Below are positions 1 to 64,000 of a stretch of 64,000 bases of DNA, piece by piece (the stretch's first letter is position 1; each line of letters opens with the position of its first letter). The notes below the pieces were generated by a model. That model did not search any database and was not told where the DNA came from. It worked only from the letters and a program-made list of their open reading frames with translations. The translations under genes were made by a program, and so were the position numbers. Source of the stretch: Arthrobacter sp. TMP15 (lineage in GTDB: Bacteria > Actinomycetota > Actinomycetes > Actinomycetales > Micrococcaceae); assembly GCF_039529835.1 (NCBI RefSeq), contig NZ_CP154262.1, positions 558,001 to 622,000 of the forward strand, read 5' to 3'.

Positions 1-1906
1 AGCCCTGGTCGGATCCGGCTTCAACACTGACGCGTGCACTCACTGAGCGGGGGAGTACTGACTGCTTGTAGTCCTGCGACTGAGAATCAAACCATTCAAT
101 GCACGGCATGGACACCACACGAGTTGCAATGCCCTGTTCGGTGAGAGTGCTGGCGGCTTGGACTGCCAAGTGAACTTCCGAGCCAGTGGCGATAATGATC
201 AGCTCAGGGGTGTCTGCACTGTCCTGCAGAATATAGCCGCCCTTTTTTGTTCCTTCGCGGACAGCATCCACCTGCTCCAGTGTGGGTATGTTCTGCCGGC
301 TAAGGACCATGGCGGTTGGGCCGGAGTTTTCCTTGAACACCCGTTCGTAGGCGGCAACGGTTTCATTTGCGTCCCCGGGGCGTACTACTGACAATCCCGG
401 GATCCCCCGGTGTGCCCACAAATGTTCCACCGGTTCGTGGGTGGGGCCGTCTTCGCCGACGGCAACAGAGTCATGGGTCCAAACATAGGTAACAGGTAGT
501 CGCATCAACGCGGCGAGCCGAACCGAAGGGCGCATGTAATCAGAGAAGACAAAGAAGGTTGCCCCGAAGATTCGTGTCAGCCCGTTGAGGGCGATGCCGT
601 TGAGGATGGATCCCATGGCGTGTTCACGGATGCCGAAGTGCAGGACTCGGCCGTATTCGTTTCCGGGCCACTGGGTGCTTTCAACTCCGGGAGGCAGCAT
701 GGACGGAAACTCGTTGGACCAGGTCCCGTTGGTCTCGGCCAGGTCGGCAGATCCGCCCCAGAGTTCTTCAACACTGTGACCGGCGGCCGCGAGAACCTTG
801 GCGCTGGCAATGCGGGTCGCTACACTGCTGCCCGGTTCGAAGGTGGGGAAATTGGCATTGAAGCCTTCGGGCAGTTCTCCCTTCAGTAGGCGCGTCAACA
901 GTGTGGCCTGGGCAGGGTTGGCTTTCTGCCACGCGGTGAACTTCTCTTCCCACGGGCTCTTGAGCTCCTTGGCCCGTGCGGTGGCAGCGCCCCGGGTTGC
1001 CGCCAACAGCTCGGTGGGCATGAAGAAGCTTATGGCAGGATCCAGACCCAGCGCAGACTTGGTTGCGGCCACTTCATCGGCGCCCGGAGCGCCCGCGTGT
1101 GCCTTTGCAGTCCCGCCAAGGGTCGGCATGGGGAAGCCGATCCGGGACTTTAGTCGGATGAACACGGGAGCACCGCTCACCTCAAGGGCAGCATCCAGCG
1201 CGGCGCGAATGTCCGTTTGAGATTCGGCATCTGAGATTTCAAGGACCGCCCAGCCGTAGGAGGCCATCCGGGCGCAGACATCATCACTGGTGGCGATAGC
1301 TGTTGAGCCCTCGATGGAGATCTCATTGTCATCCCAGATCAAGACGAGGTTTTCCAGCTTCCAATGGCCAGCCAGTGATGCGGCTTCGTGGCTGATGCCT
1401 TCTTGCATATCCCCATCAGAGGCCAAGCAGAAGATCTTGTGGTCAAAGGCGCTGGTTTCTCTTTCGGCGCCGGGGTCCATCATGCCCCTTACCCGGCGCG
1501 CGGCCAAGGCCATTCCAACAGCGTTCCCGATGCCTTGTCCCAACGGTCCCGTTGTAGTTTCAACGCCCGCGGTGTGTCCAAATTCGGGGTGCCCTGGTGT
1601 GAGTGAGTCCAGGGTTCGCGCTGCCTGCAGGTCCGCCATTTCCAGCCCGTACCCATGCATGTACAGCTGGACATACAGCGACAAGCTGGTATGTCCGCAA
1701 GAGAGTACAAAACGATCCCGGCCCAACCATGAGGGGTCCTTTGGGTCATGGCGGAGGTATTCCTGAAACAGCGTGAATAAAAAGGGAGTCAGTCCCACAG
1801 CTGTCCCGGCGTGCCCTGATCCCTTGGCCTGGACCACGTCCAGCGGAAGTACCCTCGCATATCGAATGGCATCAGCGGTGGATTCAAGCGTGAAGGTGTT
1901 CGTCAT
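1..1906 (-). CDS. tkt: transketolase, C-terminus cut by window edge
   Basis: Thiamine-diphosphate enzyme of the non-oxidative pentose phosphate pathway that moves two-carbon units between ketose and aldose phosphates. About 635 codons are visible of a family length near 690; the rest lies beyond base 1. The translation starts MTNTFTLESTADAIRYARV. It carries the N-terminal AKGSGHAG stretch, the SLTPGHPE and TTGPLGQG segments, the ThDP/Mg motif ASDGDMQEG followed by WDDN, and the pyrimidine-domain segment FGIREHAMGSI. The ATG at 1906-1904 has AGGAGT five bases upstream. It is the last gene of a PTS operon that also encodes a transaldolase-Enzyme I fusion, so it probably serves sugar catabolism. 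A separate housekeeping copy may exist elsewhere; that cannot be judged here. Confidence 0.95.
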   Translation of the reverse strand, partial: MTNTFTLESTADAIRYARVLPLDVVQAKGSGHAGTAVGLTPFLFTLFQEYLRHDPKDPSWLGRDRFVLSCGHTSLSLYVQLYMHGYGLEMADLQAARTLDSLTPGHPEFGHTAGVETTTGPLGQGIGNAVGMALAARRVRGMMDPGAERETSAFDHKIFCLASDGDMQEGISHEAASLAGHWKLENLVLIWDDNEISIEGSTAIATSDDVCARMASYGWAVLEISDAESQTDIRAALDAALEVSGAPVFIRLKSRIGFPMPTLGGTAKAHAGAPGADEVAATKSALGLDPAISFFMPTELLAATRGAATARAKELKSPWEEKFTAWQKANPAQATLLTRLLKGELPEGFNANFPTFEPGSSVATRIASAKVLAAAGHSVEELWGGSADLAETNGTWSNEFPSMLPPGVESTQWPGNEYGRVLHFGIREHAMGSILNGIALNGLTRIFGATFFVFSDYMRPSVRLAALMRLPVTYVWTHDSVAVGEDGPTHEPVEHLWAHRGIPGLSVVRPGDANETVAAYERVFKENSGPTAMVLSRQNIPTLEQVDAVREGTKKGGYILQDSADTPELIIIATGSEVHLAVQAASTLTEQGIATRVVSMPCIEWFDSQSQDYKQSVLPRSVSARVSVEAGSDQG

Positions 1907-1919
1907 GGGCACTCCTTGA

Positions 1920-1990
1920 GAGATCTACGGGCAAAACAAAGCACTTATAACTAAATTCTAAGCACTAATAACCAAATAAGCAATAAGTGC
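1920..1990 (-). promoter_or_regulatory. AT-rich leader before transketolase with inverted repeat
   Basis: The 182-base gap between HPr and transketolase has an AT-rich part unlike its surroundings. An 8-base inverted repeat, gcacttat at 1941-1948 and ataagtgc at 1983-1990, encloses repeats of the type actaa/ataacc. It could be an internal promoter or operator giving transketolase separate control. No clear -35/-10 pair was assigned. Confidence 0.3.
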
Positions 1991-2030
1991 GAATGGGAGG
2001 AAAGGCAGCAACCTCGGTGGGGTTAAAGCC

Positions 2031-2071
2031 GAAACGGCTGGAGCGCACCCACAGGTCCGCCCAGCCGTTTC
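2031..2071 (-). terminator. stem-loop after HPr gene
   Basis: Perfect 11-base inverted repeat, gaaacggctgg at 2031-2041 and ccagccgtttc at 2061-2071, just downstream of the HPr stop codon on the minus strand. Only a short T run follows. It may be a partial terminator, an attenuator, or an mRNA-stabilising 3' structure that separates HPr from transketolase expression. Confidence 0.5.
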
Positions 2072-2088
2072 AAATCCAGGTTGTGTAA

Positions 2089-2364
2089 TTATGCGTCGTG
2101 ATCTGTTTCCAAAATCCGGACCAGCGTCTCCAATGCCTCCTCCGCTCCGGCGCCTTCTGTGCGCAGGATAACCACCTCGCCACATTCAATGCCCAAGCTC
2201 ATGAGTGAGAGCATGCTGGCAGCGTCCATGGCATCCTCAGCCGGCTCACCCGCGCGTGCAATGGTGATGTCCAGGTCAAATTCGGCAGCGGCTTCGGAGA
2301 AAATTGCTGCCGGGCGTGCATGCAGGCCTACGCGAGTGGCAACGGTGGCGGTACGTTCAATCAT
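2089..2364 (-). CDS. ptsH: phosphocarrier protein HPr
   Basis: Small cytoplasmic phosphocarrier of the phosphotransferase system, passing phosphate from Enzyme I to EIIA. It has 91 residues, close to the usual 85-90. The active site GLHARPA places the phosphorylated histidine at residue 15. The region AASMLSLMSLG around residues 48-58 matches the regulatory-serine segment of HPr, with Ser50 the likely equivalent of Ser46. The ATG is preceded by AAAGGAA. The gene lies 32 bases after the fused transaldolase-Enzyme I, which is its expected donor. Having a private Enzyme I and HPr in the operon suggests that this PTS can run as a self-contained phosphorelay. Confidence 0.95.
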   Translation of the reverse strand: MIERTATVATRVGLHARPAAIFSEAAAEFDLDITIARAGEPAEDAMDAASMLSLMSLGIECGEVVILRTEGAGAEEALETLVRILETDHDA

Positions 2365-2396
2365 TTGTATTCCTTTGGTCGATGGGTCAGAAAGGC

Positions 2397-5231
2397 TTAG
2401 AGGCCAAGTTGGGCAAGGATCGGAAGCTGCTCACGCACCGATTCCCGGGCGGATGTGGCACTGACGGCTTGCAACGCCACGGCAGCTAGCCGCTGAGCTT
2501 CCGCCATTGTGAGCGTTGCAAGAACAGCGGCCACAGGCGCCAGGGAACGGGCACTCATGGACAAGGTTGAGACGCCCAATCCCACAAGTACGACGGCGAG
2601 AGCCGGGTCCGCGGCCGCCTCACCGCAGACTCCCACTGGCTTGGGTGCACCTGTGGAGACTTGCGCTTGGCAAGCGCCCTCGACCGTCAGCTTGATGAGC
2701 TTGAGCACGGCAGGCTGCCACGGGTCATTTAGCGTTGCCAGCGGGCCCAATTGCCGATCGGCCGCCATCGCGTACTGAGTTAGATCATTGGTACCCAACG
2801 AGGCGAAATCGGCTGAACTAAGAATGGCGGAAGCCGTCAAGGCTGCCGAGGGCACCTCCACCATGACGCCTGCCGTTTGCAGTCCGGCAGATTTGGCCAG
2901 TGTTGTGAATTGGGCAGCTTCCTCGGCGGTGGAAATCATCGGGGCCATGACCCACACCTCCGCTTCATGAGCGGCCGTGGCCGTGGCAATGGCGGTGAGT
3001 TGACGTTCCAGTACACCGGCGGAGGTGGCAACGGTACGGTACCCGCGCGCACCCAAGGCAGGGTTGGGCTCATCGGCCGGGGTCAGGAAAGGCAATGGCT
3101 TATCGGCACCGGCATCCAGTGTACGAATCACAACTTTTTTCCCCGGAAATGCTGCAAGCACAGCGCCATAGGCTGCCACCTGTTCCTGAATTGTGGGTTC
3201 TTTCTCGCGGTCCAAGAAGCAGAACTCGGTGCGCAGCAAACCAACACCTTCTGCTCCCGCTGCCGCTGCCTTGCGGGCATCGTCGCCGGTGCCAACATTG
3301 GCCAGCAGCGGGATATGCAGTGAGTCGGCCAGCGTGTTTGGGCCGGTAAAGGCGGGCATCTGTGCTGCCTGCGTAGCCCACGTGGCGGCCGCTGTGCGCA
3401 TGCTTTCATCAGGGTTGGTGGTGACGCTCCCGGCTGCCCCGTCAACGTAGACCTGCGTGCCATCGACAATGCCGTCCACGCCGGGGGCCGCAACAATGGC
3501 CGGCAAACCCAGCATGCGCGCCAGAATAGCTGTGTGTGATTGGGGGCCACCCTCTGCAGTGATCAAAGCCAGGACCTTTGTGGGGTCCAATGTGGCGGTG
3601 TCTGCCGGTGCCAAGTCAGTGGCTGCGAGAATATACGGGGCTGGCGAGACTGGAATACCCGGTGCCGGAAGGCCCTGCAGCTCGGCAACAATGCGTGAGC
3701 GCACGTCCAGAACATCGGTTGCGCGATCCGCCATATAGCCGCCCAAGGCCGTGAGTGTATCTGCCACCGTCTGACCGGCTTCCCAAATGGCCCGTGCCGG
3801 GGATCGCGGACCCCCGGGTGCATCCGGTGAGACTAGTTTGCCGGCCGCCTTGATCAGCATGGGATCGCCAGCCATCTGGGCGGTCGCGTGCAGGATGTCC
3901 TTGCTCTCTGCAGAGGCAGTTTCGGCACGGTTGCGCAGCTGCGTTTGGACCGTCTTGGCAGCGGACTTGATGGCGGCCTTGTTTGCCTCCAACGATGCCC
4001 CAGCGTCCTTGGGGGAGGTTACTGCTGGTTCGGCGACAGTTGCCGGCATTTGTAACACCTGTCCAAGCACTCGTCCAGCATTGACCCCCACTCCGTGGAA
4101 CACGGTGGCTGCGGTGTGGGTGTTGCGCGCTCGCCGCAGAGCAGAGTCAACATCCGCGAGTAAATCCTTCCAGCTGGCCACAAATTTTTTCAGGCCTTCA
4201 GCCTCTAGGAGTGCCGTGACGTCTTCGTAGGAGACACCGGCTTTGTCCAGCGCTGCCAAGGTGTCAGCGGCGGATTCATAGTTGCTTGTGATGGTGTCTG
4301 TGGTGAAAACGCCATGGTCAAAGGCGGCCAGCAATGTTGCCTCCGGCATGGTGTTGACCACTCCGGCGGTGACTAATTCACTGACGTACTTGGTATCGGA
4401 GTAGTCGGCGTTCTTGGAGCCAGTGGAGGCCCACAACAGGCGTTGCGGCACGGCGTTGAGCGCTGCCAGCGCCTTCCACCGCGGTGTTGAGAGGTTGTTG
4501 GCAAAAATCTGGTGAGCCAGCACGGCGTTGGCAACACCGGCGGCTCCTTTCAGATCCAAGGCATCTGGGGTACCGAGGGCATCCAGGCGGCCATCAATCT
4601 CAGCATCTACTCGCGATATGAAAAAAGAGGCAACGGAATGGATGGTGGAAAGGTCATGACCGTTCGTTGCCGCTAACTCCAAACCACTCTGGAAAGCATC
4701 AAGAACGGCGGCATACCGGGACAGGGAAAAAATGAGGGTGACGTTGACGCTGATCCCATCACCGAGAACGGTGGTGATTGCGGGGAGACCTTCATTAGTG
4801 GCCGGAATTTTGATCAGGACGTTGCTCTTGTTCACCGTGGCATGCAGGGTCCGTGCTTCTGCAATGGTGCTTTCGGTATCCCACGCCAGGCGGGGATCCA
4901 CTTCGATGGATACACGACCGTCGACGCCGTTGCTTGCTACCGCGATGGGGGACAGGAGGGTGCACGCCTCGGTGACATCCGCCGTCGTAATATCAAAAAC
5001 GGCTTGTTCAGCGCTGGCTCCCTGCGCGGCAAGATCGGCAATGGCGCTTTTGTAATCGCTGCTGGAGGTAATGGCGGCATGGAAAATGCTGGGATTAGTG
5101 GTCACGCCAACCACATTTTTCTCAGCTATGAGCGTTAGCAGGCTGCCGCTGGAGAGCCGTGACCGGGAGAGGTCATCGAGCCAAATGGATACTCCTGCCT
5201 CTGATAACTGGCCGGTTGGTGTGGAAGTCAT
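2397..5231 (-). CDS. transaldolase-PTS Enzyme I fusion protein
   Basis: A 944-residue protein joining two enzymes. Residues 1 to about 368 are a transaldolase: GVTTNPSIF near 42-50, the Schiff-base lysine in LIKIPAT (Lys141), and [13 protein letters not shown] near 267-279. Residues from about 372 to 944 are a whole Enzyme I (PEP-protein phosphotransferase). This part has the phosphohistidine segment GGPQSHTAI (His566), [11 protein letters not shown], the [17 protein letters not shown]-site motif, and the catalytic Cys869 in GVCGEAAAD. Both halves keep their key residues and no stop or frameshift separates them. AGGAG precedes the ATG. The gene lies between EIIC and HPr, with transketolase downstream. 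Inference: phosphotransfer and pentose-phosphate recycling are physically linked. Confidence 0.95.
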
Positions 5232-5366
5232 ACAATGCTCCTGGACGTTTCAAAAGGGTGAGCCTGCACGGAGCGTTGCGCTCCGGGCAGGCTCACGGGG
5301 GTGGTGATAAGTGGTGCCAGAGCCCACATTCTTTGAGGAGTCAGGGATCTGGCGCTTAGATGATTG

Positions 5367-6905
5367 TTAGGAACTTGCGTTGGCAGCGGCCTTTGCATCT
5401 TCCTTCTGGGCAGCGAGCTCCGCCTTAGCCTGAGCGGCAATGGCAGCCTCTGCAGCTTTTTCTTCAGCAATCCACGCATCGCGTTTTGCGCCGGGTACCC
5501 AGCCGCGGTTGACGACCTTGACCTGGAAAATGATGGCCGCTATGACAAGCACAACGGCGATCAGAACAGTCAAAACTGCTCCCAGGGCCGTACCGCCGCG
5601 CAAGCTGACACCGATCAGTGTGCCGAACCAGCCGAAGTCTGCATCGCCAAAGGTGCTGTTGGCAAAGCCAAAGTCACCCAGTACCAGCAGCAAGATCGCT
5701 GGCAGGATGGTGATGATGACTCCGTTGATGAACCCGCCGAAGATGGCGCCACGACGGCCACCTGTGGCATTGCCGTAGACACCGGCACCGCCGCCGGTGA
5801 AGAAGTGCGGCACCATGCCGGGCAGAATCAATGCCAGTCCGAAGGCCGGGTGCAGCCAGATAGCCAACAGGCCCAGGGCCAGGAGGCCGCCGGCAAAGGA
5901 GCTCAGGAAACCAATGAGCACTGCGTTGGAGCCAAACGGGAACACAATGGGGATATCCAGTGCAGGCTTTGCGCCGGGAACAACTTTTTCAGCGATGCCC
6001 TGGAAAGCGGGGACCAGTTCGCCCAAGACGGTGCGCACACCGTAGAGAATGATTGCCACGCCAACACCAAACTGCAGGGCCTGAGACAGGCCCGCCATGA
6101 TGAACGCGCCGCCATCAGCAGCACCGAAGATCGGCAACGCTTCATCCATGGGCAGGGCGATCAAGCCCCACACGGTAAAGACCATGTAGATCAGAACCAT
6201 GGACAGAGAGGTGGAAACCATGGAGTCTCGCAGGAACTTCAGGCTCTGCGGGAACTTGATATCTTCTGTTGACTTGCTTCGCTTGCCTGTAGCTTGACCG
6301 GCCGCACCAGCAGCCAAGTATCCCAGCGAGCCGAAGTGACCGATGGCGATTGAATCATTGCCGGTGATTTTCTTGGTCCATGGGTGGATGAATGCTGGCA
6401 TGACCACCATGATGACACCGAGCAAAATAGCTCCGATCAACACAACAAGCCAGCCAAGGTCAGCGCCGAGGCCTACTGAAAGGACAACTGTGAGCATGGT
6501 GGCCATGAAGACCATGTGGTGGCCGGTCAGGAACACGTACTTTAGTGGCGTGAAGCGGGCGAGCATCAGCATGACAACAAAACCAAGTGTCAGTACGTAC
6601 GCGCTCTGTGCGCCAAAGTCATCCTGGGCCATGGCCGTGATGACTTCGTTGGTGGGGATGACGCCCTGTGCACCGGTGACCTTGAGGATGAGCTGGCCCA
6701 AGGGGTCCAGTGAGCCAACCACAACATTTGCACCCGCACCGAGGATCAGGAAGCCGATGGCTGCCTTTAGCCCACCGCCAATGACCTGTCCGGCGTTTTT
6801 GCGAAGGGCCATCAGGCCCAAAGCAGTGATGATACCGATGAGATACGCGGGGACATTGAGGATTTGCTGCCCAATGAAATTGAGTACTACAACGAGCCAC
6901 TCCAT
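5367..6905 (-). CDS. PTS EIIC permease, ascorbate (UlaA/SgaT) family
   Basis: Membrane component that moves the sugar across the cytoplasmic membrane while EIIB phosphorylates it. The 512-residue protein has about ten to twelve hydrophobic segments. It carries UlaA-family signatures: LTGHHMVFMATML near residue 125, the ALDIPIVFPFGSNAVLIGF region near 305-325, and PHFFTGGGAGVYGNATGG near 360. The C-terminal 35-40 residues form a charged alanine/lysine-rich tail after the last membrane span, which looks cytoplasmic. EIIA and EIIB are separate genes just upstream, as in ulaABC. The family is typed on ascorbate, but members with other substrates exist. The adjoining transketolase and transaldolase suggest a substrate that yields a pentulose phosphate. 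The start has AAAGGA upstream. Confidence 0.92.
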   Translation of the reverse strand: MEWLVVVLNFIGQQILNVPAYLIGIITALGLMALRKNAGQVIGGGLKAAIGFLILGAGANVVVGSLDPLGQLILKVTGAQGVIPTNEVITAMAQDDFGAQSAYVLTLGFVVMLMLARFTPLKYVFLTGHHMVFMATMLTVVLSVGLGADLGWLVVLIGAILLGVIMVVMPAFIHPWTKKITGNDSIAIGHFGSLGYLAAGAAGQATGKRSKSTEDIKFPQSLKFLRDSMVSTSLSMVLIYMVFTVWGLIALPMDEALPIFGAADGGAFIMAGLSQALQFGVGVAIILYGVRTVLGELVPAFQGIAEKVVPGAKPALDIPIVFPFGSNAVLIGFLSSFAGGLLALGLLAIWLHPAFGLALILPGMVPHFFTGGGAGVYGNATGGRRGAIFGGFINGVIITILPAILLLVLGDFGFANSTFGDADFGWFGTLIGVSLRGGTALGAVLTVLIAVVLVIAAIIFQVKVVNRGWVPGAKRDAWIAEEKAAEAAIAAQAKAELAAQKEDAKAAANASS

Positions 6906-6938
6906 AATGGATGGTCCTTTCGATGCGGGTGGGCCAGG

Positions 6939-7211
6939 TTACTGGAGGGCTTCGGTGAGTTTGGTAGTGATCTCTTCGAGATCAAAGAAGTTATCAATGA
7001 TGATGACCTTGGCTGGCACATCCCCGAGCTCGCCAGCGAGCTCATCAGAAGTCAGCACGATCTCAGCCGTCTGGGCCGCGCCCTTGGCAACTCCAATATC
7101 TGCGGCTTCAACATCTGCGTCGATTCCCAGCTTGTCGAGTACTTTTTCTGCGTTCATTTTGAGCAGCACTGAGGTGCCAATGCCCATGCCGCACACTGCA
7201 ACTATTTTCAT
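6939..7211 (-). CDS. PTS EIIB, lactose/ascorbate type
   Basis: Cytoplasmic 90-residue phosphocarrier that takes phosphate from EIIA and gives it to the incoming sugar. The N-terminal P-loop VCGMGIGTS has the phosphorylated cysteine at residue 7, typical of the UlaB/GatB class. A Rossmann-like alternation of strands and helices follows. The start codon is preceded by GAAAGG, with the same spacing as the neighbouring EIIA start. It lies between EIIA (66-base gap) and EIIC (33-base gap), consistent with one transcript. Confidence 0.93.
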   Translation of the reverse strand: MKIVAVCGMGIGTSVLLKMNAEKVLDKLGIDADVEAADIGVAKGAAQTAEIVLTSDELAGELGDVPAKVIIIDNFFDLEEITTKLTEALQ

Positions 7212-7277
7212 GGTGGTGCCTTTCGTTGAATTTGCTTAAAATCGGGTGGGGAAGTTTAGCGAGAAAACGGTGAGGAT

Positions 7278-7736
7278 TCAGGCAGCGGAAGCTGCGTCAG
7301 TCAAAAGTGAGCGCAACTCATCTTCCGTGCTTGCAGCCACGAGCTGTTCCAGCTTGCCCTTCTGAGAGAGGATCCCCGCCAAAGCCTTCAGAACTTCCAT
7401 GTGAGTGGTGTGGTCAACAGCGGCCAAACCAATAACAAGGGAGACGGGATCATTCTTGGGGTGGCCGAACTCCACAGGCTCCTTAAGGCTGACCCAGCTA
7501 AGGCCACCTGTCAGGACAGCATCGGAGGGACGGCCATGGGCCAAAGCAATGCCAGGGGCAATGACGATGTACGGGCCGTGTTCCTCAACAGCGGCAATCA
7601 TCTGGTTGGTGTATTCCTTTGTTGCGGCCCCACCGGCAACGAGCCCTGCGCCAGAGAGGCGGATCGCATCGCGCCAATCCTTGGCGGTGGCTTTGGTGGT
7701 GATTGAACAGAGGGCCTGCGCCAAATCTATTGCCAT
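7278..7736 (-). CDS. PTS EIIA, mannitol/fructose/ascorbate type
   Basis: Cytoplasmic EIIA domain of 152 residues (PTS EIIA-2 type, like UlaC) that accepts phosphate from HPr. The active-site segment APGIALAHGRP places the phosphohistidine at residue 67, followed by SLKEPVEFGHPKNDPVSLVIGLAA, which is typical of the family. An upstream GTG at 7799 would add 21 residues, but the ATG at 7736 has a GAAAG site placed as for EIIB and gives the usual family N-terminus, so it was preferred. It is the first structural gene of the operon, downstream of the inverted repeat at 7826-7851. Confidence 0.9.
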   Translation of the reverse strand: MAIDLAQALCSITTKATAKDWRDAIRLSGAGLVAGGAATKEYTNQMIAAVEEHGPYIVIAPGIALAHGRPSDAVLTGGLSWVSLKEPVEFGHPKNDPVSLVIGLAAVDHTTHMEVLKALAGILSQKGKLEQLVAASTEDELRSLLTDAASAA

Positions 7737-7808
7737 GGTGATTCTTTCGTCAGTGAAAATTGAGAGCATCAACCCCGGAGGGCTTGTGCCGTGAATCACG
7801 CTACAGGC

Positions 7809-7851
7809 ATTAAATCCTTTTGTCTACAAATAGACCAAAGTAACTATTTGT
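7809..7851 (-). promoter_or_regulatory. promoter and operator of PTS operon
   Basis: A 7-base inverted repeat, acaaata at 7826-7832 and tatttgt at 7845-7851, has a 12-base spacer. On the minus strand a possible -35 (TTGGTC, 7838-7833) lies inside the repeat, and an 18-base spacer separates it from a -10-like TTTAAT (7814-7809). The arrangement suits repression by the adjacent ROK regulator. Assignment is by inspection only. Confidence 0.5.
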
Positions 7852-7864
7852 GTGAATCGTTGTG

Positions 7865-7885
7865 GAGGTCTGAGGTCTGAGGTCT
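7865..7885. repeat. three tandem copies of gaggtct
   Basis: Perfect 7-base tandem repeat, three copies, in the gap between the ROK regulator and EIIA. No function is evident; it is one of several short tandem duplications in this window. Confidence 0.8.
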
Positions 7886-7919
7886 AGGGCGCCTACACTG
7901 CTGGTGTCTGCATCGGCGG

Positions 7920-7962
7920 GCGCGCTCTGGTGTAACCCCCGCCGCGTCACGGGGGAGCGCGC
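7920..7962 (-). terminator. possible terminator after ROK regulator
   Basis: GC-rich stem just downstream of the ROK gene on the minus strand. The arms are gcgcgct (7920-7926) plus ccccc (7936-7940), pairing with ggggg and agcgcgc (7951-7962), with a 9-base bulge on one side. No T run follows, so termination is uncertain. Confidence 0.35.
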
Positions 7963-7973
7963 TGTGAGTGAGG

Positions 7974-9137
7974 CTAGAGAGACTTGGTGTTGGTGCGGGT
8001 TAGTTTGCTGATCCTGTCGGATTCAAAGAGGGCGTCTTGTGCAATGAGGGACGCTCCGGTAACGCCTGCAATTGAGCCAAGTCGAGAAGGCTCAACCACC
8101 AGAGATTTCAGGGAGTAGTCTCTGGCTCCGGAAAAAATGGCTTGCCGGATGCTTGCTACGAAGGCTTCGCCTGCTTCGGCCAAGTTGCCACCAACAACCA
8201 CTGCCTGGGGGTTGAGTACACCGACTATGTTGGCGAGAGCTTCCCCGATGATGGTGCCGTTTTCCGCGAGAAGGCGCAACACTTCTGCGTTGCCGACCCG
8301 TGCAAGGTTGACAATATCTTTGCTTGTTCGCACCTTGTGGCCTTGTCGCAGGAGTTCTTTGCGGATGACGCCGCCGCTAGCCACATGTTCCAGCCGCTGG
8401 AGGCGGCCGCTTCCAGCGTGGGTGTAACTTAGATCGCCGGCTCCGCCGCGGGATCCCTGGTAGATAGCGCCGTTCAGCACGAACGCAGATCCAAGGCCGA
8501 TGCCGGCTTTGAGGACAATGACATCGGTGTATTCTCGCCAGCCGCGCCGCGCTTCGGCCAAGGCAAGTACATTGACGTCCCGGTCAACAGCAAAAACAGC
8601 GTGACCATAGCGTTGTGCAAAGAATTCCTTGACCAGTACGTTTTCCCATTGTGGATCAAGCTGGGGGCTGCCCAGCCGGCCGCTGCCAAAATCGACGGGG
8701 CCAGGAACCCCAACTCCAATGCCAACTACATCCTGATGGGTTTTTCCAAGCCGCTCCAACATGTGGTCGAATACTTGGCCGGCCCAATCAAATATCTCGG
8801 TGGGACCTTCGCTGGGACCAATGTCAGCCTCATCTTCAATGAGGACGGTGGAAACTAGGTCAGTGATAGCTAGCCGGGTGTGGGAGCCGCCAATGTCCAC
8901 GGCCAGGAGGAGACCTGCAGAAGGGTTGACGGCAAATTCTTCCGGTGGACGGCCACCCTGGGAGTCTGACTGGCCCACACTGATAATGATCTTTGCTTCA
9001 AGGAGTTCATCCAGGCGCCTGGCCAAGGTTATCCTCGACCAGCCAAGCTGATCAATGAGGTTGCGCCGTGAGGTTGCTTGACCGGAACGAATCAGGTTCA
9101 GGGCAACTCCGGAACCCGTGGAGAAGACATGTGCCAT
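7974..9137 (-). CDS. ROK-family transcriptional regulator (NagC/XylR type)
   Basis: Sugar-responsive DNA-binding protein of 387 residues. The N-terminus (residues 10-60) is a winged helix-turn-helix with GQATSRRNLIDQLGWSRITL. The ROK sugar-kinase-like domain begins at LLLAVDIGGSHTRLAI near residue 76, and GIGVGVPGPVDFG is the ROK glycine motif. A glycine-rich GIGLGSAFVLNG segment follows. The start ATG has AAGGGAG upstream. It lies on the same strand as, and upstream of, the PTS operon, so it is the probable local repressor. Its ligand is not evident from sequence. An imperfect inverted repeat upstream (9195-9215) may serve autoregulation. Confidence 0.9.
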   Translation of the reverse strand: MAHVFSTGSGVALNLIRSGQATSRRNLIDQLGWSRITLARRLDELLEAKIIISVGQSDSQGGRPPEEFAVNPSAGLLLAVDIGGSHTRLAITDLVSTVLIEDEADIGPSEGPTEIFDWAGQVFDHMLERLGKTHQDVVGIGVGVPGPVDFGSGRLGSPQLDPQWENVLVKEFFAQRYGHAVFAVDRDVNVLALAEARRGWREYTDVIVLKAGIGLGSAFVLNGAIYQGSRGGAGDLSYTHAGSGRLQRLEHVASGGVIRKELLRQGHKVRTSKDIVNLARVGNAEVLRLLAENGTIIGEALANIVGVLNPQAVVVGGNLAEAGEAFVASIRQAIFSGARDYSLKSLVVEPSRLGSIAGVTGASLIAQDALFESDRISKLTRTNTKSL

Positions 9138-9194
9138 GAATTTCTGCTCCCTTCTGAAGGCCGACCGGATTTGCCTCCGGGAAACGACTTAAGA

Positions 9195-9215
9195 CTACTT
9201 TTACACTAAAGGTAG
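9195..9215 (-). promoter_or_regulatory. imperfect palindrome upstream of ROK regulator
   Basis: ctactttt (9195-9202) and aaaggtag (9208-9215) form an 8-base inverted repeat with one mismatch, about 58 bases upstream of the regulator start. It is a candidate operator for autoregulation. Confidence 0.35.
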
Positions 9216-9332
9216 CAGAGCGGCACTGAGCCGGGCAGCTCGGTAGCGATTCCAGTCAGCAGGTTGATGCGTCGGGTGCGAATTATTCAACCGCTAAGTC
9301 AAGAACTCTTGTCCCCGGGACCCGGCAATAGT

Positions 9333-9360
9333 TCTCGTAGCCTGCCACGAGACCCTTTTT
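9333..9360 (+). terminator. orphan plus-strand terminator-like hairpin
   Basis: tctcgt (9333-9338) pairs with acgaga (9347-9352) across an 8-base loop, followed by ccc and five T on the plus strand. Both flanking genes are on the minus strand, so no plus-strand gene is available for it to terminate. Confidence 0.4.
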
Positions 9361-9501
9361 ACTCCAGTGGCTGTGCCGGGGTCCTTGATAATTTGAGCCT
9401 ATATGGACCGCCTGCGTGTTTGGCAGTTCGTAGGCCGTGACCACAAGATCTGTCAGCAGTAACGCAGGTGCTCCCGGCGCTACCCCGCGGACGGAGCCCC
9501 A

Positions 9502-9530
9502 CCTGAGATGAACCCCAGCCCCGTCTCAGG
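9502..9530 (-). terminator. inverted repeat downstream of PfpI gene
   Basis: cctgaga (9502-9508) and tctcagg (9524-9530) form a 7-base stem with a 15-base loop, seven bases after the stop codon of the minus-strand gene. It has no T tail, so it is a weak terminator candidate. Confidence 0.3.
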
Positions 9531-9536
9531 CGACTG

Positions 9537-10238
9537 TTATTTCTGCAGTGCTTTGATAACTTCCTTGGCGACGTCTTCGCTGGACTGCGGGTTTTGTCCG
9601 CTGATGAGGTTGCCGTCGCGGACCACATGCGAGCTCCAGGGATCAGAGTTTTCGATGATGGCGCCCTTTTCCTGCAGGGCATCCTCAACGAACCAAGGAG
9701 TGTTGGGTCCGGTCCCGCCATTGAGTTCTTCCTCGTTGGTGAAGACCGTCAGGCGGCGCCCCGCGAACGCGAACTTACCCTCATCATCCACGGCGCTGAG
9801 CAGAGCCGCTGGGCCATGGCAGAACGGGGCAATGATCTTCCCGGCCGTATTGGCGTCAATCAGCAGCCTGCCCATATCCGCGTCCTTGCAAAGATCGGTC
9901 ATGGGGCCGTGTCCACCGGGCATGACCACGCCGTCATAGTTCTTGGCGCTCACCTCAGCCAGCACCAGTGGGGCGCTCAGCTCAGCGTCTATCGAGGCGA
10001 TGTAATCGCGGAAACTATCCGCCCTTTCTTTCCCCCCTGCCGAATCGTCCATCAGGCTCACCTGATCCACGGTGGGCTTCACGCCTCCGGGAGTTGCGAT
10101 GTGAACCGTATGGCCGGCGTCGAGCAGGGTCTTGTGGGAAACCACAAGCTCCTCTGCCCAGTATCCGGTGGGGTGTTCGAAGCCATCCCTCATGGTGAGG
10201 GAATCGGCTGCGGAAACAACCATCAGTATTTTAGCCAT
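9537..10238 (-). CDS. DJ-1/PfpI family protein (Hsp31-like, class I GATase fold)
   Basis: Cytoplasmic 233-residue protein of the DJ-1/PfpI superfamily. Members act as glutathione-independent glyoxalases, deglycases or chaperones against reactive carbonyls. The nucleophile elbow APFCHGPAALL puts the catalytic cysteine at residue 140, with His141 next to it. A conserved acidic residue lies in GYWAEE near Glu29-30, and the MPGGHGP turn is near 106-112. Length and the HPTGYWAEE segment fit the Hsp31/HchA-like subgroup rather than short PfpI proteases. AGGAGA precedes the ATG. The aldo/keto reductase gene lies upstream on the same strand, 69 bases away, so the two may jointly detoxify aldehydes; the pairing is an inference. 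Confidence 0.9.
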   Translation of the reverse strand: MAKILMVVSAADSLTMRDGFEHPTGYWAEELVVSHKTLLDAGHTVHIATPGGVKPTVDQVSLMDDSAGGKERADSFRDYIASIDAELSAPLVLAEVSAKNYDGVVMPGGHGPMTDLCKDADMGRLLIDANTAGKIIAPFCHGPAALLSAVDDEGKFAFAGRRLTVFTNEEELNGGTGPNTPWFVEDALQEKGAIIENSDPWSSHVVRDGNLISGQNPQSSEDVAKEVIKALQK

Positions 10239-10307
10239 GTTCTTTCTCCTGCTCTGCCAGCCCTTCTGGGCCAGCGAATGGTGTGTTGCTGATTCAGTAG
10301 GAAGCGG

Positions 10308-11177
10308 TCAGCGCGCTGCTTCGAGTTCCGCGTAGGTGTCGTCATCGAGGACGACGGCGGCCGCGCCCAAGTTTTCTTCGAGGTGCTTCACTGAGCTGGT
10401 GCCGGGAATTGGCATCATGACCGGCGAACGGCGCAGCAGCCACGCCAAAGCCACCTGCGAGGTTGTGGCACCGAGCCTTTTGGCAGCCTCATCCAAGGGT
10501 CCACCCGGCTGTGATAGTTCACCAGCGGAAATTGGCGCCCACGGGATAAAGCCAATACCGTTCTTCTCGGCATAGTTCAACACGTCCTCGGAACTGCGGT
10601 CCGTGAGGTTGTAGCGGTTCTGCACAGTGGCAACGGTGAAGTATTTCCCGGCTTCCTCGAGCTCGGCCACGCTGACCTGCGACAGGCCCAGCGCCTTAAC
10701 CTTGCCCTCTTTCTGCAGATCACGCAGAACCGAAAATTGCTCTTCCATATCCACCTTGGGATCTATCCGGTGCAGTTGCAACAGATCCAAGGAATCCACC
10801 TTGAGCTTGCGCAGGCTCAGCTCGGTCTGCTGACGCAGGTACTCGGCGCGGCCCACCGGCACCCACATGTCGGGTCCAGTGCGGGTAAAGCCCACCTTGG
10901 TGGCGATCCTCAGGCCATCCTTGTAGGGGTGCAACGCCTCGGCCAGGATTTCCTCGCTCACGTTGGGCCCATAGGAATCAGCGGTGTCAATGAAGTCGAC
11001 CCCGAGTTCCACGGCACGGCGTACGACGGCGATCGCGGCGTCCCGATCCGCAGGCTCACCCCAAACCCCGTCCCCGACGATGCGCATTGCACCGAACCCC
11101 AGACGATGGACCCGTCCAAGATCCAACAGATCGATGGTGGCTGATACTTGAAGATTCTGTGCGTTGTCATGGTTCAT
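10308..11177 (-). CDS. aldo/keto reductase
   Basis: NADPH-dependent carbonyl reductase with a TIM-barrel fold, 289 residues. The catalytic tetrad is visible: Asp in [17 protein letters not shown] with the Tyr three residues on, Lys in RIATKVGF, and His in LLQLHRID. The C-terminal cofactor segment is [17 protein letters not shown]. Its physiological substrate is not evident. The start ATG at 11177 lacks a clear ribosome-binding site and sits inside an inverted repeat (11175-11197), so translation or repression at the start codon may be unusual. The PfpI-like gene follows 69 bases downstream on the same strand. Confidence 0.92.
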
Positions 11178-11197
11178 AGGGGCGATAACCGCCTATG
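11175..11197 (-). promoter_or_regulatory. inverted repeat spanning aldo/keto reductase start
   Basis: catagg (11175-11180) and cctatg (11192-11197) form a 6-base inverted repeat with an 11-base spacer that includes the ATG of the aldo/keto reductase. It is either an operator at the start codon or a small hairpin hiding the start. Confidence 0.35.
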
Positions 11198-11535
11198 CTT
11201 ACCGTGTATTCCCTCATGCCTCTGGAGCGGCGTAGGAAACAACTCTCATCCGTATCTAGGCCCAGAGGAGAGTGTTTAGTCACATTCAGTGCTGCAACTC
11301 TCGCCTGGATTCTGCGTAGGCCCTTCTTTTCAGACCAAAAGCGCTCCGCAGCTTACTGAGTTGTCGTGTCGCTGCGCGCAGACTGTCAGTAACTCACGTT
11401 TCTCCCACCAGCACAGCAGCAGTTCCTCGCTGCGCCAATAGATTGTGTGACCACTTGAGAAAATCAACGCGAGCCCTTGCGCCTTGAGCTCTCAGGAGTA
11501 CTCTGAAGAAATATCTGCCTTTGCGGTTGTTCAGA
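11198..11535. other. divergent intergenic region, no gene seen
   Basis: About 340 bases between the minus-strand aldo/keto reductase and the plus-strand PEP mutase-like gene. It should hold both promoters. No reading frame with coding character, RNA gene or strong repeat was recognised. Confidence 0.5.
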
Positions 11536-12351
11536 ATGGGAATGACAATGGCTTCGTTTCAGGATCTCCATCACGCTGAAGCTCCCCTCGTGCTCCCGAA
11601 TGCCTGGGATGTTGGCTCAGCCTTAGCCTTTGCCGCAGCAGGCTTCCCTGCCATTGGTACTACAAGCTTCGGTATCTCAGTCAGCACGGGCAGCCCCGAC
11701 GGGGGACGGTCCAGCAAACAGGCAACCGCCGCCCTCACAACGATTCTGGGTCGGCTACCTGTGCACCTCACCGCCGATATTGAAGATGGCTACTCAGAAA
11801 ACCCCAGTGAGGTGGCGGATTTTGTGGCTGAATTGGCAGCCCATGGAGTGGTGGGTGTGAACATCGAAGACAGCACCTCTGGACACTTAGTGGATCCAGC
11901 GATTTTTGCCAGCAAAGTCCTTGAGGTCAAACGGCGAGCCCCAAGCGTTTTTGTTAACGCACGGGTGGACAATCTCTGGTTTGCCGAACAAGCAACCGTA
12001 GCTGCCGTCCTGCTGCGCATCCACGCCTACGAAGACGCGGGTGCTGACGGAATATTTGTCCCCGGTCTTGCAGACCCTGAAGGGATTAGAGCCATCGCTG
12101 GTGGCACTGAGCTGCCTGTGAATGTGTTGGCCCATCCCTTCCTCACAGTTGCTGAGCTGGGAGAGTTGGGAGTACGGCGAGTAAGCTCTGGCTCATTGCC
12201 CTATCGTGCAGCAGTGGACGCAGCTCTGGAAACTGTCACGGCCTTGCGTGCTGGTCTAAAACTACCGGAGGCCACTGCCTACGCGGAGGTGCAGAGGCAA
12301 CTCGTGGCCTTCAACGCGCGGCCTCCCCGCATGATGCCCACCCCTGACTGA
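11536..12351 (+). CDS. isocitrate lyase/PEP mutase superfamily protein
   Basis: TIM-barrel enzyme of about 270 residues in the PEP mutase/isocitrate lyase superfamily, which makes or breaks C-C or P-C bonds next to a carboxylate. Visible features are PLVLPNAWDVGSALAF at the N-terminus, the metal-site region HLTADIEDGYSEN, GVNIEDS, and VFVNARVD. The characteristic active-site KKCGH-type cysteine loop of isocitrate and methylisocitrate lyases is not seen, so those activities are unlikely. Proteins of this type are commonly annotated only to superfamily level. Several in-frame starts (TTG 11521; ATG 11536, 11542, 11548) are possible and none has a strong ribosome-binding site, so the N-terminus is uncertain. 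It stands alone on the plus strand. Confidence 0.82.
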   Translation: MGMTMASFQDLHHAEAPLVLPNAWDVGSALAFAAAGFPAIGTTSFGISVSTGSPDGGRSSKQATAALTTILGRLPVHLTADIEDGYSENPSEVADFVAELAAHGVVGVNIEDSTSGHLVDPAIFASKVLEVKRRAPSVFVNARVDNLWFAEQATVAAVLLRIHAYEDAGADGIFVPGLADPEGIRAIAGGTELPVNVLAHPFLTVAELGELGVRRVSSGSLPYRAAVDAALETVTALRAGLKLPEATAYAEVQRQLVAFNARPPRMMPTPD

Positions 12352-12497
12352 CGATATTTTTAGAGCTGTACGTTGGCTCATTGATCTGTGCGTGGGGACT
12401 GGAGGCGCCACGGCTGCAGTTTGTCCCATCCACGGATCTAGTGTTGTGGGCGGGAGCTTTGCTGCCGAGGCCAGTGCAGCGTGCGGGTGCTATGAGT

Positions 12498-12531
12498 GTG
12501 CTGGTGCTATGCGGGTGCTGGTGCTATGCGG
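12498..12531. repeat. 17-base tandem duplication at cyclase 3' end
   Basis: Two perfect adjacent copies of gtgctggtgctatgcgg (12498-12514 and 12515-12531). The second copy overlaps the stop codon region of the minus-strand cyclase gene, so the duplication has shaped its last codons or 3' flank. Confidence 0.85.
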
Positions 12532-13189
12532 GCAAGGCGCGCATAGCCACGGCCCGGACGGGGGAACCGTCCAAGCCGATCAGACGCAGCGGGAGTGCCG
12601 CAAATATTGGGTTGTTCCAGGTCACGGCGGCCAGATTGCTCAAATTCTCAATGATGGCCCCACCTGCTCCGAGAATGTGCTGATGCACAGGCAAGTGCAA
12701 TGGCCCATCCGTCTGGGCCTCCGGTGTGGGGTCAGGGTTCAAGGTGTCCACACCGATGACTGAAACGCCTTGTGCCAGCAAATGCTTGGCGATGTCCGGG
12801 TCTAGATGCGGATGCTCAAGGTAGGCAGGTGTGTTGAAGTGCACGGACCAGCCAGTGTGGAACAGCACAATGGTCCCGGCGGTCAGGTTCTCAAGCTGCG
12901 CGGCTACAGTGCTGAATTTAATCATGCTGCGTGGTTCTGCTCCCAGAACGCGAATGATGCGTGCGGGCCCGCACAGCGCAGTCAGGTTCAGCTCGTCAAC
13001 GGCCATACCGCCGTCGATGGTGTGAAGTGGGGCGTCCACATGGGTGCCTGAGTGTGTTCCGAGATGGAGCTCAGCGACCTGGAATCCATCCGCGGCGTTG
13101 GTGGCGACTGCTCGCGATGAAACCATGGGATCGCCGGGAAAAACCTGCATTCCGGAGGAAACGGGCTGGCTCAGATCAACGATGTGCAT
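12524..13189 (-). CDS. cyclase-family metal-dependent hydrolase (kynurenine formamidase-like)
   Basis: Cyclase superfamily protein of about 221 residues; the family includes kynurenine formamidase and isatin hydrolase, which open amide or ring bonds with a divalent metal. The signature HSGTHVDAPLH near residues 46-56 supplies the metal ligands, and the N-terminal VDLSQPVSSGMQVFPGDP segment is typical. The ATG at 13189 (MHIVDLS) gives the usual family N-terminus and overlaps the upstream permease gene by 14 bases, suggesting translational coupling. A longer start at 13219 is possible. Pairing with an NCS1 permease suggests hydrolysis of an imported N-heterocycle or amide, but the substrate is not identified. 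Confidence 0.88.
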   Translation of the reverse strand: MHIVDLSQPVSSGMQVFPGDPMVSSRAVATNAADGFQVAELHLGTHSGTHVDAPLHTIDGGMAVDELNLTALCGPARIIRVLGAEPRSMIKFSTVAAQLENLTAGTIVLFHTGWSVHFNTPAYLEHPHLDPDIAKHLLAQGVSVIGVDTLNPDPTPEAQTDGPLHLPVHQHILGAGGAIIENLSNLAAVTWNNPIFAALPLRLIGLDGSPVRAVAMRALPA

Positions 13190-14648
13190 TTTCTTGACTC
13201 TCTGGGTTAGCGATTGCATTCTCTGTCTGCGTCAGGTGGTGGGAGATTGGCCTGTCCGCCCTGATACGGCGGAAGAGCAAGGCCCACCCCAGGTACAAGA
13301 CAAACGAGATGACAAAGGTGGGAATGGTGGCGCCGATAGGACTGGGAGTCACGTAGGTCAGGATCACTGAGGTGCTGGCGCCAACCAGCCACACAACAAT
13401 AGCGGCTATGTTCACCCCGCCTTGATACCAAAACTGTCCGCCGCGGCCGCGTAAAATATCTGGCCCATAGTGGCCTTTATGCACAATGTAGTAATCCACA
13501 ATCATGATGGCAAAGACGGGGAGGAACAAGGCGCCAACAACGGTCAGAAATGAGGTGAATTGCTCCAAGAGCGCCAGCCATGTGGCGCCCAAGACCGAAA
13601 TGGCGCCCAAAACCAGCGCGGTTGGAAGGAAACGAATCCTGCGGGTGGGGGCCATATTCACCACTGAGGAAACCATGCCGTAGACCACCATTGTGTTGGT
13701 GGCCATCACGGACAGGAAAATGACGATTGCCAGCGGAGCGCCGAAGGCGCCAACAATAACGCTCGGATCGAATCCAACAGGCTCCCCGCCTGCCAGTACC
13801 ACGTAGGCGATTGCCGTGGCGCCCAAACTCATCGACAAGACCGTTGAGAGAACGTAACCAATACCGGAACCCACAACCCCCGCAGCTTGCGTCTTGGCCA
13901 GCCGGTTGAATTCAGCTGAGAGTACCGTCCACGAGATGGCGGTGGCGATAACCACGTCCAGCACGGTAATTCCCGACCAGCCCAAAGTGGCGTCAACCTT
14001 GAGGGCGGCAAAATCGGCAGGCGGGTATGAGGTGAAGGCAACGAAAAAGATATACGCCATGATGGCGAGGATGACTAGGGCAAGCCACGGCTCAACCTTG
14101 GCGATCCCAGCGTGGCCAAATATTGCCAACCCCACAACGAATAACTGGCACAAGACCGAGAAAAGTACAGGATTGGAGAAACCAGTAGCCTGCTCCACCA
14201 GAAAGTTGACCGTCACTCCAGCCAGCATGGCTTGAACCCAGCTCCAGCCCATCAGGATTACCACATTGGCGGCGACTGCCAAGAAGGATCCACGAAGACC
14301 AAAAGCACCTTTGGTCAGTGACATGGTGGGAAGGCCTGTTCGTGTGCCTATATTGCCGATGAGTACCAGTACCACGCCGCCCACAAGAGATCCTGCAATG
14401 ATCAGCCCGATGGCCAGAGGCCACGAGACGCCTGGCACAAACAAGGTTCCCGTCAGCAAAGTAGTGACCACCAGATTAGCTGCCAGCCAGATAAGACCAA
14501 TACGCCGGGTGCCGAGAGTGCCCTTAATGGGACCGTATCCATCGGAGTCAGCATTCAATCGTTTGGAGAGTCGGCTCCAGGGGGAGGGGCTGCTTGATGA
14601 TGAAGCCCTCACATCGATATTCATGGGCACTGTCGCCTCAACATTCAT
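13176..14648 (-). CDS. NCS1-family purine/cytosine/hydantoin-type permease
   Basis: Secondary transporter of the nucleobase-cation-symport-1 family, 490 residues with about twelve membrane spans. The hydrophilic N-terminus runs to about residue 45. GYGPIKGTLGTRRIGLIW leads into the first spans, TGLPTMSLTKGAFGLRGS is the family's conserved loop after TM2, and GWSWVQAMLAG resembles the substrate-site helix. Known substrates of the family are purines, pyrimidines, allantoin, hydantoins and thiamine precursors; sequence alone does not choose between them. It is the first gene of a two-gene operon with the cyclase-like hydrolase. The start may instead be the ATG at 14624, which has a better GAGG site. 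A TTGAC/GTCAA palindrome lies upstream. Confidence 0.88.
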   Translation of the reverse strand: MNVEATVPMNIDVRASSSSSPSPWSRLSKRLNADSDGYGPIKGTLGTRRIGLIWLAANLVVTTLLTGTLFVPGVSWPLAIGLIIAGSLVGGVVLVLIGNIGTRTGLPTMSLTKGAFGLRGSFLAVAANVVILMGWSWVQAMLAGVTVNFLVEQATGFSNPVLFSVLCQLFVVGLAIFGHAGIAKVEPWLALVILAIMAYIFFVAFTSYPPADFAALKVDATLGWSGITVLDVVIATAISWTVLSAEFNRLAKTQAAGVVGSGIGYVLSTVLSMSLGATAIAYVVLAGGEPVGFDPSVIVGAFGAPLAIVIFLSVMATNTMVVYGMVSSVVNMAPTRRIRFLPTALVLGAISVLGATWLALLEQFTSFLTVVGALFLPVFAIMIVDYYIVHKGHYGPDILRGRGGQFWYQGGVNIAAIVVWLVGASTSVILTYVTPSPIGATIPTFVISFVLYLGWALLFRRIRADRPISHHLTQTENAIANPESQENAHR

Positions 14649-15029
14649 TAGCGGATTAGTAGGTAAACAAATGTTGCCCCCAAGAAAACTTTTGTCGTAC
14701 TATCTTGTGTGTTGTTTGACACATTGTCAAGGTGTGGCGCTGACGCATGTAGTGAGGTCCAGGGCAATTGTTCCGGATTCCTTGCAAGAACTGGGTTTCA
14801 TGTTTTGAAAGCTTCTGTTCACTGCCTCCAGAATCAGCAAGTCAAACCCCGGAGCAAGCAGTACCGGAACGCTCCCTCCTAGCTGCTAGAAAACTGAAAC
14901 TTTAAGATTTCATTCAAAGCCATCACGACGTAGCCGGTAGTTCACCAGCTGGTAATCTTTGCACGATCAAATCAATTCGAAGCCGTTCCTCCTTACTGCG
15001 GAACCACGGCCATGAATTGAGGGAAAACA
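14649..15029. other. divergent intergenic region
   Basis: 381 bases between the minus-strand permease operon and the plus-strand phosphatase/importer operon. It contains the palindrome at 14716-14730 and should hold both promoters. No additional gene was seen. Confidence 0.5.
14716..14730 (-). promoter_or_regulatory. palindrome TTGAC-N5-GTCAA upstream of permease operon
   Basis: ttgac (14716-14720) and gtcaa (14726-14730) form a 5-base inverted repeat about 70 bases upstream of the permease start. It is a candidate operator for an unlinked regulator; no regulator gene is adjacent. Confidence 0.35.
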
Positions 15030-15761
15030 GTGCCACGTTTGATCGCAGCATCGCCGCGGCTATCCAACCTCCGCAGGGTCCCGGCCCCGTTGTTGGCGAA
15101 GTTCTATCGCTCCGCGGCGCCCACAGGCTTTGACGCAGCGGCGGTTGCGCAGCTTGAGCGCCTTGAATTGCGCACTGTTGTTGACCTCCGCGAACCGTTT
15201 GAGTCCTTAGCTCCTGTTGATGGAGTGTTAATAGGCGCTATTCACGTCTCGGCTCCCCTTTACAACGGTGCTTTGCCGGTTTCCACTCCCATTGAACAGG
15301 TCTATTCGGATCTGCTGACCACGCGTGGAACCGAAATTGCCAGAGCCGTTGGCATTGTTGCTGCCGCACTTCCGCACGGAGTCCTGATCCACTGTGCTGC
15401 TGGCAAGGACAGAACCGGACTGGTGTTGGCGCTCATTCTTGAAGCCGTGGGGACGGAGAGAACCACCGTGCTGGCTGACTACGCACTAAGCGCGAAAAGT
15501 ATGACCGAAAGCTACCAGGAAATGAAGAGGGACGAGCTTTCCCTGGCACTTGGTAGCGCGGAGGACATTGCAACAGCCTTACAGCTGCATTTGGAAAGTC
15601 CCGCAGAGGCTTTGGAGACTTCATTAGATTGGGTGGCTTCTCACTTCGGAAGCGCCGCCGGATTTCTCCTGGCCAATGGATTGTCCTTGGCTGAGCTGAC
15701 CCTTTTGTGCGCGCATTTGGCAGGCTCCCATGACGCGGCTGCGCCGGATACCCAATGCTGA
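15030..15761 (+). CDS. tyrosine phosphatase-like protein (CX5R family)
   Basis: Cytoplasmic 243-residue phosphatase of the bacterial tyrosine/dual-specificity class. The catalytic P-loop HCAAGKDRTG gives the nucleophile Cys122 and phosphate-binding Arg128. The N-terminal NLRRV...FYRSAAP segment and the VVDLREPFE strand are typical of this family, some members of which act on phosphoinositides or small phosphate esters rather than proteins. The GTG start at 15030 follows a GGGAAAA stretch. Its last bases overlap the next gene, a phosphodiesterase, by 7 bases. It opens an operon with an ABC importer and a histidine phosphatase, so a role in dephosphorylating an imported organophosphate is inferred. 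Confidence 0.88.
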   Translation: MPRLIAASPRLSNLRRVPAPLLAKFYRSAAPTGFDAAAVAQLERLELRTVVDLREPFESLAPVDGVLIGAIHVSAPLYNGALPVSTPIEQVYSDLLTTRGTEIARAVGIVAAALPHGVLIHCAAGKDRTGLVLALILEAVGTERTTVLADYALSAKSMTESYQEMKRDELSLALGSAEDIATALQLHLESPAEALETSLDWVASHFGSAAGFLLANGLSLAELTLLCAHLAGSHDAAAPDTQC

Positions 15762-16591
15762 AAAGCAATGTGCTGCGTCTGGTGCAACTCAGCGATACCC
15801 ACCTGCTGGGCGAAAACGGCTTGCTACACGGGCACATCAATACCTGGTCCCGCACCGTTGCTGCTCTCAGTGCAGCCGCACATTTCAACCCTGACGCCGT
15901 GCTAATCACAGGCGACATTGCTGACCGTGGCCAAAACATCTACCCCAGCGCCGCCAGATTGTTTGCCCAAGCTCAACAGGACCTGCAATGTCCCATCATC
16001 ACGATGCCAGGCAACCACGATCCGGCCGGCTCCGTGGGCAACGAATTCAACCGCGCCCGGCTCGCTAGCGGACCGTTCCCTGGCGATACTATTCACGAGG
16101 TGGCCGGCTTACGAATCATCAGTTTGGACAGCCATGGATTTGGGGAGCGGGCCGGCTGGCTGACGTCGGAGCAACTGCAATGGCTCGCTGATTTACTAAC
16201 GACGGCGGCCCCGCGCGGGTCGGTGCTGGCCCTCCACCACCCTCCGATTCCTTCCGTGCTGTTGGCACAGGCCGGACGAGGGCTGGCGGACCCGGAAAAT
16301 TTGGCAGCGGTTCTTGCCGGCAGTGACATCCGGGGTATCTTTTGCGGTCATTACCACTCCTCTGCCGTGGGTGCATTGGGTACCATCCCTGTCTGGGCGG
16401 CTCCGGCAGTGTCCTACAACCTGAACCTGTTCGCCCCGGAGACCCACATTCAGGGCCTGGACACCAGCTGGTTGAGCGTCATCACCCTTGACGCCGAAAA
16501 CCTCTCGGTAACACCCGTACACATCAACGCACCCGCTGCCTCCTTTAGCTGCGAGATCCGCGGTTTAACCCCCGAACCAGCCATCGCCTAA
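15755..16591 (+). CDS. metallophosphoesterase (cyclic-nucleotide/glycerophosphodiesterase-like)
   Basis: Calcineurin-like metallophosphoesterase of 278 residues. All five metal and phosphate motifs are visible: LSDTHL near residues 12-17, LITGDIADRG near 50-59, MPGNHDPAG near 87-95, LHHPP near 160, and FCGHYHSS near 199-206. The spacing matches the CpdA/GpdQ/Rv0805 group, which cleaves cyclic nucleotides or glycerophosphodiesters. It has no signal peptide, so the substrate should be cytoplasmic. It overlaps the phosphatase gene before it and precedes an importer by 55 bases. In this setting a diesterase acting on an imported phosphodiester is more likely than cAMP turnover, but this is inference. 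Confidence 0.9.
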   Translation: MLKSNVLRLVQLSDTHLLGENGLLHGHINTWSRTVAALSAAAHFNPDAVLITGDIADRGQNIYPSAARLFAQAQQDLQCPIITMPGNHDPAGSVGNEFNRARLASGPFPGDTIHEVAGLRIISLDSHGFGERAGWLTSEQLQWLADLLTTAAPRGSVLALHHPPIPSVLLAQAGRGLADPENLAAVLAGSDIRGIFCGHYHSSAVGALGTIPVWAAPAVSYNLNLFAPETHIQGLDTSWLSVITLDAENLSVTPVHINAPAASFSCEIRGLTPEPAIA

Positions 16592-16646
16592 AACCAATAC
16601 GCACCTGTACCAACCCTCAAACCACGCAGTAAACACTTAGGAAAAA

Positions 16647-17657
16647 ATGAAAAATCGCCTCCACCTCATCGCTCCCATGCTTCTCGTCACAGCACTGGGG
16701 CTGAGCGCCTGCTCAGGCACCTCAAGTGCACCCGAAGCCGCTCAAGACAAGAAGCTCATTGTCTACACCTCGGAGCCACAGAAGAAGATCGATGAGATAG
16801 TCCAAGCTTTTGAAAAAGCCAACGACGGCGTCAAGGTGGAGGTTTTCCGTGCCGCCACCGGTGAGCTCAAGACGCGCATTGCCGCCGAACGTCAAGCCGG
16901 AAAGATCACTGCCGACGTGATTCTGGCCGCAGATGTGCCCACGTTTGAAAAGTACGCTTCAGAAGGTGTGCTCTCCAAACTTGATGTGCAAAACAGCTCA
17001 GCACTGGATAAGAAGTTCATTGACCCCGAAGGTTACTGGGTTGGCACCCGGATCATCCCGACGATCATCGCCTACAACACCGGTGCGCAGTCTGAACCCC
17101 CGGCCAGTTGGATGGCCCTGACCAACGAAAAATACAAAGGGAAAATCGCCATGCCCAACCCGGATGTCTCCGGTGCTGCCGCGTTCAACACCTCTGTGTG
17201 GTTCCAGGAACCGGTCATGGGCAAGACCTGGCTGCAGGACCTGGTGGCAAACGCCCCGCTCGTGTTGGAAAGTAACGGACCCGTTGGTCAAGCAGTGGCT
17301 GAGGGAAGCTCCGAAATTGGCATCGTTGTTGACTATGTTGCACGTGAACTGGCAGCCAAAGGATCACCCATCGCGGTGAGTTACCCCAGCGACGGTGCAC
17401 CATACGTGTCCCAGCCTGCAGGGGTCTTCACGGACTCTGCCAACCAAAAAACAGCCACGGCATTCGTGGATTTCCTCATCTCCAAAGAAGGCCAGGAAAT
17501 TGCCGTGCGCCAGTCCTACCTGCCGGTGCGCGAGGATGCAGGCGTGCCCAAGGGCGCCCCGGCTCTGAAAGACATCAAGCTAGTGGATCCGGACCTGAAA
17601 TCAATTGCCGGCGGCCAAACTGAGGCAGTAGATTTCTTCAACTCGTTGTTGAAATAG
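16647..17657 (+). CDS. ABC importer binding lipoprotein, Fbp/Afu-type
   Basis: Extracellular solute-binding lipoprotein of 336 residues. A signal peptide ends in the lipobox LSAC with the lipidated cysteine near residue 22. The mature domain starts KKLIVYTSEPQKKIDEIVQAFEKAN and contains TRIIPTIIAYNTG and the C-terminal SYLPVREDAG segment of the Fe3+/2-aminoethylphosphonate/hexose-phosphate binding family. No adjacent Tyr-Tyr pair, the ferric-ion ligand in FbpA proteins, is seen, which argues against iron. The surrounding phosphatases favour an organophosphate ligand, as shown for the AfuA branch. The fused permease and the ATPase follow directly. Confidence 0.9.
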   Translation: MKNRLHLIAPMLLVTALGLSACSGTSSAPEAAQDKKLIVYTSEPQKKIDEIVQAFEKANDGVKVEVFRAATGELKTRIAAERQAGKITADVILAADVPTFEKYASEGVLSKLDVQNSSALDKKFIDPEGYWVGTRIIPTIIAYNTGAQSEPPASWMALTNEKYKGKIAMPNPDVSGAAAFNTSVWFQEPVMGKTWLQDLVANAPLVLESNGPVGQAVAEGSSEIGIVVDYVARELAAKGSPIAVSYPSDGAPYVSQPAGVFTDSANQKTATAFVDFLISKEGQEIAVRQSYLPVREDAGVPKGAPALKDIKLVDPDLKSIAGGQTEAVDFFNSLLK

Positions 17658-17666
17658 TTGCAATTG

Positions 17667-19448
17667 ATGGTCAGCCAAACCACTACTTCTCCACCTGCCA
17701 GTGACCCGGGCGCTCCAATGGAAGCCCCCGCACGCGAAGCTGTGCCGGCTCCCGGCCAGAGGTACCGGCGCCTTCGCCCAGGGACGGCATTGCTTCGCCT
17801 GAAAAGTAGGGTTTGGCCCAACGCCCAGACACGGCTACATGATGGCTTCGGTGTTTTACGATCCGTGGTGTGGCTGGCGCTAGCCCTCCTGATTGGGATG
17901 CCACTAGCGGCCTTGGTTTTGCAAGGCACAGGCACAGAGGCCATCGCCATCTTCGCCGATCCCGCCGTTGCCGAAGCGGCGCTGAACTCTTTGGGAAGCG
18001 CCGGGGGATCGGCGGTACTAGCCACAATTATTGGCGCCGGGCTCGCCATTTTGCTAGAGCGCAGCAACCTGCCATCGAGAATGATGCTGCGGTGGCTTGT
18101 CCTCTTACCATTTTTGATCCCACCTTTCATCGGGGCCATGGCGTGGATGTCACTGCTGGGTGCCAACGGTCCCGTGAACAAAACCCTTCAAGGGTGGGGG
18201 AGCGGGCAATCCGTGAGTATTTTTGGCGGATGGGGTGTGGTCTTCTTACTGACGGTGCACTCCTACCCCATGGCGTATTTGGTGATCAGTGCTGCGCTCA
18301 AGCGAATTCCCGGGAACCTTGAGGAAGCCTCACGCATTTCCGGGGCAGGAACAGTGAGCGTGTTACGGACTGTCACCTTGCCATTGCTGGGTCCGGGACT
18401 TTTGGCAGCTTTTGTTCTGACGATGGTCGCCAACCTCTCGGACTTCGGCATTCCAGCACTCATTGGACTACCGGAGCGTTATACAACGCTCACCACGCTT
18501 GTGTACCGTTTTCTGGCCTCAAGTACCACGAGCAATCCCTTACCGGCGGTCTCCGCCATTGGATTGGTCCTGCTGGTTATGGCGATCCTTGCTGTTATGG
18601 CGCAACGCAAACTTCCCACAGGTACCGAACTGGGAAGCGGGCCCTCGGGCATGGCCCTGGAGCTGGGCCGGGCACGAATCCCCCTGGCAGCGCTGCTCTG
18701 GATCTGGACCATTGGCATCTGCCTGGTACCGCTGCTGGCGTTGGCCGCGCAGGCTTTGCTCCCAGCGCCGGGTGTGCCCCTGACCTGGGAGAACCTGACA
18801 CTAGAGAACTTGATGGTGGCTGCCAGCTCACCAAACACACTCCAGGGTATAGGCAATTCGCTGATGCTCTCCGGGCTGGCTGCTGCATGCTGCACCGTTC
18901 TTGGTTTGGCCGTGGCACTGTTGCTGACCCGCAGTCAGCATCGAAGCAACGGGGCATTGGATGCTGTGGCGACCCTGCCGCAGGCACTTCCTGGTCTTGT
19001 GGTTGCTGTGGGCTGGCTGCTTATTGCGCCAATGCTGGGCATCTTCAATACGGGGTGGGTGATTCTAGGGGCCTACATCATGGCCTTCCTTGCCCTAGTG
19101 GTTCAGGCTGTGCGCGCGCCTATGAGTTCGGTGTCATCAAGTTTGGAGGAAGCCGCACGTGTTGCCGGTGCCTCTCCGTTCAGGGCGCTCTGTGATGTCA
19201 CGGCCCGGTTGGCTGTCCCTGCGGCCATCACCGGTGGTGTGGTGGTACTACTGACAGCCGTGCGTGAATTGACCATCTCCATTTTGTTGGTGGCACCGGG
19301 CTCTCAAACCTTGGGTGTGAGCATCTTCAATCTTCAACAAGCTGGAGACTATGGCGGTGCCGCAGCACTGGCGCTGCTGGTGGCGGTTGTGGGAATTGTG
19401 GGCCTGTCGATGACAGCTGCCGTAACCAGCCGCCTGGCTAACAAATAA
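17667..19448 (+). CDS. ABC importer permease, duplicated FbpB-like domains
   Basis: Membrane permease of about 593 residues made of two tandem transport domains of six or so spans each, as in the FbpB/AfuB family. The coupling-helix (EAA) segments are EEASRISGAGTVSVLRTVTLPLLGP-like in the first half and EEAARVAGASPFRALCDVTA-like in the second. The N-terminal 60 residues are hydrophilic. The ATG at 17667 was chosen; a TTG at 17658, directly after the previous stop, is the alternative. It should form the membrane channel for the binding protein upstream and the ATPase downstream. One polypeptide supplies both halves of the channel, so no second permease gene is needed. Confidence 0.92.
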   Translation: MVSQTTTSPPASDPGAPMEAPAREAVPAPGQRYRRLRPGTALLRLKSRVWPNAQTRLHDGFGVLRSVVWLALALLIGMPLAALVLQGTGTEAIAIFADPAVAEAALNSLGSAGGSAVLATIIGAGLAILLERSNLPSRMMLRWLVLLPFLIPPFIGAMAWMSLLGANGPVNKTLQGWGSGQSVSIFGGWGVVFLLTVHSYPMAYLVISAALKRIPGNLEEASRISGAGTVSVLRTVTLPLLGPGLLAAFVLTMVANLSDFGIPALIGLPERYTTLTTLVYRFLASSTTSNPLPAVSAIGLVLLVMAILAVMAQRKLPTGTELGSGPSGMALELGRARIPLAALLWIWTIGICLVPLLALAAQALLPAPGVPLTWENLTLENLMVAASSPNTLQGIGNSLMLSGLAAACCTVLGLAVALLLTRSQHRSNGALDAVATLPQALPGLVVAVGWLLIAPMLGIFNTGWVILGAYIMAFLALVVQAVRAPMSSVSSSLEEAARVAGASPFRALCDVTARLAVPAAITGGVVVLLTAVRELTISILLVAPGSQTLGVSIFNLQQAGDYGGAAALALLVAVVGIVGLSMTAAVTSRLANK

Positions 19449-19468
19449 TCAACCTCTGAAAGGCCACC

Positions 19469-20596
19469 ATGGCAAGCATTGAAATGGCGCAGCTGAGCCA
19501 CCACTATTCCAATGGTCACGTGGGTCTGGATTCCATTGACCTGCACATAGCCGACGGCGAATTCCTGGCTTTGTTGGGCCCCTCAGGTTCCGGTAAAACC
19601 ACCCTGCTGCGCACTATTGCCGGATTTCTGCGTCCCACGTCCGGAACATTGGAGATTGGCGGGAAGAGTGTTGCGGGACCAAAAAGTTGGATCCCGCCGG
19701 AACGCCGTGGGCTGGGAATGGTGTTCCAGGACCACGCGGTCTGGCCGCACTTAAACGTTGCTTCCAATGTGGGCTACCCGCTGAAACGCGCGGGTGTGCC
19801 CCGTCCCGAGATCAATAAAAAAGTCACAGCGGTGCTCGAACAGGTGGGGTTAGCGGAGCTTGCTAAGCGCAAACCATCGGCGTTATCCGGTGGACAACGG
19901 CAGCGCGTGGCTTTAGCACGGGCCATTGTTGCCCAACCGCAGGCACTGCTTCTTGATGAGGCGCTCTCGGCTTTAGATGAGCCCTTGCGTGCCAGGCTTC
20001 GTCTTGAGCTGCGCTCGCTGACACGTGACGCTGGTTTGACAGCCATCCATGTGACCCACGATCGTTCCGAAGCACTTGGGCTGGCGGATCGTATTGTGGT
20101 GCTCAATGACGGGAAGATCCAGCAGATAGGTAGCGCTGCGCAGTTATTAGAGGAACCAGCCAATGCATTTGTTGCCTCCTTCGTCTCGGATTCAGCGGTG
20201 TTTCCCGGCACACTTGTCAATGGGCGATTCCACGCCGATCATCCGGAATTACGTTTGCCTGCGCGCACAGAAACCATGACTGGAAAGGGAACCAGGATGG
20301 TGGGCACACTCACCACTGCCTGGGCACGGGCGAGGCGTGTTGTTGCCGCGGTGCCACCAACGGGGATTGAGCTGGAACCCGTCCCGGCCGGAGAAACAAC
20401 GGGTGCACGGGTGACCTCGGCCCTTTATGGCCAGCATGGATATGAAACGAGCCTGGATTGGGCAGGAACAAGCGTGCGGGTGCTGGTTCGTGGGTGGATA
20501 CCCGCCGTGGGGGATCTGGTGCGGCCGGTGGTTTTTCACGCGCATGTTTTTAGCAATGAATCAGCCCCATGCCTAGCTACGGAGTCCGCGGCGTGA
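19469..20596 (+). CDS. ABC importer ATPase, FbpC-like
   Basis: Cytoplasmic ATPase of 375 residues. It has Walker [20 protein letters not shown] near residues 34-52, the Q-loop [14 protein letters not shown], the signature [15 protein letters not shown], Walker [13 protein letters not shown], and the switch His in VTHDRSE. In the D-loop region the usual DEPLS is DEALS. A C-terminal TOBE-like region of about 120 residues follows. The ATG has GAAAGG upstream, 21 bases after the permease. Its last four bases overlap the GTG start of the histidine phosphatase, which ties that enzyme to the importer. Confidence 0.94.
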
Positions 20597-21129
20597 GCAC
20601 CGTGGCGTGGGCAATGGTCCGGCATGGGCAAACTGAATGGAACCTCCAACGCCGCCTGCAGGGTTCAAGCGACATCCCCTTGAACAACCGGGGAAGGGAG
20701 CAGGCTGAGCGGGCGGCTGATCATTTGAGTTCCGGAGTGTGGGACGTGGTGGTTTGCTCGCCCCTGGCGAGAGCTCGGGAGACTGCACAGATCATTGCCT
20801 CCCGTCTGGATCTTGAGAACGTTGTTGAGGTCCCTGACTTGGTGGAACGCTGCTATGGGGCCATGGAGGGCAGAAGTGTGAAATATCTTGACGGGGAAGC
20901 TAAACATGCCCTGATGCAGAAGGGGGAAGCTGAACAAGACGTGATTGAACGCGGCATATCAGCCTTGGTGCGGCTTCGCACAGACTACCCGCAACAACGG
21001 CTTGTTATTGTTAGCCACAGCAGTCTCCTGCGACTGGTCATGGGGGAACTTACCGGCCGCGCACACACGCGGATCACCAACGGTGAAGTTCTTATTCTTC
21101 AGCAGGAACTTGTACCAGCCGGGCGCTGA
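20593..21129 (+). CDS. histidine phosphatase (phosphoglycerate mutase family)
   Basis: Small cytoplasmic phosphatase of about 178 residues. The catalytic motif VRHGQTEWN near residues 8-16 contains the phosphorylated histidine, the acid/base region is VVCSPLARARETAQ, and the second catalytic histidine lies in LVIVSHSSLLR. The GTG at 20593 overlaps the ATPase stop as GTGA and was preferred to the ATG at 20569 because the family N-terminus begins just before the RHG motif. It closes an operon that begins with a tyrosine phosphatase-like protein and a phosphodiesterase, so it is the third phosphoester-cleaving enzyme in one transcript. Family members act on sugar phosphates, phosphoglycerate or nucleotides. 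Confidence 0.9.
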   Translation: MSTVAWAMVRHGQTEWNLQRRLQGSSDIPLNNRGREQAERAADHLSSGVWDVVVCSPLARARETAQIIASRLDLENVVEVPDLVERCYGAMEGRSVKYLDGEAKHALMQKGEAEQDVIERGISALVRLRTDYPQQRLVIVSHSSLLRLVMGELTGRAHTRITNGEVLILQQELVPAGR

Positions 21130-21150
21130 ACTAGGCTCTGAGGGGCATAT

Positions 21151-22158
21151 TCAGTGCTCGCAGTTAACAATCATGCGTCCGGTGTTGCCGCCGGATAGGA
21201 GCGCGGCGAACGCCTCCGGAATCTTCTCAAAACCGTCCAGAATGGTGTGAACACTGCGAACTTTCCCTGCTTTTAGCCAGCGGGTGGCATCGGTTTCAAA
21301 ATCGTGGCGCAGGTCTTCATTGTTTGTCACATCGAAGCCGCGCATGGTCAGTTGTTGGTGGATCATGGCCATGTAGTTTGCCGGGCCACGGCGCTCGCCG
21401 GCCTTGCCGTATTGAGAGGCTGCCCCGCAAATTACGATCCGCCCACGAAAGCGCAGGGATTCCAGGGCGGCCTCGAGTTGCTCCCCGCCAACGTTGTCAT
21501 AGAACAAATCGATCCCGTCCGGCGCTGCAGCTCGCAGCAGGTCAAGAGCGCCGCCGTCGTGGTAATTAAAAGCGGTATCCGCGCCCAACTCCTTGAGCAG
21601 CTGTACTTTCGCAGGGGTGCCTGCACTGCCAATCACTGTGGCGCCAACGGCCTTGGCGAATTGCACGGCACAACTACCCACCCCGCCCGCCGCACCAGAA
21701 ATATAGACAGTGTCTTGCGCATCGACACTGCCAAAACGCATCATTCCCGTATATGCGGTGAATCCAACGTGCCCCAGAACTGTCAGATGGGCCTCTAGCG
21801 CGACGCCCTCTTCCAAAGCGGCGATGGGACGCAGTTCGTTGGAATCGGCAACGTCAACACCGCGCCAGGGAGACTTGCGCACAGCGAGATCGCCCGTACT
21901 GAAAGCATCGCTACGGGATTCAAGAACCTCCACCACGCCATCACTGGCCGGCACATCACCAATGCTGATGCCCGGACCGTAAGCCGTATCGGGGCCGCCA
22001 ATGCGGTTGGCCATGCCCGCGTTCAAACCCAGCCTGCGCAGGCGTACCAACACCTGTCCCTCGCCAAGCGGGGGTACCTCCGCTGTAGTGACAAAAAAAT
22101 CCTTGGCTTCGACGGCGTCGTCCGGGTAACTGGCCAGCTGAACTTCGTAAGAATCCAT
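21151..22158 (-). CDS. NADPH-dependent MDR oxidoreductase (leukotriene B4 dehydrogenase-like)
   Basis: Zinc-free medium-chain dehydrogenase/reductase of 335 residues, related to prostaglandin/leukotriene reductases and YncB/CurA proteins that reduce C=C bonds of enones. The nucleotide fold shows YISGAAGGVGSCAVQFAKAVGATVIGSAGT near residues 152-181, followed by ELGADTAFNYHDG and DLFYDNVGGE. The zinc-ligand cysteines of alcohol dehydrogenases are absent. It ends 21 bases from the convergent histidine phosphatase gene. It may be the last gene of the lyase/kinase operon, with a 50-base gap after the amidohydrolase. No strong ribosome-binding site precedes its start, so the link is uncertain. Confidence 0.92.
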   Translation of the reverse strand: MDSYEVQLASYPDDAVEAKDFFVTTAEVPPLGEGQVLVRLRRLGLNAGMANRIGGPDTAYGPGISIGDVPASDGVVEVLESRSDAFSTGDLAVRKSPWRGVDVADSNELRPIAALEEGVALEAHLTVLGHVGFTAYTGMMRFGSVDAQDTVYISGAAGGVGSCAVQFAKAVGATVIGSAGTPAKVQLLKELGADTAFNYHDGGALDLLRAAAPDGIDLFYDNVGGEQLEAALESLRFRGRIVICGAASQYGKAGERRGPANYMAMIHQQLTMRGFDVTNNEDLRHDFETDATRWLKAGKVRSVHTILDGFEKIPEAFAALLSGGNTGRMIVNCEH

Positions 22159-22208
22159 GGCTACAGCGTATGCCTCTCACCGGTGAGTCGGTCAGAAAAA
22201 CCGTCAGA

Positions 22209-23255
22209 CTACGGATCGAGTGTGTCCAATGTTGCTGGCTGCCAGCCAGCAATTTTAAGTAAGCGCGCAGCATTGCCGCCAAAGATCTGTTGCACCTCAG
22301 CCTCTGGCATGCCCATCTCCCAACAGATCCGCAACTGATCAACTAGATAGCGGCGGGCAAAGCCCCGCGGGAACCACGAGGAATCAGATCCAAAGACGAT
22401 CCGATCCGGACCCATAGTTTCGTAAAAACGGCGAAACAAGTCATCTAAAGTGAGCCGCTGCGCCATATATCTGACCCACTGGTTCGATCCAGAAGTGTCA
22501 ACAATGACATTAGGGCAGGCCCACATCAAAAACAGGACCTCTTGAACATGCTGAATACCAAAATGCGGGATCACAAATGTAACCTCTGGGAAACGTTTGG
22601 CAGTTTGTTCCAGGGTGGCAGGATTACTGAATGCGTTATGGGCAATGCCGCCGGCCGAACCGCAATGACCGAAATGGATAAGTACGGGAACCTGATTCCG
22701 CGCAGCCACCTCCCACACGGGATTTGCCGCCGCATCATCCATACGCGCCGACGCCAAGGGAGCGAAGAGCTTCAACCCACGGAGGCCACCTCGTGTGATG
22801 CCGTCTTCAAACGCCTTGGCAGCGCCCGGCACAAAAGGATCGGCCATGGCGGCCATGCCCAAAAATTTGCCGGCGCCACGGTTTACCAAGGCAGACATGG
22901 GCTCATTCCCGCCTGCCGTAACAAAAGCCGCGTATTCGATTCCATTCGTAGCTAACTCGGACGTCCACCTGTCCGCCTCCGCTTCCCAACCGGCGTCGGT
23001 TGAGAGCGGTTCGGGATCAGCAAAATCCCAGCTGCGACGCCACTTCGCTGATGTTTGCGCAACAGCTCTAGTCCGTGCTGCCTGACCGGCATCGAACGCG
23101 TCGCAAGCATCCCTGCCAACAGCGGAATCTTCGCCGAATTGGCCGCCGGCCAGCACCTGAGTGAGAGGATCGGTGGGCATACGGAAGTGTAGGTGGAAGT
23201 CAACGATCGAGAGGCCCTGAACAGTGGGACGCCCATTTTTCATCTGATTATCCAT
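22209..23255 (-). CDS. amidohydrolase-2 family protein
   Basis: TIM-barrel metal-dependent hydrolase or decarboxylase of 348 residues. The N-terminal metal motif is VDFHLHF near residues 18-24, later ligands are suggested by VLIHFGH and FVIPHFG, and the late aspartate lies in VFGSDSSWFPRGF. This profile fits amidohydrolase family 2, whose members include lactonases, aminocarboxymuconate semialdehyde decarboxylase-like enzymes and N-heterocycle hydrolases. A long insert after the first motif (residues 30-90) is unusual. The start ATG follows the kinase stop codon by one base, so the two are translationally linked. The substrate is not identified. Confidence 0.88.
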   Translation of the reverse strand: MDNQMKNGRPTVQGLSIVDFHLHFRMPTDPLTQVLAGGQFGEDSAVGRDACDAFDAGQAARTRAVAQTSAKWRRSWDFADPEPLSTDAGWEAEADRWTSELATNGIEYAAFVTAGGNEPMSALVNRGAGKFLGMAAMADPFVPGAAKAFEDGITRGGLRGLKLFAPLASARMDDAAANPVWEVAARNQVPVLIHFGHCGSAGGIAHNAFSNPATLEQTAKRFPEVTFVIPHFGIQHVQEVLFLMWACPNVIVDTSGSNQWVRYMAQRLTLDDLFRRFYETMGPDRIVFGSDSSWFPRGFARRYLVDQLRICWEMGMPEAEVQQIFGGNAARLLKIAGWQPATLDTLDP

Positions 23256-23256
23256 T

Positions 23257-24195
23257 TCAGCTCACTACTATCGCTGCAGGGATCGCGCCCAGAACCACAT
23301 GGTCGCGTTCTTCCGGAACTGTCGAGACCATCTTGGTGGCGTATTCGACGGCGGCGGCCAAGGCGTGAGCCGTATCCGCACCCCGATCCAAGGCGACTAA
23401 GAACGCGGCATTGAACCCGTCACCTGCCCCCGTTGAATCGACTACCTGTACCGGTGCCGCCGAACGTTCAAACCACTCACCAAGCGCGGTGGCAACTCCA
23501 GCACCCCGGGCTCCCATTTTCACCACAACCAAGGTATCTGTGGACACTGCCAGTTCGCGGGCCGCCCGTTCCGTATCGGTATGGCCAGCTAAACCATGGA
23601 GTTCATCGTCGTTCGGAAGGAAAAGATCTACTTCATCCATCGTTAGGAGTACTTCTGCGCGGGTTTCCTTGGTCCAGCCTTGTGGTGGCCAGCCGGTATC
23701 TAAGACTGTTTTTGCCCCTGCGGCTTTGGCACGCCGAAACAGCTCTGTCAGCGCCGGCCCTTGCATGCCCGGCAAGAGAAAGTAACCGGCCAAAGCGAGA
23801 AAAGAGGAGTCCAGCATTTGCTCGGTAATGTCTGAAGGGCACATGGCAGACATGGGTCCCAAAGAGGATAGGAATGCCCTGTCTCGTCCGGGAGCTTCAA
23901 CTGCAACGGTCATCCCGCTCGCCGTTCCAGCGGTTCGCAACAGGTGCGACTCCAAACGCGGCCGGTCAAGCTCCGCCTCCAAGATTAACAGGGACGAATC
24001 GTCCCCTACCCGGGAGACTAGTTGGGTTGTCAGTTCAAGCCCGGCACATCGCACAGCAAGGTTTCCTGCTGAACCGCCCAACCGGATGCTGATGGTAGGG
24101 ACTACGGTTTCGGTTCCAGGTGCTGGAAGCTCACTCGTATCTGCGACAATAATATCCAGGTTGGTGTTTCCGACTACTGTGATTCCAGCCTTCAC
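23257..24195 (-). CDS. PfkB-family carbohydrate kinase
   Basis: Ribokinase-like sugar or nucleoside kinase of 312 residues. The N-terminal VVGNTNLDIIV strand and the RLGGSAGNLAVRCAGL motif (PfkB signature 1 region) are present, as is the C-terminal signature VDSTGAGDGFNAAFL with the catalytic Asp in GAGD. It is therefore likely to phosphorylate a hydroxymethyl group with ATP. The start is GTG, overlapping the stop of the lyase by four bases (GTGA). Its position between the argininosuccinate-lyase-like enzyme and the amidohydrolase suggests that one product of the lyase reaction, or the imported compound itself, carries a sugar-like alcohol. Specificity cannot be read from sequence. Confidence 0.92.
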   Translation of the reverse strand: MKAGITVVGNTNLDIIVADTSELPAPGTETVVPTISIRLGGSAGNLAVRCAGLELTTQLVSRVGDDSSLLILEAELDRPRLESHLLRTAGTASGMTVAVEAPGRDRAFLSSLGPMSAMCPSDITEQMLDSSFLALAGYFLLPGMQGPALTELFRRAKAAGAKTVLDTGWPPQGWTKETRAEVLLTMDEVDLFLPNDDELHGLAGHTDTERAARELAVSTDTLVVVKMGARGAGVATALGEWFERSAAPVQVVDSTGAGDGFNAAFLVALDRGADTAHALAAAVEYATKMVSTVPEERDHVVLGAIPAAIVVS

Positions 24196-25709
24196 CAGTG
24201 ACCGTCCTGAACTGCGGCGTGTGCAGTGTCAAGCAGCCCGTTTCTGGTCTCCTCCAACACCGTCAGGCGCTCGTGAATTTTCTGCCCTAATGCCGCTGCA
24301 CGATCTTTCGACGCTGCGGCGTTCACGCGCACGGCACCAATACCGGGGCTACCGGTCTGCTGGCGCTGCAGAATCAGCGCCGGCTGCTGGCCCGCGCTGA
24401 GCGTCGTTTCCACCAGTTCTGCCGTTGCAGTCTGGCCTGCTTCCTCGAAAGCTGCGGTGACGTCCTCGCCGGTCCAGTCGGCGGGGGCATGCTGACGTAC
24501 CAACTGACCCACAATGTCATGGGCTGCGCGCCAAGGGATGCTCTGGGCAGCCAAAGCCTCAGCCACAGCAGTGGTGGTGGCGCCCAAAGCAACGATTTCC
24601 GCAGGGTCTGGCAACTGCTCAACTTTTAGGTCCAGCAACAAGCCATCGAGCATACGCATGAACCGAACTACGCGGTCTCCGGCACGCCACAGGTGCTTTT
24701 GCACGTCTGTGGTGGCGTTGTTCGAGTCTTCGTACCAAGCCGAACCAATGTTTGCGTAACTTGCTGCCATATCAGCGGCGGTGGCGCCAGCCATGGAGAC
24801 CATGTGTTCCAAGACCACGGGATTCTTTTTCTGCGGCATGATCGATGACCCCTGTGTATAAGGGGTGGGTGTTTGGACCCACTTGAATGTCATCCATTCC
24901 AGCAATACCCGTGAAAAACGGGCACCGGTGGCTGTGATCCGAGCCTGGACAGCAGCCAAACGCATGAAATGCTCGGCCCCGGCTACTGCTTCATAGCTGG
25001 AGGTGAAGCTGGAATCGAAGCCTGTCAGTTTCCCGACCAGCGCGGAATCGATAGGTAAGTCGGTACCGGTGAAGGCTGCGGATCCCAGCGGGGAGATGTT
25101 GAGTTCGGCGTAGATACTGAGCATTTCAGTGGCTTGGCTGAGCATGGCCTCAGACAGGCCTGCCAGTACATGGCCGATTGTTGTGGGCTGAGCCGGACGG
25201 CGGTGGGTGAAACCAATGATGAGGCTCTCGGCGTGGACGGCTGCCTGTGCGGCGGCGTCCGCAGCGCATTGGACCACCAATGCCGTTTGCTCCAGAAGTT
25301 GACGGCGCAGGACCATCCGGAACACTCCGGCGTCGAGATCGTTGCGGCTACGGGCAAGCTGCACATCAAGTTCCGAGGTGGGAATGCCACATTCCTGCGC
25401 CAATTGCTGTTCTAGGAAGTAATAAGGATCTTCAACACTGCCATCGAAGTGAAACTCCTGCTCACCATCCTGGGTCTTTTTCCATAGCGCCAACAGACCC
25501 TGCAAAAGCAGTTTCCCCCGGCTGCGAGGCAAAATGTCCTGGTGCGTGAGCATGTACACGTGCGCCAGGCTGGCCTCGACCATCGCCGGGTAGATATGCG
25601 GTGCCGCCTCCTCGAAAGCAACTCTCAAGTGGTTGTCCCAATAAATGGATAGTTCGGGGCGGTCCTTAAGTTCTGGACGTGGCATTGGCTGGTTGTGGGT
25701 CGTGTTCAT
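24192..25709 (-). CDS. argininosuccinate lyase-like enzyme, not housekeeping
   Basis: Member of the aspartase/fumarase superfamily, about 505 residues, closest by motif to argininosuccinate lyase. The catalytic histidine region GFTHRRPAQPTTIGH is near residue 168, and the mobile loop GSSIMPQKKNP with the catalytic serine is near 287-297. The first conserved region reads LARSRNDLDAG instead of the HTGRSRNDQ of true ArgH, so the arginine side of the pocket probably differs. Such enzymes split a C-N bond to release fumarate; the family includes EDDS lyase. It lies in an importer/kinase operon without arginine genes. The ATG at 25709 has GGTGA upstream and overlaps the permease gene by 44 bases. 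Confidence 0.88.
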   Translation of the reverse strand: MNTTHNQPMPRPELKDRPELSIYWDNHLRVAFEEAAPHIYPAMVEASLAHVYMLTHQDILPRSRGKLLLQGLLALWKKTQDGEQEFHFDGSVEDPYYFLEQQLAQECGIPTSELDVQLARSRNDLDAGVFRMVLRRQLLEQTALVVQCAADAAAQAAVHAESLIIGFTHRRPAQPTTIGHVLAGLSEAMLSQATEMLSIYAELNISPLGSAAFTGTDLPIDSALVGKLTGFDSSFTSSYEAVAGAEHFMRLAAVQARITATGARFSRVLLEWMTFKWVQTPTPYTQGSSIMPQKKNPVVLEHMVSMAGATAADMAASYANIGSAWYEDSNNATTDVQKHLWRAGDRVVRFMRMLDGLLLDLKVEQLPDPAEIVALGATTTAVAEALAAQSIPWRAAHDIVGQLVRQHAPADWTGEDVTAAFEEAGQTATAELVETTLSAGQQPALILQRQQTGSPGIGAVRVNAAASKDRAAALGQKIHERLTVLEETRNGLLDTAHAAVQDGHW

Positions 25710-27489
25710 ATGTGTCACCGTTTTTCTGGTTTTGCTGGAGTGCAGGGGTAAGAGCCGACGCGATCACTAATGCGGGACCCTTGGGTTTGAAGTTACGTAC
25801 TTTCTTTATCCGCCGCGGAGTCTCCAGCCGTTGGGAGATGATCAGGACGATCAGAATAAGCAGCATTTGCAGGGTTCCATAGGCGGCCGCCGTGCCAAAT
25901 TCATTTGAGTAAATCCTGTTGTAAATCTCCACGGACAGTGGCGCGTAACGGGCCGGATAGATCACTACCGAGGCCACATATTCTCCGAACCCCTGAATGA
26001 AGGCCATCAGTGCACCTGCCATGATGCCCCTAGACATCAGTGGAACAGTCACTGTCCGCAATGCCTGCCAAGGCCCGGCGCCCAAACTGCGTGCGGCTTC
26101 TTCTACAGAAGGGTCAATCTGCGCCAGCGAGGCGCTCGCAGACCGGAAGACTAGCGGCAGGAACCTCACGAAATAGGCTACCGGTAGGATCCACAGCGAG
26201 CCGATGAGCACCTGGCCAAAGTTGAACGGCGTCGGGGTCGCAAAGGCTGTCACAATGTTTACCCCGATGACGGTCCCAGGTAGCGCCCAAGGCAGCATCA
26301 CCATAATATCGAGCATGGCTTTGCCGGGGCCTTTCCACCGGGTGACAACCCAAGCGGCAAGGACACCGAAAACAACACAACCAAGCATGGCAATAAACGC
26401 CATCTGTGCACTGACCATGATGGGTCGCAGGGTTGCAGGGTCGGTAAAGAGGCGGGTGAAGTTCTCCAGGGTGTATTCGGGTGGGAGGATCTGAATGGTC
26501 CATGATCCGTCAACCGTGAATGACAACAAGGCTATGGTTGCTGCAGGAGCCATAAGAAACAGGACTAGCAGCAAAGAACCAACACCGGCGGCTACCTTTG
26601 GGAACACACCGTGGAGGACTTTAATAGCTTGTGGTGTGCCCTTGGAAGAACCGCGGTGGATACGCCGATTTTCATACCAGCGCATAGCCAACAAGAACAA
26701 GATGGAGACAACCGAGAGGGCTACTGCTTGGGCAGCGGCAACATCGTAGGCGCCGCTAGTGCGTGAGGCGACGATTTGCATGGTCAACGTCTGGACGTTG
26801 TAGAACTGTGGAGCTGTGAATGAAGCCATGGAAACCATGAAGGTCAGCAGCGCGCCTGAAACCAGCGCAGGGGTAAGCATGGGCAGCAAGACAGTACGCC
26901 ACATGTGGTAACGGCTGGCGCCTAAGTTCAGTGCGGCCTCCTCCATTGAGGCATCGGATCCAGCCAGAGCTGAAGTGACGGCCAAATAGAAGTAGGGGTA
27001 CATAGTCATGGTGTGGACTAGGAGCACACCCCAAATGCCATTGACGGAAAAATCTGCTGCGTCCACGCCAAAGTAGCGGGCCAAGAAACGCGGTACGATC
27101 CCACTCTCGGCGTACAGAAAGTAAAAGGAAATTGCGCCAATAAGGGGTGGTAATGCCATGGGCAGAAGTGCAAAGAGCCGCAGAACTTTCCGTCCAGGGA
27201 AGTCGAAGCGTGAAAGTAAAACTGCCAGTCCCGTGCCGAGCAATCCTGTGGTCAGGACTGAAACCAGAGAAATGGTGACGGAGAGAATCAGCGCATTTTT
27301 TGAAGCACCGTCTAAGAACCCTGCATAGGCGCTACCGCCTCCCTCGGCGCTGGTGGTTGCCGTTGCAAGCATGGGCACCACGATGTACACCAGCAGCACC
27401 AGAATTAAGGGTGCTGCAAGGATATAAACAAAACGGTCCGAAGAGGTCAGGGAAGATCTCCGGCGAGGGACCGGAAGCGCACCCGTCAC
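25666..27489 (-). CDS. ABC importer permease, duplicated domains
   Basis: Membrane permease of about 607 residues with two tandem six-span domains. The coupling segments are EEAALNLGASRYHMWRTVLL-like in the first half and EEAARSLGAGPWQALRTVTV-like in the second, typical of the Fbp/Pot/phosphonate importer class. A hydrophilic C-terminal tail of about 45 residues follows the last span. The GTG at 27489 overlaps the ATPase stop codon as GTGA and was chosen; a GTG at 27504 is possible. It works with the binding protein at 28647-29717 and the ATPase just upstream, and overlaps the lyase gene, so importer and enzymes share one transcript. Confidence 0.92.
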   Translation of the reverse strand: MTGALPVPRRRSSLTSSDRFVYILAAPLILVLLVYIVVPMLATATTSAEGGGSAYAGFLDGASKNALILSVTISLVSVLTTGLLGTGLAVLLSRFDFPGRKVLRLFALLPMALPPLIGAISFYFLYAESGIVPRFLARYFGVDAADFSVNGIWGVLLVHTMTMYPYFYLAVTSALAGSDASMEEAALNLGASRYHMWRTVLLPMLTPALVSGALLTFMVSMASFTAPQFYNVQTLTMQIVASRTSGAYDVAAAQAVALSVVSILFLLAMRWYENRRIHRGSSKGTPQAIKVLHGVFPKVAAGVGSLLLVLFLMAPAATIALLSFTVDGSWTIQILPPEYTLENFTRLFTDPATLRPIMVSAQMAFIAMLGCVVFGVLAAWVVTRWKGPGKAMLDIMVMLPWALPGTVIGVNIVTAFATPTPFNFGQVLIGSLWILPVAYFVRFLPLVFRSASASLAQIDPSVEEAARSLGAGPWQALRTVTVPLMSRGIMAGALMAFIQGFGEYVASVVIYPARYAPLSVEIYNRIYSNEFGTAAAYGTLQMLLILIVLIISQRLETPRRIKKVRNFKPKGPALVIASALTPALQQNQKNGDTYEHDPQPANATSRT

Positions 27490-28571
27490 GGTCGCACCAT
27501 CCACACTCGCTCTTGAGCGGGCTTCATAGACACCAGATCCCCAGGCTCGGCCCGATTAAAAGCATCCGGGGCTGAGACCACAATTTTCATGTCCTGCCAC
27601 GCGATCTCGTACACGTTGACTGCGCCGGTAAATTCGGCAGTGAGGACCCTGCCGGTGAAGTGTCCTGATTCCTCTTGGCCCGAGATGACACTGAGGTGAA
27701 TGGATTCAGGCCGCAGTGAAACTGCCGCTTCTTCGCCAGCAACAACCCCGGCTGAAAAAGTCCCATCAACCCGGGGTGCGCTCAAGATGGTGCCATCACC
27801 AAGCTTAATACTGACGGTGTTTTTTTCGTGTCCCAAGACAGTACAGGGAAGCACATTGGAGCGGCCAATGAATCGTGCCACGAATGAGGTTGCCGGCTGG
27901 CTGTAAACCTCGCGGGGAGATGCCACCTGATGCAGCAGACCTTCGTTTAGAACAGCCACCCTGTCACTCATTGCCATGGCTTCGGCTTGATCGTGCGTTA
28001 CGTACAAACACGTGGTGCCGGCGGCTTGTTGGGTGGACCTGATCTCTGCTCGTGTTTCTTCACGGAGTTTCGCATCCAAGTTGGACAGGGGCTCATCTAG
28101 AAGCAGTGCTTTAGGGCTGATGACGAGTGCGCGAGCAAGCGCGACCCGCTGTTGTTGACCGCCGGAAAGCCGATCAATACGACGGTCGCCAAATTCTTCA
28201 AGTCCCACCTGAGCCAGTGCTTGATCGATTCGGCGATTTTTATCGACTTTGGACACTTTGCGCATATTCAATCCGTAGGCCACGTTGCCACGGACAGTCA
28301 TGTGGGGGAACAGTGCGTAATTTTGAAACACCATGCCCGTGTCCCGCTTATTGGGGGCGGTATTGGTGACATCTTTGCCATCGAAGTGGATACTTCCACT
28401 GGTGGGCTGGATGAAACCAGCAACCATGCGCAAGGTGGTGGACTTCCCGCAGCCGGACGGTCCCAGAAGCGTGAAAAGCTCCCCGTCTTCGATGGTAAGA
28501 GTTAGGTCAGAGACTGAAGGCTTGGCTCCTGAATACGATTTGGTGATTCCGTTGAGGTAGACGCGTGTCAT
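27486..28571 (-). CDS. ABC importer ATPase, PotA/FbpC-like
   Basis: Cytoplasmic ATPase of 361 residues. It has Walker A LLGPSGCGKSTTLRMVAGF near residues 36-54, MVFQNYALFPHMTV at the Q-loop, signature [15 protein letters not shown], Walker B ALLLDEPLSNLD, switch VTHDQAEAM, and a C-terminal TOBE domain that includes VSLRPESIHL. The ATG has GGAGC upstream. It lies between the binding protein (75-base gap) and the permease (4-base overlap). The family powers import of polyamines, ferric ion, phosphonates and related solutes; the enzymes encoded downstream suggest an organic ligand here. Confidence 0.94.
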   Translation of the reverse strand: MTRVYLNGITKSYSGAKPSVSDLTLTIEDGELFTLLGPSGCGKSTTLRMVAGFIQPTSGSIHFDGKDVTNTAPNKRDTGMVFQNYALFPHMTVRGNVAYGLNMRKVSKVDKNRRIDQALAQVGLEEFGDRRIDRLSGGQQQRVALARALVISPKALLLDEPLSNLDAKLREETRAEIRSTQQAAGTTCLYVTHDQAEAMAMSDRVAVLNEGLLHQVASPREVYSQPATSFVARFIGRSNVLPCTVLGHEKNTVSIKLGDGTILSAPRVDGTFSAGVVAGEEAAVSLRPESIHLSVISGQEESGHFTGRVLTAEFTGAVNVYEIAWQDMKIVVSAPDAFNRAEPGDLVSMKPAQERVWMVRP

Positions 28572-28646
28572 GGTTGCTCCACAGGGGGTCTGGTCGGGTA
28601 CTGACAGGGGCGGGCTGTGATGGCCCGCCCCTTAGCGCTAGTGGTA

Positions 28647-29717
28647 TTAGCCTTGGTTCTTGATGTTTTCCGCCCAGTATTTGCTCCACTCGGGCTCGTT
28701 CTTGTTCACTCGCTCCCAGTTCACATCCATTTCCTTCAGGTCCAGGTCAGCCAACCATGAGGGCTCAGATGCCAAAGAGATCGTCGGGATTTGGAAGTAC
28801 TTCTCGGCAAGCTTGCTCTGCTCCTCCTGGCCAACCAAGAAAGAAAGGAACGCATCCGCGCCAGCTGAAGAAGGGCCGTCCTTGATCTTGGCAACGCCGT
28901 CAATCAGCATCGGAGCACCGGAAGTGGGCACCACTGGGGTGAAGGGAGCCTTCTGCTTTTCGATCTGCAACATGACGTCCTGAAGATTCCAAGCCGTCGC
29001 CGCGGCCTCCTGACGAGTGATTCGCAAGTACAGGTCGGTAGGGTTGGCGGCGTAGACTTTAGTATTGGCGTCTAGCTTGCGCAGCCAGTCATAACCAGCT
29101 TCCGCGCTTCCAGCGGAATCATACTTTCGGTCGATCATGGATGCATAAATGCTGCGCATAGTACCTGAGGCGAGAACGTCGCGGATAGCGATTTTGTCCT
29201 TCATTTCTGGGGCGATCAGATCGTCCCAGTCCTTCGGTGCCTGCTCGGCGGTCATCATGTCATGGTTGTAGAAAATAACTTCAGCAAGTTTCATTTCACC
29301 GACCCAGAGACCGTCGGCGTCACGCTGCGCGGCGGGCACTGCGTCGATGACGTCCTTAGGTGCGGGGGAGAAGACGCCTTCGGTGGCGCCCTGCTGCATT
29401 TGCTGCTGTGTTCCACCCCACCAGATATCGCCTTGCGGGTTTGCTTTCTCAGCCTTGACACGCTCTAGGGCTTCCTGAGCACCCAAGGTCAGTAGCTGTA
29501 CTTTGCCGGCGTATTCTGGGTTAGCTTTTTCGAAATCTGCCACAACTTCCGTGGCCAGGCCTTTATCCCGGGCGGTGTAAATAGTAAGTGAGCCTGATTC
29601 TTTGGACCCATCATCCTCGCCGGAACCCGCGTTCGAGTCGAGTCCGCAGCCTGTCATACCGAGGCTAAGTGCGAGCCCGCCAGCAAGCAACATGAATCGC
29701 AGTGGATTTTTCGTCAT
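28647..29717 (-). CDS. ABC importer binding lipoprotein
   Basis: Extracellular solute-binding lipoprotein of 356 residues. The signal peptide ends in a GMTGC lipobox with the cysteine near residue 24, followed by an acidic, serine/glycine-rich linker. The mature fold starts SLTIYTARDKGLATEVVADFEKANP. Internal features include WVGEMKLAEVIFYNHDMM and YAANPTDLYLRITRQEAAATAWN. No adjacent tyrosine pair of the ferric-binding type is present. AGGAGA precedes the ATG. It is the first structural gene after the ROK regulator (64-base gap). The ligand is presumably the compound cleaved by the lyase and phosphorylated by the kinase downstream. Confidence 0.92.
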   Translation of the reverse strand: MTKNPLRFMLLAGGLALSLGMTGCGLDSNAGSGEDDGSKESGSLTIYTARDKGLATEVVADFEKANPEYAGKVQLLTLGAQEALERVKAEKANPQGDIWWGGTQQQMQQGATEGVFSPAPKDVIDAVPAAQRDADGLWVGEMKLAEVIFYNHDMMTAEQAPKDWDDLIAPEMKDKIAIRDVLASGTMRSIYASMIDRKYDSAGSAEAGYDWLRKLDANTKVYAANPTDLYLRITRQEAAATAWNLQDVMLQIEKQKAPFTPVVPTSGAPMLIDGVAKIKDGPSSAGADAFLSFLVGQEEQSKLAEKYFQIPTISLASEPSWLADLDLKEMDVNWERVNKNEPEWSKYWAENIKNQG

Positions 29718-29780
29718 TGATATCTCCTAGTGATTTTTTGTCAGGTAGTTGTTTGAAAATGAAAAATGAGGGTGTTCCAA

Positions 29781-30935
29781 TTAGCTTGCAGCTTCGGTAA
29801 ACAGCTTTTCGGGTGCTTTCAGAACTTTGGCGATAGCACCGTGGAGGATCCCGGTGCTTCCCAGTTCCGCGAAGACCACGTCGGTGTAGGAAGGAGCAGA
29901 TCGTTGCACCATTTCACGCAGTTCGGCCCGAGCGCTTTCGTCCAGATGCACCGCATGTCCAGAAAAGATGACACGAGAGGGGTTGACGATGCATATGCAC
30001 ACGATGGCGGCAAAGGCCCAGGCTTGGAGGACTTCAGTTAGTAGCTCACCGGCTTGTGGTGCAACAGATTGGCACAGGGATCCAATGACGTCTTCGGTGC
30101 GCAAACTGAGAGAGTTCTGGGCGCCCAATTTTTGGATTCCTTGTGCGTTCCAGCGGGTTTCATAGTCGCCGTGTTCCCCTTGGGGCTTGGCTTGCAGGCT
30201 CTGTGGCAGGAAGCCAATTTCCCCCGCTGAGCGGCTGGCCCCTTCTAGAACCTCGCCACCAGTAATGATGGTTGCGCCGATACCGTCATCCACGTGGATT
30301 AACACCAGGTCATCTACGCCGTTTCCGGCACCCGAGCAGCGTTCCCCCAAAGCGATCAGGTTGACATCGTTTTCTACGGTTGTGGGCAGACCCGTATTCG
30401 CCTCAAGCTCTTCCGCTAGCCGAAGATGGGCCATAGGGCCAAACGCGGGGGCCAATGCCAGGGAACCGTCGTTGGTCACCACACCGGGTAGAGCAATGAC
30501 GATGTGAACAGGGCGAATTTGAGCCCGTCCATGCACGGCAGTGACCGTTTCGGCAATACTTTCCACTGGGTGCGACGGATCAAAGTCATGCTCCTGGAAA
30601 TCCAGTCGAAAACCATCCAGATCAACTAGTGAGCACCACACCTTCGAGGCGGAGAATCCAACTACGGCGACAGTCACTGAGGAGCGGTTGAGCTCAAACA
30701 GGGTCCGGCGGCGCCCTCCTGTGGATTCCTGCTGGCCGAGTTCTCTCAGATAACCGGCGTCACTTAGATCCTGCACAATACCTGTCACAGCTGAGGGGCT
30801 GTAGCCGGTCAATTGCGCCAAATCGGTCCTAGCCAAGGGGCCGGACGACAGCAAGGTGCTGAAGATTGCCCCGACGCGGATCCGACGCAGGGCATTTCGT
30901 CCTGTGGGAGCCGCGCGCTGTGATTTAAGTAACAT
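29781..30935 (-). CDS. ROK-family transcriptional regulator
   Basis: Regulator of 384 residues. The N-terminal winged helix spans about residues 15-75, with SGPLARTDLAQLTGYSPSAVTGIVQDLSDAGYL as recognition region. The ROK domain that follows includes HIVIALPGVV, TTVENDVNLIALGE and DDGIGATIITGGEVLEG. The ATG start lies two bases from a perfect 9-base inverted repeat at 30937-30963, a likely autoregulatory operator. It is upstream of, and on the same strand as, the importer/lyase operon and probably controls it in response to a sugar-like ligand, consistent with the PfkB kinase in that operon. Confidence 0.92.
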   Translation of the reverse strand: MLLKSQRAAPTGRNALRRIRVGAIFSTLLSSGPLARTDLAQLTGYSPSAVTGIVQDLSDAGYLRELGQQESTGGRRRTLFELNRSSVTVAVVGFSASKVWCSLVDLDGFRLDFQEHDFDPSHPVESIAETVTAVHGRAQIRPVHIVIALPGVVTNDGSLALAPAFGPMAHLRLAEELEANTGLPTTVENDVNLIALGERCSGAGNGVDDLVLIHVDDGIGATIITGGEVLEGASRSAGEIGFLPQSLQAKPQGEHGDYETRWNAQGIQKLGAQNSLSLRTEDVIGSLCQSVAPQAGELLTEVLQAWAFAAIVCICIVNPSRVIFSGHAVHLDESARAELREMVQRSAPSYTDVVFAELGSTGILHGAIAKVLKAPEKLFTEAAS

Positions 30936-30936
30936 A

Positions 30937-30963
30937 CTTACTTTATACGTTGAATAAAGTAAG
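30937..30963 (-). promoter_or_regulatory. perfect 9-base inverted repeat, ROK operator
   Basis: cttacttta (30937-30945) and taaagtaag (30955-30963) are separated by nine bases and directly adjoin the ROK start codon. Symmetry, AT content and position fit a ROK repressor site. Confidence 0.65.
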
Positions 30964-31072
30964 AATGCAAGTGATGTCTGCCACGCATTCCCACTTTGAG
31001 CACAGGATGCCGGTGGTCAGCTAAGCGATGCATCCGAGATGTTCGAGCGGGTCAATTTTGCATACAACTTCC

Positions 31073-31102
31073 ATAGTTTGTTAGTATGTCAGGACAAACT
31101 AT
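31073..31102 (+). promoter_or_regulatory. inositol-type operator upstream of tautomerase
   Basis: Perfect 9-base inverted repeat atagtttgt (31073-31081) and acaaactat (31094-31102) with a 12-base spacer containing tatgtcagg. The atgtcaggacaaactatt part is repeated almost exactly upstream of the inositol ABC operon (42741 onward) and in related form at 31612 and 46928, suggesting one shared regulator. Confidence 0.6.
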
Positions 31103-31115
31103 TTAGGAGAAGCTG

Positions 31116-31520
31116 ATGCCACTCGTCCGCGTTGATGTTATTCAAGGCCGTACGCCCGAGCAGTTGCGGGCACTGAGTCAGGGTATTCACAGTGCCATTG
31201 TGGCCGAATATAAAATCCCTGAGCGTGACTACTTCCACATTCTCACCGAGCACCCCCAGGGCCAGATCATTGCTCAAGACGCCGGGCTCGGCTTTGAACG
31301 CACCCCGGATGTTGTCATGATTCAGATCTTCACTCAGGGTGGGCGGAGTCAGGGTGATAAGCAGTCGCTGTTCGCGGCTGTTGCGAGCCGCCTTCAGGCT
31401 CTGGGCATTGCTGGTGAGGATGTTTTCCTGGGCTATGTTGAAAACACCGCCAGTGACTGGTCCTTCGGCTTTGGTAGAGCCCAATATGTGACCGGGGAGC
31501 TCGCCGTTCCAAAAAAATAA
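31116..31520 (+). CDS. tautomerase family protein
   Basis: 134-residue member of the 4-oxalocrotonate tautomerase superfamily, in the longer class made of two beta-alpha-beta units. After removal of Met the catalytic Pro is N-terminal (MPLVRVDVIQG). The following RTPEQLRALSQGIHSAIVAEYKIPERDYFHIL segment matches the family. GGAGA precedes the ATG. Such enzymes shift keto-enol equilibria or act as dehalogenases or decarboxylases. It stands alone before the inositol genes, but its promoter carries the same operator type as the inositol ABC operon. Several inositol intermediates are ketones or diketones, so a helper role in that pathway is a reasonable inference. Confidence 0.88.
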   Translation: MPLVRVDVIQGRTPEQLRALSQGIHSAIVAEYKIPERDYFHILTEHPQGQIIAQDAGLGFERTPDVVMIQIFTQGGRSQGDKQSLFAAVASRLQALGIAGEDVFLGYVENTASDWSFGFGRAQYVTGELAVPKK

Positions 31521-31611
31521 GTGTCATTGAGCGGGTGCTCAAACGCAAAAATCCACGCTGTTGCAGGGCCTGTGGGGCGGTGAGCCATATCAATCAACTT
31601 CTCAATGTAAG

Positions 31612-31634
31612 TATGTCAGTACAAACCTTTGACG
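31612..31634 (+). promoter_or_regulatory. operator and -35 region upstream of iolC
   Basis: tatgtcagtacaaacc followed by ttgacg (31629-31634) resembles the operator/promoter blocks at 42741 and 46928, where the same element abuts a TTGAC-type -35. No clear -10 was fixed. It would drive the iolC-aldolase-iolD-iolA-iolG genes, about 140 bases downstream. Confidence 0.5.
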
Positions 31635-31719
31635 TGACATGAAAATTGGTGCAAACTAGTGGTTGTGGTTCCGCTCACAGGAGCAGACCAGCCCGGCGCC
31701 GGTACATGGACCGTACTGA

Positions 31720-31745
31720 GGTAAGAGTTCAAGGTAAGAGTTCAA
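31720..31745. repeat. 13-base tandem duplication in iolC leader
   Basis: Two perfect copies of ggtaagagttcaa lie side by side, 25 bases upstream of the iolC start codon. They may alter leader length; no function is evident. Confidence 0.85.
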
Positions 31746-31769
31746 GCAAAAGAAAGGTCCACGATCATC

Positions 31770-32756
31770 GTGATCCACGAAGTGCTCACCATCGGGCGTA
31801 TTAGCGTAGACATTTATCCCAACGATGTCGGGGCGGATCTGGAGGATGTCACATCCTTCGGCAAGTACTTGGGCGGCTCACCATCCAACGTTGCCGTAGC
31901 CGCCGCTCGGCACGGACGCCAGGCCGGAGTCATCACCCGAACAGGCGATGACTCCTTCGGTAACTACCTGCACCGCGAACTGCGTAAGTTCAACGTTGAC
32001 GACAGCTTCGTCACGCCGGTGCAAAATCTCCAAACACCCGTTACGTTCTGCGCCATCAAACCCCCGGAAGACTTTCCGCTCTACTTTTACGGCCGGTTTC
32101 CAACGGCTCCGGATCTGCAGATCCAAGCCGATGAACTGGATCTGAACGCCATTCGCAAAGCCGGAATTTTCTGGTCAACCGTCACCGGTCTGAGTCAGGA
32201 GCCCAGCGCTTCCGCTCATATTGCCGCCCACCTGGCGCGGGACCGGAGCGAGCTGACAGAAGGACAGTTCACCATTCTGGACCTGGACTACCGGCCCATG
32301 TTCTGGGAGTCAGAAGACGCCGCCCGTGCACAAGTGGCAAAGATTCTGCCCCATGTCACGGTAGCAATAGGCAATGACAAGGAGTGCGCTGTAGCAGTGG
32401 GGGAGGGCACTGCCGATGAACAAGCCGACCGGTTACTAGCCGCCGGCGTTGAAATTGCTGTGGTGAAATTGGGCCCAGAAGGGGTGATGGCAAAGACCCG
32501 CACCGAGCGCGTGGTCTCGGCACCTGTTCCGGTGGATACTGTCAATGGTCTGGGTGCCGGAGATTCCTTTGGCGGCGCGTTCTGCCACGGGCTTCTTTCC
32601 GGCTGGCCGCTCACTGTAGTACTTGACTACGCCAACGCAGCCGGGGCAATTGTTGCATCCAGGCTCTCCTGTGCCGATGCCATGCCCACTCCAGCCGAAG
32701 TCACTGCATTGCTGGCCGAACGTGGCCGTCCCATCCCAGAAGAGGCAATGCAGTGA
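31770..32756 (+). CDS. iolC: 5-dehydro-2-deoxygluconokinase
   Basis: PfkB-family kinase of 328 residues that phosphorylates 2-deoxy-5-keto-gluconate with ATP in myo-inositol breakdown. It begins EVLTIGRISVDIYP, followed by GKYLGGSPSNVAVAAARHG (signature 1), the IolC-typical FPLYFYGRFPTAPD segment, and NGLGAGDSFGGAF with the catalytic Asp. The GTG start has AAAGG upstream. It is the first gene of a five-gene plus-strand run and overlaps the following aldolase gene by four bases (GTGA). Identification is supported by the neighbouring iolD, iolA, iolG, iolB and iolE genes. Confidence 0.95.
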   Translation: MIHEVLTIGRISVDIYPNDVGADLEDVTSFGKYLGGSPSNVAVAAARHGRQAGVITRTGDDSFGNYLHRELRKFNVDDSFVTPVQNLQTPVTFCAIKPPEDFPLYFYGRFPTAPDLQIQADELDLNAIRKAGIFWSTVTGLSQEPSASAHIAAHLARDRSELTEGQFTILDLDYRPMFWESEDAARAQVAKILPHVTVAIGNDKECAVAVGEGTADEQADRLLAAGVEIAVVKLGPEGVMAKTRTERVVSAPVPVDTVNGLGAGDSFGGAFCHGLLSGWPLTVVLDYANAAGAIVASRLSCADAMPTPAEVTALLAERGRPIPEEAMQ

Positions 32757-33664
32757 AAGATACCTTAGACCCGCGCCGCTACGAACATCTGACGGCCATC
32801 CGGCTAGAAGACCCGGCAGCTATTAGGCGTGCGGCCACGGCCCGCCAACGCCATCCCGGCGTGAGATACGGCCACCAGAACTTTATTGTTGCCGCCGATC
32901 ACCCCGCCCGCGGCGCCTTAGCCGTTGGCGCCGACCCGGTAGCGATGGCAGACCGCCGCAGCCTCTTGGACCGTTTGCAGATCGCCCTGGCAAACCCCGC
33001 GGTGGACGGTGTTCTAGCCTCCCCGGATGTCATGGATGACTTGCTGTTGTTGGGCGCGCTGGAGGGAAAACTCGTCTTTGGTTCCATGAACCGTGGCGGA
33101 CTAGCCGGGCTGGTCAATGAGATCGATGACCGCTTCACCGGGCACACCGCGGCCGCACTAGCCGAGTTAGGGGCCGACGGCGGCAAAATGCTCACCCGCA
33201 TCTGCTTGGAGGATCCGGACACGGTATCCATACTCGAAGCCACCGCCAAGACCATTGATTCGCTAGCGGCACATCAGTTGATCGCCATGGTGGAACCATT
33301 CCTCTCGGTGCGTGCCAACGGTATGGTCCGCAATGATCTCTCCACCGATGCCGTCATAAAATCCGTCGCCATCGCCCAGGGTTTGGGCGCAAGCAGCGCG
33401 TACACCTGGATGAAACTACCTGTGGTGCAGGAGATGGAGCGCGTGCTCGCGGCCACCACCTTCCCCACTGTGCTCTTAGGCGGTGATCCCCACGGTTCCC
33501 CAGAGGAAGTCTTTGCCAGCTGGCAGGAAGCTCTAGCCTTGCCCGGCGTGCAGGGGCTCACTGTGGGCCGCACCTTGCTCTACCCGCAGGACGGTGATGT
33601 TGCCGGCGCAGTTGCCACGGCCGCCTCATTGTTGAACCGCACCACTGTAGAAGTATCGGAGTAA
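32753..33664 (+). CDS. Cgl0159-family aldolase of inositol catabolism
   Basis: TIM-barrel protein of 303 residues of the family known from corynebacterial inositol clusters (Cgl0159 type), related to class I deoxyribose-phosphate-type aldolases. It begins ALDPRRYEHL-like, with NFIVAADHPARGALAVG and GSMNRGGLAG segments, a lysine in SAYTWMKLPVV that could be the Schiff-base residue, and a GLTVGRTLLYP phosphate-site turn. It takes the position where IolJ, the 2-deoxy-5-keto-gluconate-6-phosphate aldolase, acts in Bacillus. No IolJ is present in the window, so it is the likely replacement. It overlaps iolC by four bases and iolD follows after three. Confidence 0.88.
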   Translation: MKDTLDPRRYEHLTAIRLEDPAAIRRAATARQRHPGVRYGHQNFIVAADHPARGALAVGADPVAMADRRSLLDRLQIALANPAVDGVLASPDVMDDLLLLGALEGKLVFGSMNRGGLAGLVNEIDDRFTGHTAAALAELGADGGKMLTRICLEDPDTVSILEATAKTIDSLAAHQLIAMVEPFLSVRANGMVRNDLSTDAVIKSVAIAQGLGASSAYTWMKLPVVQEMERVLAATTFPTVLLGGDPHGSPEEVFASWQEALALPGVQGLTVGRTLLYPQDGDVAGAVATAASLLNRTTVEVSE

Positions 33665-33667
33665 TTC

Positions 33668-35599
33668 ATGGCTACACGAAGAATGACCGTTGCCCAGGCC
33701 GTGGTGGAATTCCTTGGCAAGCAATACACCATTGATAATATTGGTGGCCAGGAGTACCGCGAACGTCTGATTCCGGGCATGTTTGGCATTTTTGGGCACG
33801 GAAACGTGGCCGGTGTGGGCCAGGCCCTGAAGCAGTTTCAGGTCTCTGATCCCACACTGATGCCCTACTACCAGGGCCGTAATGAGCAGGCGCAAGCGCA
33901 CCAATCGGTGGGTTACGCCCGGCATACGCGCCGCCGTCAAACGTTCGCCATCAGCACTTCGGTGGGGCCGGGGTCAACCAACCTGCTCACGGGTGCAGCG
34001 CTGGCCACCACCAACCGGCTGCCGGTGCTGCTGCTGCCCAGCGACACGTTCGCAACGCGCGTTAGCGACCCCGTACTGCAACAGCTGGAACGTCCGGATG
34101 CCTATGACATCACCGTCAATGACGCGTTCCGGCCGCTGTCACGCTTCTTTGACAGGGTGTCCCGGCCAGAACAGCTCTTCTCCGCCATGTACAGCGGCCT
34201 GCGCGTGCTCACTGATCCGGCCGACACCGGTGCCGTCACCATCTCGCTGCCACAGGATGTCCAAGCTGAGGCGCTCGATGTCCCGGAGGAATTTCTGGCC
34301 GAACGCGAGTGGCGCATCCGCCGCCCCGAGCCTGAAGACACTGACATTAGCCGCGCCGCCGCGGCAATCCGCGGCGCCAAAGCACCCATGATCATCGCCG
34401 GGGGAGGCGTTCTCTACGCCTTTGCCCATGAGCAACTTGCCGCCTTTGCAGAGCTCACAGGCATCCCCGTTGGCAACACCCAGGCCGGGGTTGGCGTACT
34501 GCCGTGGGATCATCCGTTCTCCGTGGGTGCGGTTGGTTCTACAGGTACGACGGCGGCCAACGCCTTAGCCGCCAACGCGGACCTGATCATTGGGATTGGG
34601 ACGCGCTACGAAGACTTCACCACCGCCTCACGCACGGCGTTCCAGAACCCTGGCGTGCAATTCATCAACATTAACGTGGCACCCCTTGATGCTTACAAGC
34701 ACGGGACCTCGCTACCCATCGTGGCCGATGCCCGCAAGGCTCTGCTCAAGCTGACCGAAGCCTTGGGCGGATACCGCGTAGGCGGTGACTTGGAGAGCAC
34801 CATAGCTGCACAAAAACGGCGTTGGAACTCCATTGTTGAGGCGTCCTTTGACACTCGATTCACCCCGTTGCCATCACAAAACGAGATCATCGGCGCCACC
34901 AACAGGGCCATGGATGCTCGTGATGTAGTGGTGTGCGCCGCCGGCTCACTGCCCGGAGACCTGCATAAGATGTGGCGCGTCCGGGACCCCTTCGGCTACC
35001 ACGTGGAATACGCCTATTCCTGCATGGGCTACGAAATCCCCGGCGGACTGGGTGTAAAACGCGCAGTCCTAGCAGCCGGAGAAGACCGCGACGTTGTGGT
35101 GATGGTGGGCGATGGTTCCTACCTCATGATGCACACCGAGCTTGTTACGGCCGTAGCTGAAAAGATCAAGTTGATAGTGGTACTGGTACAGAACCACGGC
35201 TACGCCTCCATCGGGGCACTCTCTGAATCCCTGGGTTCGCAACGCTTCGGAACCAAATACCGCACCCTGAACAAGGAACAGCACAGCTTCGACGACGGTG
35301 AGAGACTGCCGATTGACTTGGCCACCAACGCTGAAAGTCTCGGAGTCCGGGTGATCCGGATAGAACCCGGAGAAAACGTTATTGCCGAACTTGAGGCCGC
35401 TGTGGCCACTGCCAAGGCAGCACCGGAGAACGGCGGACCCATTGTGATCCACGTGGAAACCGACCCCCTGCTTGACGCTCCCGCCTCCGAATCATGGTGG
35501 GACGTTCCTGTCTCGGCGTTATCCGAGCTGGCCTCCACCCAAGAAGCCTTCGCCACTTACACCGACCATAAGACTCGCCAGCGTCCCCTGCTCGGCTGA
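33668..35599 (+). CDS. iolD: 3D-(3,5/4)-trihydroxycyclohexane-1,2-dione acylhydrolase
   Basis: Thiamine-diphosphate enzyme of 643 residues that hydrolytically opens the cyclohexane ring of the inositol intermediate to give 5-deoxyglucuronate. It has the three-domain acetolactate-synthase-like layout. The N-terminal ThDP pyrimidine domain includes GIFGHGNVAGVGQAL and the catalytic Glu region QGRNEQAQAHQSVGYA. The middle domain contains PMIIAGGGVLYA. The C-terminal domain has the ThDP/Mg motif MVGDGSYLMMHTELVTA running to VLVQNHGYAS. GGAG precedes the ATG. Length and neighbours match IolD proteins closely. Confidence 0.96.
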   Translation: MATRRMTVAQAVVEFLGKQYTIDNIGGQEYRERLIPGMFGIFGHGNVAGVGQALKQFQVSDPTLMPYYQGRNEQAQAHQSVGYARHTRRRQTFAISTSVGPGSTNLLTGAALATTNRLPVLLLPSDTFATRVSDPVLQQLERPDAYDITVNDAFRPLSRFFDRVSRPEQLFSAMYSGLRVLTDPADTGAVTISLPQDVQAEALDVPEEFLAEREWRIRRPEPEDTDISRAAAAIRGAKAPMIIAGGGVLYAFAHEQLAAFAELTGIPVGNTQAGVGVLPWDHPFSVGAVGSTGTTAANALAANADLIIGIGTRYEDFTTASRTAFQNPGVQFININVAPLDAYKHGTSLPIVADARKALLKLTEALGGYRVGGDLESTIAAQKRRWNSIVEASFDTRFTPLPSQNEIIGATNRAMDARDVVVCAAGSLPGDLHKMWRVRDPFGYHVEYAYSCMGYEIPGGLGVKRAVLAAGEDRDVVVMVGDGSYLMMHTELVTAVAEKIKLIVVLVQNHGYASIGALSESLGSQRFGTKYRTLNKEQHSFDDGERLPIDLATNAESLGVRVIRIEPGENVIAELEAAVATAKAAPENGGPIVIHVETDPLLDAPASESWWDVPVSALSELASTQEAFATYTDHKTRQRPLLG

Positions 35600-35617
35600 A
35601 CAAAGGAAGATTCCATC

Positions 35618-37114
35618 ATGACTGAGACCATTATGCATTTCATCAACGGCGCTGAAACCGTTGGATCAGGTAGCCGGACCCAGCCCGTCTACAACCCTGC
35701 AACCGGTGCCGAACGAGCACAGCTGCGCCTAGCCAACAAAGAGGACCTTGACGCAGCAGTTGCCGCGGCCCGCAAGGCTGCCGATTCCTGGGGCGAGACG
35801 TCCTTGGCAAAGCGCACCACGGTGCTGTTCAAGTTCCGCGAACTGGTTGCGGGGCACGTGGACGAGTTGGCCGCCCTGGTCACCGCTGAGCATGGCAAGG
35901 TTCTTTCTGATGCCAAGGGCGAGATTGGCCGTGGCATTGAAGTGATTGAGTTCGCTTGCGGTATCCCGCAGCTCCTTAAGGGTGACTACTCCGATCAGGC
36001 CTCCACGGGCATCGACGTGTTCTCCTTCCGCCAGTCTGTGGGCGTAGTTGCCGGGATCACCCCGTTTAACTTCCCCGTCATGGTGCCGTTGTGGATGTGC
36101 CCCATCGCCATTGCTGCCGGGAACGCCTTCATCCTCAAACCCTCTGAGCGCGATCCCTCCGCCGCGATGCTGCTGGCCAAATTGTGGACCGAGGCTGGCC
36201 TGCCCGACGGCGTGTTCCAGGTGCTGCACGGGGACAAGGAAACAGTGGATGGCCTGTTGACTCATCCTGACGTTGATGCGATTTCCTTTGTTGGCTCCAC
36301 TCCCATTGCCAAGTACGTCCATGAAACGGCCACAGCACACGGCAAGCGCGTCCAAGCACTGGGCGGTGCCAAGAACCACGCCATTATTCTGCCCGACGCC
36401 GATCTGGACAATGCCGCTGACCACCTCTCCGCCGCTGCTTTCGGCTCCGCCGGAGAACGCTGCATGGCCATCTCCGTGGCGGTTGCAGTAGGCGACGCCG
36501 CCGATGCGTTGGTGGCTAAGGTCTCCGAGCGTGCCAAGGCCATCAAGGTGGCCGATGGCACGCAGGCCGACGCCGATATGGGCCCGGTGATCACCGCCGC
36601 GGCCAAGGCTCGCGTCATTAAGATCGTCACCGAAGCAGCTTCCGACGGCGCCGCTTTGAAGGTGGACGGCCGGGAACTCACCGTGCAGGGCAAAGAGGAC
36701 GGCAACTGGGTTGGGCCCACTGTCCTTGATAACGTCACCACTGATATGAGCGCCTACACCGAAGAGATCTTTGGCCCGGTTTTGGCAGTGGTTCGAGTAG
36801 AGACAGTGGAGGAAGGCATCGCCTTGATCAACTCCAACCCGTACGGCAACGGCACGGCCATCTTCACCTCATCCGGAGCTAACGCGCGTAAATTCCAGCG
36901 CGGTGTCCACGTGGGCATGATCGGCATCAACGTACCCGTCCCCGTACCTGTGGCCTACCATTCCTTCGGCGGCTGGAAGAACTCCCTCTTTGGCGACAAG
37001 CACATCTACGGAGAAGAAGGTGTGGCCTTCTACACTCGCGGAAAAGTTGTCACCTCGCGCTGGCCCGAGCCCAAGCACGCATCCGGGGCTTCATACAACT
37101 TCCCCTCTAACTAG
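35618..37114 (+). CDS. iolA: methylmalonate/malonate-semialdehyde dehydrogenase (CoA-acylating)
   Basis: Aldehyde dehydrogenase of 498 residues that oxidises malonate semialdehyde to acetyl-CoA, the last step of inositol catabolism; the same enzyme (MmsA) serves valine breakdown. The NAD and active-site regions are AGITPFNFPVMVPLWMCP near residue 145, the FVGSTPIAKYVHETA glycine motif, the catalytic Cys in GSAGERCMAISVAV near residue 284, and EEIFGPVLAVVRVE. PFNFP in place of the common PWNYP is typical of the MMSDH branch. AAAGGAAG precedes the ATG, 18 bases after iolD. Confidence 0.95.
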   Translation: MTETIMHFINGAETVGSGSRTQPVYNPATGAERAQLRLANKEDLDAAVAAARKAADSWGETSLAKRTTVLFKFRELVAGHVDELAALVTAEHGKVLSDAKGEIGRGIEVIEFACGIPQLLKGDYSDQASTGIDVFSFRQSVGVVAGITPFNFPVMVPLWMCPIAIAAGNAFILKPSERDPSAAMLLAKLWTEAGLPDGVFQVLHGDKETVDGLLTHPDVDAISFVGSTPIAKYVHETATAHGKRVQALGGAKNHAIILPDADLDNAADHLSAAAFGSAGERCMAISVAVAVGDAADALVAKVSERAKAIKVADGTQADADMGPVITAAAKARVIKIVTEAASDGAALKVDGRELTVQGKEDGNWVGPTVLDNVTTDMSAYTEEIFGPVLAVVRVETVEEGIALINSNPYGNGTAIFTSSGANARKFQRGVHVGMIGINVPVPVPVAYHSFGGWKNSLFGDKHIYGEEGVAFYTRGKVVTSRWPEPKHASGASYNFPSN

Positions 37115-37193
37115 TTCTGTCCACGCTTTAGCGCCCAGCACCAATCGCAGAACCCAAAGAAACCCCAAGAGAACCCCAGAAAGTAGAACCACT

Positions 37194-38207
37194 ATGACTA
37201 AAACTCTTCGCGTAGCTGTCATTGGAGCCGGGCGCATGGGCGCGGACCACATCAAACGTCTGAACAGCCGCATTCACGGAGCAGAGGTTGCTGCCGTGGT
37301 AGACGTTGACTTGGCCCGAGCGGAGGCCGCCATTGCGGGCATCTCCGGAGCGGTGGCGTTAGCCAGCGCCGAGGAGGCCCTCGCCAACGGCGACGTCAAT
37401 GCGGTCCTGATTGCCACCCCCGGTTTCCTGCATGAGGACATCCTCTACCAGGGGTTGGCGAAGGATTTTCCCATCCTCTGCGAAAAACCAATGACTCCGG
37501 ATGCGGAGAGTGCATGGCGCATTGTGCAAGCCGAGGTGGCTCATGGTCACCAACGAATCCAGGTGGGATTCATGCGCCGCTTCGACGCCGAATACGCTGC
37601 ACTGGGCTCGATCATCACCGGCGGTGAGCTGGGCGAGCTGCTCATGCTCCACCACCAGCACCGCAACCCCAACACCCCGCCTGGATTCACCAATGAAATG
37701 TTGATCAACGATTCCGTTGTCCATGAGTTCGACGCCGTGCGCTACTTCACCGGCGAGGAAATCACCTCCGTTCAGGTGCGCATGGGCAAAGCCACCCGGA
37801 CTGCACCAAACGGGCAGCACGATCCCCAACATGTGCTCCTTGAAACAGGGTCCGGTGTGCTGGCCGATGTGGAAATCTATGTCAACGCCAAGTTTGGTTA
37901 CGAGGTAGCTACCCAGGCCACTTTCGAAGAAGGCATCGTGAACATTGGCTCCGACGCCGGCCCCTACATTCGGACACAGGGCCGCTGGGGCGGTGCGGTA
38001 ACTCCCGGATTTGAGGAGCGCTTCGGTGCCGCTTACGACGTCGAAATCCAGGCATGGGTGGATGCTGCATTGCGGGGGGAGATCGGTGGCCCGTCAGCTT
38101 GGGACGGCTACGCCACTGCTGCCTGTTGTGAAGCGGGGGTCGAGGCCCAAAAGACAGGTGCGAAGACCGCCGTGGTCCTGGCGGTAAAACCCGCCCTGTA
38201 CAGCTAG
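37194..38207 (+). CDS. iolG: inositol 2-dehydrogenase
   Basis: Gfo/Idh/MocA oxidoreductase of 337 residues that oxidises myo-inositol to 2-keto-myo-inositol with NAD. The Rossmann motif VIGAGRMGADHIKRL is at the N-terminus, the catalytic Lys lies in ILCEKPMT, and substrate-site residues are in INDSVVHEFDAVRYFTGEE. The ATG at 37194 gives the expected N-terminus. An open frame extends further upstream into iolA but is not conserved. It ends with a stop codon lying inside a four-copy 17-base repeat. A second Gfo/Idh/MocA protein (47052-48074) may handle another inositol isomer. Confidence 0.92.
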   Translation: MTKTLRVAVIGAGRMGADHIKRLNSRIHGAEVAAVVDVDLARAEAAIAGISGAVALASAEEALANGDVNAVLIATPGFLHEDILYQGLAKDFPILCEKPMTPDAESAWRIVQAEVAHGHQRIQVGFMRRFDAEYAALGSIITGGELGELLMLHHQHRNPNTPPGFTNEMLINDSVVHEFDAVRYFTGEEITSVQVRMGKATRTAPNGQHDPQHVLLETGSGVLADVEIYVNAKFGYEVATQATFEEGIVNIGSDAGPYIRTQGRWGGAVTPGFEERFGAAYDVEIQAWVDAALRGEIGGPSAWDGYATAACCEAGVEAQKTGAKTAVVLAVKPALYS

Positions 38208-38261
38208 TGGCCCTGTACAACTAGAGACACTGTACAACTAGAGGCACTGTACAACTAAGCG
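38194..38261. repeat. four-copy 17-base tandem repeat at iolG stop
   Basis: Four copies of a 17-base unit of the form cactgtacaactagagg occupy 38194-38261, with a TGTACA core recurring at 38197, 38214, 38231 and 38248. The first copy includes the last codons and TAG stop of iolG, so the array appears to have grown from the gene's own 3' end into the gap before the transporter. Confidence 0.88.
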
Positions 38262-38370
38262 CGCTTGACCAGAGAGTTTTTTATGTATTGGAGTGAAGTT
38301 TCGTGAAGATTGTTTTGGCCCCCGCACCTATCACCGGCCTTTTGGTGCGTACCGACGAAACGGGCACACT

Positions 38371-39798
38371 ATGAAGTCACTGCTGGCAGAAAAATCCGGC
38401 GCAAGCGCAAGGGCCACCAAGCCCGCGAACCCCAAAAAGTTTATGAGCAAGGTGGCCTTGTTCTCCACCTTTGGCGGGCTGCTCTTCGGCTACGACACAG
38501 GTGTCATCAACGGGGCACTGCCGTTTATGCAGCGCGATCTGGGCCTAACACCTCTCACGGAGGGGCTTGTCACTTCCACGCTGCTGCTTGGTGCCGCCTT
38601 TGGTGCCATCACCGCCGGCAGGCTCTCGGACCACTTTGGCAGACGCAAAACCATCATGGGCCTGGCCATCATCTTCACGATTGCCACGATCGGTTGTTCC
38701 ATTGCACCCTCCACCGAGCTGTTGGTGCTGGCACGCACGGTCTTGGGCCTGGCCGTGGGCGGGGCCTCGGTGATAGTTCCGGTGTATCTGGCGGAAATGT
38801 CGCCAGCGGCCCAGCGCGGGCGGATCGTGACACAAAACGAGTTGATGATTGTGACCGGGCAGTTCCTGGCCTTCACCTTCAACGCGCTGCTAGGCAATAT
38901 GTTCCCCGACGCAGACCACATTTGGCGTTACATGCTTGTCATTGCCACCCTGCCAGCTGTCATCCTATGGTTTGGCATGTTGGTGCTGCCTGAGAGTCCG
39001 CGCTGGCTGGCTGCTGGTGGCAACTTCAACGCCGTTCTGGACGTGCTGCGCAAGGTTCGTGAACCGGCGGAGGTCAACGCCGAATTTGAGGAAGTGCGGC
39101 AAGCAGCCCGCGAGGACTACAAATCCAAGCTGGGAACCTTCAAGGACCTCTCCGTGCCCTGGATCCGGCGGATTTTTGTGGTGGGACTGGGCATGGCAGT
39201 GATCAACCAGATCAGCGGCATCAACGCCATCATGTACTACGGCACCACCATTCTTTCCTCATCAGGATTTGGCGACCAAGGCGCACTGATCGCCAATGTC
39301 CTCAACGGCGTCACCTCGGTTGTGGCCGTCATCGCCGGCATGTATTTGATGACCCGACTGCCGCGCAAGTTCATGCTTGTGCTGGGACTCAGCGGAACGG
39401 CGTCGTCCCTGTTCGCCATCGCCATGGTGTCCCTGCTGGTCCCGGAAAGCCTGTTCCGCGGCTTCCTGGTGCTGTTCTTCATGGTCACGTTCCTGGCGTT
39501 TATGCAGGCATTCATCGGTTGCGTCACATGGCTGACCATGTCAGAGATCTTCCCGCTGCACGTGCGCGGGGTAGCCATGGGCATCTGCGTGTTTGTGCTG
39601 TGGATGGTCAACTTCCTGGTGGGCTTCTTCTTCCCACAGCTGGTTGCCGGGATTGGTATCTCCGCCACGTTCTTCATCTTCGTGGCGTTGCAGCTCTGCG
39701 CGATCGTCTGGGTCAAAAGAGTTGTCCCCGAGACACGAGGCAAATCCCTAGAGGAGCTGGAGGCGCTTTTCAAGTCCGCCGTGGTGGCCGGGAAGTAG
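38371..39798 (+). CDS. MFS sugar/inositol transporter (IolT-like)
   Basis: Major facilitator of the sugar-porter family, 475 residues with twelve membrane spans. Family motifs visible are GGLLFGYDTGVINGAL in TM1, GRLSDHFGRRKTI in the first loop, VPVYLAEMSPAAQRG, the LPESPRWL signature, INQISGINAIMYYG in TM7, and the C-terminal VPETRGKSLEELE. These features match IolT and related proton-coupled inositol or sugar importers. The ATG at 38371 was taken because the span pattern starts soon after; a GTG at 38293 would add 26 residues. It follows iolG by 163 bases that include the 17-base repeat. The context makes inositol the likely substrate. Confidence 0.9.
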   Translation: MKSLLAEKSGASARATKPANPKKFMSKVALFSTFGGLLFGYDTGVINGALPFMQRDLGLTPLTEGLVTSTLLLGAAFGAITAGRLSDHFGRRKTIMGLAIIFTIATIGCSIAPSTELLVLARTVLGLAVGGASVIVPVYLAEMSPAAQRGRIVTQNELMIVTGQFLAFTFNALLGNMFPDADHIWRYMLVIATLPAVILWFGMLVLPESPRWLAAGGNFNAVLDVLRKVREPAEVNAEFEEVRQAAREDYKSKLGTFKDLSVPWIRRIFVVGLGMAVINQISGINAIMYYGTTILSSSGFGDQGALIANVLNGVTSVVAVIAGMYLMTRLPRKFMLVLGLSGTASSLFAIAMVSLLVPESLFRGFLVLFFMVTFLAFMQAFIGCVTWLTMSEIFPLHVRGVAMGICVFVLWMVNFLVGFFFPQLVAGIGISATFFIFVALQLCAIVWVKRVVPETRGKSLEELEALFKSAVVAGK

Positions 39799-39831
39799 CG
39801 GGACTGCGCCTGTGAGTTTCCGTTTGCGGGC

Positions 39832-40887
39832 TTAGGCGCAGACTTTGGTCCCCAAGCGACGTGCCAGCGGCTTGGTGCGGGGGACCCTGGACAGGTCAGC
39901 TGCCCCAATCAATCCGGCGCGTGAGCCGAGCACGGCGCTAAGGATCTTCGCTTCAGGGCGAAAGCCCCTGCCGGTGAGGTTCTTGGAGTAGGCACGGCGA
40001 GTTGGCCCCAGCAACAGTTCACCGGCAGCACCGAGCCCACCGCCAATGACAAACAGTTCCGGATCAAGGGCCGCGCAGAGATTGGCGATGCCTAGTCCAA
40101 GCCATTCGCCCACCTCTTGGACGAGTTCGCGGGAGGTGGCCTCACCTGCCAGCGCCAGCTCGGTGACAAGTGCTCCAGTGATGTCCTTGGATTTGCCGTT
40201 GACGGCAGCCAAGAGTTCCTTGGCCACAGGTGACCCTGCGCTGGCGAGTTCACGTGCTTCCCGGCCCAGGGCGTTTCCGGAGGCGTACTGTTCCCAGCAG
40301 CCGCGGTTGCCACATTCACAGCGATGACCGCCGGGCATGATGATCTGATGCCCAAATTCTCCTGCCATCCCATAACTGCCACGCTCCACGCGTCCGTTAG
40401 TGAGGATTGCGCCACCAATGCCCGTGCCCAAGGTGAGAGTCACGAGCCGGTTGTGACCGCGCCCAGCTCCAAAGCGCCATTCCGCCCAGCCAGCCGCATC
40501 GGCGTCGTTAATCACAGTCACCGGGCGTTTTAGCAGACTCTGTAAATTCTCCCGAAGAGGTTCATTGCGCCAGGCCAGATGGGGACTAAACATGACGGTG
40601 CCACCATCCAGGTCCATCCAGCCTGCCGCACCAATACCAATACTTTGCACATCATGGCGGGAGCCAAGCTCGCGCACAAGATCAGCAATCACGTGTTCCA
40701 CAGCGCGTGGATCCCTGCTGGGAGTTTCACTGCGTAACTCTTCGCGAATGACCCCGTTCACCTCCACTACCCCGGCAGCAACTTTGGTGCCGCCAATGTC
40801 AATACCCAGTGCCAGTGGTGCATTGGCGCCAGTACGGCCCGGGAATCGAAAGGCGGGTCTGAGGACGGGAAGTGAGCGGAGCATCAT
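39832..40887 (-). CDS. ROK-family glucokinase-like sugar kinase
   Basis: Sugar kinase of 351 residues. The ATP site ALGIDIGGTKVAAGVVE begins near residue 26, catalytic Asp lies in VTVINDADAAGW, and LTLGTGIGGAIL and the zinc motif GHRCECGNRGCWEQYASG follow, the last being diagnostic of ROK kinases. It resembles actinobacterial glucokinases. It has no DNA-binding domain. It is the last gene of a minus-strand run behind the GntR regulator and iolB, 36 bases after iolB. Within an inositol cluster it may phosphorylate glucose or another sugar released with inositol compounds; the true substrate is unknown. Confidence 0.9.
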   Translation of the reverse strand: MMLRSLPVLRPAFRFPGRTGANAPLALGIDIGGTKVAAGVVEVNGVIREELRSETPSRDPRAVEHVIADLVRELGSRHDVQSIGIGAAGWMDLDGGTVMFSPHLAWRNEPLRENLQSLLKRPVTVINDADAAGWAEWRFGAGRGHNRLVTLTLGTGIGGAILTNGRVERGSYGMAGEFGHQIIMPGGHRCECGNRGCWEQYASGNALGREARELASAGSPVAKELLAAVNGKSKDITGALVTELALAGEATSRELVQEVGEWLGLGIANLCAALDPELFVIGGGLGAAGELLLGPTRRAYSKNLTGRGFRPEAKILSAVLGSRAGLIGAADLSRVPRTKPLARRLGTKVCA

Positions 40888-40923
40888 GAAATTCTATCGA
40901 CTAGTGGAAAGGGCCAGGAACTT

Positions 40924-41817
40924 TCAGCGAGAGAAGGGCAAACGCGGGTCCACGTCCAGTCCATCCCAGCTCTGGCGAACCCATCCGTGGTGTGGGTCAT
41001 CGCTGATAAGCCACTCACGCAGCGGTCCTGGGCCGGCCATCACATTGAGGTAGTACATGTCATAACCGGGAGCGGCCATTGCGGGGCCGTGCCAGCCGTA
41101 CGGGACCAGAACAACATCGCCTGTGCGCACTTCTGCGGCAACGTCGATGGGCCGTTCATCTGAGGCATAGACGCGCTGATAGCCGATCGCGTCGGTGCCG
41201 CCGGGGGCGGACGAGCCAGCGGCTACCTGAGTCTCAAAGTAGTAAATCTCCTCGAGGCTGGTTTCGCCATCTTTCTCTTCATCGTGTTTGTGCGGCGGAT
41301 AGGAGGACCAGTTGCCGGCAGGGGTGATGACCTCGCACACAATGAATCTATCTGCTTCCAAGGCGGCCGGCGTCCCAAAGTTGTGGACTTGGCGTGAGCA
41401 GTTGCCGGCCCCGCGCAGCTCAACGGGTATTTCTGCGGCCGTGACCAGACGGGTGGGGTAGCTGGTTTTGGCGGGGGCAGTGGCAATAGCGACTCGTCCG
41501 CCGTCTGTGGAGGAGATGGTGAGCGCGGTGTTGATGCCGGAGTAGAGGACATCAGTGGGGCCACTAAAAACGTTAGCGCGCCCAGTAAGTTCATGGACGG
41601 TTCCCCCAACGTCAACACTGAAGGATCCGTTCAACGGTACGACTATACGTTCTTCGGCGTGGGGCGGGAGGACCACGGCGCCGTGCGGAGCCAGCGTTGC
41701 CACCTTCAGCCCTGTGTGTTTCCAGCCCTCCACCTGCAAAGTGGAATCAGTTGTTCCCAGTGAAACATCCCAGTTGGTTTGTGCTGCTGTGCCTCGTGGG
41801 TATACCCAGTTCACCAT
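40924..41817 (-). CDS. iolB: 5-deoxy-glucuronate isomerase
   Basis: Bicupin isomerase of 297 residues that converts 5-deoxyglucuronate to 2-deoxy-5-keto-gluconate in inositol breakdown. It has IolB landmarks: LPPHAEERIVVPLNGSFSV in the first cupin, and SSYPPHKHDEEKDGETSLEEIYYFE, with the metal ligands in HKHDE, in the second. VLVPYGWHGPAMAAPGYDMYYLNVMAG closes the second cupin. It lies 17 bases after the GntR regulator on the same strand, so regulator, isomerase and kinase probably share a transcript. Confidence 0.96.
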   Translation of the reverse strand: MVNWVYPRGTAAQTNWDVSLGTTDSTLQVEGWKHTGLKVATLAPHGAVVLPPHAEERIVVPLNGSFSVDVGGTVHELTGRANVFSGPTDVLYSGINTALTISSTDGGRVAIATAPAKTSYPTRLVTAAEIPVELRGAGNCSRQVHNFGTPAALEADRFIVCEVITPAGNWSSYPPHKHDEEKDGETSLEEIYYFETQVAAGSSAPGGTDAIGYQRVYASDERPIDVAAEVRTGDVVLVPYGWHGPAMAAPGYDMYYLNVMAGPGPLREWLISDDPHHGWVRQSWDGLDVDPRLPFSR

Positions 41818-41834
41818 ACGTTTTCATCCTTACT

Positions 41835-42575
41835 TCAGCGTTGCACCAATGTCATTTCAAAACTATAAGAATCCGCCCTGTACACGTGGTGGCCGGTCTC
41901 AACCATGCGCCCGGTGTCATCCACAGCGGTTCTTTCCATGGTCACCAAGGCGGATCCGACGTCGGCCTCCAGTAACGGTCCCTGGTAATCATTGGCGATC
42001 ATGGCACCAATCCGTTGTGAGGCCAAGCGGAAATTCACGCCGCCATTGCGCAGAATGGCATAGAGCCCCTCCGCGCTCAAAGAAGCCTCATCCATGCTCG
42101 TGATGTCATCGCGCACCCAGTTCTCCATGAGAGCCAACGGCTTGCCATCAACCTTGCGAAGGCGCTTGAAATGGTAGACCTGTGCGCCAGGGGCAAGCTG
42201 CAAAGCCTGCAGGGTGGCCACATCCGCCTCAACATGAGCAAAGCTGAGAACATCCGTGGTGGGCTTGGAGCCCCGCAGGGTTAGATCATCATAAAGGCTT
42301 GATAGCTCAAGCGGCCTGCGTACCTGCTTGGACACCACCTGGGTCCCTACTCCACGCTTGCGAACAAGTAGTCCGGCACGCACAAGCTCATCCATCGCTT
42401 TACGCATTGTTGGCCGCGATAGATTGAGACGTGCGGCAAGATCAATTTCATTATCCAGTTTGCTGCCCTGAACAAGCAGGCCACTGGAGATGGCAGCCTC
42501 GATGCCCTGAGCTACCTGGTAGTAGAGGGGCACGGGGGAGGATCGGTCGATAGTGAAGTTCAAGTGGTTGGCCAC
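41835..42575 (-). CDS. GntR-family (HutC/UTRA) regulator of inositol genes
   Basis: Regulator of 246 residues. The N-terminal winged helix includes PLYYQVAQGIEAAISSG, then LDNEIDLAARLNLSRPTMRKAMDELVRAGLLVRKRGVGTQV as recognition region, followed by a UTRA ligand domain (YHFKRLRKVDGKPLALMENWV). The GTG at 42575 has AGGGAG upstream and gives the usual N-terminus; a longer open frame to 42629 was rejected. The gene is divergent from the inositol ABC operon with operator-like repeats between them, and it is followed by iolB. It is probably the repressor of the window's inositol genes, comparable in role to IolR of corynebacteria. Confidence 0.92.
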   Translation of the reverse strand: MANHLNFTIDRSSPVPLYYQVAQGIEAAISSGLLVQGSKLDNEIDLAARLNLSRPTMRKAMDELVRAGLLVRKRGVGTQVVSKQVRRPLELSSLYDDLTLRGSKPTTDVLSFAHVEADVATLQALQLAPGAQVYHFKRLRKVDGKPLALMENWVRDDITSMDEASLSAEGLYAILRNGGVNFRLASQRIGAMIANDYQGPLLEADVGSALVTMERTAVDDTGRMVETGHHVYRADSYSFEMTLVQR

Positions 42576-42635
42576 GGTTATCTCCCTGGGCACTGGGATG
42601 AGCCAAATAATGTTGGCCATCCGGAGCATATTAGT

Positions 42636-42661
42636 TTCATGTTCGCTTGATAGGACATGAA
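42636..42661 (-). promoter_or_regulatory. inverted repeat upstream of gntR
   Basis: Perfect 7-base arms ttcatgt (42636-42642) and acatgaa (42655-42661) with a 12-base spacer, the same spacing as in the repeat at 31073-31102. It lies about 60 bases upstream of the chosen GntR start, so it may be an autoregulatory site. Confidence 0.5.
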
Positions 42662-42740
42662 GCTCTATTGCCCCGACTATAGCAGGGTGTGGCGGGTCAC
42701 CATGGTCTGCTGCAAAATAAATTTAAGTTAAAACGTCTTC

Positions 42741-42786
42741 ATGTCAGGACAAACTATTGACAGATGGTGATGCAAGTCACCATACT
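42741..42786 (+). promoter_or_regulatory. promoter and operator of inositol ABC operon
   Basis: The operator-like atgtcaggacaaacta (42741-42756) directly abuts a consensus -35 TTGACA (42757-42762); a -10-like CATACT follows at 42781-42786 after 18 bases. The operator block is nearly identical to that upstream of the tautomerase gene. Confidence 0.6.
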
Positions 42787-42847
42787 CTGTGTGGAAGGCA
42801 TGCAGACCGGTGCCCCGGGTGCAGCTAATAATCAAAGGAGATTCATC

Positions 42848-43843
42848 GTGAAGAAGGTTTCTTGGCGGATGGCGTTGTTGGCGGCGGCCGTGGCGCCGAT
42901 GCTGGCATTGAGTGGCTGTTCGAGTACTGGCGGCAAGCCCGCAGAAACGCAGGCGGCTGGCGGTGAAGGGCAGGGCGTTACTACGCCTCGCCTGAAGATT
43001 GCACTCATTACCCATGCCGGTCCCGGCGATACTTTCTGGGACATTGTGCGCAAAGGCGCCGAGGAGGCAGCGGCTAAAGACAACGTTGAGCTGCTCTACA
43101 CCTCAGACCCCGAGGGTGGCCGCCAGGCACAGCTGATAGGGCAGGCTGTGGACCAGAAGGTTGACGGGATCGCCGTTACGCTCGCCAAAGCTGACGCGCT
43201 TAAGGACGCGCTGAAGAAGGCAACGGAGGCGGGTATTCCGATCGTCAGCCTGAACTCAGGCGAAGACGTCTCTGCACAGTTGGGTGCCTTCACGCACTTC
43301 GGATCCAATGAGAAGATCGCCGGCGAGGCCGTGGGCGAGAAACTCAAATCACTGGGGATGACGCACCCCATCTGTGTCATACACGAGCAGGGGAACGTAG
43401 GCCTGGAGGCTCGCTGTGCGGGCGTGAAGGAGAAGATTGCAGGAACTGAAAACTTGTACGTCACCGGAACGGACATGACGCAGGTTTCCTCCACAGTCAC
43501 AGCAAAGCTCCAGGCCACCGCGGACGCCGATGCCATGATCGGCCTTGGCGCACCCTTCACCTTGACGATCCTCAAGGCTGTGGAATCAGCCAACAGCAAG
43601 GTTAAAGTAGCCTCTTTCGATATGAACAAGGAGCTCGCCCAGCAAATCATTGACTCTAAGATCCTCTTCACTGTTGACCAGCAGCCGTGGCTGCAGGGCT
43701 ACGGGGCAGTTGATGCGCTCTGGCTCGCCAAGCGTGGCGGATTCCGGATTGGCGGCGGAAAGCCCGTTCTGACAGGCCCAAGCATCGTGGATAAGGACGC
43801 CGCCAGCGAAGTCCTTAAGTTCGCCCAACAGGGTATTCGCTAA
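42848..43843 (+). CDS. ABC importer sugar-binding lipoprotein (inositol candidate)
   Basis: Periplasmic-binding-protein-like lipoprotein of 331 residues (RbsB/IbpA class). The signal peptide ends in the lipobox LSGC. The mature fold starts LKIALITHAGPGDTFWDIVRKGAEEAA, then DGIAVTLAKADALKDALKKATEAGIPIVSLNSGED, and ends with the hinge region TVDQQPWLQGYGAVDALWLA. The GTG at 42848 has a strong AAAGGAGA site; an upstream in-frame ATG lies within the promoter and was rejected. It starts a three-gene importer operon in the inositol region, so inositol or an isomer is the likely ligand. Confidence 0.92.
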   Translation: MKKVSWRMALLAAAVAPMLALSGCSSTGGKPAETQAAGGEGQGVTTPRLKIALITHAGPGDTFWDIVRKGAEEAAAKDNVELLYTSDPEGGRQAQLIGQAVDQKVDGIAVTLAKADALKDALKKATEAGIPIVSLNSGEDVSAQLGAFTHFGSNEKIAGEAVGEKLKSLGMTHPICVIHEQGNVGLEARCAGVKEKIAGTENLYVTGTDMTQVSSTVTAKLQATADADAMIGLGAPFTLTILKAVESANSKVKVASFDMNKELAQQIIDSKILFTVDQQPWLQGYGAVDALWLAKRGGFRIGGGKPVLTGPSIVDKDAASEVLKFAQQGIR

Positions 43844-43901
43844 GCAGCTTCCAGCTCACTCCCGGGTAGGCCCCGGGAGCGAGCGCAACAGGAGATCAAC
43901 C

Positions 43902-44945
43902 ATGACGCAAACACTTCTCAAACCACCACTTGTTGATGAACGAGTCGGGACACGCAATTCGCTACGAAAACTCCTTGGACGCCCCGAGGTGGGAGCGCTG
44001 GTGGGAGCAATTGTGCTCTTTATTTTCTTCTCCCTGGTATCTGAAACTTTCCTGCAGCCCAACGCCATCTCGACTGTCCTGTACGGCAGCTCAACCATCG
44101 GCATCATGGCGGTGGGTGTCTCACTGTTGATGATAGGAGGTGAATTTGATCTCTCAACCGGTGTGGCTGTTATCAGCTCGGCGTTGACTGCCTCGCTTTT
44201 TAGCTGGTATTTCAGCAGCAACGTCTGGGTTGGGGTGGGGCTGGCTCTTGTAGTGTCCTTGGCCATCGGCTTCATCAACGGCTGGATCCTGATCAAGACA
44301 AAGCTCCCCAGCTTTGTTGTCACCCTGGCTACGTTTCTAATGCTCACCGGGCTCAACCTTGGCCTGACGCGCCTGATCGGTGGCTCGGTGTCATCGCCAT
44401 CCATCGCCACTATGGACGGCTTCGCCTCCGCCCGAGCCATCTTCGCCTCCTCCATTCATATTGGTGGGGTAGAAATCAAAAATACTATTTTCATTTGGAT
44501 CGCCTTGGTTGCTGTCGCGTCATGGGTTTTGCTGCGCACCAAGGTGGGAAACTGGATCTTTGCTGTTGGTGGAGATGCTGCGGCCGCCCGTGCTGTGGGT
44601 GTCCCAGTGACCAAAACCAAGATTGGCCTGTTCATGGCTGTTGGCTTCTGCGGCTGGATCCTGGGCATGCACAACCTGTTTGCCTTTGACACAGTTCAGT
44701 CCGGTGAAGGCATTGGCAATGAATTCCTGTACATCATCGCCGCTGTAATTGGCGGATGTTTGCTCACAGGCGGCTATGGTTCCGCCGTTGGTGGGGCCAT
44801 TGGTGCCCTGATCTTCGGGATGGCAAACAAGGGCATCATCTATGCGCAGTGGAACCCTGACTGGTTCAAGTTCTTCTTGGGCCTGATGTTGCTGCTCGCC
44901 ACCATCGTCAACCTGGTCGTCAAGCGCCGAGCAGAACTCAAGTAA
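43902..44945 (+). CDS. ABC importer permease, RbsC/IatP class
   Basis: Membrane permease of 347 residues with eight to ten hydrophobic spans, of the ribose/galactose/inositol (CUT2) type. Landmarks are [19 protein letters not shown] at the first span, [44 protein letters not shown], and [24 protein letters not shown] and [28 protein letters not shown] segments. CUT2 permeases usually form homodimers, which explains the single permease gene. AGGAGA precedes the ATG. It lies 58 bases after the binding protein and 13 before the ATPase. Confidence 0.93.
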
Positions 44946-44958
44946 GGGCCTGAAGATT

Positions 44959-45858
44959 ATGAACTCAAAACAAATCGACCAGCAAACGCTGCTCCAGGGT
45001 GAGCCCGATCCACTGACCCACACACCGATCCACCTGCTCTCCCTTGAATCAGTGGGCAAGCGGTACGGGAACATCATTGCGCTGCGGGATGTCACAATGG
45101 CCGTGGATAACGGCCGGGTGACGTGCGTTTTGGGCGACAACGGTGCCGGAAAATCGACGCTGATCAAGATTATTGCCGGCCTCCACCAGCATGATGAGGG
45201 TACGTTTAAGATCATGGGGCAGGAGCGGAAGCTCGCCAGCCCACGCGAGGCCCTGAACTCGGGAATTGCCGCGGTTTATCAGGATCTTGCCGTGGTTTCA
45301 CTCATGCCGATCTGGCGCAACTTCTTCCTTGGTTCAGAGCTGACTACGGGGAAGGGCCCGTTTAAGCGCCTGGACGTTCAGCGCATGAAGGACATCACGC
45401 TCAAGGAACTGGCGCAGATGGGGATTGAACTCCGTGATGTGGAGCAGCCGATCGGCCAGCTTTCAGGTGGTGAACGCCAATGCGTGGCGATTGCCCGCGC
45501 CGTATATTTCGGAGCCAAGGTCCTCATTCTTGATGAGCCCACTGCGGCCCTGGGAGTAAAGCAGTCCGGGGTGGTGCTGCGTTACATCCTGCAGGCCCGC
45601 GACCGGGGCCTTGGCGTCATCTTCATCACCCACAATCCGCACCACGCTTATCCCGTAGGTGACCGCTTCCTGCTCTTGAAGCGCGGAAAGTCGATTGGTT
45701 ACTACGAAAAGCAGGATGTCACGCTCGAGGAACTCACGGCGCAAATGGCTGGCGGCGCCGAGCTGGCTGAGTTGGCCCACGAGCTTGAGCAGCTCGGTGG
45801 CCATGGCGATGTTGTAGAAGAAGTTCAGGCAGAGGCGGGCAGGGCAGGCGCCCGCTAA
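44959..45858 (+). CDS. ABC importer ATPase, single domain
   Basis: Cytoplasmic ATPase of 299 residues with a single nucleotide-binding domain: Walker [19 protein letters not shown] near residue 55, signature [15 protein letters not shown], Walker [13 protein letters not shown], switch [12 protein letters not shown]2 importers mostly use a fused two-domain ATPase of about 500 residues, so this is the shorter FrcA-like form that would work as a homodimer. The C-terminal 30 residues are acidic and alanine-rich. The gene ends by overlapping the stop of the convergent LacI gene by four bases. Confidence 0.92.
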
Positions 45859-46901
45859 GAGGGTTGGTCGTGTCCATATCTTGTGGACGGTGCGGCTGTG
45901 CTGCCCCTGATCGCCAAGGCTGGGGGCAGCATCTCATTCGGCGGCGCGGTGGCGCCCGGAACCAGTCTTGCCAAGAGCAGTTCGGCGGCACGCTGGCCAG
46001 CCTCGCGGCTGGAATTATCCACTGAGGTCAGACTGATCCGACGTAATGCCGCTAGCGGCGTATTGTCATAGCCGGCCACTGACAGATCCTGCGGCACGGC
46101 AAGGCCACGTTCCTCAGCGGCGGAGAGCACCCCCAGTGCGGCCATGTCATTGACCGCGAAGATAGCGCTGGGGCGCTGCGATCCGTTCAGCAGTTCCACC
46201 CCTGCGCGGTAACCTTCCTCCTCCGTAAGCCCGCCGTCAGCAAGCTGGACCAAGGCGCCCAGGCCGGCCGTTTCCATGGCTTGCACATAGCCGCTTCTGC
46301 GCTGTGCCCCCACAGCTGTCCCGGGTGCGGAAACGTGGGCAACACTCTTGTGCCCCAAGGAGATCAGGTGCTCCACGGCCAGCCGCGCGCCGGCCTGATC
46401 GTCATTGGTGACAATAGTGGCGTTGGGGCCGGGCCCGGAGGGTGCGCCCAGCACCACGGTGGGAACCTGAGAGGCAGCGGCTGCCAACAAGGCGCTGGGA
46501 GGCATGGTTCCAACAAGCACCAGTGCTTCAATGTTCATTTCCAGCAGCTTGCGCAGCAGGGATTCACCGCTTCGGCTGTCGAGACGAAAATCGCCCATCA
46601 GCATCTGCAGGCCATGCTCCGTGAGCTTGGCGTTTAATCCCTCAACCGCACTGACAAACCAGGGGTTTCGCATGTCATTGAGCACCACGCCCACCGTGCG
46701 GCTACGGGATTCACTGAGCGCGCGGGCGGCGGCGTTTGGCCTATAGCCCAGTGCCAGAACAGCCTGTTCGACGGCGGTGCGCTTGGCCGCGCTGACGTAG
46801 CCAGTGCCGCGCAGCACCAATGACACAACGGATTTGGAAACACCCGCCTGTGCTGCAACATCCATGATGGTTGCAGCGCGAACACGCTGGGTGCCGCTCA
46901 T
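45855..46901 (-). CDS. LacI-family transcriptional regulator
   Basis: Regulator of 348 residues. The helix-turn-helix [23 protein letters not shown] and hinge helix [20 protein letters not shown] are at residues 10-75, and the sugar-binding core follows with [15 protein letters not shown] and [37 protein letters not shown]. It is divergent from the second inositol dehydrogenase/iolE pair, with a perfect palindrome (46928-46945) in the gap, which is its most likely target. That palindrome shares a half-site with the sites near the GntR regulator, so which protein binds which site is open. Confidence 0.93.
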
Positions 46902-46927
46902 GGAACCCCTTTTACAAGTTGTTTGTC

Positions 46928-46975
46928 AGTTTGTTAGTACAAACTATTGACGCAGTGTCGGTGAACCTCTAGTCT
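46928..46975 (+). promoter_or_regulatory. palindromic operator and promoter of iolG2-iolE
   Basis: agtttgt (46928-46934) and acaaact (46939-46945) form a perfect 7-base inverted repeat with a 4-base spacer. It is followed by a -35 TTGACG (46947-46952), a 17-base spacer and a -10-like TAGTCT (46970-46975). It lies between the divergent LacI gene and the dehydrogenase gene. Confidence 0.6.
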
Positions 46976-47051
46976 AGCAAGCAGATGTTGGAGCGTTCCA
47001 ACATAGTGACTTATAGGGCCGCTGGTCAGCACCCTGAGGTAAAGGAGCCCC

Positions 47052-48074
47052 ATGAAAGAGATAACCCTCGGCTTGGTTGGTGTAGGGCGTATTGGTGTCA
47101 TGCATGCCAATAACATTGCTGCCCTGAACCAGGCCTTGAACCCACAGGGAGTCACCGTCAAACTCGCTTTGACAGACGTTGCGGTGGAGCATGCCCGCGG
47201 TATAGCCCAGGGTCTGGAGGCCACCTTTTTCCTGACTGTGACCGAGCTAATCGCCTCCGGCATTGACGGTCTTGTCATCGCCACCGGCACAGCCACTCAC
47301 CCCGAGCTGATCAAGGCCGGTGTTGACGCGGGGATTCCGGTTTTTTGCGAGAAACCTGTGGGTGTGAATGTTAGCGAATCTCTCCCAGTACTTGAATACA
47401 TCAAAGCCCACAACGGCACCGTACAGATTGGTCACCAACGGCGTTTTGATGCCGGGTACTTGGAAGCCAAACGTGCCTACAATGCCGGGGAACTGGGCTG
47501 GATCCACTCCCTGCGAGCCGTCACCGGTGATATGGCCCCGCCGCCGGTTGAATTCTTGGCCACTTCCGGAGGGCTCTTCCGCGACTGTTCCGTCCATGAC
47601 TTCGACATTCTGCGCTGGCTGACCGGACAGGAGATTGTGGAGGTCTACGCCAGAGGCTCCAATAACGGGGATCCGGCCATTGGCGAGGTGGGTGATGTTG
47701 ACACCGCGTTGGCTCTTGTAACCTTCGAGGATGGAACGGTGGGCACCGTCTGCGCTACGCGCTACAACGGTGCGGGGCACGATGTTCGGCTTGAAATTCA
47801 AGGCTCCAAGGGCTCACTCATGGTGGGCTTGGATGAGAAAGTAGCCTTGAGATCGGCTGAACAAGGTGTGAATTTTCCCTCCGGTGGCTCGCACCTGACT
47901 TTTGCCGAAAGATTCGAGCCAGCCTACCGTTCTGAGCTGGTGGCCTTTGTTGAACTGATCCTTGGGCAGCGCCAAAACCCCTGCACGCCCGAAGATGCTG
48001 TTGCCGCCTCCAAGGTGGCGGACGCGGCACAAGAATCGCTAGAGACCGGCGTACCTGTCCGGGTCAAACTTTAA
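47052..48074 (+). CDS. second inositol 2-dehydrogenase-like oxidoreductase
   Basis: Gfo/Idh/MocA family protein of 340 residues. The Rossmann motif LVGVGRIGVMHANNI is at the N-terminus, the catalytic Lys is in VFCEKPVGVNV, and the substrate-site segment is GGLFRDCSVHDFDILRWLTGQE. It differs clearly from the first IolG in this window and may act on scyllo-inositol or another isomer. AAAGGAG precedes the ATG. It pairs with iolE (19 bases to the chosen start), so it probably makes the ketone that IolE dehydrates. The pair is transcribed away from the LacI regulator. Confidence 0.92.
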   Translation: MKEITLGLVGVGRIGVMHANNIAALNQALNPQGVTVKLALTDVAVEHARGIAQGLEATFFLTVTELIASGIDGLVIATGTATHPELIKAGVDAGIPVFCEKPVGVNVSESLPVLEYIKAHNGTVQIGHQRRFDAGYLEAKRAYNAGELGWIHSLRAVTGDMAPPPVEFLATSGGLFRDCSVHDFDILRWLTGQEIVEVYARGSNNGDPAIGEVGDVDTALALVTFEDGTVGTVCATRYNGAGHDVRLEIQGSKGSLMVGLDEKVALRSAEQGVNFPSGGSHLTFAERFEPAYRSELVAFVELILGQRQNPCTPEDAVAASKVADAAQESLETGVPVRVKL

Positions 48075-48092
48075 ACCGGAATGGAATACACC

Positions 48093-48965
48093 ATGACTTC
48101 TTCACTTGCCAACCAACTCGCAGCAGCCCCCATTTCCTGGGGTGTCTGCGAGGCCGCAGACTGGGGCTATCAGCTCCCACCCGAACGTGTTCTAGCGGAC
48201 ATGCAAAATTTGGGGATAAAAGCCACAGAGTTTGGCCCCCTGGGCTTTTTGCCCGTGGCACCCGCCCCGCGAGCCGCGATGCTCCAAAGCTACGGACTTG
48301 GGGCCATTGGTGGATTTTTTCCCTCCGTACTCCACCAAGAAGGCAACGATCCGCTGCCCGCTATTGAACGCGAGCTTGACGCGTTCGAGGCAAGTGGTGC
48401 CACGGTTCTGGTGCTTTCTGCCGATAGCGGCGCGGTTTCTTATGATGCAAAGCAGGAACTGACGCCAGCCCAGTGGAAAACCCTTGGCGCCAACTTAGAT
48501 GAGGCTGTTCGGCGGGCCGGCGAACGTGGGATTACTGCCGTACTGCACCCACACGTGGGCACCATGATCGAGTCAGCCACTGCCGTAGAAAGGCTGCTCA
48601 ATGATACCGGTGCCAACATTTGTTTAGACACCGGGCATTTGCTCATTGGCGGAACTGACCCGCTGGAACTTGTGCGCAATTACGCCTCACGGGTGGGGCA
48701 TGCCCATCTAAAGGACGTCAACGCCGAACTGGCTGGCCAGGTGGGCCGCGGCGAACTGGGATTCACCGCAGGTGTGAAGGCGGGTATGTTTGTTCCCCTG
48801 GGCCAAGGTGATTGCCGCATTGCCGAGATCGTGGCGGCGCTGGTCGCCGTCAAATATCAGGGTTGGTACGTCCTGGAACAGGATGCGATTCTAAGCCAAG
48901 CCCCGGAAGGCGAAGGCCCAATGGCCGATGTTCGACGCAGCGTGGACTTCTTGCTGGCGCAGTAG
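48093..48965 (+). CDS. iolE: myo-inosose-2 dehydratase
   Basis: TIM-barrel dehydratase of 290 residues (xylose-isomerase-like fold) that removes water from 2-keto-myo-inositol to give the cyclohexane-1,2-dione intermediate. It begins APISWGVCEAADWGYQLPPERVLADM, with GIKATEFGPLGFLP and metal-site segments AVLHPHVGTMIE, ICLDTGHLLIGG and HAHLKDVN. The ATG at 48093 was preferred to that at 48081, which has little room for a ribosome-binding site. With IolG, IolD, IolB, IolC, the Cgl0159-type aldolase and IolA it completes the inositol pathway in this window. Confidence 0.94.
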   Translation: MTSSLANQLAAAPISWGVCEAADWGYQLPPERVLADMQNLGIKATEFGPLGFLPVAPAPRAAMLQSYGLGAIGGFFPSVLHQEGNDPLPAIERELDAFEASGATVLVLSADSGAVSYDAKQELTPAQWKTLGANLDEAVRRAGERGITAVLHPHVGTMIESATAVERLLNDTGANICLDTGHLLIGGTDPLELVRNYASRVGHAHLKDVNAELAGQVGRGELGFTAGVKAGMFVPLGQGDCRIAEIVAALVAVKYQGWYVLEQDAILSQAPEGEGPMADVRRSVDFLLAQ

Positions 48966-48998
48966 TTGGTTCGGGGGCGGTAGTTCCGGCGGGAAGCA

Positions 48999-49799
48999 TT
49001 AGTTGTGAGCGCGGTAGCCTAAGGCCGCGCTCCCAACGCTGAGTGCGGCACCAATAACCCCAGCTGTATTGTGCAATTTTGCTGGCAGAACGGGGGTACT
49101 CAAACGTAGCTGTGGGAGAAATTCAGCGTGCCGCACTGAAATTCCACCACCCATAATGATCAAATCTGGGGAGAACAAGAACTCTACATGTGAGAGATAA
49201 CGTTGCAACCTGCGCGAGTATTGCTCCCAGCTCAGACCTTCATTTTGGCGTGCTACTGCCGAGGTGGTTGCTTCTGCTTTACTACCGTCGATCTCTAGGT
49301 GACCCAGCTCAAAGTTCGGCACAAGTACCCCATCGACTACCAGCGCCGAGCCAATGCCTGTGCCCAATGTCAAGATTAAAACCACTCCACCTAGGCCCTC
49401 TCCTGCGCCTTGCCTACTCTCTGCCAGGCCTGCTGCATCGGCGTCGTTAAGGACGCTGACTGGCCTCTTCAATGCCTGACCCAAGAGAGCATCAACTTCC
49501 TGGCCGATCCATTCATCGCTGATGTTGGCAGCAGAACATGCCACTCCCGCACGAATGATGGCAGGGAAAGCAACTCCCACGGCCGCCTGTGGAGTTGGGG
49601 CGAACTCCCACTTTTGAACAGTGGTGGCCACCGTTCGCACGGCATCGCAAACAGCGTCCGGGGTAGCCGGGTAAGGGGTGGGGAGCTGTGCAAGATCGCC
49701 AAGTAAACTACCCGTGTGTGTATCCACCACACCATATTTGATGGCGGTGCCGCCCACATCAATGCCCAGCCGCAGGTCCTTGCGCGTAGTTGTATCCAT
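48999..49799 (-). CDS. ppgK: polyphosphate/ATP glucokinase
   Basis: ROK-superfamily kinase of 266 residues, the length of mycobacterial polyphosphate glucokinase. It phosphorylates glucose using polyphosphate or ATP. The phosphate site LGIDVGGTAIKYGVVD is at residues 11-26, catalytic Asp is in VSVLNDADAAGLAE, and LTLGTGIGSALVVDG and LGHLEIDG follow. The ROK-kinase zinc motif CxCGxxGC is absent, as in PPGK proteins. GGAAC precedes the ATG. It lies 103 bases after the GH13 glucosidase on the same strand, so it can trap the glucose released by that enzyme. Confidence 0.92.
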   Translation of the reverse strand: MDTTTRKDLRLGIDVGGTAIKYGVVDTHTGSLLGDLAQLPTPYPATPDAVCDAVRTVATTVQKWEFAPTPQAAVGVAFPAIIRAGVACSAANISDEWIGQEVDALLGQALKRPVSVLNDADAAGLAESRQGAGEGLGGVVLILTLGTGIGSALVVDGVLVPNFELGHLEIDGSKAEATTSAVARQNEGLSWEQYSRRLQRYLSHVEFLFSPDLIIMGGGISVRHAEFLPQLRLSTPVLPAKLHNTAGVIGAALSVGSAALGYRAHN

Positions 49800-49901
49800 G
49801 GAAGTTCCGTTCGTTGTGGGGTGCAGTTCTGGGCGGAGAAAGTGCGGTGCCGCCCACCAGTTCTTGGCAGGCGGCAGCGCAGGGTTATTGGCTAGTAAGG
49901 A

Positions 49902-51575
49902 CTAGACCAGCCACACGGTGGCGTTGGCTGGCAGCTTGCCATCGTCAAGAGCAGCGCTGCTCAGGGCAACAGTTCCTGTGGGAAGTTCAACGGCGGCAGT
50001 GCCAAAGTTGGTCACCACGCTCCAACCGTTGGGACGGGCAAAGTGCAGCACGTCCGGGTTCTCATTGGTGATCCAGGTTAGGTCTTCGGTTGTTTGCAGT
50101 GACCGCCGCAGCGCCAAAGCCTCGCGGTACAAGGACAAGGTTGAACCTGCCGCAGAGTCTTGCGCGGTTACGGCGTGTTGAGCAAACCAGTCCGGCTGAG
50201 GCAGGTGCGCTGGTGCCTCACCAAAGCCAAATGACACCCCTGAACTGGTCCACGGCAGGGGAACGCGGCAACCGTCGCGACCCTTTTCGGTACCGGTGTT
50301 GCGGAAGAAAGCTGGGTCTTGACGATCGGCGTCGGGGATGTCAGCTACTTCATGCAAGCCCAATTCCTCACCCTGATATAGGTAGGAGGAACCTGGCAGT
50401 GCCAACATAAAGAGAGTGGCGGCGTTGGCCCGGCGCAGCCCAAGTTCACGGTCCAGCTCATCCTCGGCTCCGCCAGCCAAGACCCAAGCCTTGCCATCCT
50501 GAGTTGTTTCAGTACCGGTGAGTTGCGGCAGCCCGTAACGGGTTGCATGACGAACAACATCATGGTTGGAAAAAACCCAGGTCGAAGAGGCGCCGGTAGC
50601 GGCGGACTCAGCCAAGTTAGTTGTCACAATCGAGGCAAAAGAAGCAGCATCAAAATTAGCCAAGAGTAGGTCGAAGTTGAAAGCTTGGCCCAGGCCCTCA
50701 GTGGAGGCATAGCGAGCTCGGCGTGAGTGATCCACCCACGCCTCAGCGACGGCTGTGCGGGGAGGGTTGTACTCGTTGAATAAAGTACGCCATTGTGCAT
50801 ATATCTGGTGGACGCCGTCCCGATCCCACAGCGGATTAGTCCCGTTGTGGAGCTCTTGTAGTTCCAAAAGCTGAGCTTGGGACGGCAACGGCTCGGAGAG
50901 GTCCTTGATCAGGGCGTGTGCCACATCAATGCGGAAACCATCAACACCTCTGTCTGACCAAAAGCGAAGGGTTGTTAGGAAATCCGCACGGATCTCCTGG
51001 TTATCCCAGTTGAAATCGGGTTGCTCGGAGGCGAACAAGTGTAAGTACCATTGGCCATCAGCAACCTGGGTCCAGGCGGGCCCCCCAAAGACGGATACCC
51101 AATCTGAGGGTGGTAGTTCCCCGTTGGTCCCCTTGCCGTCGCGGAAGATGTAGCGTGCACGGGCTGCGGAACCTTTCTTCGCTGCCAGTGCTTCTTGGAA
51201 CCATTCATGCTGGTCTGAAGAGTGGTTGGGGACAATGTCCACTATCAGTTTTATGCCGGCGCCATGGAGAGCTGCTGTCATCTGATCGAAGTGCTCCAAC
51301 GTGCCCAACCGGGGGTCAACGTTGCGGTAGTCGGCAACGTCGTAGCCGCCATCAGCCAGCTCTGACGGGTAGAACGGACTTAACCAGACAGCATCTATAT
51401 TTAGGTCTTTCAGGTAAGGGACCTTGGCAGTGATGCCCTTGATGTCGCCGAGCCCATCAGCGTTTGCATCATAAAAACTTCGAGGATAGATCTGGTAGAC
51501 AGCGGCTTGCCGCCACCAATTCGGGTCATCTGAGAGCAGGTGCGGTTTCAGTGCCGAAGGTGTGGAAGTAGACAT
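49902..51575 (-). CDS. GH13 alpha-glucosidase
   Basis: Cytoplasmic glycoside hydrolase of 557 residues. The N-terminus WWRQAAVYQIYPRSFYDANADGLGDIKGI is typical of oligo-1,6- and alpha-1,4-glucosidases. The four GH13 regions are visible: DIVPNHSS, GFRIDVAHAL (nucleophile Asp), AVAEAWVD (acid/base Glu) and FSNHDVVR (third Asp). No signal peptide is present, so imported oligosaccharides are cut inside the cell. AAGGAAC precedes the ATG at 51575; an upstream open extension is not conserved. It follows the MalFG-type permeases by 52 bases and precedes polyphosphate glucokinase, giving a direct route from alpha-glucoside to glucose 6-phosphate. Confidence 0.94.
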   Translation of the reverse strand: MSTSTPSALKPHLLSDDPNWWRQAAVYQIYPRSFYDANADGLGDIKGITAKVPYLKDLNIDAVWLSPFYPSELADGGYDVADYRNVDPRLGTLEHFDQMTAALHGAGIKLIVDIVPNHSSDQHEWFQEALAAKKGSAARARYIFRDGKGTNGELPPSDWVSVFGGPAWTQVADGQWYLHLFASEQPDFNWDNQEIRADFLTTLRFWSDRGVDGFRIDVAHALIKDLSEPLPSQAQLLELQELHNGTNPLWDRDGVHQIYAQWRTLFNEYNPPRTAVAEAWVDHSRRARYASTEGLGQAFNFDLLLANFDAASFASIVTTNLAESAATGASSTWVFSNHDVVRHATRYGLPQLTGTETTQDGKAWVLAGGAEDELDRELGLRRANAATLFMLALPGSSYLYQGEELGLHEVADIPDADRQDPAFFRNTGTEKGRDGCRVPLPWTSSGVSFGFGEAPAHLPQPDWFAQHAVTAQDSAAGSTLSLYREALALRRSLQTTEDLTWITNENPDVLHFARPNGWSVVTNFGTAAVELPTGTVALSSAALDDGKLPANATVWLV

Positions 51576-51627
51576 GGAGTGTTCCTTTGTTTTAGTGCGT
51601 TTGGTGTGAGGTTGGGGGTGCAGAAGC

Positions 51628-52542
51628 CTATTTAACTGCACCGCGCATAACGCCGGACATAATCCAACGCTGCGCGAACAGGTAGACCACAAGAGTCGGC
51701 GCCAGTGCCATGAGATAGGAGGCGAACGCTAGGGAGTAGTTGGTATTGAACTGTCCTTGAAACAACTGCTGGACTACCGGCAGGGTTTGCATTGCGGGAT
51801 CGGCTATGAGCATCTGGGGGAGTAGAAAGTCATTCCAAGAGCCAAGAAAAGCGAAAATGCCTACAGTGGCGCTCATGGGTGCTAAAAGCGGGAAGATCAC
51901 TTTTCGGAATGTTTGCCACGTGCTGGCTCCGTCAAGACGTGCCGCTTCTTCTAGTTCAATGGGAATCGAGCGTAAGAAGGCAATGAACAGTAGGGAGTTG
52001 AAAGATATGCCACCCACAATGTGGATGAATGCAACGCCGAGCGGATTATCTAGCCCAAACATGGCTGTTTGCTTGATCAAAGGAAGGATCACTACAGGGA
52101 ACGGCACAAACATGGCTGAGAGTAGGTAGATGTATGAAAGGCGGAAGAATTTCTTGTCCCAGTTACGCACAATCGCGTAAGCAACCATGGAACTGGCAGC
52201 CAGGGCGCCCAGCACCGAAATGACGGTGATGAAGGCTGTGGACATGAATGCGGCGGGGTAGTTGGTCAAAACAAATGCTTGGGAGAAATTTTCCCATTGC
52301 GGATCCGCTGGCCACGCGAAACCTGTTCCCGAAGCTGCTTGCTCCGGTGATTTCAGCGCCATACTGATGGTGAAATATAAGGGAATTAGGATGGTGAGGG
52401 ATGCAACAAGCAGCAATGCGCTCATCCACCAGTTGATCTTGAATCCTTCGCGGTTGGCGCGCCGAATTTTTCCATGCACGGTTCCGTCTAGTTGCTGTGG
52501 ACCGTGGAGTTCAGGACGTAGGTCTGTCAATGCTGTTGACAT
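51628..52542 (-). CDS. ABC sugar permease, MalG type
   Basis: Membrane permease of 304 residues with six spans, CUT1 class. The hydrophilic N-terminus ends near residue 35. The coupling segment IPIELEEAARLDGASTWQTFRKVIFPLLAP is typical of MalG-like proteins, and the C-terminus FAQRWIMSGVMRGAVK matches the family end. Its ATG overlaps the stop codon of the MalF-type gene by one base (TAATG). It forms the channel with MalF and should be powered by an ATPase encoded elsewhere, since none is in the operon. Confidence 0.94.
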   Translation of the reverse strand: MSTALTDLRPELHGPQQLDGTVHGKIRRANREGFKINWWMSALLLVASLTILIPLYFTISMALKSPEQAASGTGFAWPADPQWENFSQAFVLTNYPAAFMSTAFITVISVLGALAASSMVAYAIVRNWDKKFFRLSYIYLLSAMFVPFPVVILPLIKQTAMFGLDNPLGVAFIHIVGGISFNSLLFIAFLRSIPIELEEAARLDGASTWQTFRKVIFPLLAPMSATVGIFAFLGSWNDFLLPQMLIADPAMQTLPVVQQLFQGQFNTNYSLAFASYLMALAPTLVVYLFAQRWIMSGVMRGAVK

Positions 52543-53504
52543 TAAAGTGAAACCTCCCGGCGGCGCAGAACTTGAAGCTGCAGCAGCGAAATGATGAGCG
52601 TAATGATGAAGAAGATGATGGCATTTGCCATTTGGTAGGAGTAGTCCCCGCCAGCAAAACCGGAAAAAATGCGCATGGCCACGGACTGGGTTGCCGTGCC
52701 GGGGCCACCTCCTGTCAAGGCCACGATAATCTCGTAGGTGCCCAGATAGCCCTTGAAACCAAGAATGATATTAATGACCACATACCCGGCGATCAGCGGA
52801 ATGCTGATGCTGCGTATTTGGCGCCAGGCCCCTGCCCCATCAAGGGCCGCCGCCTCAGTCACATCCGCAGGGATGCTCTGCAGACCAGCCAAGTAGATGA
52901 TGGTTGCCCCAGGGGCGCCCTGCCAGACGGTGACGAAGACGATTGCTACCCACGCCCAATGCTCATTGGCCAAGATGCTGGTGGCCAGCGGGGAGAATCC
53001 AAAAGTCTCGGCAAGGGTGGGCACGGTGGTGGAGAACAAGTAGTTGAAGACGTAAGCAACAATCAGCCCGGAGAGCACCATAGGGATGAAGTAGATGCCG
53101 CGAATACCTGTCTTGAACTTAATTTTGGCGTTCAAACCCAGGGCCAGTAGCAACGCCACCACGTTCACAGTGAGGGTTGCCACGATGGCGAAGAAGAAAG
53201 TGAAAAGGTAAGAGGCAAGTATTTCCGGATCGCTGAAGATGTTCCGGAAATTTTGGAAGCCAATCATTTTCCAATCGCCGTAGCCGGCGTAATTGGTAAA
53301 GCTAAAGAATCCGCCAATGATGGCTGGGACTGTGCTGAACAGGGCGAACAAAATAAGCACCGGAATGATCATCCAGTAATACGTGGGATCAACCTTGCGC
53401 CCTCGGTATGTTTGGGCCGGCGCGGCGGCAAGTTGGGCCTGTTTGGTCGGTTGGGTACTAGGCCTGGACGGCGTGGGTGTGCTGACGTCGGCTGGGGCAG
53501 TCAT
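52542..53504 (-). CDS. ABC sugar permease, MalF type
   Basis: Membrane permease of 320 residues with six spans, CUT1 class. A hydrophilic N-terminus rich in Pro/Thr/Ala precedes YYWMIIPVLILFALFSTVPAI. The coupling segment is IPADVTEAAALDGAGAWRQIRSISIPLI, and the ALTGGGPGTATQSVAMRIF loop is characteristic of MalF-like sugar permeases. AAAGGAC precedes the ATG, and the binding-protein gene ends 17 bases upstream. The importer probably takes up an alpha-glucoside, judged from the GH13 enzyme in the same operon. Confidence 0.94.
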   Translation of the reverse strand: MTAPADVSTPTPSRPSTQPTKQAQLAAAPAQTYRGRKVDPTYYWMIIPVLILFALFSTVPAIIGGFFSFTNYAGYGDWKMIGFQNFRNIFSDPEILASYLFTFFFAIVATLTVNVVALLLALGLNAKIKFKTGIRGIYFIPMVLSGLIVAYVFNYLFSTTVPTLAETFGFSPLATSILANEHWAWVAIVFVTVWQGAPGATIIYLAGLQSIPADVTEAAALDGAGAWRQIRSISIPLIAGYVVINIILGFKGYLGTYEIIVALTGGGPGTATQSVAMRIFSGFAGGDYSYQMANAIIFFIITLIISLLQLQVLRRREVSL

Positions 53505-53520
53505 GATTGTCCTTTAAAAT

Positions 53521-54786
53521 CTAGGCGTTGCGAGTGGCAACGCGGTGCCAAGCGTCGTCGAGCGTGGTCAGGAAAGCTTCGTCATTTCCGTTCAAAGCCA
53601 AGGTTTGGAAGTAATTGTTCAAGGTGATGGCCGGCGGAAAGTAGTTGGTAACGTTGAGGTAGTACTTACCGGAGCTGATCAACGGCTGCAGCCCGGCGAT
53701 CTGAGGGTTGATGTCTTGTGAACCCTGCTTCAGAGGAGAGAACGCGGAGAATTTGCTGTTGTAGGCGCTAACAACTGCAGGGTCCATCAAGTAATTGACG
53801 AACCGTTTTGCCGCTGCAAGTCGTGGAGAAGAGCGGACAATTGAAAATGTCATGTCCAGGGTAACTTGGGCGTGCGTATCGGCGGGATCTTCGCTTGTGG
53901 GCAGTGCAAAGGTGCCCACTTTGAGGTCCGGATTGATGGTTGTTAGCTCGGACAACGCCCAAGGCCCCTGCATATACATGGCGGCACCGCCCTTGGCGAA
54001 GGCAGCGTTGCCATCGGTGTAGGACTTACTGCCAGCATCTTTTTGGGTGAATTCTAGAATCTCAAGAAACTTATCGGTGGCAGACTTGAAACCGGTGCTG
54101 AAGGAAAGCTTGGTGCTGGTTTTCAGTTCCTCAGCAGTGCGCGGCATGTGGGAGAAGAAATCTGCAAGATCCACTGTTCCTCCAGCGGTGTAACCGTAGG
54201 GCTGTCCCAGCGTCCAGGAGTCCCTGAAAGTCCCGTAGATTGGCGTGATCCCGGCAGTCTTGAACTTCTTGCATACTGTGAGAAATTCGCTCCACGTGGC
54301 GGGAACCTCTACCCCGTGTTCGGCAAAGAGCGTCTTGTTGTAAATAACGCCTGCGGCTGCCAATGAAAAGGGCAACGCGCTGAGCTCTGATCCTTGATAC
54401 TGCCCAAAGGATTTGATGAGTTCGAGCGCTTTGGGATCGGCCATAGTTGCTGCCGGGAGGTCGGAGAGGTCAGCGAAAATGCCCTTGCTGGTGAAATCTG
54501 CCACTGTTACCGAGTATGAGTTAGTGACAACATCCGCGGGGTTATTGCGGATCAGCCCGGGTACCCAATTGCCGGCATTGAAGTCCTGGATGACGCGGAT
54601 ATCAGTATTCTTTGACTCAAAATCCTTGATCAAAGTGTTGAAATATTCCACCACTTCGGGTTTGTTTTGCTGCAGACGTATTGTGGTGATGCCGTCGGTG
54701 CCTGAGCAGGCAGGTAGTGCCAGTGCCGCTCCGGCAACAGTGGCTAGAGACAAAAGCTTCCGACGGGTGAAGGCGGATGGGCTCAC
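53521..54786 (-). CDS. ABC sugar-binding lipoprotein, MalE/family 1 type
   Basis: Extracellular binding lipoprotein of 421 residues. The signal region FTRRKLLSLATVAGAALALPAC combines twin arginines with a lipobox, so Tat export is possible. The mature part begins TTIRLQQNKPEVVEYFNTLIKDFESKN, and the later FAKGGAAMYMQGPWALSEL segment is diagnostic of family 1 sugar-binding proteins. The GTG start has GGGA upstream. It leads the operon that includes MalFG-type permeases, GH13 glucosidase and polyphosphate glucokinase, and is divergent from a ROK regulator with a palindrome between them. Confidence 0.94.
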   Translation of the reverse strand: MSPSAFTRRKLLSLATVAGAALALPACSGTDGITTIRLQQNKPEVVEYFNTLIKDFESKNTDIRVIQDFNAGNWVPGLIRNNPADVVTNSYSVTVADFTSKGIFADLSDLPAATMADPKALELIKSFGQYQGSELSALPFSLAAAGVIYNKTLFAEHGVEVPATWSEFLTVCKKFKTAGITPIYGTFRDSWTLGQPYGYTAGGTVDLADFFSHMPRTAEELKTSTKLSFSTGFKSATDKFLEILEFTQKDAGSKSYTDGNAAFAKGGAAMYMQGPWALSELTTINPDLKVGTFALPTSEDPADTHAQVTLDMTFSIVRSSPRLAAAKRFVNYLMDPAVVSAYNSKFSAFSPLKQGSQDINPQIAGLQPLISSGKYYLNVTNYFPPAITLNNYFQTLALNGNDEAFLTTLDDAWHRVATRNA

Positions 54787-54906
54787 TGCATAGTTCCCGC
54801 AGTGGATGACAGAATGGCCTGCATAAAAACTCCTTTGTTCTTTCTGGCAGCAGTGGAGCTGTGTTGCGACCCGGAAGCGAACAGTTATAGAAAATTTGAC
54901 TCATAT

Positions 54907-54921
54907 ATTTAGATTCTAAAT
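54907..54921. promoter_or_regulatory. palindrome between sugar importer and ROK regulator
   Basis: ATTTAGA-T-TCTAAAT, a perfect 7-base inverted repeat around one base, lies in the 190-base divergent gap. It is a strong candidate operator for the ROK regulator acting on both directions. Confidence 0.6.
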
Positions 54922-54976
54922 TTATCTCCTGTTAGTATTATGTACATCACACGGTAAGACGTCAAGGGATGATTTC

Positions 54977-56176
54977 TTGGAACTCACGGCAAGTACGCCC
55001 CAGCAGCTCCGGCAGAGGAATATGAGTGTCATTTTGGCGCACATGCGGCGGTGTGAAGCTGTTACCGGCACTGACCTTATCGAGGCAACTGGGTTGGCGC
55101 GTGCAACAGTCATAGCGGTATGCGATGACTTGATTGAAGCCGGCTGGGTGCGGGAATTACCGTCGCAAAAACTAACAGTGCAAAAAGGGCGCCCGGCACG
55201 AATCTTCGAATTTGATGCTCTGGCCGGAGTGGTTGTGGGTCTGGACTTCGGGGCGGCCAAGACCACTGCACTGGTGGCAGACTTGCGCGGAAACATTCTG
55301 GCAAAGGCCACAGAGAACCTGGGCGGTTTCACTGCTCCTGATGCCCAACGCCTAGCCACTATTGACAAAGCCATCAAGAAGGTACTGGGTGAGGCAGGGG
55401 TTGCCTCTACTGATGTGCTGGTTGCTGGGGTAGGTATTGCCGCGCCGGTGGACCGCAGCGGAAACATCTCCCACAGCCAACTCTTCTGGGAAAGCTTTGA
55501 CATTGGCATCCAAGAGAATCTGCGTGACCGCTACGGCTGGCCCGTGCTGCTGGGAAACGATGCCAACCTGGCGGCCATGGCCGAGCATTGGATGGGTGTG
55601 GGCAAGGAAGTTAGCGATCTAGCCGTCATGTTGGCAGGTGAGCGCATTGGCTTCGGACTGATGGATTCGGCTCAACTGCGCCATGGCGTATCAGGGCGCA
55701 GCGGTGAAGTGGGACTTTTAGAGTTGGTAGATGGAGTGGGCACTCCGGATGGAATTGCGGCATTAGCCCGCGACATGGCTCTAGCCGCCTGCAAAACCGG
55801 CGCTCCGGCAACAGTCCTAACTACCCAAGTGGACGCACACAGCGGGGAGATCCCCGCCGAGGCCGTCTTTGCCGCGGCAGCACAGGGGGACCAAGTAGCT
55901 CAACAGATCCTTGATTCCATTGGCAGGCGTATCGCCAGGGTTGTGGCGATCATGGCAACGTTTACGGATCCTGAACTTGTGGTGATTGGTGGGGCAGTGG
56001 CGGCATCTTCGGAGGTTCTGCTCAAACCCCTGCGAGAGGAACTGGTCCGGTTCATGCCTAACCCTCCTCGCGTGGAAGTCTCTACCCTTGGCGACGCCAT
56101 AGTTGGCCTAGGTGCGGTTCGGTTAGCCCTTGACTATGTGGAAAAACATGCCTTGGACTTGCTGCTGGTCGGCTAG
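54977..56176 (+). CDS. ROK-family transcriptional regulator
   Basis: Regulator of 399 residues. The winged helix at residues 10-65 includes NMSVILAHMRRCEAVTGTDLIEATGLARATVIAVCDDLIEAGWV-type recognition sequence. The ROK domain starts VVVGLDFGAAKTTALVADLRG and contains AGVGIAAPVDRSG, VLLGNDANLAAMAEH and ELVVIGGAVAAS. The TTG at 54977 has AAGGGA upstream; an ATG at 55022 is possible. It is divergent from the alpha-glucoside importer operon and probably controls it. The sulfatase remnant and beta-galactosidase genes lie downstream on the same strand, so wider control of glycoside genes is possible. Confidence 0.9.
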   Translation: MELTASTPQQLRQRNMSVILAHMRRCEAVTGTDLIEATGLARATVIAVCDDLIEAGWVRELPSQKLTVQKGRPARIFEFDALAGVVVGLDFGAAKTTALVADLRGNILAKATENLGGFTAPDAQRLATIDKAIKKVLGEAGVASTDVLVAGVGIAAPVDRSGNISHSQLFWESFDIGIQENLRDRYGWPVLLGNDANLAAMAEHWMGVGKEVSDLAVMLAGERIGFGLMDSAQLRHGVSGRSGEVGLLELVDGVGTPDGIAALARDMALAACKTGAPATVLTTQVDAHSGEIPAEAVFAAAAQGDQVAQQILDSIGRRIARVVAIMATFTDPELVVIGGAVAASSEVLLKPLREELVRFMPNPPRVEVSTLGDAIVGLGAVRLALDYVEKHALDLLLVG

Positions 56177-56243
56177 ATACCTGCGAACAAGCGTAAGAAT
56201 AGGGGCACTGCGCTATGCAACCTCACTTTATTGCGATCATCAC

Positions 56244-56306
56244 CAATGACCAAAGACCAAAGACCAAAGACCAAAGACCAAAGACCGATGACCGATGACC
56301 AATGAC
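56244..56306. repeat. nine-copy heptamer array inside sulfatase 5' end
   Basis: Nine tandem 7-base units: caatgac, five caaagac, two cgatgac, caatgac. Removing 56 bases (eight units) joins the sulfatase start to the rest of the gene in frame. The variant units place TGA at 56289, 56296 and 56303, one in each frame. Confidence 0.92.
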
Positions 56307-57250
56307 CAAGGTGCGTGGGCCAGGGGGCGAACTATGCCCGAACGTATTTCCCCTGCCCTTGACCAGCCGGGTGCAGCGGGGCGGGAATTTACCGAGTTCT
56401 TTTGTGCTTCACCTGTTTGTTCACCTGCTCGGGCGTCGTTGCCCACCGGAAGAATGCCATCGGCACACGGGGTCCATTACTGGATCCGGGGCGAAAGTGA
56501 TGCAGGCTCAACCCGTGGCGTGCACTACCTGAAGCCGTTCTCATTCACCCCAGAGTTACTACCAGCCTCCGGTTACAGTTATGCACACTCGGGAAAGTGG
56601 CAGCTGGGTGATGCCAGAGAAGCCGCACCCGGTTTCAACCGCTGGTTCAGCCATCTCTCCGGCGGGGCCCCTACTACGGTGCGGCAGTCTCTGACAATGG
56701 CGAATTGCGCACCGAACCTGGTTACATCAGTGACGCCATAGGGTCCAGAACACCACCCGGAACTACTAAGAGCACTGCATCAGGGGTACGACTTCCCCAG
56801 CATTGTCCACGAAGATGCCCATGATTGGTCCAAGTGGAACAAGTGGGACAACGGCGAGCTTGCCGCCGCCATGCGCTGTCCCCAAGAGGCCCTCAGAGGA
56901 TTTTGTGCTGCGCTGACGGGAGTAGACCAAGGTGCACAAAAGCTGGTCGCCGACTTGGAGGAATTGGGCGCACGCCAGGACACCTAGATCATCTTTCTTC
57001 CCGACAATGGTTTCAGTTGTGGCCACCACGGCATCTGGGGCAAAGACAACGGCACCACACCCTTGAATGTTTGGGAGGATTCGATCCGTGTCCCTTTCTT
57101 CAGCGATAGACCATGCAGCATTGCGCCGATTTTGGACCACCGCACAACGGCAGCGGTTTCTCTGCACGCAACCTTGTTGGAACAAGCCGGTGTGCAAAAA
57201 CCGCAGGATCCTTGGGGTGCGGGGGGAATCATGTGCCAAGTCCCCACTGA

Positions 57251-57324
57251 CTGTGCCTGGTTCTGTGCCTGGTCATAGGCTGGGGACTCGGGTTAAGACT
57301 AGGCTGGGGACTCGTCAGGGGACT
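57251..57324. repeat. short tandem repeats in sulfatase remnant
   Basis: ctgtgcctgg recurs at 57251 and 57263 (period 12), and a 24-base unit starting aggctggggactcg occurs at 57277 and 57301. They replace a less conserved part of the sulfatase and accompany a frame change. Confidence 0.8.
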
Positions 57325-57649
57325 AGCCAGGATTTGAATACGGCTGTGGTGATCTATCACGAGTACGGTGGAACGCGCATGATCTGTACCGGATATTATA
57401 AATACGTTTACCGCCATGCTGGTCCTGATGAGCTCTCCGAGCTAAAAGCAGACCCGCAAGAATGCCACTGCTTGATTGGCGATGAACGCCATGCGGGAGT
57501 ACTTTCCCAACTCCATCAACGCCTTGTGCGGTGGTTTCAAGACCCCAGTCATGCGGCCTATGACGGCTTTAGCCGCCCAGTCACCGGATTGGGACAAAAC
57601 TCGCCGGTAAGGACGCCACTAACTGACGAGGAACGGTACGAGCGCGTAA

Positions 57650-60661
<3,012 letters not shown>

Positions 60662-60878
60662 ACCGCAGCGCTTGGAAAATGCAGGCTTTATAGTTTCCCG
60701 TAGCCAGCCAGGTTTCAAAACAGCAGTCACGACATGTGTTTTTGTGATTCTGCTGAGCAGCGGCGGTTGGGCAGGCTCAAGGTGCGTGGTGGTTGCTTAT
60801 AATGATGCCGCGCGTAGTCCTACTGCTACGGATTTTGCTGGACTGTTGGCGGCGTTCTCACACACGCCACCCACACCT

Positions 60879-61814
60879 TCAGCCTTCCGTCGCGGTGTGG
60901 ACAGCTTCTGCTGTGGGTACAGTATCCGCGGGTTTAACGCTCTCAGCTGTCCTCTTTGTGGCATTCAAGAACCGGTAGGCCATAACAGCCAAGCCAATAG
61001 CAGCGGCCACAATGCCCAGAATGCCAATAATGAAGTTAGCCGGCGTGGCCAGCTCCTGTACCAAGACAAACACGCCCATTAGGAGCACAAAGTAACCAAA
61101 CCCTGTGCGCAGACGGGCCTCGGGGATGCGTCCGACTAGACGCGCACCAATAAATGAGCCGAGAATGGCCGCTACTGTTACCCCTCCTACCAGGGCCCAG
61201 TCTAGGCTGACAATAGTGAGGTAGCCGCCAAGGCCTGCGAAGGATTTCATGGCAATCACCACCAATGAGGTGCCGACGGCCACAGGCATGGACAGCCCGC
61301 CCAGTAACGCCAGTGCCGGCACAACGAGGAATCCACCGCCGGCGCCAACAAGGCCTGTCACCAGCCCAACAATGAGGCCCTCGAGGATGACCTTAGTGAC
61401 CGGCAGCTCACCACCCCGGTTACTCCCCTCACCGGTTGCAGAGGTGGGCTCTTTGCGCCCACGAATCATGGCCAGGGATGTTGCCACCATCATCAGTGCG
61501 AAGGCAAGCATAAGGATGGTGCCGGGAATGTGGCCACCAAGGAGTCCTCCTGCAAACGCCCCGACCATGCCTGCGGCACCGAAAATCAGTCCGGTGCGCC
61601 ACCGCACCCTCTTTTTGCGCGCATGATTAACTGCGCTGACAGCTGAGGTTGCGCCGACCACGAACAACGAGGCAGCAATCGCTTCCTTCGGGTTCATCCC
61701 GGCCACGTAAGTCAGGATCGGCACGGTAAGAATAGAACCACCACCGCCGAGCAGACCCAAGGAAAGCCCGATCAGCACCGAAAGCAGGAGGACGGCAACG
61801 AGAGTAACTGTCAT
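60879..61814 (-). CDS. TauE/SafE-family sulfite exporter-like protein
   Basis: Membrane protein of 311 residues with eight or so spans in two repeated halves, the TauE/SafE (DUF81) layout. LIGLSLGLLGGGGSILTVPILTYVAG opens the first half and LVTGLVGAGGGFLVVPALALLGG the second. Proteins of the family export sulfite, sulfoacetate or related anions. The last 35 residues are hydrophilic. It follows the persulfide dioxygenase-rhodanese gene by 80 bases on the same strand, which fits export of sulfite or thiosulfate made from sulfide or persulfide. Confidence 0.92.
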   Translation of the reverse strand: MTVTLVAVLLLSVLIGLSLGLLGGGGSILTVPILTYVAGMNPKEAIAASLFVVGATSAVSAVNHARKKRVRWRTGLIFGAAGMVGAFAGGLLGGHIPGTILMLAFALMMVATSLAMIRGRKEPTSATGEGSNRGGELPVTKVILEGLIVGLVTGLVGAGGGFLVVPALALLGGLSMPVAVGTSLVVIAMKSFAGLGGYLTIVSLDWALVGGVTVAAILGSFIGARLVGRIPEARLRTGFGYFVLLMGVFVLVQELATPANFIIGILGIVAAAIGLAVMAYRFLNATKRTAESVKPADTVPTAEAVHTATEG

Positions 61815-61894
61815 TGGATAGGCCCCGTCTGTGCTTGTCTAGCGCGTGTTTATCTATAGAAGTGGTGCCGGCAGGAGAGCTAAGCAGGACGGTA

Positions 61895-63292
61895 TTAGCC
61901 GTTCTGCCTTTGGTGCCAGTCAGCCCAGCCGGCATAACTACCTTCGAGTTCAACGACGTCGAACCCTGCACGGCGCAAAGCGGAGGCGGCCACGGAGTTG
62001 CGGACGCCGGATTGGCAGTAGCTGACAATGGTGCCGGTCTCCGGTAACTGATCTGTATTCCAGAGCACCCGCCCAGCACTGAGCTGTTTGGAGCCGGGCA
62101 CATGACCATCCTCGTGTTCATTTTTGTTGCGAACATCAAGCAACAGTGCGGAATCGAATGCGGCCAGCTCAGCGGGGGAAATAGTGCGCGCAGCAGATAC
62201 CGGCAGGCCCGTCAAAGAGGTGATGAAGCCAGCAACCGCATCAATACCGACACGGATAAGGTGATCCCACATCTCCATGGCTGAATCTTGGTCAGATGCC
62301 AGCAGCACAACTGGGCGCTTATCGGTTTCCGGATCCAACGCCCAAGCGCCGTAGCTGGCAGATTTGGAACCCGCAGGAATGTTCAGCGCCCCTGCTACAG
62401 TGCCTTCATGAACTAGCGCGTGGTGCCGGGTATCCACAAGCCCAATTTCATCGGCGGCCAAGCGGGTGCCAAGCTCTTCCGTTGAAATTTCAGTCAGCGC
62501 GTCCCTACTGCCCAGAACGGCCGGGCCCTGTCGGTTTTGCCGTTTCATCCGGCCAAAATACGCAGGTGCATCGGGCTGGCCAGTAAGGAGAGTTGCAATA
62601 AATCCTGCCTCGTCATTGGCGGCCAAGTACGGACCCCACCAAGCAAAGTTGCGTTCGTAGCCAACAGTGGAGGAGGGGATGGCGCCCAGTGCTTTGCCAC
62701 AAGCGCTACCAGATCCGTGGCCTGGATATACCTGAATATAGTCAGGGAGTGTTAGGAACTTTTCCTTCAGTGAGGCAAACAGCTGGTGTGCTCCCAAAAA
62801 GCGGGTATCAGCACCTCCGGCGGTCTCATCCAGAAGATCCGGGCGGCCTAGATCGCCTGCGAAGACAAAGTCTCCGGAAAGCAAGAAACCCGGCTGGTCA
62901 CTGAACGCACCATCGGTGATCAGGAAAGAGAGATGCTCCGGAGTGTGACCGGGTGTGTGCAGAGCCTGGATGGCGATGTTTCCCAGTGTGATGGTGTCCT
63001 GATCATAAAGTCGAACTCCGTCGAAGCCGTACTGCCAGTCTTCTCCGCCTTCTCCTGAGAGGTAGGTGGTGGCACCGGTTGCTGCCGCGAGTTCGCGGGT
63101 TCCGGAGAGGTAATCGGCGTGGATGTGGGTTTCCGTGACGGCCACGATCTTCATACCGTTGCTGGCTGCGAGTTGCTGGTAAATTGCAATGTCGCGCCGG
63201 GCGTCAACCACCAGTGCCTCACCTTTGACCTGACAGCCAATGAGGTAACTTGCCTGCGCAAGGTCTTCATCATAAATACGTTCGAGAAGCAT
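61895..63292 (-). CDS. persulfide dioxygenase-rhodanese fusion (CstB-like)
   Basis: Protein of 465 residues with a metallo-beta-lactamase dioxygenase domain (about 1-240) and two rhodanese-like domains. The MBL motif is THIHADYLSG (His56, His58, Asp60), with later ligands in LHTPGHTPEH and LSGDFVFAGDLGRPDL, as in ETHE1-type persulfide dioxygenases. The first rhodanese-like domain (about 255-355) lacks an active cysteine; the second has Cys426 in VSYCQSGVRNS. The layout matches CstB of staphylococci, which turns persulfides into thiosulfate. The ATG at 63292 has AGGAGA upstream; a longer frame runs into the promoter. CsoR/CstR-like palindromes lie upstream. Confidence 0.92.
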   Translation of the reverse strand: MLLERIYDEDLAQASYLIGCQVKGEALVVDARRDIAIYQQLAASNGMKIVAVTETHIHADYLSGTRELAAATGATTYLSGEGGEDWQYGFDGVRLYDQDTITLGNIAIQALHTPGHTPEHLSFLITDGAFSDQPGFLLSGDFVFAGDLGRPDLLDETAGGADTRFLGAHQLFASLKEKFLTLPDYIQVYPGHGSGSACGKALGAIPSSTVGYERNFAWWGPYLAANDEAGFIATLLTGQPDAPAYFGRMKRQNRQGPAVLGSRDALTEISTEELGTRLAADEIGLVDTRHHALVHEGTVAGALNIPAGSKSASYGAWALDPETDKRPVVLLASDQDSAMEMWDHLIRVGIDAVAGFITSLTGLPVSAARTISPAELAAFDSALLLDVRNKNEHEDGHVPGSKQLSAGRVLWNTDQLPETGTIVSYCQSGVRNSVAASALRRAGFDVVELEGSYAGWADWHQRQNG

Positions 63293-63321
63293 ATCTCTCC
63301 TAGGTAAAATGAATGATCCCA

Positions 63322-63337
63322 ATACCCCATGGGGTAT
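63322..63337 (-). promoter_or_regulatory. CsoR/CstR-like palindrome 1
   Basis: ataccccatggggtat is a perfect 16-base palindrome about 30 bases upstream of the dioxygenase start. It matches the ATACCCC...GGGGTAT form of CsoR-family sites. Confidence 0.75.
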
Positions 63338-63350
63338 GTGGTTAGTTCTC

Positions 63351-63379
63351 ATCATAATACGCCCTAGGGTATTGTGCAA
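63351..63379 (-). promoter_or_regulatory. promoter with CsoR/CstR-like site in spacer
   Basis: On the minus strand TTGCAC (63379-63374) and TATGAT (63356-63351) form a -35/-10 pair with a 17-base spacer. The spacer holds the core CCCTAGGG of a second palindrome-like site (63357-63372). A repressor bound there would block RNA polymerase directly. Confidence 0.72.
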
Positions 63380-63435
63380 AGAAGGTTGGTGGCAGGTTTG
63401 AGCGTTAGATTGCCCCCGTGTGCGTAGAGAAAGAA

Positions 63436-63477
63436 AATTGACCGGCACGGGCTCCTCAGAGCCCGTGCCGGTCAATT
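63436..63477 (-). terminator. strong intrinsic terminator of PEP synthase gene
   Basis: Perfect 19-base stem (63436-63454 with 63459-63477) around a ctca loop, followed on the minus strand by a T-rich run. It lies about 60 bases after the PEP synthase stop codon. Confidence 0.9.
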
Positions 63478-63513
63478 ATGCGTGTGTGCGACCTCAGCTA
63501 AAAGTGCTCGCCA

Positions 63514-63591
63514 TTAACTGGCTCCGTTAGCTGGCTCCGTCAACTGGCGGTGTCAGCCGCAGTGCCGGCCGCAGTGCCGGCCGCAGTGCCC
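63514..63591. repeat. tandem repeats at PEP synthase 3' end
   Basis: Three copies of a 12-base unit gccgcagtgccg (63556-63591, last base variant) encode the C-terminal Ala-Gly-Thr-Ala repeats. Just beyond the stop codon a 13-base unit ttaactggctccg is present twice (63514-63539, one mismatch). Confidence 0.85.
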
Positions 63592-64000
63592 GCCAGACGC
63601 AGCCATGTATCCACCACTGTGTCAGGGTTCAAGGACACCGAATCGATGCCTTCACTGACAAGCCACTGGGCAAAGTCGGCGTGGTCGCTGGGACCTTGCC
63701 CGCAAATTCCCACATATTTCCCTCTGGCTTTGCACGCCGCAATGGCCATGCTGAGAAGCTTCTTGACCGCCGGATTGCGCTCATCGAAGCTGCCCGCCAC
63801 AATGGCGGAATCCCTGTCCAGCCCAAGCGTCAGCTGGGTCATGTCATTGGAACCGATGGAGAAGCCGTCGAAGAGATCTAAGAACTCATCGGCCAAAAGT
63901 GCATTGGCTGGCAGTTCACACATCATGATCACTTCCAGGCCGTTCTCACCTCGGCGCAGTCCATTCTCGGCAAGCAGCTCGATCACACCGCGACCCTCCT
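63540..64000 (-). CDS. ppsA: phosphoenolpyruvate synthase, C-terminal part
   Basis: The last 152 or so codons of PEP synthase, which makes PEP from pyruvate, ATP and water in gluconeogenesis; the frame is open to base 64000, so the N-terminal part lies outside the window. The PEP-utilising C-terminal domain is clear: [45 protein letters not shown] as a block, the catalytic cysteine in [12 protein letters not shown], and [14 protein letters not shown] near the end. After the conserved end LRLAG comes an extra Ala-Gly-Thr-Ala repeat tail encoded by a 12-base tandem repeat. A strong terminator follows. Confidence 0.95.

Follow-up and report, generated by a model that had tools for sequence, protein, structure and literature searches.

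A predicted transaldolase–Enzyme I fusion protein encoded within a putative Ula-type PTS operon of Arthrobacter sp. TMP15

A transaldolase joined in frame to a complete PTS Enzyme I is encoded by a single minus-strand gene in the window (the whole analysed stretch of 64,000 nucleotides) and is, in our judgement, rather likely a two-activity protein that serves one catabolic operon. The gene (2397–5231, read from 5231 to 2397) runs from ATG to TAA over 944 codons, yielding a protein of 944 aa with zero internal stops, and frame 1 of the plus strand across the same interval contains many stops. Its coordinates and single frame had been reported in a first-pass annotation that did not give the strand, and both are confirmed here, as are the positions that it assigned to Lys141, His566, GTNDLTQY and Cys869 in the translation. 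The N-terminal transaldolase domain (TAL_FSA, residues 16–359, 4155–5186; 256 bits vs. a curated Pfam cut-off of 27) carries the Schiff-base Lys141 (4809–4811) within the motif LIKIPAT. A junction of 19 residues between both Pfam matches (residues 360–378, 4098–4154) leads to the N-terminal domain of Enzyme I (PEP-utilisers_N, residues 379–503, 3723–4097; 45.6 vs. 24.4 bits), followed by the mobile phosphohistidine domain (PEP-utilizers, residues 531–601, 3429–3641; 69.8 vs. 23.1 bits) with His566 (3534–3536) in GGPQSHTAI, and by the PEP-binding domain (PEP-utilizers_C, residues 631–906, 2514–3341; 258.2 vs. 22.8 bits) with GTNDLTQY at 813 and Cys869 (2625–2627) in GVCGE. Since these domains each span nearly the whole of their profiles, the earlier wording "complete Enzyme I" is correct. 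With respect to multiphosphoryl transfer proteins, neither an HPr nor an EIIA domain was found within the chain by Pfam at E 0.001.

The fusion recurs in a second genome of the same species (G038; 944 residues, 99% identity) and, on one contig, in another species of the genus (G002; 944 residues, 81% identity). As the same 944 codons are thus present in three assemblies from two species, the possibility that two genes had been joined by a missed stop, or by a missed frameshift as the first-pass annotation had raised, is rejected, and the chance of such an artefact is practically negligible. Between the fusions of TMP15 and G002, which are separated by a dS of about 1, the NG86 method gave dN/dS values of 0.127 for the transaldolase and 0.115, 0.094 and 0.087 for the Enzyme I domains, and YN00 gave 0.085, 0.158 and 0.098 for the three domains other than the short phosphohistidine domain. 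With dN/dS well below 1 in this comparison, all four domains appear to be under purifying selection.

The translation start of the fusion is preceded by AGGAG upstream of Met1. Around the junction, the GTG codons at 376–392 lack a clear Shine-Dalgarno site by eye. GTG 351 of TMP15 has a GAAGG far upstream, but this codon is GTA in G002. ATG 395 has weak, widely spaced Shine-Dalgarno candidates (GGGAG in G002), and a start at this position would truncate the Enzyme I domain. A separate Enzyme I made from an internal start is hence unlikely, and given that no clear ribosome-binding site is seen by eye at the junction, Enzyme I is probably produced solely as part of the fusion.

The fusion gene lies in a minus-strand row that presumably forms one operon, in the order ROK, EIIA, EIIB, UlaA-type EIIC, fusion, HPr, transketolase, DeoC and a second ROK (ROK2). 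The row is headed by the ROK-family regulator (7974–9137), followed by a PTS EIIA of the EIIA-2 family (7278–7799, with a true start possibly further in), EIIB (6939–7211) and an EIIC of the EIIC-GAT/UlaA type (5367–6905). Downstream of the fusion are HPr (2089–2364), with a GLHARPA motif containing His15, and the transketolase (1–1912), which extends past the left end of the window and comprises 694 aa in a further stretch of the same genome (L050). DeoC and ROK2 lie to the left of the window, at 5103–5810 and 3829–5022 of L050, respectively. EIIC passes the model NF006919 "PTS ascorbate transporter subunit IIC" (516.4 bits, cut-off 380); EIIB and EIIA score below the ascorbate IIB and IIA models NF007586 (42.4 bits vs. 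a cut-off of 138) and NF007694 (111.7 bits vs. a cut-off of 187). A second transaldolase (66%) and a second Enzyme I (62%) are encoded elsewhere in the genome, as are two further HPr-domain matches. The fusion operon therefore looks like a specialised set, and neither half of the fusion need be essential.

G002 shares the ROK-to-ROK2 block (78.8% DNA identity over 10,024 columns and 75.3% over 1,255), the flanks of which gave no in-place alignment between the two genomes. A 158-base stretch of 83% identity and the same orientation flanks the operon on one side in TMP15 (L050, 3053–3210) and on the other in G002 (L051, 15340–15497), a pattern that would fit a relocation of the operon. Past the operon end, at about 3225–3275 of L050, a sequence resembling the 3' half of a tRNA can be recognized by eye, which may be an old integration scar; ARAGORN called no tRNA in L050, L051 and L052.

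The transaldolase half is readily assigned to its family, with 365.6 bits for TIGR00876 (cut-off 233.75) and 487.7 bits for NF002881 (cut-off 367). Its nearest solved structure by sequence is 3R5E from C. glutamicum (E 4.8e-104; 51% identity over 361 alignment columns). In an hhalign comparison with TalB, in which TalB D17 fell outside the aligned part, N35, E96, K132, N154, T156, S176 and R181, which we take to be active-site residues, were all kept as N46, E110, K141, N163, T165, S202 and R207. Yet, of 193 columns that do not vary among 32 standalone transaldolases, the three fused ones depart from 16, 18 and 20, vs. five departures at most for a left-out standalone enzyme; the set compared leans towards close relatives, having been drawn largely from the best matches. 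Together, the three fusions affect 26 invariant columns, none of which is among the seven TalB-aligned catalytic positions. The same new residue is shared by all three at nine columns (87, 93, 265, 272, 278, 284, 288, 298 and 339), and in a tree the fused enzymes branch off on a long stem, outside the whole set of 32 standalone enzymes. The transaldolase half thus appears to be unusually far diverged with its checked catalytic residues kept, and the number of departures suggests that its substrate may have changed or that selection has eased. At its strongest, this divergence could mean that the lysine chemistry was retained in an aldolase whose substrate is now the sugar phosphate of the operon itself, and no longer sedoheptulose-7-phosphate. 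The long stem, the nine shared replacements and the other transaldolase kept elsewhere in the cell would agree with such a change, but the preserved catalytic positions and the score far above the TIGR00876 equivalog cut-off speak against it, and we regard it as very improbable. Rather, we read the transaldolase half as a working enzyme with altered surface or specificity, relaxed selection being another reading.

The Enzyme I half, unlike the transaldolase half, appears to show an ordinary number of departures. All 109 columns that are constant across 68 standalone rows are kept, and in a comparison with 54 close relatives the fused Enzymes I depart from 2–5 of 204 invariant columns, with up to 7 departures for standalone enzymes. 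The half narrowly passes TIGR01417 (345.1 bits vs. a cut-off of 341.7), and the other Enzyme I of the genome falls just under this cut-off (330.8 bits). The nearest solved Enzyme I structures by sequence are 2HRO (4.4e-78), 2WQD (7e-70) and 2HWG (3.3e-69). Two further sequences with matches to Enzyme I or one of its domains were noticed. A third PEP-utilizers_C match at the right end of the window (G000:C1:621597-622508, from window position 63597) belongs to a frame of 824 residues, which is longer than Enzyme I and possibly encodes a PEP synthase or dikinase. In G002, an additional Enzyme I-like stretch (L080, about 7089–8157) gives matches only in pieces and looks broken.

An AlphaFold model of the fusion (pLDDT 72, pTM 0.55; alignment of 17 rows, 3 of which cover the transaldolase) is usable for Enzyme I, but its pLDDT falls under 50 in much of the transaldolase half, and residues 266–373 are unreliable. 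Despite the poor transaldolase half, Foldseek matched the model to both 2WQD and 3R5E. No interface between the halves is supported by this model, which is poor over much of the transaldolase half. These results bear on a regulatory link, in which the rate of the transaldolase depends on whether Enzyme I is phosphorylated or has PEP bound, or sugar phosphates bound to the transaldolase gate Enzyme I. Enzyme I undergoes large domain movements, and the drift of the transaldolase is greatest in its C-terminal part near the junction (16 of the 26 affected columns at residues 228–339), a region that may have been remodelled to allow contact. Such coupling is opposed by the lack of a modelled interface, albeit with 266–373 unreliable, and by the absence of unusual departures in Enzyme I, and it is considered unlikely. 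The same low probability is given to a flux-matching variant, in which transaldolase substrates would gate the PEP-to-HPr step (or the reverse), so that pentose-phosphate flux would set uptake without a transcription factor.

Clues to the origin of the fusion come from related loci. A genome from another genus of the family (G188) contains the row ROK-EIIA-EIIB-EIIC-EI-HPr-TKT, in which Enzyme I is a gene of its own, and its 18-kb stretch revealed no marker for transaldolase. A tree of 71 Enzyme I sequences places this enzyme as sister to the fused one (support 97/99), although it forms a long branch whose place is flagged as unsure by the tree program. Since G188 shares the operon start and has a separate Enzyme I grouping with the fused one but no transaldolase, the Enzyme I was probably already in the operon before the transaldolase joined. 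The transaldolase gene then probably landed directly in front of the operon's Enzyme I gene, which would have placed it at the N-terminus of Enzyme I in the resulting fusion. Beside sister Enzymes I of 70–72% identity (L053–L062), a transaldolase marker was absent in all ten stretches.

Among 80 loci with a related EIIC, some of which are cut by contig ends, transketolase is present in 51, Enzyme I in 16, DeoC in 10 and transaldolase in two, one being the fusion itself; EIIC is 62–86% identical in 79 of them, the remaining locus (L081) being from the same species. Transaldolase is hence not a regular partner of the Ula-type PTS, which counts against the reading as a two-activity protein, as do the divergence of the transaldolase half and the further copies of both enzymes in the genome. 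In the second transaldolase locus, from Pseudarthrobacter albicanus (L102), the row is EIIA-EIIB-EIIC-HPr-transaldolase-phosphofructokinase, and the transaldolase is a separate gene. In a tree, it groups with ordinary transaldolases of the family, apart from the fused ones, which suggests that transaldolase was recruited to the Ula-type PTS twice. Beside more distant EIICs of the family (L215–L223), TAL, TKT, EI and HPr markers were absent in nine of nine cases.

Several other features of these loci were observed. A strong G+C-rich hairpin occupies the gap between EIIC and the fusion in TMP15 (5258–5296, minus strand) and likewise in G002 (L051, before TAL). Comparable hairpins precede Enzyme I in G188 (L063), followed there by a T run, and lie between HPr and TAL in L102; they possibly serve as attenuators or mRNA stabilisers. 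The transketolase-DeoC-ROK2 block recurs beside EIIC in Rothia halotolerans and a Microbacterium (L122 and L125), which hints at deoxyribose or nucleoside-derived sugars. In ten Bifidobacterium loci (L138, L142, L144, L145, L148, L150, L151, L152, L159 and L160), an Enzyme I gene immediately adjoins a set of related Ula-type EIIABC genes, and HPr is encoded on the opposite strand.

A one-piece, full-length fusion was detected in 3 of 23 genomes of the genus, in two species, and in 3 of 395 genomes of the family. Beyond the own genome, none was found within the score limits among the 396 order, 296 class and 396 phylum genomes sampled. These taxon samples overlap, and about two candidates per genome were scored in the family, order, class and phylum searches (E limits 1e-190, 1e-160, 1e-165 and 1e-140, respectively); the family search covers matches above about 700 bits. 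Fusions in which both parts have diverged strongly could have escaped these searches. On plasmids, none of the 356 matching records contains 80% of the query at a single site. The fusion thus appears to be real but rare, with a narrow spread, and a widespread family was not found within the score limits of the searches. This narrow spread and the separate transaldolase in the Pseudarthrobacter gene row would suit a historical accident kept by drift, with two working enzymes joined by a covalent link that serves no purpose. Such a neutral origin has to be taken seriously, but it is the less probable case; the 944-residue architecture has survived a dS of about 1 with no change in length between TMP15 and G002.

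The favoured reading, a two-activity protein, can be placed in a putative cycle. The Enzyme I half would transfer phosphate from PEP onto His566 and further via HPr, EIIA and EIIB to the sugar within EIIC. Once imported, the sugar phosphate would be fed into the non-oxidative pentose phosphate pathway. There, the transketolase of the operon, together with the transaldolase half, could generate fructose-6-phosphate and glyceraldehyde-3-phosphate, which in turn would feed glycolysis and thus supply PEP for Enzyme I. The best evidence for this route is the suggested second transaldolase recruitment, together with transketolase and phosphofructokinase. A pentose, pentulose, pentitol or deoxyribose would fit as the imported sugar. 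Both active sites probably work independently, and the gain from the fusion may lie in equal amounts of both enzymes and in one unit of inheritance. The first-pass annotation had offered two ideas in this respect. A link between PEP-driven uptake and the recycling of pentose and heptulose phosphates is supported by gene context (EIIA, EIIB, EIIC, HPr, transketolase and DeoC, with transketolase in 51 of 80 loci), whereas a role in holding the transaldolase at the membrane PTS complex finds no support here, Enzyme I being a soluble protein.

Taken together, the protein would represent an apparently new domain architecture of two well-known enzymes with a clear operon logic. Neither the titles and abstract starts of the open-licence texts listed nor passages of PMC6643234, PMC2405797 and PMC555942 yielded a transaldolase–Enzyme I fusion, and the earlier remark that no biochemical description was known agrees with this literature, as judged by titles and abstract starts. 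Enzyme I is known in fusions to phosphotransfer or sensor domains and is joined here to an enzyme of central metabolism. As an operon resembling the pre-fusion state survives in a relative, the effect of the fusion is directly testable. The loci point, moreover, to a class of Ula-type PTS tied to transketolase across the Actinomycetota, for which a described sugar was not found. Were the two halves to act on one another, a single molecule would tie the uptake of sugar to pentose-phosphate flux.

Compared with actinobacterial transaldolases (TIGR00876/NF002881; 3R5E), the fusion contains the whole enzyme with the checked catalytic positions kept, but adds a whole Enzyme I at the C-terminus and has diverged from the standalone enzymes of the family. 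Its Enzyme I shares three domains, the His and Cys motifs and an ordinary number of departures with PTS Enzymes I (TIGR01417; 2HWG, 2WQD and 2HRO), but starts inside a longer chain with the transaldolase N-terminal to it. The Ula-type EIIABC loci with transketolase (some with ROK and DeoC) in other Actinomycetota comprise the same transport genes, but no transaldolase was found in 78 of 80 and Enzyme I is present in 16 of 80. Transaldolase is already known in fusions, namely, by NCBIfam name, with phosphoglucose isomerase (NF007080). There too, the transaldolase-like part is N-terminal in a long bifunctional protein, but the present fusion matches only that part (4–364), with 390.1 bits vs. 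a cut-off of 712. In E. coli, where the first-pass annotation had placed ptsA beside a gene for a transaldolase-like aldolase, fsaB and ptsA of K-12 indeed lie 11 bases apart on the same strand, and according to a passage of PMC6643234, ptsA, fsaB and gldA form one operon. An Enzyme I-type gene thus adjoins a transaldolase-family aldolase gene in this case as well, but the proteins are separate, ptsA comes before fsaB, and the product of the latter is a fructose-6-phosphate aldolase rather than a transaldolase. Multiphosphoryl transfer proteins and EI-Ntr (PtsA, FruB and PtsP) likewise contain Enzyme I in a natural fusion. The fusion partners named in passages of PMC2405797 are HPr, EIIA and GAF, and the word transaldolase is absent from its main text. 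As EI-Ntr is described there with a GAF domain N-terminal to Enzyme I, both proteins carry an added domain at the N-terminus of Enzyme I, i.e. GAF in EI-Ntr and transaldolase in the fusion.
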